35,997 bases of DNA from an uncultured beta proteobacterium (GTDB lineage: Bacteria; Pseudomonadota; Gammaproteobacteria; Burkholderiales; Burkholderiaceae_C), in contig CAIMXF010000185.1 in the NCBI GenBank assembly GCA_903845345.1, positions 1 to 35,997 on the forward strand, in the 5' to 3' direction. Under the pieces are notes generated by a model, which was given only the letters and a program-made list of their open reading frames with translations, did not search any database and was not told the origin of the DNA. Below, piece after piece: positions 1 to 35,997 of this stretch. Made by a program: the position numbers and the translations under genes. Numbering within the stretch: the first letter of the stretch is position 1; each line of letters begins with the position of its first letter.

Positions 1-634
1 GCTGGTCAGGGTCGCAGCTGGCGCCCGGCGAGCGCCGCGGATCGCCGCCCGCGCCGCCGGCGAAGTTGATGTAGCCGACGACGCCGGGCAGGCCCTGCGC
101 GCCGGCGGCCACCGTCGCCAGGCCGCCGACGGACTGGCCCACCAGCAGCACGCGTCTCGCGTCGGCCCACGGCTGCCCGCGCAGCCACTGCAAGGTGGCG
201 CCGAAGGTCAGCAGCGCGGCGTCGGCCGTCTGGCGGAAATTCGGCTTGCTCACGCACTGGCCGTGGGCGTCGAAACGCGCGCCGCCGTGTTCGACGTCGC
301 CGCCGGTGCTCTCGCCGTAGCCCGGGCGCACCGGCGACACCACCGCCACGCCCTTGGCCAGCCAGTACTGCAGCTGCGCCTGGCTCACGCCCACGTCCAG
401 CTTGGCGCGGCCGTCGGCGCCCGCGCGGCCGTGCGAGAACAGCACGACCCGGAACGGGCCCGCGCCGGGCGGCAGGAAATACGTCGTCGCCATCTGCGCC
501 ACGTCGCCGGACGCCTCGCGCACGGGGATCGTCACCGTCTTGCCGCCCGCGGCCCAGGGCGGCAACGTGACCGGCGACGCGGCAAGCGAAGCGCAGGTCA
601 ACACGAGGGCGATGACAAAACTGGCGTGACGCAT
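1..634 (-). CDS. alpha/beta hydrolase (dienelactone hydrolase-like), exported; 3' end outside window
   Basis: Reverse-strand frame from ATG at 634 reads MRHASFVIALVLTCASLAASPVTLPPWAAGGKTVTIPV...FFPPGAGPFRVVLFSHGRAG...VLLVGQSVGGLATVAA...: signal peptide, SHG motif and GQSVGG nucleophile elbow. Not in the ORF track because it is open at the window edge. Confidence 0.85.
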   Translation of the reverse strand, partial: MRHASFVIALVLTCASLAASPVTLPPWAAGGKTVTIPVREASGDVAQMATTYFLPPGAGPFRVVLFSHGRAGADGRAKLDVGVSQAQLQYWLAKGVAVVSPVRPGYGESTGGDVEHGGARFDAHGQCVSKPNFRQTADAALLTFGATLQWLRGQPWADARRVLLVGQSVGGLATVAAGAQGLPGVVGYINFAGGAGGDPRRSPGASCDPDQ

Positions 635-659
635 GCGAGCTCCGGCTGATCGAGACGCG

Positions 660-1685
660 TCAGAACGGCGCCGACGCATCCTCGGCATTGGCCGGCGCGT
701 ACGGCGAGGACATCGCGCCCATCGTCGCGGTCTGGCCGGTCAGCGCGGCGATCACCTTGTCGGTGGTCGAGGTGCCGGCCTCGCCCAGCTTGAGCGGACC
801 GCCGAGCGCCTCGACGAGGTCGGGGATCAGCTTGCCCAGCTCGCCGGTGGTGATGGCGACGTCGGCGTCGAAGCCGTTGTCGCCCTTGCCCGATTTCTCC
901 TGGCCTTCGAGCACGACGTCGAGCAGCTTGATCTTCTTGATCGCCAACTGCTCGGTGAGCACGAACGACACGCGGCTGTCCCACGTGAGCGCGAGCTGGG
1001 TCGGCAGCTTGCCCTGCCTGATGTGCTCGCCGACCTCGTCGATGTCGAGCGTGTGGCGCGCGTAGCGCACGAGCGCCTTCTCGGAGTCGGGCTGCTTCAG
1101 CTCGCATTCGCGGTCGATCGTGAAGCCGGGCGGCGCTTCCTTGGCCGACAGCCATTCGGCCATCGCGGTGGCCGCGGACACCTGCGTCTGCACGAGTTCG
1201 AGCCGGATGCCGCCGGACAGCAGCTCGGTGAGCAGCGTGATGATCCTGTCGGCCTTCTTCGCGCTGGCGGCGCCGATCATCACGAGCTTCGCATCGAGGT
1301 CGATCCACACCGGCGTCGTGCCGCGCCTGGGGAACGCGCGCGGCAGCAGCTCGTGCACGATCTCTTCCTTCAGCTCCCTGGCGTGCTTGCCCTTGGGACG
1401 GCGGCCCGTCTCCTGCTCGATCTTGTCGAGGCGTGCCTCGAGCTGCGTCTTGACCGCGCCGCCGGGCACGGCCTTGGTCTCGGTGCACAGCTTCAGGATC
1501 CACTGGCCGGCGACGTTCTCCACCAACGGCCCGTGCTTCTCGCCGCGCGGCTCGATCCAGCCGAAGGACTCCTGCTGCGCGGCGCCGCACTCGACGAAGC
1601 GCGCCGCGTCGAGTCGCGCCTCCAGCTCCGCCATCGGCGGTTGTTCCCATTGATCGATGCGATAGACGATGGCGTTCTTGAACAT
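660..1685 (-). CDS. rdgC: recombination-associated protein RdgC
   Basis: 341 aa, MFKNAIVYRI...FGWIEPRGEKHGPLVENVAGQWILKLCTETKAVPGGAVK..., characteristic RdgC N-terminus and length. Confidence 0.95.
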   Translation of the reverse strand: MFKNAIVYRIDQWEQPPMAELEARLDAARFVECGAAQQESFGWIEPRGEKHGPLVENVAGQWILKLCTETKAVPGGAVKTQLEARLDKIEQETGRRPKGKHARELKEEIVHELLPRAFPRRGTTPVWIDLDAKLVMIGAASAKKADRIITLLTELLSGGIRLELVQTQVSAATAMAEWLSAKEAPPGFTIDRECELKQPDSEKALVRYARHTLDIDEVGEHIRQGKLPTQLALTWDSRVSFVLTEQLAIKKIKLLDVVLEGQEKSGKGDNGFDADVAITTGELGKLIPDLVEALGGPLKLGEAGTSTTDKVIAALTGQTATMGAMSSPYAPANAEDASAPF

Positions 1686-1870
1686 TGCGGGCGGGCCAGG
1701 AAATGAGGAGGCGAAGGGGCGCGATTCTAGGCTGGCTGTATTTCCGTCCAGCCGCCGGGCTCGCGGCCCGCCGCGGAATGCGGCAAGACCGCACGCGCGG
1801 CGCCTGGCGCGAGAATCGACGTGGCCGCTCTTCGCCGCGCCTTGTTGCCTCTTGTCGCCCTTCGCCGGGA

Positions 1871-2644
1871 ATGCCCATGCTCCGCTTCGCCGCCAACGTC
1901 TCGATGCTGTTTACCGAGGTGCCCTTCCTCGATCGCTTGGCGCTCGCGGCGCGCGCCGGCTTCGCGGCGGTCGAATGCCAGTTCCCGTACGAGGCGCCGG
2001 CCGCCGAGATCCGTGCGCGTCTCGACGACCTCGACCTGCGCATGGTGCTGCACAACCTGCCGGCGGGCGACTGGTCCGCCGGGGATCGCGGCCTCGCCTG
2101 CCTGCCGGCTCGCGTGGACGAGTTCCGCGCGGGCGTGCCGCGCGCGATCGCGTACGCGCACGCGCTGGGCGTGCGCCAGGTCAACTGCCTGGCCGGCATC
2201 GCACCGGCCGGCGCGCTTCACGACGACCTGCGCTGCACGCTCGTCGACAACTTGCGCTTCGCCGCGCGCGCGTTCGCGGCCGCAGGCCTGAAGCTGCTGG
2301 TCGAGCCGGTCAACACCTTCGACATGCCCGGGTTCTTCCTGAACCGCACGCCGCAGGCCGTGGCCCTGCTGGACGACGTCGGCGAGCCGAACGTGTTCGT
2401 GCAGTACGACGCGTACCACATGCAACGCATGGAGGGCGAGCTCGCCGCGACGCTCGCGCGGTACCTGCCTCGCATCGCGCACGTGCAGGTGGCCGACAAC
2501 CCCGGCCGCCACGAACCGGGCACCGGCGAGATCCGCTTCGAGTTCCTGTTCGCCGAACTGGAGCGGCTGGGATACGACGGCTGGATCGGCTGCGAGTACC
2601 GGCCGACGGGCCGCACCGAGGCCGGTCTCGGCTGGATGCCCTAG
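1871..2644 (+). CDS. hyi: hydroxypyruvate isomerase / TIM-barrel sugar isomerase family
   Basis: In-frame ATG at 1871: MPMLRFAANVSMLFTEVPFLDRLALAARAGFAAVECQFPYE...LLVEPVNTFDMPGFFLNRTPQA...QYDAYHMQRMEG...GEIRFEFLFAELERLGYDGWIGCEYRP; typical Hyi/OtnI motifs. Confidence 0.9.
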   Translation: MPMLRFAANVSMLFTEVPFLDRLALAARAGFAAVECQFPYEAPAAEIRARLDDLDLRMVLHNLPAGDWSAGDRGLACLPARVDEFRAGVPRAIAYAHALGVRQVNCLAGIAPAGALHDDLRCTLVDNLRFAARAFAAAGLKLLVEPVNTFDMPGFFLNRTPQAVALLDDVGEPNVFVQYDAYHMQRMEGELAATLARYLPRIAHVQVADNPGRHEPGTGEIRFEFLFAELERLGYDGWIGCEYRPTGRTEAGLGWMP

Positions 2645-2778
2645 TTAGCCGAGGTCCGTGAGGCCATGCGCTGCCGCTCGCGAGCGGCTGGTTTCGTGTA
2701 GGCTACGTCGTGCGATGTGACTGGCATGTGAATGGCTCCGACCCGCCATGACGGTCGCCGAACCAAAAGGATCGCGGC

Positions 2779-2958
2779 ATGTTCCTTCCTCCAGAAGAAC
2801 GTCAGCCCGGGTATCCCCCTCGGCCGGACGGGGGGCTGTCCAGGCGCGGCGAAGCGGTCTTGCTCTGGCTCGTGGGGATATTCCTCCTCGCCGTACTGCT
2901 GGGCCCCATCGGCGGGTCGACGCTCGGACAAGCGCTGGCCGCCTTGCTGGGGCGTTAG
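2779..2958 (+). CDS. small membrane protein, 59 aa
   Basis: Own translation: MFLPPEERQPGYPPRPDGGLSRRGEAVLLWLVGIFLLAVLLGPIGGSTLGQALAALLGR; one hydrophobic helix, stop TAG 2956-2958; ends 37 bp before the DUF3429 gene. Below the ORF-track length cutoff. Confidence 0.55.
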   Translation: MFLPPEERQPGYPPRPDGGLSRRGEAVLLWLVGIFLLAVLLGPIGGSTLGQALAALLGR

Positions 2959-2995
2959 AGGCCGGGCTGCCCCTCACTCTCTTTTCGACTGATTC

Positions 2996-3460
2996 ATGCA
3001 CACCGTTCCGACCGCATCACCGCCGACCTGGGCCCGGATGCTCGGCTTCGCCGGGCTGCTGCCGTTCATTGCGGGGGCGCTGGTCCTGTGGGCCGTCCGC
3101 GACCCTTCGACAGCGGCGCATGCCGCCTTTGCACTCGCCGCCTATGCCGCGACCATCGCGGCGTTTCTGGGTGGCGTGCATTGGGGCCCTGCGCTGCGCG
3201 CGGGAGGTCTGGCCCCGGCTCCGCTGCTGTGGGGCGTGGTGCCCCAACTGGCCGGCTGGCTCGCACTGCTCATGCCCGCCCCAGCCAGTCTGCCGACCTG
3301 TGCGGCCGTGCTGGTCGCCTGCTATGCCGCCGACCGCCGCCTCTATCCCGAAGCGGGTCTCGGTGCATGGTTGCCCATGCGATTGCAGCTGACGATCGTT
3401 GCGGCGACGAGTTGCCTCCTGGGCGCGGCAGCTGGGCACGTCGGACAAGCGTTGCGCTGA
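2996..3460 (+). CDS. DUF3429-family integral membrane protein
   Basis: 154 aa, four to five hydrophobic helices, GFAGLLPFIAGAL...AAYAATIAAFLGGVHWGPAL motif typical of DUF3429. Confidence 0.85.
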   Translation: MHTVPTASPPTWARMLGFAGLLPFIAGALVLWAVRDPSTAAHAAFALAAYAATIAAFLGGVHWGPALRAGGLAPAPLLWGVVPQLAGWLALLMPAPASLPTCAAVLVACYAADRRLYPEAGLGAWLPMRLQLTIVAATSCLLGAAAGHVGQALR

Positions 3461-3581
3461 TTCGCCGCGATGGCTGCCGTGATGCCGGCGGTCGAAGGCA
3501 AAGAATGCGTCGCCCCGGGCGCACTCGGCGCGTGAGCGACATCGACGGCAGCCGACCCGGCAGCCGCCACCCCAACACCCC

Positions 3582-4337
3582 TCAGCCGCGCCCCACGAAC
3601 GGCATCTTCGTCGCCATGATGGTCATGAACTGCACGTTCGCCTCCAGCGGCAGCGATGCCATGTGGACGACGGCGTCGGCGACGCGGGTCACGTCCAGCA
3701 TCGCTTCGGCGGCGATGCGGCCGTCGGCCTGCTTCACGCCCGTGGCCATGCGGGCGGCCATGTCGGTGACGGCGTTGCCGATGTCGATCTGGCCGCAGGC
3801 AATGTCCCAGGCGCGGCCGTCGAGCGAGATCGACTTCGTCAGGCCCGTCACCGCGTGCTTGGTGGCCGTGTAGGGCGCGGAGTCGGGGCGCGGCGCGTGC
3901 GCGGAGATCGAGCCGTTGTTGACGATGCGGCCGCCGCGCGGCGATTGCGCCTTCATCGCGCGAAACGCGCCTTGCGCGCACAGGAACATGCCGGTGAGGT
4001 TGACGTCGACGACCGAGCGCCAGGTGTCATAGCTCAGGTCCTCGAACGCGATGCCGTTCGCGCTGGTGCCGGCGTTGTTGAACAGCAGGTCGACGCGGCC
4101 GAAGCGCTGCAGCGTCGCCGCGAACAGCGCGTCGACCTGCGCCGGCTGCGTGACGTCGGTAGGCACCGCGAGCAGCGCGTCGCCACCGCCCGCCTGCTCG
4201 ACGACCTGCTGCAGCGCATCCGCGCGCCGGCCGGCCAGCACCACGCGCCAGCCGGCGCGCGCGAGCGCGAGCGCGCACGCCTGGCCGATGCCGCTGCCGG
4301 CTCCGGTGACGACGGCGACGTTGTGGCTTGAGTTCAT
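3582..4337 (-). CDS. SDR family NAD(P)-dependent oxidoreductase
   Basis: 251 aa with TGAGSGIG cofactor motif, NNAG, and S...YTATKHA catalytic motif. Confidence 0.93.
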
Positions 4338-4410
4338 GAGCAGGTCTCCAGGAATCAGTCGGGGTTCAGCGGCAGTTCAGGTGCGACATGCGCGCTCCCC
4401 ACAGTGAGGG

Positions 4411-4761
4411 ATGTGCTGCGCTGCACAAAGGATCATCATGGTTCTTGCAGCGGGCCGCCAGATGTCCGCATCAGGGGGTTCCATGCAGCACGTCTGTTCA
4501 GCCGCGGCACCGAAGACACTGCCGCGGCACCGTCCGCCCGACGGCGGCTACGTGACCGCCGGCACGTTGATTCTCGCCGCGGCGTCGGCGATCTTCCTCG
4601 TGGCGATGTCGGGTTGCGATTCGGCCCCCACCAACCATGCCTTCGCCGCGACGCCTGCAGACAAGGCGGTCGAGACGCGCCTGTGCCAGGTCGACACCAT
4701 GCCGCCGCTGCAGCCGTTCGACGAGCACGTCGTTGAAATTCCCGCCGACGCTGCGCAGTAG
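4411..4761 (+). CDS. hypothetical exported or lipoprotein-like small protein
   Basis: 116 aa; hydrophobic segment AGTLILAAASAIFLVAMSGCDSAPT followed by a polar tail; strong third-position GC. Start uncertain (internal ATG at 4483 possible); no family recognised. Confidence 0.4.
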   Translation: MCCAAQRIIMVLAAGRQMSASGGSMQHVCSAAAPKTLPRHRPPDGGYVTAGTLILAAASAIFLVAMSGCDSAPTNHAFAATPADKAVETRLCQVDTMPPLQPFDEHVVEIPADAAQ

Positions 4762-4778
4762 CGTCGGTGAAGGCCGAT

Positions 4779-5049
4779 GCCGGTCGAGATGACGACCGAC
4801 AGGTCGAGTTGCATCGCGTCCAGCTGCCGCTGCGTCGCCTGCTGCGCGGCGGCAGCGTCGCGGTTCTGCAGCGCTGTGACGATGGCCTGATGCCGCGGCA
4901 ACGACAGCGCCTGCGTGTTGGGCAGCCGGCTGTCGAGCTCGATGGACTCGCGCAACGCCAGCGACAGCATCGTGCCGATGCAGGCCATCGGGTCGTTGCC
5001 GGTGGCCTCGGCGATGCGGCGGTGGCATGCGAGGTCGGACTCGAGCACT
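4779..5049 (-). pseudogene. C-terminal FCD domain of a GntR-family regulator (HTH half missing)
   Basis: Frame reads LESDLACHRRIAEATGNDPMACIGTMLSLALRESIELDSRLPNTQALSLPRHQAIVTALQNRDAAAAQQATQRQLDAMQLDLSVV: FCD D-x3-H and H motifs with no winged-helix domain upstream. Boundaries approximate. Confidence 0.75.
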
Positions 5050-5253
5050 CGTCGGCAGTTCCCGCTCGTCGTCGGCCAGGGCGAACTGCTCGGAGAAGTT
5101 GGCCAGGATGCACAGGCCGTTCGAGCCGGCGTCGATCATGACATCGACGCAGCGCTGCCGGCCGGCGACGTCCAGCGAGCCGCCTTCGTTGAAGATGGTC
5201 GGCACCACGCGGAACACGCCCTGGCAGCGGGCCGGTCGGCGGGTCGCCGTCAT
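5050..5253 (-). pseudogene. N-terminal fragment of a dihydrodipicolinate-synthase-family protein (KDA-dehydratase-like)
   Basis: MTATRRPARCQGVFRVVPTIFNEGGSLDVAGRQRCVDVMIDAGSNGLCILANFSEQFALADDERE then family similarity stops abruptly at about 5050, where the FCD frame begins. Confidence 0.75.
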
Positions 5254-5308
5254 GTCTCGTCTCTCCTTTTAACTATGATCCGGGCTCGCCCATGTTGCCG
5301 AGCCGTCC

Positions 5309-6736
5309 ATGACCCCCGCCACCGAGTTGCCCGGCGCGCGCGCCCCCGAAGCGCCCGCGCCGGGGCTGCTGCGCCTCGCGTGGCCGATCTTTGCCGAGCA
5401 GTCGCTGCACATGCTCACGGGCGTGGTGTCGACGCTGATGGCCAGCCGGATCGGCGACAACGCGGTGGCCGGCCTCGGCAGCGCGGGCCAGGTGCTGGTG
5501 ATGTTCCTGATGGGCTTCAACGTGCTGGCGGTGGGGGCGTCGATCGCCACCACGCACCACCTCGGGCTGGGTGACAGAAAGGGCGCGCAACGCCTCGCGC
5601 GCGGCGCGGTCTCGACCAACCTGTGGCTGGGCGCGATCTTCAGCGTGCTGCTGGCGCTCACCGCGCCGACGCTGCTGCGCTGGGCGCAGCTCACGCCGCC
5701 CTTGATGGTGTTCGCGCTGCCCTTCCTGCAGTGGATGGGCGGCACGCTGTTCCTCGAGTCGATGAACTACGCGCTGTGCGCGGTGCTGCGCGCGCACGGC
5801 CACACGCGCGAGGTGATGTTCGTGATCCTCGCGCAGAACGTCGTCAACGCGGGACTGAGCTTCGTGCTGATCTTCGGCATCGCGGGACTGCCGGCGCTGG
5901 GCGTCACCGGCATCGTGATCGCCGCGGCGACGAGCCGGCTGCTCGCGTGCGTCGCGCTCTGGGTGCTGGTCAACCTGCACATCGGGCTGCGGCTGCGGCC
6001 GCGCGACCTGGTCTCGATCCGCCTGTCCGACCTGCGGCGGCTGCTCGCGCTGGGCTTTCCCGCGGTGCTGGAGAACATCAGCTGGTTCGCGTCGTTCATG
6101 ATCATCACGGCGCTCACTGCGCGCATGGGCGAGCGCACGCTGGCCACGCAGGCGTACACGATGCAGATCGCGTCGATCGAGATGCTCGCATGCCTGTCGA
6201 TCGGCATCGGCAACGAGATCATCGTCGGCCGGCTGGTGGGCGCGGGACGCTTCGAGGAGGCGCGCGTGCAGTGCCTGGCCAACATGCGGCTGGGGCTGCT
6301 CGTGACGGCGGGCGTGGCGTGCGTGTTCGCGCTGCTGGCGCCGTGGGTGCTGCGCATCTTCACGGCCGATCCGCAGATCGTGTCGCTGGGCCGCACGCTG
6401 ATCCTGCTCGGGCTGCTGCTGGAGCCGGGCCGCAGCTTCAACCTGATCATCATCAATGCGCTGCGCGCCAGCGGCGACAGCCGCTTCCCGCTGATCGCCG
6501 GCCTGATCTCGCAATGGGGAGTCATGCTGCTGGGCGCATGGCTGCTGGGCACGTACCTGGGCCTCGGCCTGGTCGGCGTCTGGATCGCGCTGATCGCCGA
6601 CGAGTGGCTGCGTGGCCTGTTCATGCTGCAACGCTGGCGGCGCGGCCGCTGGCTCAAGCACGCCAAGCGCATGCAGGCGCTCGCCGCCGCGCGCGACTCC
6701 ATCATCGATTCGCATCAAAGCCGGAGCTTCACATGA
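5309..6736 (+). CDS. MATE family efflux transporter
   Basis: 475 aa polytopic protein: LLRLAWPIFAEQSLHMLTGVVSTLMASRIGDNAVAGLGSAGQV...; duplicated MatE architecture. Confidence 0.93.
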   Translation: MTPATELPGARAPEAPAPGLLRLAWPIFAEQSLHMLTGVVSTLMASRIGDNAVAGLGSAGQVLVMFLMGFNVLAVGASIATTHHLGLGDRKGAQRLARGAVSTNLWLGAIFSVLLALTAPTLLRWAQLTPPLMVFALPFLQWMGGTLFLESMNYALCAVLRAHGHTREVMFVILAQNVVNAGLSFVLIFGIAGLPALGVTGIVIAAATSRLLACVALWVLVNLHIGLRLRPRDLVSIRLSDLRRLLALGFPAVLENISWFASFMIITALTARMGERTLATQAYTMQIASIEMLACLSIGIGNEIIVGRLVGAGRFEEARVQCLANMRLGLLVTAGVACVFALLAPWVLRIFTADPQIVSLGRTLILLGLLLEPGRSFNLIIINALRASGDSRFPLIAGLISQWGVMLLGAWLLGTYLGLGLVGVWIALIADEWLRGLFMLQRWRRGRWLKHAKRMQALAAARDSIIDSHQSRSFT

Positions 6737-6756
6737 GCGACCACCCGCCACCCAGC

Positions 6757-7212
6757 TCCACCAGCGCGACGACGGCCATCCGGGGGGCGGCCTGGCCGTC
6801 ACGCTGCGCGACGTGAGCATCGACGGCGAGGAAGGATTTCCCGCCCGGGTCGACGCGCGCGTCACCCATTCGCCGGGCGCCGATCGCAGCTGGCGCGTCG
6901 ACTACGAGACCCCGACCGACCGCGCCAAGGTCGCTCGCGCATGGGCGGCGCGCACGCGCAGCGGGCGAGCGCCGGGGGCGACGACCACCACCGCATCCTG
7001 GACGACGCCGCGACCGGCACGCTGCGCCACTTCCTCGACGGCACGCTCGTCGGCCACGCCAGCGAGGCCTGCCAACGCCGCATCGCGATCTGCCTCGAGC
7101 CGCAGCACAGCCCGACTCGCCGTACCACGCGGACTCGCCGACGACGGTGCCGCGGCCCGGCCAAACCTGCCGCAGCACGTCCGTCTACAGGTTCACAGCT
7201 GGAACAGCGTGA
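6757..7212 (+). pseudogene. aldose 1-epimerase remnant (internal deletion plus frameshifts)
   Basis: Three segments in different frames: 'HQRDDGHPGGGLAVTLRDVSIDGEEGFPARVDARVTHSPGADRSWRVDYETPTD', 'LRHFLDGTLVGHASEACQRRIAICLEPQH', and 'DSPYHADSPTTVPRPGQTCRSTSVYRF'. Together they follow the GalM pattern (GEEGFPG..RV.Y...YxATTD / NFLDGTLVG / LETQHxPDSPNH..FPST.LRPG..Y.S.TVYRF). Confidence 0.75.
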
Positions 7213-8272
7213 AGCCCAGGCCGACGCTGTTCTGGCGGTGGTTGTAGTCCAGCATCGTCTCGCCGTAGCCGGAGAACAGCTGCACGTACCAGCGCAGGCC
7301 GTCGGGCTTGGCCGACCACACCGGGCGCGTCCACTCGAACTTCAGCGAGCCGCGGTCCCATGACTTGAACGACGTGCGCGCCGTCAGCTGCATCGTCGTC
7401 TCGCCGGGCAGCCACGAGGCGCTCAGCTCGGTGTTGCCGATGTAGTCGGTGATGTGCGGGTTGTCGTCGACGCCGCTCTCGTAGACCCGCCAGTTGTAGC
7501 GGCCGCGCAGCGCGATGTCACCGTGCGTGAACGCCGTGCCGACGTAGGCGTAGTTCCAGCTGCGCGACAGCGGGTCGCCTTCGCCATTGGACTCGTGCGC
7601 GATGCCCAGCAGCATCATGCGCCAGCGCCAGTCGCCGCCGAGGTCGCCCATCTTGTCGGGGATCGGTACGACGTACATCGCCTCGGGCTGGTAGTCGCTG
7701 CTGCGGAACGGCGCCGAGTCCTGGCCGTTCCAGAACTGCCAGATGGATTGCTGCGTGTACGACAGCCACACGTCGGCGTTGGGCAGCAGGAAGTCCTCTG
7801 CAGCCTTTGCGCGCAGCGACAGCTGCAGCTCGGCCTCGGTCTGGCGGTATTGCGGGAAGGTGCCGCCGTCCGGATGCGTCGGGCTCGAGGGCGCGCGGTT
7901 GATGCTGCTCGTGTAGTGCGCCGGCAGCAGGAAGTTGGGCGCGTAGGTGCGCACGACGAAGGTGCCGCGCTTGTCGGCCGGATCGAGCTCCCAGAACTTG
8001 GCGAGGTAGTCGCCGGCCGCCAGGCCGTTGCCGTTGGGCGTGGTGGCGACTTGCTGCAACGCGCTGGGCTCGTCGCGCGCGGCCGGCGGGACGAGCGGCT
8101 TGGGACTGGCGATGGCGGGCGTGTCGGCGTGGGGCGGGTAGATCGCGTCGTAGCAGGCGAGCCGTTGCGCGTCGGACAGGCCCGCGCACGAGGCCGGATC
8201 CTGGGCCGCGAGCACGCTGGCGGGAAACGCGGCGGCGAGCGCCAGGAGCAGGAGACTGCCGGGAGACTGCAT
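7193..8272 (-). CDS. pldA: outer membrane phospholipase A
   Basis: MQSPGSLLLLALAAAFPASVLAAQDPASC...; catalytic HxSN motif in GIAHESNGEGDPLSRSWNYAYVG and C-terminal beta strand ending in F-x-L (GLGFTLFQL). Confidence 0.9.
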   Translation of the reverse strand: MQSPGSLLLLALAAAFPASVLAAQDPASCAGLSDAQRLACYDAIYPPHADTPAIASPKPLVPPAARDEPSALQQVATTPNGNGLAAGDYLAKFWELDPADKRGTFVVRTYAPNFLLPAHYTSSINRAPSSPTHPDGGTFPQYRQTEAELQLSLRAKAAEDFLLPNADVWLSYTQQSIWQFWNGQDSAPFRSSDYQPEAMYVVPIPDKMGDLGGDWRWRMMLLGIAHESNGEGDPLSRSWNYAYVGTAFTHGDIALRGRYNWRVYESGVDDNPHITDYIGNTELSASWLPGETTMQLTARTSFKSWDRGSLKFEWTRPVWSAKPDGLRWYVQLFSGYGETMLDYNHRQNSVGLGFTLFQL

Positions 8273-8508
8273 GGTCGGATTCCTGGAAAAAGTCGGCGGG
8301 CGATCGGCAGCGAGGTCGACCAACTGCGTCGTGCAGCGGAAAAGGCGACTGCTCGACGGCAACAGGCGGCGTGCTGGCAAGGCATGTGCCCACGTGCAGG
8401 CGGCCACCTGACCGAGCGCTCGGCGCGCGGGCGCCTTCCTGTCGCCGGTCGCACGATCCTTGCGTGCGGCGAGCGTCGCTGTCGCAGGCGACCTACCCCG
8501 CCTTTAGA

Positions 8509-9213
8509 ATGACCGCCTCCATCACACAGGCCGAATCGCCGCTCGCCATCGCCATGCAGCCAGGGGACATCGGCCAGGTCATCGCCACGGCGATTCTCGA
8601 GCGACGCCTCGTCCCGGGACGGCGGCTCAACGAGCTGGAGCTTTCGCGGCTGCTGGGCGTGAGCCGCTCGATGATCCGCTTCGCGCTGGTGGGACTGCAC
8701 CACGACGGCCTGGTCACGTTCGAGACCAACCGCGGCGCGTTCGTCGCCAAGCCCACCCTGGGCGAGGCGCACCTGCTGTTCGAGGCCATCGCCGCGATCG
8801 AGCGTTCGGCCATCGACATCATCGCCGGCGCCGCGAAACCGCCCTCGCTCGACAGCCTGCGGGGCGTGCACAGGAAGCAGGTGAAGGCGCGCAGCAAGGA
8901 CAACACGCGCCTGTCCGAACAGCTCGCGATCGACTTTCATCGCGAGCTGCTCGCGCTCACCGGCAACCCGCTGCTGATCGAGGCGCACCGCAAGCTGCTG
9001 CTGTCCTATCGCGTGGCGACCGCCGTCTTCAAGACCGAGCTCGATGACTGCGAGCTCGAGGATCACCACGGCGAGATGATCGCGCTGCTGGAAAGCGGTT
9101 CGGCCGCGAAGCTGCGCCGGCTCATCGACGCGCACTGGCGCCTCGTGATCCGCGGCCACGTCGGCATGCAGCCGGGCGTCGAGGACCTGGCCGAGGCCTT
9201 GCGGATCCAGTAG
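8509..9213 (+). CDS. GntR family transcriptional regulator (FadR/FCD type)
   Basis: In-frame ATG at 8509; ...GQVIATAILERRLVPGRRLNELELSRLLGVSRSMIRFALVGLHHDGLV (winged HTH) followed by an alpha-helical FCD-like domain. Confidence 0.9.
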   Translation: MTASITQAESPLAIAMQPGDIGQVIATAILERRLVPGRRLNELELSRLLGVSRSMIRFALVGLHHDGLVTFETNRGAFVAKPTLGEAHLLFEAIAAIERSAIDIIAGAAKPPSLDSLRGVHRKQVKARSKDNTRLSEQLAIDFHRELLALTGNPLLIEAHRKLLLSYRVATAVFKTELDDCELEDHHGEMIALLESGSAAKLRRLIDAHWRLVIRGHVGMQPGVEDLAEALRIQ

Positions 9214-9255
9214 CAGCGACGCGAGGCCGTCGCCGGCGCCGCGCGACGCGGCTGT

Positions 9256-10425
9256 CTACTTGTTGCCGGGCACCTGGCCTTCGACGCCCTTGACGAAGAA
9301 CTTGATGCCGCCGAGGAACGCGTCGTCCGCGGTCGTGCCGGCCTTGACCTGTTCCTTGCCGTCGTTGGACACGATCGGGCCTTTCCAGATCGCGAACGAG
9401 CCGTCCTTCAGGCCCGCCTTGACCTTGTCGACCTTGGCCTTGAGATCGGCGGGCACCTTGTCGGAGATCGACACGAGGTCGATCGCGCCTTCCTTGACGC
9501 CCCACCAGGTGTGGCCGGTCGTCCAGGTGCCGTTGATCGCGTCCCTGGCCGCCTTGATGTAGTACGGGCCCCAGATGTTGACCGAGGAGGCCAGGTGGGC
9601 CTTCGGGCCGTAGGCGGTCATGTCGGAGTCCCAGCCGAACGCGTACTTGCCGTTCTTCTCGGCGGTCTGCAGCACGGCGCTGGAGTCGGTGTTCTGCAGC
9701 AGCACGTCGGCGCCGCCGTCGATCAGCGATTGCGCGCCTTCGGTTTCCTTGGGCGGGTTGAACCACTCGTTGACCCACACCACCTTGACCTTGACCTTCG
9801 GGTTCACGCTCTGAGCGCCGAGGGTGTAGCTGTCGATGTTGCGGATGACCTCGGGGATCGGGATCGAGCCGACCACGCCGATGGTGTTGGTCCTGGTCAT
9901 GCCGCCGGCGATCACCCCGGCCATGTACGCGCCTTCGTAGGTGCGGTTGTCGTAGACGCGCATGTTGTCGGCCGTCTTGTAGCCGGTGGCGTGCTCGAAG
10001 TGGACGGCCTTGTTGTCGGCGGCCACCTTCAGCATCGGCTCCATGTAGCCGAAGCTGGTGCCGAAGATCAGCGTGTTGCCTTGGGCGACCATGTCCCGGA
10101 ACTCGCGCTCGGCATCGGCCGATTCGGGCACGCTCTCGACGAAGGTCGTCTGCACCTGCGAGCCGAGTTCCTTCTCGAGCGCCTTGCGGCCGTTGTCGTG
10201 CGCGAAGGTCCAGCCGCCGTCGCCCACCGGGCCGAGGTAGGCGAACGCGATCTTCAGCGGGGCGGACGCGCCCGACGCCGGCGCGGCGGCGACCGGCCCG
10301 GACGCCGCCGGCGCGGCGGCGGGCGCGGCGTCTTCCTTCTTGCTGCAGCCGACGAGCGCGGCGGCCATCGCAACGCTGCCGAGGGCCGTGACGCGCAACC
10401 AGGCGCGGCGGGTGGTGGTCGTCAT
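9256..10425 (-). CDS. BMP family ABC transporter substrate-binding lipoprotein (nucleoside/purine type)
   Basis: 389 aa; lipobox ALVGC after a TTRRAWLR n-region; KIAFAYLGPVGDGGWTFAHDNGRKALE...FGTSFGYMEPMLKVA... typical of BMP/PnrA-like proteins. Confidence 0.93.
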   Translation of the reverse strand: MTTTTRRAWLRVTALGSVAMAAALVGCSKKEDAAPAAAPAASGPVAAAPASGASAPLKIAFAYLGPVGDGGWTFAHDNGRKALEKELGSQVQTTFVESVPESADAEREFRDMVAQGNTLIFGTSFGYMEPMLKVAADNKAVHFEHATGYKTADNMRVYDNRTYEGAYMAGVIAGGMTRTNTIGVVGSIPIPEVIRNIDSYTLGAQSVNPKVKVKVVWVNEWFNPPKETEGAQSLIDGGADVLLQNTDSSAVLQTAEKNGKYAFGWDSDMTAYGPKAHLASSVNIWGPYYIKAARDAINGTWTTGHTWWGVKEGAIDLVSISDKVPADLKAKVDKVKAGLKDGSFAIWKGPIVSNDGKEQVKAGTTADDAFLGGIKFFVKGVEGQVPGNK

Positions 10426-10468
10426 GGAGATCTCCTCTTGGGTCGAATCGGGAAATGGAGCGGGTGCG

Positions 10469-11389
10469 CTAGCTGCCGGGGAAGAACGGCTTGCCGAGCG
10501 AGGCGGGCATGTTGGTGCGGATCCACACGGGATTGCGCGAGATCAGCACCAGCACCGCGATGGTCGCGAGGTAGGGCAGCATCGTGAGCAGCTGGCTGGA
10601 GATGGCCACGCCCTCGCCCTGCAGGTGGAACTGCAGCATCGTGACGCCGCCGAACAGGTAGGCGCCCAGCAGGATGCGCGACGGCCGCCACGTGGCGAAG
10701 GTGGTGAGCGCCAGCGCGATCCAGCCCTTGCCCGCGACCATGCCTTCGACCCACAGCGGCGTGTAGACGACCGAGATGTACGCCCCCGCGACGCCGCACA
10801 GCGCGCCGCCGCACATCACCGCGATCAGCCGGATGCGGCGCACCGGATAGCCCAGCGCATGCGCCGACTCGGGCGACTCGCCCACCGCGCGCAGCACGAG
10901 GCCGGCGCGCGAGCGGTACAGGAACCAGGTGAGCCCGAGCATGAACGCGATCGTCAGGTAGACCATCGGATGCTGGCGGAACAGCGCCGGGCCGATGAAC
11001 GGGATGTCGCTCAGGCCGGGGATCGCGAAGTGCGGCCGCGAGCTGAGCCGCTCCTGCGTGTAGTGGATGCCGACGAAGGCCGAGAAGCCGTTGCCGAACA
11101 GGCTCAGCGCGAGGCCCGTGGCGTACTGGTTGGTGTTGAGCCAGATCACCAGCACGCCGAACGCGCCGGCCATGATCGCACCCGCCAGCGCGCCCGCGCC
11201 GAAAGCGAGCCAGTCGCTGCCGGTCTGCACCGCGGTGGCGAAGCCGGCGATGGCGGCCACCAGCATCATGCCCTCGGCGCCGAGGTTGACGATGCCCGAG
11301 CGCTCGTTGATCAGCAGCCCGAGGCCCGCGATCGCGAGCACGGTGCCCGCGTTGAGCGTGGCCGCCAGGAGGAGTGCGTAGGTGTCCAT
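10469..11389 (-). CDS. ABC transporter permease
   Basis: ATG at 11389: MDTYALLLAATLNAGTVLAIAGLGLLINERSGIVNLGAEGMML...; start overlaps the stop of the upstream permease (ATGA-type). Confidence 0.93.
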   Translation of the reverse strand: MDTYALLLAATLNAGTVLAIAGLGLLINERSGIVNLGAEGMMLVAAIAGFATAVQTGSDWLAFGAGALAGAIMAGAFGVLVIWLNTNQYATGLALSLFGNGFSAFVGIHYTQERLSSRPHFAIPGLSDIPFIGPALFRQHPMVYLTIAFMLGLTWFLYRSRAGLVLRAVGESPESAHALGYPVRRIRLIAVMCGGALCGVAGAYISVVYTPLWVEGMVAGKGWIALALTTFATWRPSRILLGAYLFGGVTMLQFHLQGEGVAISSQLLTMLPYLATIAVLVLISRNPVWIRTNMPASLGKPFFPGS

Positions 11390-12480
11390 CAGGCGGCCGC
11401 GCCTCTTGCAGGATGCGCGGGATGCGCGGCGTGCCAGCGCACGCGGTAGTTGATCAGCGTGTCGCTGGCCAGCAGCGAGAACAGCAGCACGCCCTGGAAC
11501 ACGCCGGTGAGCGACTTGGGCAGGCCCAGCCGCGACTGCGCGAGTTCGCCGCCGATGTAGAACAGGCTCATCAGCAACGACGAGAAGAGGACGCCCACCG
11601 GGTTGAGCCGGCCGACGTAGGCGACGATGATCGCGGCGAAGCCGTAGCCGGCCGGCACGTAGGGCGTGAGCTGGCCGATCGGGCCGGCGACCTCGAACGC
11701 GCCGGCGAGCCCCGCCATGCCGCCCGAGATCAGCAGCGCCATCCACAGCGCGCGCCGCGACGAGAAGCCCGCGTAGCGCGCCGCCGCCGCCGCCAGGCCG
11801 CCCACCTGCATCTGGAAGCCGCCGTAGATGCGGAACAGGAACAGCCAGAACGTGGCCACCGACACTAGCGCCGTGACGAAGCCGATGTTCACCCGCAGGC
11901 CGGTGAACAGCCGCGGGATCTTGGTCGGGTCGAGGAAGGTGATCGTCTGCGGGAAGTTGTAGCCGGCCGGATCCTTCCAGTCGCCGTAGACGAGGTAGTT
12001 CAGCACCTGGTTGGCCACGTAGACCAGCATCAGGCTGACGAGGATCTCGCTGGCGTTGGCGCGGTCGCGCAGGAACGCGACGATCCCCGCCCAGGCCATG
12101 CCGCCGAGCGTGCCGGCGATCAGGATGGGCAGGACGATCCAGCGGCTCGAATCCGCCGACGCGTGCATCGCCACGCCCGACGCCGCGATCGCGCCCAGCA
12201 CGAACTGGCCTTCGGCGCCGATGTTCCACACGTTGGCGCGGTAGCAGACGGCCAGGCCGAGCCCGATCAGCATCAGCGGCGTCGCCTTCACGCACAGTTC
12301 GGAGACGGCGTAGGCGCCGCGGAACGGCTCGACGAAGAACACGCCTAAGCCGCGCGACGGATCCTTGCCGAGCAGCGCGAACAGCGCGATGCCGGCGAGC
12401 ACCGTGACGGCCAGCGCGATCACCGGCGACAGCAGCGACATCGCCTTGCTCGGCGCGGGACGCGCCTCAAGCCGCAGCAT
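11389..12480 (-). CDS. ABC transporter permease
   Basis: 363 aa; ...KATPLMLIGLGLAVCYRANVWNIGAEGQFVLGAIAASG..., typical of permeases paired with BMP proteins. Confidence 0.93.
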   Translation of the reverse strand: MLRLEARPAPSKAMSLLSPVIALAVTVLAGIALFALLGKDPSRGLGVFFVEPFRGAYAVSELCVKATPLMLIGLGLAVCYRANVWNIGAEGQFVLGAIAASGVAMHASADSSRWIVLPILIAGTLGGMAWAGIVAFLRDRANASEILVSLMLVYVANQVLNYLVYGDWKDPAGYNFPQTITFLDPTKIPRLFTGLRVNIGFVTALVSVATFWLFLFRIYGGFQMQVGGLAAAAARYAGFSSRRALWMALLISGGMAGLAGAFEVAGPIGQLTPYVPAGYGFAAIIVAYVGRLNPVGVLFSSLLMSLFYIGGELAQSRLGLPKSLTGVFQGVLLFSLLASDTLINYRVRWHAAHPAHPARGAAA

Positions 12481-13987
12481 GCCGGACCTCCGCTTCTTCG
12501 GTCCACAGCCCGCTCATCCACTGGCCGATCTGCTCGCGCGTGGCCTGCGCCGCCGGGATCGACGGCGACACGCGGCCGCGCGCGATCACGACCAGGCGGT
12601 CGGAGATCTCGAACAGCTCGTCCAGGTCCTCGCTGACCACCAGCAGCGCGCAGCCGGCGTCGCGCAGCGCGAGCAAGGCGCCGCGGATCTGCGCGGCGGC
12701 GCCGACGTCGACGCCCCATGTCGGCTGCGACACGATCAGCAGCTTCGGATGCGCGTCGATCTCGCGGCCGACGATGAACTTCTGCAGGTTGCCGCCCGAC
12801 AGGCTCTTGGCCGTGGCGTCCGGGCCGCCGGCCTTGACGTTGTAGTCGGCGATCAGGTGCCGGGCCAGCGCCGCGGTGCGCCTGGTGCTGATCCAGCCGA
12901 ACCGCGTGACGGCCTCGGTGCGCGTGAGCAGCGTGTTCTGCGCCAGCGAGATCGACGGCACCGCGCCGCGGCCCAGCCGTTCCTCGGGCACGAAGTGCAG
13001 GCCCTCGTGGCGGCGGCGGCGCGGCGAATGGCTGCCGATCGGCTTGCCGAACAGGCGGATCGCCGCGGGCGGCGCGCGCTCGTCCTCGCCGGACAGCGCC
13101 GCCATCAGCTCCTGCTGGCCGTTGCCCGAGACGCCGGCCACGCCCAGGATCTCGCCTTGGCGCACCTCGAACGAGACGGCGTCGAGGTCGGCGCCGAACG
13201 CGCCGGTGCGCGCGAGCGACAGCTGGTCGACCGCCAGCACCTGCTCGCCGGGCGTGGCCGTCGCGTGATCGAGCTGCGGCGGCTCGGCGCCGATCATCAG
13301 GCGCGACAGGCTGGCGTTGGTCTCCTGGCGCGGGTCGACCTCGCCGGTGACCTTGCCGCCGCGCATCACCGTGCACTTGTGGCACAGCGCGCGGATCTCG
13401 TCGAGCTTGTGGCTGATGTAGAGGATGCTGCAGCCCTCGTCGGCGAGCTTGCGCAGCGTGACGAACAGCGCCTGCACGGCCTGCGGCGTGAGCACCGAGG
13501 TGGGTTCGTCCAGGATCAGCAGGCGCGGCTTGGTGAGCAGCGCGCGGACGATCTCGACGCGCTGGCGCTCGCCCACCGACAGCGTGTGCACCGGCCGCAG
13601 CGGGTCGACGTCGAGGCCGTAGACGCCCGCGACCTCGACGATGCGCTTCGTGACGTCGGCCAGCGACCACGCCTTGTCCAGCCCCAGCCAGACGTTCTCG
13701 GCCGCGGTGAGCGTGTCGAACAGGCTGAAGTGCTGGAACACCATCGCGATGCCGAGCGCGCGCGCCTCCTGCGGATTGCAGATCTCGACCTGCCTGCCGT
13801 CCCACGTCATCTCGCCCTCGTCGGGCCGCACCGCGCCGTAGATGATCTTCATCAGCGTGGACTTGCCCGCGCCGTTCTCGCCCAGCACGGCATGGATCTC
13901 GCCCGGCTCGACGCGCAGGCGGATGCGGTCGTTGGCCTTGACGGCGGGGTATTGCTTGCTGATGTCGATGAGCTCGAGTCGAAGCAT
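12467..13987 (-). CDS. ABC transporter ATP-binding protein, tandem NBDs
   Basis: In-frame ATG at 13987 (MLRLELIDISKQYPAVKANDRIRL); Walker A GENGAGKST, signature LSVGERQRVEI and LSGGNLQKFIVGRE. Confidence 0.94.
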   Translation of the reverse strand: MLRLELIDISKQYPAVKANDRIRLRVEPGEIHAVLGENGAGKSTLMKIIYGAVRPDEGEMTWDGRQVEICNPQEARALGIAMVFQHFSLFDTLTAAENVWLGLDKAWSLADVTKRIVEVAGVYGLDVDPLRPVHTLSVGERQRVEIVRALLTKPRLLILDEPTSVLTPQAVQALFVTLRKLADEGCSILYISHKLDEIRALCHKCTVMRGGKVTGEVDPRQETNASLSRLMIGAEPPQLDHATATPGEQVLAVDQLSLARTGAFGADLDAVSFEVRQGEILGVAGVSGNGQQELMAALSGEDERAPPAAIRLFGKPIGSHSPRRRRHEGLHFVPEERLGRGAVPSISLAQNTLLTRTEAVTRFGWISTRRTAALARHLIADYNVKAGGPDATAKSLSGGNLQKFIVGREIDAHPKLLIVSQPTWGVDVGAAAQIRGALLALRDAGCALLVVSEDLDELFEISDRLVVIARGRVSPSIPAAQATREQIGQWMSGLWTEEAEVRHAAA

Positions 13988-14139
13988 CGGACGGGGCGTG
14001 GTGGCGAGCGGGACGGGAGACGAAGTATCGGGCAGACGGTCAGGCCGGCGCTTGGCGATTGCCGACAATCTTGGCGAAGAAACTTGCATGCAAGCTGCGT
14101 GCCAAATCGTCGTCCGGCGAGGCGTGGACAGCGCGCATG

Positions 14140-15114
14140 TCAGGACGCGATCGCCACGCGCGGGCGCGCGGCCACGCTGCGCGCGACGTCGCGCACGCAC
14201 TCGCGCAGCCAGCGCACCGACGCGGATTCATGAGTGAGGTCGTGCCACAGCTGGTAGTAGGCCAGCGGCGGGAAGGCGACGGGGCAGCGCACGATGCGCA
14301 CCGGCAGCACGTCGACGTAGCGCTGGCAGAACAGGCGGCCGGTGGTCAGCACCAGCTGGCTGCCGGCCACCATCGCCGGGATCAGCGCGAAATGCGCGCT
14401 GCGCACCGCGATCTCGCGCAGCAGGCCCTGCCGGGCGAGGTGGTCGTCGATCACGCCGCGCGCGCCCTCGTAGTTGGGCATCGGCGCCACGTGCTCGCAG
14501 GCGAGATAGCGCTCGGCCGTCCAGGCGCGGCCGCCGCCGGCGCGCGCGACCGGATGATCCTCGGCCACCAGGCACACCACCTCGTCGCTGACCAGGCGCC
14601 CCAGGTGCAGCTCGCCGGGCGGCGTCATCCAGTTGCCGATCACGAGGTCGACCTCGCCTTGCGCCAGGCTGCGGCGGTAGTCGAAATGGCTGGACAAGGT
14701 CAGCAGCTCGATCCTGACCTGCGGCGCGCGCTGCTTCAGCGTGAGCACCAGCTGCGGCAGGAAGCCGGGGTCGATGAAGTCGCTGGCGGCGATGCGGAAG
14801 ATGGCGGTGCTGGTCTGCGCGTCGAAGCCGGTGCGCCGGGTGCGCGGGCTGAAGAGCCGATCGGCCTCGGCCAGCAGGCTGGCCGCGGGCGCCACCATCT
14901 GCTGCGCGAACGCGGTGGGCGTCATGCCGTTGCCGGCACGCACCAGCAGCGGGTCGCCGGTGAGTTCGCGCAGCCGCTTCAGCTGGGCGCTCACCGCCGG
15001 CTGCGAACTCTGCAGCCGCAGGGCGGCGCGCGACACGCTGCGCTCGGTGATCAGCGTGTGCAGGACGCGGATGAGATGAAGCTCGATCTTGTCGAACTCC
15101 GTGCGCAAGGTCAT
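14140..15114 (-). CDS. LysR family transcriptional regulator
   Basis: 324 aa; LHLIRVLHTLITERSVSRAALRLQSSQPAVSAQLKRLRELTGDPLLVR N-terminal HTH, LysR substrate domain. Confidence 0.94.
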   Translation of the reverse strand: MTLRTEFDKIELHLIRVLHTLITERSVSRAALRLQSSQPAVSAQLKRLRELTGDPLLVRAGNGMTPTAFAQQMVAPAASLLAEADRLFSPRTRRTGFDAQTSTAIFRIAASDFIDPGFLPQLVLTLKQRAPQVRIELLTLSSHFDYRRSLAQGEVDLVIGNWMTPPGELHLGRLVSDEVVCLVAEDHPVARAGGGRAWTAERYLACEHVAPMPNYEGARGVIDDHLARQGLLREIAVRSAHFALIPAMVAGSQLVLTTGRLFCQRYVDVLPVRIVRCPVAFPPLAYYQLWHDLTHESASVRWLRECVRDVARSVAARPRVAIAS

Positions 15115-15280
15115 CGCATTTGCCGTATAGCCGGTATAAGACCGAGTATATTCAGATCGGACGACAGGGGCACAGGTTTCGTCGGGCGCGTACCCGCCCG
15201 CACCGGCGTCCGCCCGGCCAGGGAACGATGGCGCACAGCCAGGGTGCGGCGCGGGCGATTGCGGTGCGTGCCCCGCGCGT

Positions 15281-16481
15281 TCAGTCCGGATGCGCCCCGG
15301 CCTCGTACCAGCGCCTGAGCACGTCGCGCTCGGCGTCGGTGATCTGCGTGGCGTTGTTCAACGGCATCGCCTTCAGCACCACGGCCTGCTGGACCATCTG
15401 CGGCGCGTGCGCGAGGATCTGGTCGGGCGCGTCGAGGCGGACCCCCATGTTGGCGACCTGCGCGTTGTGGCACAGGCTGCAGCGCTCCTTGACGATGCCC
15501 TGCACCTGAGCGAACGTGGCGGGCACGGGCGCTGGGGCGCCAGTGATGGCTCCGGCCGGTGCGGGCTTCAGCCAGACGCCGAGGCCCACCAGCAGCACGC
15601 AGCCGGCCGCCGCGTATTCCCACGGCACGCGCCTGCCCAGCACCAGCGCGCGATGGCGCGCGACGAAGGACGTGCGGATCAGCGCGCCGGCCGCCATCAT
15701 CACCACCAGCACGATCCAGTTGCCCGTCGCGCCGTGCAGGAAGGCGTAGTGGTTGCTGAGCATCGCCGCCAGCACCGGCAGCGTGAAGTAGGTGTTGTGA
15801 ACGCTGCGCCGCTTGGCGCGCCGTCCGTGCGCCGGATCCACCGCGACGCCGGCCCGCATCTGCGCGATCACCTTGCGCTGGCCCGGGATGATCCAGAAGA
15901 ACACGTTGGCGCTCATCGTGGCGGCCATCATGCCGCCCACCAGCACGAACGCGGCGCGGCCGGCGAACAGGTCGCAGGCGAGCCACGACGCGAAGACGAC
16001 CAGCCCCCCCGATCAGCACGCCCGCAACGGCCTGGTTGCCATGGTCGAACAGCCGGCAGATCGCGTCGTAGCCCAGCCAGAACAGCACCAGGAACGCCAG
16101 CGCGCAGGGCACCGCGCCCGCCGGCGTCCAGGCGTGCACGCGCGGGTCGATCAGGAAGGTATTCGCCTGGAACAGGTAGATGGCCGTGAACAGCGCGAAG
16201 CCGGTGAGGAACGTCGCATAGCTTTCCCAGTAGAACCAGTGCAGGTGTTCGGGCAGCCTCTTGGGCGCACCGAGGTACTTCTGCGGGTTGTAGAAACCGC
16301 CGCCGTGCACCGCCCACAGCTCGCCGCCGACGCCCTTCTCGCGCAGCGCCGCGTCGGTGGGTTCGACCAGGCTCGAGTCCAGGAACACGAAATAGAACGA
16401 GGCGCCGATCCAGGCGATCGCGACGATCACGTGCGCCCAGCGCAGGAGGAAGTTGACCCAGTCGAGAAGGTAGGGATCCAT
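15281..16481 (-). CDS. puuD: membrane urate hydroxylase PuuD with C-terminal cytochrome c domain; apparent single-base frameshift at 16004-16010
   Basis: N-terminal part MDPYLLDWVNFLLRWAHVIVAIAWIGASFYFVFLDSSL...GELWAVHGGGFYNPQKY; C-terminal part in another frame LVVFASWLACDLFAGRAAFVLVGGMMAATMSANVFFWIIPGQRKV...CSLCHNAQVANMGVRLDAPDQI. Reading six instead of seven G joins them as VLIGGLVVFASW. Confidence 0.88.
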
Positions 16482-16518
16482 GCGGTCGGCGATGCAAGAG
16501 CCGCGCCAGAAGCGGCGC

Positions 16519-16872
16519 TCAGCTGCCGCGGTAGGTCGAGTACGACCAGGGGCTGGCGAGCAGCGGCACGTGATAGTGCGAGCCCGCGTCGGCGATGCCG
16601 AAATCCAGCGGCACGAGATCGAGGAAGGGCGGATCGGGCAGCTCGACACCGCGTGCACGGAAGTACGCCGCCACGTCGAACTCGAGCCGGTAGCGGCCGA
16701 CCGCGAACGCGTCGCCCTCGAGCAGCGGACCGCCGGCGCGGCCGTCGGCGTCGAGCGCCAGCTCGCGCAGCAACTGCGGCGCGTCGCCCGCGAGCCGGTA
16801 CAGCGCGACGCGCATGCCGGCCGCGGGGCACCCGTTCATCGTGTCGAGGACATGCGTGGTGAGTAAGCCCAT
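16519..16872 (-). CDS. uraH: 5-hydroxyisourate hydrolase (transthyretin-like)
   Basis: [27 protein letters not shown]...[20 protein letters not shown]-terminal THVLDT and C-terminal YRGS signatures. Upstream in-frame starts are possible. Confidence 0.95.
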
Positions 16873-16931
16873 GGGAACCGGCGGCGCCGATGACGAAGCA
16901 GGCGCCATCGTGTCAGATTTCGCCGCGGCCG

Positions 16932-19445
16932 TCATGCGCCATCCCGGATCGCCGCCATGGTCGGCCGCGCCGTGCAGCGCGCGATGGCCCGGGCCAGGTG
17001 TTCCACGTCGATGGGCTTGGCGACGTAGTCGTCCATGCCGGCGGCCAGGCAGGCCTGCCGATCCTCCTCGAACGCGTTGGCGGTCATCGCGACGATGGGC
17101 AGCGACGCGCGCGCGTCGCCCAGCGCACGGATGGCCTGCGTGGCCTCCACGCCGTCCATGCCGGGCATCTGCAGGTCCATCAGCACCAGGTCGTAGTCGC
17201 CGCGGCGCACCGCCTCGACGGCCAGCTGGCCGTTGGCGACCAGGTGCACGACGTGGCCCATGCGCGTGAGCACGGCGTTGATCAGGATCTGGTTGACGTC
17301 GTTGTCCTCGGCCACGAGGATGCGCAGCGCCGGACGCCCCGGCTCGGCCGCGCCGCTCTCGGCGGCCGCCGGCAGCATCTCGCTGCGCTCCACGACGCGG
17401 CTCGGGATCGAGACGACGAAGCGGCTGCCCAGCCCCGGCGTGCTGGTGGTGGCGATCGTGCCGCCCATCATCTGCACGATCTCGCGCGTGATCGCCAGGC
17501 CCAGACCGCTGCCGCCGTAGCGCCGCATCGTCGTCGAATCGGCCTGCGTGAAGCGGTCGAACAGCGTGGGCATCGCGCTGTCCGGGATGCCGATGCCGGT
17601 GTCGCTGACCGCCAGGTGCAGCGTCAGCGCGCGGCCCGCGCCGGGCTCGATCGCGACGCTCACCTGCACGGTGCCCCGGTCGGTGAACTTGATCGCGTTG
17701 CCCACCAGGTTGAACAGGATCTGCTGGATGCGGATCGCGTCGCCCTGGACCAGCGTGTCCTCGTTCGGCGCGAAGTCGAGCCGCAGCGCCAGGCCCTTGG
17801 CCACCGCGCGCTCGCGCATCAGCGCCACCACGCCCTCGGCGGCCATGCGCACGCTGAACGGCGCCGACGTGAGCTGGAGGTGGCCGGCCTCGATGCGGGA
17901 GACGTCCAGGATGTCGTTGATCAACGCCAGCAGCAGGCGCCCGGAGCTGCCGATCAGCTCGGCGTGGCGGCGCTGCTGCGAGTCGAGCGGCGAATGCAGC
18001 ATCAGCTCGTTGAGGCCCAGCACCGCGTTCAGCGGCGTGCGGATCTCGTGGCTCATCGTCGCGAGGAACTGCGACTTGGCCTGGTTGGCCGCCTCGGCGT
18101 TCGCCTTGGCCTGGGCGAGCTTGCGTTCGGCGGCGGTGACGTCGTGGTACACGCTGACGACGCCGCCCTCGCGGGTGCGGCGGTCGGTCACGTGCACGAC
18201 CAGGCCGTTGCCGAGATCGCGTTCCCAGTCGGCATCGCCGCGCCGGTGCGACGCCGTCCGTTCGGACAGCCACGTCGCGCGCTCGTCGGGCGTCATGTCC
18301 AGCATCACGTTGCTGGCGGACATCTCGGCGAGCTGGCGAAAGGGCACGCCGACGCGAAGACGGTCCCTCACCCATGGGAACATCTGGACGTAGCGCTCGT
18401 TCCAGCGCAGCACGCGATCGGCGCTGTCGCACAGCAGGATGCCGTCCGGGATCACCGCGAGGGCCTGGTCGAGCGTCTCGGCCGAGGCCGCCGCCGCGGC
18501 GCGGGCGTCCGCGAGGCGGGCGAACTGCCATTGCGACAGCACGCCGCCGATCAGCGTGAGCGCGATGAGCGCGAGCGAAGCCGACATGATGACGTTGCGG
18601 TTCTGGTGCCAGGCCAGCAGCGCGTCGGACAGCGGCAGGCTCACCGTGACGCGCAGCGAGCGGTACAGCGTCGGACGCACCGCCACGATCGCCGGCACGT
18701 CGGTGAGCCGCGACGGCGCGAGCACCGGGCCGCCGCGCAGCGCCTCGTCGGGCAGCGGCGGCGCCTGTTCGTGCGCGCGCAGGCCGGCACCGGACGGCAC
18801 CGTCGCCAGCACCCGCCCGTCCTCGCGTTCGAGCGTGACGCCCAGGCCCGGGTTGCCGCCGGCCTGGGCGATGATCGCGGCCAGCGCCGTCATCGGCACC
18901 TCCACCACGGCCAGGACGCGCCGGCCGTCGGGCAGCGCGACGGTGCGCGCGATGTAGACCGACGGCTCGGTGGTGGACTGGCTGATCGCCGGGTCGCTGA
19001 TCGTCAGCTGCGGCACGCCCTGCGCGAACAGGCGCGCGGCGAAGCCCTCGGGCAGGCGCATGCCGTTGCGATCGCTGGAAGGCAGGCTCGCGGCCAGGGT
19101 GTGGCCGCCGGCATCGATCAGGGCGGCGTCGTTGAACAGCAGTTGCCGGTCCTTGAAGGCAGCCATCGCGCGGTGCGCCGCGTCGGCGTCGAGCGGGCCA
19201 TTCGCGCGCCACGCGGGCGCGATCACGTCGGGCAGGCTGGTGAGCTGCAGGTCCAGCGCCAGCAGCGCCCGGTTGAGCTCGGCCTCCGAGGCCGCGGCCG
19301 TCTGCACGACGACCTGCTCGCCGCGCGCGATCGCGTCGCGGCGTTCGGCGGCCACCAGCCACGACGCCGTGACGACCAGCGCCAGCAGCAGCACGCCGGT
19401 GGCCGTCCAGACGATCGCGCTCGAACGACGCAGCGACGCCTTCAT
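16932..19445 (-). CDS. hybrid sensor histidine kinase (periplasmic sensor, PAS, HisKA, HATPase, receiver)
   Basis: ATG at 19445; two TM helices flanking a ~250-aa periplasmic region, PAS ([28 protein letters not shown]), H-box [16 protein letters not shown] boxes, REC with EDNDVNQ and [13 protein letters not shown]. Confidence 0.95.
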
Positions 19446-20509
19446 CGAGCCTCGATTCCGGCGCTGTGGGCCAGGGTGCGGTTCCAGATCGCCGCGCATT
19501 GCGGCCCGCAGCGCTGCAGCCAGCGCGGCAGCACCGTGGAGGCGAAGATCTCGCGCCGCAGGCGTTCGTCGGCGGGCGAGCTCGGCACCAGCGTCATGTG
19601 GCCGGAGCGGCCCGCCTTGCACTCGGGCGCGCCGACGTCGCAGGCGAGCCCGTCGGCGGTCTCGCGCTCGGACTCGTCCCAGATCTCGCGCTCGACGCGC
19701 GGCAGCTCGCGCCTGAGCAGCGCCTTCAGGTCGGTCGGCAACGCGTTCCACGCGGCGCCGTTGGCCGCGAACAGCGACAGCCCCCAGCTGATCGCCATCG
19801 GGTGGATGTACGAGGTGATCCTGTCCAGCCCGACGGTGTTGCCCGACATCGTGCCGGTGATGGCGCAATCGAGCTCGTCGCGATCGAGGTAGGGGATGAT
19901 GTCGCCGAAGCCGGTCGTGACAGGCTTGCCGCCCAGCGCCTCGATCCAGTCGGACTGCGCCGGTCCCGACGTGCGCACGCGCTGCCCCGCGAGGCCCTTG
20001 AGTCCGGCGAACGGCTTCTTGCAATAGACGACCTGGGCCGGATACACGTACACCGCCAGCACCTCGATGCCGTAGCGCTGGCGCATCATGGTCTCGAGAT
20101 ACGGCCGGAACGCCGCGACCGAGCGGCGCATCGTGGACATGTCGGGGTTCAGTCCGGCGAGGTCGGGCGCGGTCAGCTCGGGATCCTTGGTGATGCCGCC
20201 CGACACCGGCGTGTCGGCGAACGGCACCGCGCCGAGCTGCACCAGCGTCAGCACCTCCTGGCTGCGGATGCCGGCGCGGTCGAACGGCACGATCTCCGCG
20301 GTGTAGCGCCCGCCGCTGAGGCGCGCCAGCTCGGTCTCCCAGAACGGCTTCTCATGGCGCGTGAACTGGTTCAGGCTGCCGAGCCCGCCGACGATGCGCA
20401 GGTGCAGCGGCGGCTCCGGCGCCGCCTGGACGCCGCCATCGAGGCAAGCCGCCGCACCGAGCAGCGCGACCAAGGCGCGCCGGACGCGTCTGAGGCCGAG
20501 AGCGTTCAT
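19442..20509 (-). CDS. TRAP transporter DctP-like substrate-binding protein
   Basis: 355 aa with signal peptide; [47 protein letters not shown]...[29 protein letters not shown]. Stop overlaps the kinase start by 4 nt. Confidence 0.88.
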
Positions 20510-20656
20510 GTCACTTCCCGATCGTGTTGCCGACGTCCCTGGGTATACCAGCGCAGGGTACTCCTTCCGCGCGAATTAGTGCGCCTTACGGCACGGACGG
20601 CGACGCGTTCGGCCGCCGCCCGCCGGCGATCCGGGGGCCCGCGCCCCGGGCAGAAA

Positions 20657-20682
20657 AAAAGGACTTCCGTGCGGAAGTCCTT
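20657..20682 (-). terminator. rho-independent terminator
   Basis: Minus strand reads AAGGACTTCCG-CA-CGGAAGTCC followed by a T run (AAAAAAA on the plus strand at 20654-20660). Confidence 0.85.
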
Positions 20683-20703
20683 GTCGGGGGACGGCGGCGT
20701 CGC

Positions 20704-21123
20704 TCAGGGCGCGTAGACCACCTTCACCGAGGCGTCGACGGCGCTCTTGTCGATGAAGCCGATGGTCGACGGGTTGGTCGACACGAGCTTCTTGACTTCG
20801 CCGGCGTCGCCGAGCTCGCGCGGCGCGGTGCCCTTGCCGCTGAAGATCAGGCGCGACCAGACGGCCTTGACCTGCGCGGCGTCCTTGCCCAGCACCTTCG
20901 AATAGAACTCGTCGCGCACCGGGCCGCCCGTCGAGACGAGCAACGCCGTGCCGCCGGCCGGGAATTCCTTGGTGCCGCCCAGGAACAGCTCGCTGACCTG
21001 GTCCTTGGTGAGCGTGGCGACCTTGCTTTGCGCCGACACGACGACGACGACGTCGGCACGCGCGGCGCCGATGCAGCCCAGCAGGAGCAGGGGCGCGCAC
21101 TTGAGAAGTTGGAGTGTGTTCAT
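20704..21123 (-). CDS. short PstS-like (PBP domain) phosphate-type substrate-binding protein
   Basis: ATG at 21123: MNTLQLLKCAPLLLLGCIGAARADVVVVVSAQSKVATLTKDQVSELFLGGTKEFPAGGTALLV...IGFIDKSAVDASVKVVYAP. About 139 aa, one lobe only. Confidence 0.8.
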   Translation of the reverse strand: MNTLQLLKCAPLLLLGCIGAARADVVVVVSAQSKVATLTKDQVSELFLGGTKEFPAGGTALLVSTGGPVRDEFYSKVLGKDAAQVKAVWSRLIFSGKGTAPRELGDAGEVKKLVSTNPSTIGFIDKSAVDASVKVVYAP

Positions 21124-21132
21124 GCGCACCTC

Positions 21133-22389
21133 TTAGAAGACGAAGTCGAAGTTGAGCGTGACGAGGTTCACCGTGCCGTCCCACTTCGGGCCGGCGTAGG
21201 TGCCGATCGGAGGCGGCGACGGATAGCTCACGACGTTGGTGACGCCAATCGTCGAATTGCGCGTGTTCCTGAAGCGCTCGTACTGCAGCTTCAGCGCCAT
21301 GTTCTCGGCGAAGTCCCAGCGCGTGCCGACCTGCCAGATGCGGCGATCGTTCTGGCTCTGCAGGAAGGTGTCGAACGCGGCGTTGGCGGCGTGCGCGGCC
21401 GGCGGCGCCGCGGCGGCGGTCGTCAGGCCCAGCGGCGCTTCCCGGAAGTTCAGCTTGCCGATGACGCCGTAGGGCGTGAAGGCGCCGAGCCGGTAGCTGC
21501 TCTGCAGGTACCAGGCGTTGGCGTCGGGGGTCAGCGCCGAGGTCGTCGGACGCGAGACCCATTCGGCCTGCGCGGCGAACGATCCCGACTCATAGACGGC
21601 CGCGACCGTGTTGAGTTGTGCCTTGAACGACGTCGAGGCCAGCGCGGGCAGCACCGCGGCGCAGTTCGTGCAGCCGGTGGCGCCCGATTCGAGCCGGTTG
21701 ATCGCCGCCTCGGTCGACGGCAGGTTGGCGTCGAGCGACAGTTGCGAATGCGCGGCACGCAGGGTGACGGTGCCGTTGCTCCACTTCACGGCCAGCGCCG
21801 AAACGTCCTTGGCCTTGACGCTTCCGGAGGCCACGGTCACCTTGGTCGAGCCGTAGACCGCGTCGACGCCCAGGTCGCCGCCCCACAGCTTCGTGCCCCA
21901 GGTCCCGCTGACGCCGTCGAGATTGGTGATCGGGTTGAGCTGGTAGACGGCGTTGTCCGGCCGCACGGTGGTCTGCGCGTACGCGACGTTGCGGGTGTCG
22001 GACAGCAGGAACAGCGGCAGCACGGTGCGGCCGGCCTTGAAGTTGAGGTCGGGCGTCGCGTCCCAGCTCGCGTAGAGCCACTCGACGCGCGGATGCCAGT
22101 GGCGCGCGACGTCGTCCTTGTCCAGCACCTGCAGCACGGCGCGGAACGGGCCGTCGTTGTGGGCGGTGAGCTGGCCCGACAGCAGCGTGTCGCCGTCGAA
22201 GCGGGTCTTGTCGAGCGAGGCGTTGGCCGTGCGCTGGTCGGCACGGACGCTGGCGACCTTGTCGTCGGCGCGATAGGCACCCAGGGTGCCGAAGCCGTTC
22301 AATTGAAGCCAATCCGTCAGGTCGGCGGCGTGGACGGCCGAGACGGCCAGCACCAGTGCCAACGGTGTCATGCGGTATCGATGTTTCAT
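21133..22389 (-). CDS. outer membrane porin-like beta-barrel protein
   Basis: ATG at 22389: MKHRYRMTPLALVLAVSAVHAADLTDWLQLNGFGTLGAYRAD...; alternating beta strands and C-terminal LNFDFVF. Confidence 0.8.
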   Translation of the reverse strand: MKHRYRMTPLALVLAVSAVHAADLTDWLQLNGFGTLGAYRADDKVASVRADQRTANASLDKTRFDGDTLLSGQLTAHNDGPFRAVLQVLDKDDVARHWHPRVEWLYASWDATPDLNFKAGRTVLPLFLLSDTRNVAYAQTTVRPDNAVYQLNPITNLDGVSGTWGTKLWGGDLGVDAVYGSTKVTVASGSVKAKDVSALAVKWSNGTVTLRAAHSQLSLDANLPSTEAAINRLESGATGCTNCAAVLPALASTSFKAQLNTVAAVYESGSFAAQAEWVSRPTTSALTPDANAWYLQSSYRLGAFTPYGVIGKLNFREAPLGLTTAAAAPPAAHAANAAFDTFLQSQNDRRIWQVGTRWDFAENMALKLQYERFRNTRNSTIGVTNVVSYPSPPPIGTYAGPKWDGTVNLVTLNFDFVF

Positions 22390-22583
22390 GCGATTTCCTT
22401 TTGATCCAGAACAAGCCACCGGGGTGACCACGCTGCGCCGGCCGAGGCAGGGACTCCTGATACGACGAGACGCTTCCAACAGGACAGCCCTGGGCCGAGC
22501 CCCGACGCTGTCGCAAAGCCTTCGCAACGGCCGTGAGGCCCTCGCGCCGCCCTGAAGGTGTTGTCGGCTGACCCATTGAATAA

Positions 22584-22637
22584 TGAATAAAACAAAAACA
22601 ACGAATAAAACAAATATCACGAACAAAGCACTCCTTA
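22584..22637. repeat. three 18-bp-periodic direct repeats in an AT-rich island
   Basis: TGAATAAAACAAAAACAA (22584) / CGAATAAAACAAATATCA (22602) / CGAACAAAGCACTCCTTA (22620); units 1 and 2 share 14/18 bases, unit 3 is degenerate. Confidence 0.8.
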
Positions 22638-22844
22638 TCCATGCATCGGCGGTCGCCAGCGACGGGTCGAGGTCGCCGACGCCGGCTGGACAGGGGTGAC
22701 AAATGCCCGGACGCCCCGCGCGCGAGGCCCGCCGGGTTAAAGAGCCCGCCGCGGCGCGCCGATAAGAAGGGGAACGGCAGCCGCCACATTCGCGTGAAAA
22801 CGCCGCGTGGCGGCCTGCTTTTCCAACGCTTGCGGAAGGCTCCG

Positions 22845-23297
22845 ATGAGTCAGGCCAGACCACGTCAGTACCTGGGCGCGCTCCGCGCGGCCCTCGCCGC
22901 CGCCAAGGCGGAGAACGCATCCCGCGCCGCCGCGTACCACGCGCTCCCGAACGGCATCAGCTGCAAGATGGACTGGGCCGGCTGGAGCGACCCCTGGTAC
23001 AACGCGACGCCGCGCCAGCAGGCCCTGCTGGACGTCCTGCAGGACCTGCTGGACGGCGGCGAGACCGATGTCCCGATGCTCGCGCTCAAGACCGCGCTGC
23101 GGCTGGAGATCCCGGAGCCCGAGATCCTGCGCAGCCGCGACAACGTCGGCGCCGACGGCGAGCCGGGCTACTTCTTCGACGACGTGCTGCACGCGCTCTA
23201 CCTGCTCGACGCGCAGGACACCGAACGCGTCTTCTACGGCCTGATCGACCGGCTGATGCAGCCGCAGTGCGTCCGCACGGGCCTGACCGCGCGCTGA
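22845..23297 (+). CDS. hypothetical protein, 150 aa
   Basis: In-frame ATG at 22845: MSQARPRQYLGALRAALAAAKAENASRAAAYHALPNGISCKMDWAGWSDPWYNATPRQQALLDVLQDLLDGG...; coherent soluble sequence, no family recognised. Confidence 0.65.
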   Translation: MSQARPRQYLGALRAALAAAKAENASRAAAYHALPNGISCKMDWAGWSDPWYNATPRQQALLDVLQDLLDGGETDVPMLALKTALRLEIPEPEILRSRDNVGADGEPGYFFDDVLHALYLLDAQDTERVFYGLIDRLMQPQCVRTGLTAR

Positions 23298-23383
23298 AAC
23301 CGCAGGCCGGCCGCGCCGCCGCGGGCCGCAAATCGGCGACAAGTCACGTCGCGCCGTCCCACGAGGTCGCCATAATCGGCGGC

Positions 23384-24259
23384 ATGCTGTCGCCGTCGCT
23401 GCGTCCCTGCTTGCGCCTCGTCCTGGCCGCCCTGCTGGCGGCCGGCGCCGCGGCGGCCTGCGCGGCCGCCCCGCGCGCGCCGCTGGTCACGATGCTCGAC
23501 GGCGACGCCACGCTGCTGCGCGACGGCGCGCGCTACGCGCTGGCCGAAGGGGTGCGACTGCAGGCCGGCGACCTGCTCATGACCGCTCCGGGCACCCGCC
23601 TGCTGCGCGTCGAATTTCCCGGCGGGCTGGGCGTCGCCTTCGGCCCGGCCAGCCGCGCGATGCTCGCGCCCGACCTCGGCGACGACATGCGCGGCGGCGT
23701 CTACCTGCTGTCGGGGTGGGCCAAGCTGGTCGCGCCGTCCGGCGTCTCGGGCGCGATCCGCAGCCCGCTCGCCGACACCGATACCACCGCTGGCGCGCTG
23801 ATCCTGTCCGTGCAGGCCGACGGCGCGCAGGCGTTCGCGGAAAGCGGCCCGTCGCGCGTGCAGTCGCGCGTGCCAGACGCACCGGCGCAGGCGCTGAAGT
23901 CCGGCGAGATGCTCGCGCTGCCGGCCGGCGGTGCCAGGCCGGTGCTCAGCAAGGGCGCGTCGCAGGCGTTCGTGCAGGCGATGCCGCGCACCTTCATGGA
24001 TTCGCTGCCGTCGCGGCTGTCCGCCTTCCCCGCCGACGTGCCGCCGCATCGCCTGGGCGACATGAGCTACGCCGACGCCCAGCCCTGGATCGACGCCGAG
24101 GCCCCGCTGCGCCGCGTGTTCGCCGAGCGCTGGCGCCGCCTGGCCGCCGATCCGCAGTTCCGCGCCGGCCTCGTCGCGGGGCTGAAGTCCCATCCCGAAT
24201 GGACGACCGTCCTGTCCTCGCCCGTCCGCGCGCCGCAGGCCGCGGCGTCTCGATACTGA
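23384..24259 (+). CDS. FecR-domain-like exported protein
   Basis: In-frame ATG at 23384 with signal peptide; VTMLDGDATLLRDGARYALAEGVRLQAGDLLMTAPGTRLLRVEFPGGLGVAFGPASRAML...GWAKLVAPSG matches the FecR fold pattern. Confidence 0.75.
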   Translation: MLSPSLRPCLRLVLAALLAAGAAAACAAAPRAPLVTMLDGDATLLRDGARYALAEGVRLQAGDLLMTAPGTRLLRVEFPGGLGVAFGPASRAMLAPDLGDDMRGGVYLLSGWAKLVAPSGVSGAIRSPLADTDTTAGALILSVQADGAQAFAESGPSRVQSRVPDAPAQALKSGEMLALPAGGARPVLSKGASQAFVQAMPRTFMDSLPSRLSAFPADVPPHRLGDMSYADAQPWIDAEAPLRRVFAERWRRLAADPQFRAGLVAGLKSHPEWTTVLSSPVRAPQAAASRY

Positions 24260-24280
24260 CTCCAGCCCACAAGCCAAGCC

Positions 24281-25153
24281 ATGAAACTCCTCGTCAAGTT
24301 CAACCTGGTGTTCCTGCTCGTGTTCCTGGTGGGCCTCGGCGCGTCGAGCCTGATCGCGCGCAACATGCTGCAGAAGGCCGCCAAGGACGACGTGGTCGAC
24401 CGCGCCCGCCTGCTGATGACGGGCGCCAACGGCGTCAGCACCTACACCGCCACGCAGATCAAGCCGCTGCTCGAGACGCAGATGAAGTACACCTTCCTGC
24501 CGCAGTCCATCCCGGCCTACTCGGCGGCCGAGGTGCTCGCGCACCTGCAGAAGACCTATCCCGACTACACGTTCAAGTCGGCCATGCTCAACCCGACCAA
24601 CCCGCGCGACCGGGCGGTGGCGTGGGAAGAGGACATCGTCTCCGCGTTCAGGAAGAACGCCGACCTGAAGGAATTCATCGGCGAGCGCGAGACACCCACC
24701 GGCGCCGCGCTGTACATCGCGCGTCCGATCGTCATCACCAACCCGGCCTGCCTCGCCTGCCACAGCACGCCCGAGGCCGCCCCCAAGACGCTCACCGACA
24801 AGTACGGCCCCGGCAACGGCTTCGGCTGGACGCTCAACGAGCCGCTGGGCGCGCAGGTGGTGTCGGTGCCGCTCACGCTGCCGCTGCAGCAGGCCGACCG
24901 CGCGCTGCTGGTGGTGATGGGCGTGCTCACGGGCGTGTTCGTGCTGATCGGCGCGGCGCTCAACCTGATGCTCTATCGCCTGGTCATCCGGCCGGTGAGC
25001 AGGCTCTCGGGCATCGCCGACCGCGTCTCGCTGGGCGAGTTCGAGGCGCCCGAGTTCGCCGTCCGATCCAACGACGAGATCGGCGTGCTGTCCGAATCGT
25101 TCAACCGCATGCGCACGAGCCTCACGCACGCGATGAAGATGCTCGACTCATGA
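24281..25153 (+). CDS. membrane heme-sensor-like protein (Tll0287/DUF3365-like domain) with HAMP
   Basis: N-terminal TM, periplasmic region with CLACH (CXXCH) and FGWTLNEPLGAQVVSVPL, second TM, HAMP-like RLVIRPVSRLSGIADRVSLGEFEAPEF...DEIGVLSESFNRM. No catalytic output domain. Confidence 0.82.
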   Translation: MKLLVKFNLVFLLVFLVGLGASSLIARNMLQKAAKDDVVDRARLLMTGANGVSTYTATQIKPLLETQMKYTFLPQSIPAYSAAEVLAHLQKTYPDYTFKSAMLNPTNPRDRAVAWEEDIVSAFRKNADLKEFIGERETPTGAALYIARPIVITNPACLACHSTPEAAPKTLTDKYGPGNGFGWTLNEPLGAQVVSVPLTLPLQQADRALLVVMGVLTGVFVLIGAALNLMLYRLVIRPVSRLSGIADRVSLGEFEAPEFAVRSNDEIGVLSESFNRMRTSLTHAMKMLDS

Positions 25154-26637
25154 CCACCCCGCCACCGATCCCCGAGCGCATCGGCAAGTACACGATCTCG
25201 GGCGTCCTCGGCCGCGGCTCGATGGGCACGGTCTACAAGGGCTTCGATCCGCACATCCATCGCGCGGTGGCGATCAAGACGATCCACCGCGAGCTGCTGG
25301 GCGACTCGACCGCCACCGACTCCATGGCCGCGCGCTTCCGCAACGAGGCCAAGGCCGTCGGGCGCATCGCGCATCCGGGCGTCGTGGCCATCTACGACTT
25401 CGGCGAGGACGGCGACGTCACCTTCATCGCCATGGAGTTCGTCGACGGCCGCACGCTCGACGAGATCCTGGCCGTGCCGCAGATGCTGTCCGAGGCCAAC
25501 GTGCTGGCGGTGATGGACCAGCTGCTCGAGGCCCTGGCCGTCGCCCACTCGCAGGGCGTCTGGCACCGCGACATCAAGCCGGCCAACCTCATCGTCACGA
25601 AGGCGGGCCAGGTCAAGCTGACCGACTTCGGCATCGCGCGGCTGGAGGACGCCAACCTCACGCAGGTGTCGTCGATGATCGGCACGCCGGCCTACATGGC
25701 GCCCGAGCAGTTCACCGGCAAGGGTATCGACCACCGCGCCGACATCTTCGCCTGCGGCGTTCTGCTGTACCGCATGCTCACCGGCCGGCGCGCGTTCACC
25801 GGCGCGACGCAGGAGGTGATGTACAAGATCCTCAACGACGAGCCGCCGCCGCCCAGCGTCGTGACCCAGGGCCTGCGGCCAGTGGCGTTCGATGCGGTGG
25901 TCGCCAGGGCGATCGCCAAGAACCCGGCCAACCGCTATCCCGACGCGCTCGCGATGCGCACGGCGCTGCAGGCGCTGTCGCGCACGCCCGCGTCGGCCAC
26001 GGCCAAGGCCACCGTCATCCTGCCGATCCCGCGCGACGGCGAGCAGCCGGTCACCACCAGCGCGGTGTCGCCCAGCGTCGCCTCGCCGAAGGAAGCGCCG
26101 CCGCCGCGCGACCCGGCGCTGTCGTCGGGCGCCAGCGGCTCGTCGTTGGGCGCGACCGGCTGGGATCCGACCGAGCTGGCCCGCATCGAGCGCGCGCTCG
26201 CCACGCACGTGGGCCCGATGGCGCGCGTGATGGTGCGCGAGGCCGCGCGCACGCACGCCGACCCGGCCAGCCTGGCCTCCGCGGTGGGCCGCCACATCGC
26301 CGACGAGACCAAGCGCCACCAGTTCGCCGAGCAGGTGCGCGGCGGCAGCCAGGTGACGCCTGTCGGATCGCACTCCGCCTCATCCGCCAGCGGCGCCACG
26401 CCGATCCCCGCGGCGGTCGCCAGCGCGGCGCCGGTCGGCGATCCGCTGACGGACGACTTCAAGACCCGCGTGGCGCAGATCGTCACCCGCAAGATGGGCC
26501 CGATCGCGCGCGTGATGGTCAGGCGCGCGGCCGACGCGTCGGGCGGCAGCCGGGCGCGCTTCGTGCAGACGGTGCTCGAGGCGATCCCGGAAGCGGATCG
26601 CTGGGCCGTGCAGGGCGAGATCAACAAGCTGGGTTGA
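25150..26637 (+). CDS. serine/threonine protein kinase with duplicated C-terminal domain
   Basis: ATG at 25150 overlaps the upstream stop (ATGA). [33 protein letters not shown] and APEQF kinase motifs; two C-terminal units around [12 protein letters not shown] and [12 protein letters not shown]. Confidence 0.94.
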
Positions 26638-26797
26638 TCCGCGTCGGCCCGAACCGGCCTGGAACCGGGCCGATTGCCCTGCCGCCGCCCGCGCGGTCGC
26701 GGATGGGTGGAAAATGCCAGCCGGGAACCCCGACGCAACCCTTCCAGGAGGACGGCATCGCCTCGCGGTTCCGCCCTCAAAACCTGGAACTGCGCCG

Positions 26798-29035
26798 ATG
26801 ACCACCCAACAGCCGACCATCATCTACACCCTGACGGACGAGGCGCCCCTGCTGGCGACCCACGCCTTCCTGCCCGTCGTGCGCGCGTTCACCGCGCCCG
26901 CGGGCATCGCCGTCAAGGCCAGCGACATCTCCGTCGCGGCGCGCATCCTGGGCGAGTTCCCCGAATTCCTGACCGACGCGCAGAAGGTGCCCGACAACCT
27001 GGCCGAGCTCGGCCGCCTGACGCTGCTTCCCGACACCAACATCATCAAGCTGCCCAACATCAGCGCGTCGGTGCAGCAGTTGCAGGCCGCGATCAAGGAG
27101 CTGCAGGGCAAGGGCTACGCGATCCCCGACTTCCCCGAGCAGCCGACGACGGACGAGGACAAGAAGATCAGGGCGCGCTACTCGAAGGCGCTGGGCAGCG
27201 CCGTCAACCCGGTGCTGCGCGAAGGAAACTCCGACCGCCGCGCGCCGCTGGCCGTCAAAAACTACGCGCGCAGGAACCCGCATTCGATGGGCGTGTGGAG
27301 CCAGGCCTCGCAGACGCACGTGGCCACGATGAAGCACGGCGACTTCTATCACGGCGAGAAGTCGATGACGATCGCCAAGGCGTGCGATGTCCGCATGGAG
27401 CTGGTCACCAAGGCCGGCAAGACGACGGTGCTCAAGCCCAAGGTGTCGCTGCTGGCCGGCGAGATCATCGACTCGATGTTCATGAGCAAGAAGGCGCTGC
27501 TGGAGTTCTACGAATTCCAGATGGAGGACGCTCGCAAGACCGGCGTGATGTTCTCGCTGCACGTCAAGGCCACGATGATGAAGGTCTCGCACCCGATCGT
27601 GTTCGGCCACGCCGTGCGCATCTTCTATCGCGAGGCGTTCGAGAAGCACGGCAAGGTGTTCGACGAGCTGGGCATCAACGTCAACAACGGCATGGCCACG
27701 CTGTACGAGAAGATCGCCGTCCTGCCCACGTCGCAGCGCGACGAGATCATCCGCGACCTGCATGCCTGCCACGAGCACCGCCCGGAGCTGGCGATGGTCG
27801 ACTCGGCCAAGGGCATCACCAACCTGCACGCGCCCAACGACGTGATCGTCGACGCGTCGATGCCGGCCATGATCCGCATCGGCGGCAAGATGTGGGGCGC
27901 CGACGGTCGCCCGAAGGACACCAAGGCCGTGATCCCGGAGAGCACGTTCGCCCGCATCTACCAGGAGGTCATCAACTTCTGCAAGACCAACGGCAACTTC
28001 GATCCGGTGACGATGGGCACGGTGCCCAACGTCGGCCTGATGGCGCAGCAGGCCGAGGAATACGGCTCGCACGACAAGACCTTCGAGGTGCAGGAAGCCG
28101 GCGAGGCGCGCATCGTCGACATCGCCACCGGCGAGGTGCTGCTCGTGCAGCACGTGGAGGAAGGCGACATCTGGCGCATGTGCCAGGTCAAGGACGCGCC
28201 GATCCGCGACTGGGTCAAGCTGGCCGTCACGCGCGCCCGCAACTCGGGCATGCCGGCCGTGTTCTGGCTCGATACGTATCGTCCGCACGAGAACGAGGTC
28301 ATCAAGAAGGTGCAGACCTACCTGAAGGAGCATGACACCACCGGCCTGGACATCCAGATCATGTCGCAGGTGCGGGCGATGCGCTACACCCTGGAGCGCG
28401 TGGTGCGCGGCCTGGACACGATCTCGGTCACCGGCAACATCCTGCGCGACTACCTCACCGACCTGTTCCCGATCATGGAGCTGGGCACGAGCGCGAAGAT
28501 GCTGTCCATCGTGCCGCTGATGGCCGGCGGCGGCATGTACGAGACGGGCGCGGGCGGCTCCGCGCCGAAGCATGTCAAGCAGTTGGTCGAAGAGAACCAC
28601 CTGCGCTGGGACTCGCTGGGCGAGTTCCTCGCGCTGGCCGTGTCGCTGGAAGACATGGGCATCAAGCTCGGCAACGAGAAGGCCAAGCTGCTCGCCAGGA
28701 CGCTGGACGCGGCCACCGGCAAGCTGCTGGACAACAACAAGTCGCCGTCGCCCAAGACCGGCCAGCTCGACAACCGCGGCAGCCAGTTCTACCTCGCGCT
28801 GTACTGGGCGCAGGAACTCGCGGCGCAGACCGAGGACCTCGAGCTGCAGGCCCACTTCAAGCCGCTGGCTGCCACGCTCGCGTCGCGCGAGAAGACCATC
28901 ATCGGCGAACTGTCCGACGTGCAGGGCAAGCCGGTGGACATCGGCGGCTACTACCTGCTCGACGCCGAGAAGACCGCTGCCGTCATGCGCCCGAGCGCCA
29001 CCTTCAACGAGGCCCTGGCCGGCGTACGGGCCTGA
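26798..29035 (+). CDS. icd: monomeric NADP-dependent isocitrate dehydrogenase
   Basis: In-frame ATG at 26798; about 745 aa, [24 protein letters not shown]...[24 protein letters not shown]...; clear monomeric IDH. Confidence 0.97.
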
Positions 29036-29052
29036 CCTGACGCGCCGAGCGC

Positions 29053-29090
29053 CGAGGCGGCCGGCCCTGCGAAGGGCCAGGCCGCCTTTT
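29053..29090. terminator. bidirectional rho-independent terminator between convergent genes
   Basis: AGGCGGCCGGCCCT-GCGA-AGGGCCAGGCCGCCTTTT hairpin plus T run after the icd stop; the convergent minus-strand gene ends at 29090. Confidence 0.85.
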
Positions 29091-29668
29091 CAATGGGGCA
29101 CAGGATCTTCCGGTTCGGCGAATTCGGCGACCGCGGATTGCGCCGACTGTTCCGCTGCAGACGGCGGTTCGGTCGGCACCGGCGCGCCTGCCGCGGCCGC
29201 GGCGCGCGCTTCGATCTCCTCGAAGCCTTCCTCGAACATGCCGAACTGCTGGTTCGCCAGCGCGATCGCCGGACGGCCGTCGCCCCACGGATCGGGGCCC
29301 AGGCGGCGCGCGAGGCGCCAGCAGAAGCGGTCGCGCTCGGCCTCGGGCACGCTGGCCGCGGCCGCGTGCACCCAGGCGTGCGCGTCGTCCACCCCGACCG
29401 ACGGCGGCAGCCGCGCGGTGGTGCGATCGGCGCGGTCGATGTGGCGCTGCAGGATCAGCCCGTACTGGCGCGCGGCATCGAGGGCCGGACCCAGCGCGAC
29501 GCGGTCGGCGTAGCGCATGGCGGCGATGTCGAAGGCGTCGCGGCCCAGCAGGTCGAGCGCGAACAGCAGCGCGCCGAGCGCGGCGTCGTCGGCGACGGGC
29601 TCGTAGTGCACGTCGTCGTGCGTGATGCGGATCGCGTCGGCGCGCAGCGAGGTCAGGGAGGTGGTCAT
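29090..29668 (-). CDS. hypothetical protein, 192 aa
   Basis: In-frame ATG at 29668: MTTSLTSLRADAIRITHDDVHYEPVADDAALGALLFALDLLGRDAFDIAAMRYADRV...; continuous coding-like sequence. Confidence 0.7.
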   Translation of the reverse strand: MTTSLTSLRADAIRITHDDVHYEPVADDAALGALLFALDLLGRDAFDIAAMRYADRVALGPALDAARQYGLILQRHIDRADRTTARLPPSVGVDDAHAWVHAAAASVPEAERDRFCWRLARRLGPDPWGDGRPAIALANQQFGMFEEGFEEIEARAAAAAGAPVPTEPPSAAEQSAQSAVAEFAEPEDPVPH

Positions 29669-29703
29669 CGGTGTCGGGGTCGGGCGGGCGAGGCAGCCCA
29701 AGG

Positions 29704-29736
29704 CGAAACGCCAACCGGCAAGCGGTTGGCGTTCGC
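29704..29736. other. strong inverted repeat / hairpin
   Basis: AACGCCAACC (29707-29716) - GGCAAGC - GGTTGGCGTT (29724-29733), extendable by CGA/TCG-type pairs with one bulge; no clear T run. Confidence 0.75.
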
Positions 29737-29793
29737 ATCGGGCCTTCGCGCGGATGATAAGGCAGCCGTCGGCCGCCTCCTCGCAGCGAGCGA

Positions 29794-30000
29794 TCAGGTC
29801 GGCGAGCCGTGTTCCGGCGTCGTGTGCTCGTCGATCCTTTCCTCAATGACCTTCTCGCCTTCGAAACCGGCGATCGCGGCCCAGGCGAATGTGACAAGTC
29901 GATGACGGCTCGCTTCCGGCAACGCAGGAAAAGCGGTCGCGAGCGTCGGGTGATCGCCGCAGTCAATGAACGTCGGCCGGTCGATGATCGCAATGCGCAC
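29794..30000 (-). CDS. possible small protein, 68 aa, GTG start
   Basis: VRIAIIDRPTFIDCGDHPTLATAFPALPEASRHRLVTFAWAAIAGFEGEKVIEERIDEHTTPEHGSPT; protein-like composition, followed by the 29704-29736 hairpin. Buried in the longer spurious 29794..31650 ORF. Confidence 0.35.
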   Translation of the reverse strand: MRIAIIDRPTFIDCGDHPTLATAFPALPEASRHRLVTFAWAAIAGFEGEKVIEERIDEHTTPEHGSPT

Positions 30001-30090
30001 GCCTGTCACGCATGAGCAGTAGAACTGGCACGCGCCGTGCATCCCCTTGCGCTGCGATCCAGCCGCATTCGACATCCCGACGGAGCCCCC

Positions 30091-31617
30091 GTGACACTCA
30101 AGATCAAGATCCCGCTGTACTTCGCGGCCGCCCTCGTCGTGTCGCTGCTGGCGGGCCTCGCCGGCCTGTTCGTGGTCACCCATTCGCTCGAAACCTTCGA
30201 GACCGACGTGATGCAGCGCGTGGCCGACGAACGCGCCATCAACGCGATCTCGGGCCACTTCAAGACACAGGTCCAGGAGTGGAAGGACACGCTGCTGCGC
30301 GGCTCCGATGCCGCGTTGCTGCAGAAGCACTGGACGGCGTTCCAGGCCCAGGAAAGGCAGGTCGCCGACGGCGCGCGCGCGCTGCAGGGCAAGCTGGGCG
30401 ACGCCACCGCCAACGCGCAGCTCGACCGCTTCATCGCCGCGCAGCAGAAGATGGCCGCGGGCTATCGCGAAGGCTTCGACAAGTTCAGCGCCGTCGGCTT
30501 CGATTCGTCGGTCGGCGACATGGCGGTGCGCGGCATCGACCGCGAACCGGCCAAGCTGCTCGACGACCTGTCCGCCAGCATCGCGGCGCGCCGCGCCGAC
30601 GTCGCGAGCGCCGCGTCCGCGGCCGGGCGTCGTGCGTTGTGGATCGCGGTCGGCGTGATGATCGCCGCGTGCGGCCTGGGCCTGGGCATCGGCCGCGCGC
30701 TGGGCCGCGGCGTGGTGACGCCGCTGCTGCAGGCCACGCGCGTGGCCAGGGAAGTCGCCGCCGGCGACCTGACGCACCCGGTGGTCGCGCGCGGCGACGA
30801 CGAGACGGCCGCCCTGCTGCGCACGCTCGGCGAAATGCAGTCGCAGTTGCGCGGCATCGTCGGCCGCGTGCGCGACAACGCGCAGCAGGTGGCCACCGCC
30901 AGCGCCGAGATCGCGCAGGGCAACCAGGATCTGAGCCAGCGCACCGAGCAGCAGGCGTCGGCGCTGCAGGTGGCCGCATCGACGATGGAGGAGCTCGGCG
31001 CGACGGCGCAGAACAGCGCCGACAGCGCCAGCAAGGCCAACGAGCTCGCGCTGGAGGCCACGACCGTCGCCGTCAAGGGCGGCACGGTGGTCGAGCGCGT
31101 GGTCACGACGATGCACGGCATCAACGACAGCTCGCGCCGCATCGCCGAGATCATCTCCGTGATCGACGGCATCGCGTTCCAGACCAACATCCTCGCGCTG
31201 AACGCCGCGGTCGAGGCCGCGCGGGCCGGCGAGCAGGGACGCGGCTTCGCGGTGGTGGCCTCGGAAGTGCGCAGCCTGGCCGGCCGCAGCGCCGACGCGG
31301 CGCGCGAGATCAAGACGCTGATCACCGCGAGCGTCGAGCGCGTCGAGGAAGGCTCGCAGCTGGTGGACGAGGCCGGGCGGACGATGCAGGAAATCGTCGC
31401 CGCGATCCGCCGCGTGGGCGCCTTGGTGGAAGACATCAGCGCCGCCAATGCGCAGCAGCGCAGCGGCGTCGGCCAGGTCGGCGAGGAGATCGGCCGCATG
31501 GACCAGGCGACGCAGCAGAACGCCGCGCTGGTCGAGGAAAGCGCGGCCGCGGCCGACAGCCTGCGGCACCAGGCGCAGCAACTGGTCGACGCGGTGGCGG
31601 TCTTCAAGCTCGACTGA
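30091..31617 (+). CDS. methyl-accepting chemotaxis protein
   Basis: Probable GTG start 30091 (VTLKIKIPLYFAAALVVSLLAG); periplasmic domain, second TM, HAMP, signalling hairpin [44 protein letters not shown]. Confidence 0.95.
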   Translation: MTLKIKIPLYFAAALVVSLLAGLAGLFVVTHSLETFETDVMQRVADERAINAISGHFKTQVQEWKDTLLRGSDAALLQKHWTAFQAQERQVADGARALQGKLGDATANAQLDRFIAAQQKMAAGYREGFDKFSAVGFDSSVGDMAVRGIDREPAKLLDDLSASIAARRADVASAASAAGRRALWIAVGVMIAACGLGLGIGRALGRGVVTPLLQATRVAREVAAGDLTHPVVARGDDETAALLRTLGEMQSQLRGIVGRVRDNAQQVATASAEIAQGNQDLSQRTEQQASALQVAASTMEELGATAQNSADSASKANELALEATTVAVKGGTVVERVVTTMHGINDSSRRIAEIISVIDGIAFQTNILALNAAVEAARAGEQGRGFAVVASEVRSLAGRSADAAREIKTLITASVERVEEGSQLVDEAGRTMQEIVAAIRRVGALVEDISAANAQQRSGVGQVGEEIGRMDQATQQNAALVEESAAAADSLRHQAQQLVDAVAVFKLD

Positions 31618-31710
31618 TGGCGTGACGGGCCCGGGCGCGATACCCGCCACCGCATCGCGTCTTCCACGGCGGCGCGGCGCGGAGCTGCACCGAGACGCAG
31701 TCGGGCGCGG

Positions 31711-32976
31711 CTAGCGCGCGGCCTTGCCGCCGGGTTCGTTCGACCAGCCGTCGTCCAGCGTCTTCATGAACGCGGCCAGGTCGGCGATCTCGGCATCGGT
31801 GAAGACGGGCTTGTCGCCACGCTTGCGCGTGAACGGCTCGTCGACGCGATCGACGTTGGCGCGATAGCGCGGCGGCAGGTCGTCGAACGCGACGACCTTT
31901 GCGCCGACGCGCGGATACCATCTGGCCGGATCGGTGTCGCGCTCGGAATAGAAGCGCAGCACGTCGACCAGCGTGTGGAAGCGGCCGTTGTGGAAGAACA
32001 CCTGGCGGCTCGCGGCGTTGCGAAGCGTGGGCGTCTTGAACATGCCGCACAACCCGGGCTCGCCGGCGAGGTCCTTGCGCACCGGACCGCACAGGCCGAG
32101 ATCGAAGAAGCGCGGATCGCGGTTGGCCGCGATCTCCGGATTGCGCGGCACGCCGATCGCGACGTGGCCGTAGTCGGTGAACTGCGCGGGACGTCCGCCC
32201 GGGCCGGGCACGTCGACATGGCACTTCGCGCAGTTGCCCTTCTTCGGGTCGTTGAACAAGGTGTAGCCGCGCAGCTCCTGCGCGGTGAAGCGCGCGTTGC
32301 CCGACATCGCCGCGTCGAACTTGCTGGTGTACGGCCGGAAGCCGGGATCCTGCGTCTCGAACGCTTCGAGCGCCTCGGTGGCGCGCGCGACCGCGGCCGC
32401 GGGGCGGTCGAAGATGTCGGCGCCGTACACCTTTCGAAACTGCGCGGCGTACGCGGTCTTGCGCAGGCGCGCGGCGACGTCGTTCACGTCGGCGTTGGCC
32501 ATCTCCACCGGATTGAGCAGCGGCAGCAGCGCCTGCTCGTGCAGCGTCTGCGCCGCCCCGTCGCGCGTGAAGCCGCCGGCCGGGCCCTCATCCTCGACGC
32601 CGTCGGGATCGGGCTGCGGCAGGTGGCGCGAGAAGCGCGGCGTGAACTGCAGGTAGCGCAGCGACGGCACCGCCCGCGTGCCGAAGCCGTCCATGCCCGG
32701 GCCGCCCGGCTGCACGGCGCGGCCGTCGGCCGGTGCGTAGGCATGCGCCGGATCGTGGCAGCTCGCGCACGACTGCTTGCCCGACGCCGACAGCGACACG
32801 TCGGAGAACATCGCGCGACCCAGAGCGGCCGCCGGATCGAGCGCGACCCTGGCGGGCGGATAGCGCACCCACATCGTCACGCCATCGCGCGCGGGTGCGC
32901 CTGCGCCCGCGCCCGGCAGCGCGATGGCGAGCCCCGCTGCGAGGGCCGCCAGCCCTCGGCCGGCCGTGCCCCTCAT
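31711..32976 (-). CDS. di-heme cytochrome c peroxidase / MauG-like protein
   Basis: 421 aa with signal peptide; two CXXCH motifs (CASCHDPAHAY and CAKCHVDVPG) in a cytochrome-c-peroxidase-type sequence. Confidence 0.92.
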   Translation of the reverse strand: MRGTAGRGLAALAAGLAIALPGAGAGAPARDGVTMWVRYPPARVALDPAAALGRAMFSDVSLSASGKQSCASCHDPAHAYAPADGRAVQPGGPGMDGFGTRAVPSLRYLQFTPRFSRHLPQPDPDGVEDEGPAGGFTRDGAAQTLHEQALLPLLNPVEMANADVNDVAARLRKTAYAAQFRKVYGADIFDRPAAAVARATEALEAFETQDPGFRPYTSKFDAAMSGNARFTAQELRGYTLFNDPKKGNCAKCHVDVPGPGGRPAQFTDYGHVAIGVPRNPEIAANRDPRFFDLGLCGPVRKDLAGEPGLCGMFKTPTLRNAASRQVFFHNGRFHTLVDVLRFYSERDTDPARWYPRVGAKVVAFDDLPPRYRANVDRVDEPFTRKRGDKPVFTDAEIADLAAFMKTLDDGWSNEPGGKAAR

Positions 32977-32980
32977 CGCC

Positions 32981-35419
32981 TCAGAACGCGAACAGCGACG
33001 TCAGGTCGCCGATGGCGGGCGTCTGATTGGTCGGCTTGTACGGGTTGGCCGAAGCGGAGATCGGGTTGGGCAGGTTGTCGCGGCTGCGGGCCGACAGCGG
33101 CGCGACGCGCCAGTTGCGCTCGATGAACTTCAGCACCGACGCGTGGTCGTGGTAGGTGTGGTCGATGTAGTTGGTGCGCGCGTACGGCGAGACCACGATC
33201 ATCGGGATGCGCGGGCCGTCGCCGAAGAAATCGACCGACTGGATGTAGCCGGTGTCGAAATGGCCGCCGCCTTCGTCGGTGGTGATGATGATGGCGGTGT
33301 GCGCCCACAGCGTCGGGTTGGCCTTCACCTTGGCGATCAGGTCCTGCAGGAACAGCTCGTACTTGGCGGGGACCGAATAGCCCGGGTGGCCGCTGTCGAG
33401 GTTCTTCGGAACGACGAACGAGACGGCCGGCAGCGTGTTGCCGGCGATGTCGGCGTACAGCGTGGTCAGGCCGGCGAGACCGGCCTTGAGCGCCGCGCTG
33501 CCCTGGATGTTGCTCGAGGCCACCAGCGGATCGCCGATGGTGTTGTACTGGGCGCCCTGGGCCACGGCCACCGGCACGCCGAAGGCGGCGGCGTCGGCCG
33601 TGACGTCGGCCGGCTCGCGGCCGCCGGTGTACCACTTCCAGCTCACTTTCCTGGCAGCGAGCGCCTCGGCGATCGTCGGCACGGTCTGCGGCGGCAGCGT
33701 GTAGTTGTTCGCACCGATCGGCTGCGGGTTGCCGTCCCTGTCATACCCCAGGCCGTAATTGTTGACGAGGTAGTACTTGCCTGCGTCGCAGTTGCTCTTG
33801 GTGCCGGTCGTCGCGAGGAAGCTCAGGATCGCGCCGACCCCGGGCTGCGTGGAATCCGAGCAGTTCACGTAGGAGCCGCCGCTGTAGCCGTCCTGCGCGT
33901 AGAAGTTCGGCGTGGACGCCATCGGGTTGGGGTTCTCGATCTGGTTGGCCGGCGGCGTCGCGACGGCGCCGTTGGTGTTGAACCAGGCCGTGTCGGCCGT
34001 CGCGATCGCGAAGAAGTTGGCGCCGGTGCCGCCCTGGATCGACTGGTGGTAGTTGTCGCTGATCGCGTATTGCGTCGCCAGGCTCTTGAAGAACGGCGCG
34101 TCGCCGCTGGCCATGTTCGCGAAGCCCATCAGCTCGCCGCCCTGCGCCGGATTGGCGGGCGTCACGCCGGCGGTGTCGCCACCCTGGCCCGTGGTGGTGG
34201 CGACCCAGGTGTACATGTCCAGCCTGGAGTTGTCGCCGCCGTTCTGCTGCCACATCTGGAAGAAGCGGTGCACCGGGTCGCCCGTCAGGTTGCCCAGCGG
34301 GTTGTTCGCGCTCAGCGCGTACGGTGCGTACTTGGTGTTCTGGAACGGGCCGTTGGGCAGGTTGGGCGGCACGCGCGGATCGGGCACGCCGCCTTGCGCC
34401 TGCAGCTGCGCGTTGAGCACGCCGATCAGCTCGGGCTGCGGCAGCGTGGCGTAGGCCGCGCCGCGCGTCGGGCTGATCGTGTAGGCGGTCGACGCGACGC
34501 CCTGGTTCTGCGCCGCCAGCGCGAAGTTCGGGCCCGGGCTGCCGTCCGCGTTGACGATGCCTTGCGACAGCAGGTTCTTGACCGTCTGGTTGGCGGGCGC
34601 CGAATACGTGCCGAAGACGGCGTCGAAGGTCTGGTTCTCGCCGACGACCACGATCACGTTCTTGATGGCCGTCGTCGTCGGCCCGGCATTGAGCGCGGCC
34701 AGCGACGTGGCCGCCGCCGCGGGCACCGCGCCGGAGGTCGCGCCCGTCGCCGGGATCGAGACCACCGCGCGCGCGCTGTCGGTGCCGATGGCGACCTGGC
34801 CGGCGTGCACGTTGAAGCTCGCGATGGTGAAGAGGTTGTCGACGGGATCGGTGCTGTTCGCGTGGTACGTCGCGCCGATCGGGTCGGTGGTCGACGCCGT
34901 CGGGATGGCCAGCGCGGTGTACGCGGGCTGCAGCGCGGTCGTCACGTCCTGCTCGGCCGTGGTGATGGCCGCGGCCGTCACCGCGGCGACCTGCGCCGCC
35001 GTGGGCGCCGTTGCCGGCACCACGCCGAGGACGCGCTGCGTCACGAGCGAGGTCAGCGGGTTCAGGTTGGCCACGAGGCTCACCGTCGCGCCACCGCCCT
35101 TCGGCGCGAGCACGGACGACAGCAGCGCGGGCGTGCCGTCGACGTCGTTGAACGCGGTGGTCAGCACGAACGGCGCGGTGCCCTTGGTGACGATCGAGTA
35201 GCTGCCGTCGCTGCCGGTGAGGGCCGACGTCACGACGGCGCCCTTGCTGTCGGTCAGCGTCACGGTGGCGCCGACCAACGGCGCGCCGGAGGCCGCCACG
35301 CCGCTCACCGTGTAGGTGGGCGGCGTCGAGCTGCCGGAGCTGTCGAAACAGGCGGTGACGATGGCTCCGCCGGCGACGGCCAGGGTGCCGCAAGCCATGG
35401 CGACGATGCGACGCTGCAT
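32981..35419 (-). CDS. phosphoesterase-family (phospholipase C/acid phosphatase type) lipoprotein with N-terminal beta-sandwich domain
   Basis: In-frame ATG at 35419; lipobox-like VTACFDSS; YTVSGVAASGAPLVGATVTLTDSKGAVV carboxypeptidase-regulatory-like domain; IVVVGENQTFDAVFGTYS, TDEGGGHFDTGYIQ and DHTYHDHASVLKFIERNW phosphoesterase motifs. Confidence 0.88.
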   Translation of the reverse strand: MQRRIVAMACGTLAVAGGAIVTACFDSSGSSTPPTYTVSGVAASGAPLVGATVTLTDSKGAVVTSALTGSDGSYSIVTKGTAPFVLTTAFNDVDGTPALLSSVLAPKGGGATVSLVANLNPLTSLVTQRVLGVVPATAPTAAQVAAVTAAAITTAEQDVTTALQPAYTALAIPTASTTDPIGATYHANSTDPVDNLFTIASFNVHAGQVAIGTDSARAVVSIPATGATSGAVPAAAATSLAALNAGPTTTAIKNVIVVVGENQTFDAVFGTYSAPANQTVKNLLSQGIVNADGSPGPNFALAAQNQGVASTAYTISPTRGAAYATLPQPELIGVLNAQLQAQGGVPDPRVPPNLPNGPFQNTKYAPYALSANNPLGNLTGDPVHRFFQMWQQNGGDNSRLDMYTWVATTTGQGGDTAGVTPANPAQGGELMGFANMASGDAPFFKSLATQYAISDNYHQSIQGGTGANFFAIATADTAWFNTNGAVATPPANQIENPNPMASTPNFYAQDGYSGGSYVNCSDSTQPGVGAILSFLATTGTKSNCDAGKYYLVNNYGLGYDRDGNPQPIGANNYTLPPQTVPTIAEALAARKVSWKWYTGGREPADVTADAAAFGVPVAVAQGAQYNTIGDPLVASSNIQGSAALKAGLAGLTTLYADIAGNTLPAVSFVVPKNLDSGHPGYSVPAKYELFLQDLIAKVKANPTLWAHTAIIITTDEGGGHFDTGYIQSVDFFGDGPRIPMIVVSPYARTNYIDHTYHDHASVLKFIERNWRVAPLSARSRDNLPNPISASANPYKPTNQTPAIGDLTSLFAF

Positions 35420-35546
35420 GATGATCCTCTCGAGTGTGAAACGACAGGGCACCGGCGTTCGCGGCGTCGGTGCCCAATCCCGAGAGGTTCGCAGAGCGAT
35501 GTGACAGCAGCGTGGCGCGAAACGGTCGCCAAGGCGACAGCGCGCG

Positions 35547-35997
35547 TCAGCGTTCTTCGACCAGCCTGAACACGGCGACCGCCGACTCCAGTCCTTCCGA
35601 CTGCTGCTCCATGCTCGCCGCGGCGGCCGCGGCTTCCTCGACCAGCGCGGCGTTGCGCTGCGTCATCTCGTCGAGCTGCGACACGTCGCCGTTGACCTCG
35701 CCGATGCCCTGGCTCTGCTCCGCGGCCGCGGCGGTGATCTCGTTGATGATGATGGCGACGCGCTCCACCGATTCGACGATCTCGCTCATCGTCGATCCGG
35801 CGTGGCGAACCAGCTTCGAGCCTTCCTCGATCTTGTCGACGCTCGTGCCGATCAGCGCCTTGATCTCGCGCGCGGCGCCGGCCGAACGCTGCGCCAGGTT
35901 GCGCACCTCGCCGGCCACGACCGCGAAGCCGCGCCCCTGTTCGCCGGCACGCGCGGCTTCGACCGCGGCGTTCAACGCGAGGATGTTGGTCTGGAAC
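35547..35997 (-). CDS. methyl-accepting chemotaxis protein, C-terminal part (5' end outside window)
   Basis: Reverse-strand frame open to the window edge: [46 protein letters not shown]...; MCP hairpin. Confidence 0.95.

Follow-up and report, generated by a model that had tools for sequence, protein, structure and literature searches.

The window analysed here, a 35,997-nucleotide stretch of DNA from an uncultured beta proteobacterium (contig CAIMXF010000185.1), carries on its plus strand three open reading frames (ORFs) in a row, which encode a FecR-like protein, a predicted heme receptor and a Ser/Thr kinase. Their features are as follows.

23384..24259, plus strand: FecR-fold, predicted periplasmic protein, 291 aa; N-terminal signal segment, beta domain and C-terminal helices (from the model and from Pfam FecR matches of relatives)
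24281..25153, plus strand: output-less, putative c-heme receptor, 290 aa; TM segment, Tll0287/sCache_heme domain, TM segment, HAMP, short tail
24374..24871, plus strand: periplasmic Tll0287-like (DUF3365, sCache_heme) domain of the receptor; PF11845, E 3.6e-36
24749..24763, plus strand: CXXCH (CLACH) c-type heme attachment motif, receptor residues 157-161
24971..25126, plus strand: HAMP domain of the receptor; Pfam HAMP, 43.7 bits
25150..26637, plus strand: soluble eukaryotic-like Ser/Thr kinase with C-terminal STAC-like repeats, 495 aa; Pfam Pkinase, 174 bits
about 26176..26334, plus strand: first C-terminal GP (STAC-like) helical repeat of the kinase; profile A1, E 5.4e-19; helical in the model, pLDDT >90
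about 26467..26598, plus strand: second C-terminal GP (STAC-like) helical repeat of the kinase; profile A1, E 1.1e-6; four helices in the model

ORF calling placed the genes at 23384-24259, 24281-25153 and 25150-26637, in agreement with a sequence-only reading of this DNA, which had described three consecutive plus-strand genes, an ATGA overlap between sensor and kinase (seen at 25150-25153) and a FecR-like gene close before the sensor; the spacing of the latter, given there as 22 bp, is 21 bp. Upstream, at 22845-23294, lies the gene of a conserved 150-aa protein with no Pfam match, which the closest relatives (L032, L061) also encode ahead of their FecR-like gene. The source genome is a fragmented assembly of 631 contigs with 6.9% contamination. 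No paper describing the combination of a FecR-like protein, a heme-HAMP receptor and a kinase was found in the literature searched.

Residues 32-197 of the receptor matched the Tll0287-like family PF11845 with 124.8 bits, against a curated cut-off of 24.1, and a profile search found this domain in a single copy in the source genome. CLACH falls between two TM-like segments, HAMP covers residues 231-282, and the protein stops 8 residues further on, leaving HAMP as its sole cytosolic part. Thus the earlier description of the middle protein, with CXXCH in its periplasmic part and a HAMP domain without output, was borne out. CXXCH was kept in all 104 aligned receptor relatives, none of which has a periplasmic cysteine other than the two of this motif. 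HAMP and tail close on a signature, R-x-S-x3-A-M-K-x-L, whose R-x-S-x3-A part had Ser in 94 and Ala in 93 of 95 distinct HAMP-only receptor tails, and relatives fused to histidine kinases did not show this signature.

According to the main text of a 2026 preprint, sCache_heme proteins bind heme c, and a HAMP-only member without an axial Cys showed tight NO binding in vitro with slow release, unlike a stand-alone member (PMC12889525). Since the 104 receptors have only the CXXCH cysteines in their periplasmic part and this HAMP-only member binds NO, sequence comparison suggests NO or redox sensing as the likeliest input of the receptor. The HAMP-only sCache_heme protein of Pseudomonas azotoformans presented in that text has the same two TM helices, a CXXCH Cache without axial Cys, HAMP and no output; however, the main text names no partner for it, and no Ser/Thr kinase is among the outputs listed there (PMC12889525).

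The kinase had been said to be eukaryotic-like and without an obvious TM helix. No TM-like segment was found in it, and its catalytic motifs are intact (glycine loop, 15 further motif residues not shown here, and APE). Its C-terminus contains a feature absent from the sequence-only reading, two helical repeats of about 50 residues with an invariant Gly-Pro in an hGPxA motif. This GP repeat had no match in Pfam or NCBIfam. Among 269 repeats, 264 had the GP preceded by V, I, L or M, and 247 had Ala at +2. AlphaFold predicts a helical C-terminus for the kinase; in repeat 1 the first helix is long, and in repeat 2 the GP motif separates helix 1 from helix 2.

Searches for relatives of the receptor found them in 48 of 201 genomes of the family, in 29 of 369 genomes of the class and at 53 named loci, and also on plasmids from Caballeronia, Paraburkholderia, Rhodovulum, Skermanella and cyanobacteria. 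Genes at these loci were called by a home-made codon-usage caller and partners were assigned by profile searches; because loci were gathered by similarity to the window receptor, the collection is biased to receptors of that type. A repeat-bearing partner gene adjoins 97 of 108 distinct receptors, the partner being a kinase in 91 cases and a non-kinase effector in 6. The kinase gene lies directly downstream on the same strand at 79 receptors (median gap 16 bp), directly upstream at 6, near upstream at 1 and in convergent orientation at 5. Of the 11 receptors without an adjacent partner, 4 are at contig ends, and some receptors with full flanks had no repeat-bearing gene nearby. The receptor-kinase pair recurs in Acetobacteraceae, Rhodovulum, Skermanella, Edaphobacter and cyanobacteria, and public annotation concurs, with FecR-domain, DUF3365 and Ser/Thr kinase genes in Caballeronia and DUF3365 and kinase genes in Rhodovulum and Skermanella. 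The neighbourhood survey that had been proposed, for conserved adjacency to a kinase and a FecR-like protein, was answered in part: adjacency of receptor and kinase is kept across families, classes and phyla, but adjacency of the FecR-like gene is a feature of Burkholderiales only.

Receptor and GP repeat also occur in the same genomes. Among 201 family genomes, 42 had both, 6 the receptor only, 2 the repeat only and 151 neither (Fisher p 3e-34), and the corresponding numbers among 185 class genomes were 15, 0, 3 and 167 (p 2e-19); these p-values overstate independence because the genomes and loci are related, and they are only indicative. Conservation and co-occurrence together led us to reject chance adjacency of receptor and kinase. 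In the three repeat-only class genomes, a small GP-repeat protein adjoins another receptor (dCache-HAMP or Cache-like) that also ends after HAMP. The six receptor-only family genomes carry divergent receptors, and in two of them (G076, G195) the next gene encodes an MscS-like channel. At L180 and L275:6379-8918, where no GP-repeat gene accompanies the divergent heme-HAMP receptor, the receptor gene precedes one for an MscS-like mechanosensitive channel.

Besides kinases, the GP repeat is fused at the loci compared to class III cyclases (L147, L155, L175, L258), a TIR protein (L273), a HisKA_3 histidine kinase (L079/L187), a caspase-like protein (L081/L189), a small ACT-like protein (L172) and DUF4388/PATAN-like proteins (L240-L242, L257, L260, L274). 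Effector and sensor vary across loci, and the HAMP end and the GP repeat are constant. At L273:1676-3244, a heme-HAMP receptor is followed directly by the TIR-domain protein, possibly an NAD-consuming effector. A SulP/STAS transporter-like protein at L264:4526-6463, a locus with no HAMP receptor among its called genes, ends in a GP repeat, which echoes the known link between STAC and transporters. Kinases with the GP repeat also stand alone, with no adjacent HAMP receptor among the called genes (L265:6010-7455, L266:7011-8111, L271:7109-8644), in genomes that have the heme receptor elsewhere, and a cyclase with the GP repeat likewise stands alone at L263.

A Foldseek search of the kinase repeats against 350,542 chains ranked 5a1q_A (Af1502) first, with a match probability of 0.85 and a TMt of 0.61; with an E-value of 1.7 the match falls short of significance, and four-helix bundles are a frequent fold, and we therefore call the repeat STAC-like, by fold and motif, and the match to Af1502 suggestive. 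The match gains its weight from ranking first of all these chains after the genomic data had already indicated output-less HAMP receptors. A sequence search of the PDB gave no significant match to the repeat and did not recover Af1502. The STAC domain is defined by Af1502, whose gene is translationally coupled to that of the archaeal receptor Af1503, with HAMP as its sole cytosolic part (PMC4834066, PDB 5A1Q), and an LGPx(x)A motif is common to STAC proteins (PMC4834066). Both systems have a receptor whose only cytosolic part is HAMP and a translationally coupled neighbour bearing a small helical domain with an hGPxA-type motif. They differ in that the archaeal STAC protein stands alone, whereas the bacterial system has a heme-Cache sensor and a helical domain, STAC by fold and motif only, that is duplicated and fused to enzymes. 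The SLC5-STAC histidine kinases CbrA and CrbS likewise have STAC between membrane input and kinase output, but in one polypeptide, with a transporter as input and a histidine kinase as output.

The best reading of the module, as far as sequence and fold allow, is that of an output-less HAMP receptor with a STAC-type partner, now equipped with an enzyme output, the STAC identity being tentative. The receptor would act as a split sensor, whose periplasmic c-type heme is probably open to NO or redox change because no cysteine is available as axial ligand. A change at the heme would shift the transmembrane helices and HAMP domain of the dimer, and the HAMP end, having no fused output, would be sensed by the STAC-like repeats that the separately encoded kinase carries at its C-terminus, so that the kinase is recruited or switched. 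We infer heme loading, the identity of the ligand, the direction of the kinase response and its target, like the contact between HAMP and repeats, from comparative evidence, and consider it likely that a redox or NO signal at the heme passes through HAMP to the repeats and hence to the kinase. The sequence-only reading had proposed such a route from heme sensor through HAMP to a separate kinase. Strong support for this route comes from the pair itself, which is conserved in different families, classes and phyla, in both gene orders and in convergent orientation, and from the co-occurring effector domain; that reading had overlooked the repeats and how often the module lies in a type VI secretion context.

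A wider claim, to which we give an even chance, is that output-less HAMP receptors of bacteria generally plug into the GP repeat, by which heme Cache or dCache sensors are served by interchangeable soluble enzymes (Ser/Thr kinase, cyclase, TIR, caspase-like, histidine kinase, PATAN-like) docking through a STAC-like domain. Such proteins would form a modular split-receptor class parallel to two-component systems, one branch of which controls type VI secretion by heme or NO. The module bears on the targets of output-less HAMP receptors and on the function of STAC: Af1503 was described as without a recognisable effector in a CASP11 note (PMC4834066), and later papers call the role of STAC unknown, its deletion having given no obvious growth phenotype (PMC5715377). 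Since the partner is an enzyme with measurable activity, HAMP-to-STAC coupling becomes directly testable, and the newly described heme-Cache family would, if the reading is true, gain a Ser/Thr kinase output.

The likeliest alternative takes the module for a version of the type VI secretion threonine phosphorylation pathway that senses heme, the soluble kinase replacing PpkA and the receptor supplying the signal input that is otherwise missing. PpkA of P. aeruginosa is a membrane-embedded kinase with a periplasmic part. Where a named locus had 7 kb or more to one side, type VI core genes lay close by in 22 of 47 cases, and many Burkholderiales relatives have the module within a type VI secretion cluster, in the position of PpkA. 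The gene order is FecR-like, receptor, kinase, FHA (T6SS_FHA_C), PP2C and then TagF and TssM in Variovorax, and tssM-tagF-receptor-kinase-tssH in Skermanella; in Caballeronia, FecR-receptor-kinase-PP2C lies beside tagF-tssM. Gene sets of the FHA, PP2C, TagF and TssM type make up the threonine phosphorylation pathway around PpkA (PMC5995506), Azoarcus runs this pathway without TagQRST homologues, and the activating cue of type VI secretion kinases has been described as unknown (PMC6423157). The clustering of a Ser/Thr kinase, PP2C phosphatase, FHA and TagF with secretion genes is common to the PpkA-PppA-Fha pathway and to relatives of the module, but the window kinase is soluble, bears STAC-like repeats, has a separate heme receptor and is unlinked to secretion genes in its genome. 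No type VI secretion genes were found at the window locus, and those of the source genome are on other contigs, in a cluster with its own kinase, FHA and PP2C; nor was type VI linkage seen in nearly half of the FecR-bearing loci or in the non-Burkholderiales proteobacterial families sampled. We give this alternative somewhat less than an even chance. Identity of the window kinase with PpkA itself was rejected, as it has no TM segment and its locus lacks FHA, PP2C, TagF and TssM genes. In the type VI-linked relatives, the target is likely the threonine phosphorylation pathway (the FHA protein or TssL). In many Burkholderiales, the module hints that type VI secretion kinases may take their input from heme, redox or NO.

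Receptor and kinase could also share an operon because both serve the same condition, with the receptor signalling elsewhere and the kinase controlled otherwise, e.g. by its own dimerisation. This would accommodate receptors without an adjacent effector and kinases without an adjacent receptor. We consider it unlikely, given that the pairing outlasts changes of gene order, orientation and effector type, and that the shared element is the repeat and not the catalytic domain.

Under the split-sensor reading, the FecR-fold protein would be an addition to the receptor-kinase pair. It has a single N-terminal signal-like hydrophobic segment (residues 12-30) followed by a beta domain, and is by its sequence predicted to be secreted. 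The protein itself had no Pfam match, while 18 of 31 relatives matched Pfam FecR (PF04773). Its model (mean pLDDT 92.4) gave best PDB matches, at E 6e-7 to 1e-5, to the cell-surface-signalling (CSS) domain of PupR (E 6e-7) and the Bacteroidetes anti-sigma BDI_1681, so that the FecR-like label given earlier is right at the level of the fold. The periplasmic FecR beta fold is common to this protein and the FecR/PupR anti-sigma regulators, but the anti-sigma domain that those regulators have in the cytoplasm, at their N-terminus, is missing from sequence and model, and the neighbours examined included neither a sigma factor nor a TonB receptor gene. The gene is conserved in Burkholderiales and confined to them among the receptor loci compared; elsewhere its position is taken by a 155-aa secreted protein, a caspase and peptidoglycan-binding protein or nothing recognisable. 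At L080:1175-2263 and L177:6933-7985, a secreted caspase-domain protein with a peptidoglycan-binding domain is encoded upstream of the receptor, in the place of the FecR-like gene. The proposal of a periplasmic partner therefore holds for Burkholderiales, where the FecR-fold protein is probably accessory, and fails as a general rule; an essential role was rejected outside this order, as receptor and kinase are kept there without it. In a further alternative, sensing or ligand donation would fall to the FecR-fold protein, and the heme protein would only relay or anchor. The conserved place of the FecR-like gene directly upstream in Burkholderiales is in keeping with this alternative, but we consider it very improbable, as the FecR-fold protein is absent from all other lineages with receptor and kinase and unrelated periplasmic proteins occupy its place.

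Two other observations were made in the window. About 3.4 kb downstream of the three-gene module, a methyl-accepting chemotaxis protein is encoded at 30037-31617. On the minus strand, at 16932-20509, ORF translations indicate a hybrid histidine kinase gene adjoining a gene for a TRAP-type solute-binding protein, a pair that is possibly a binding-protein-coupled sensor.
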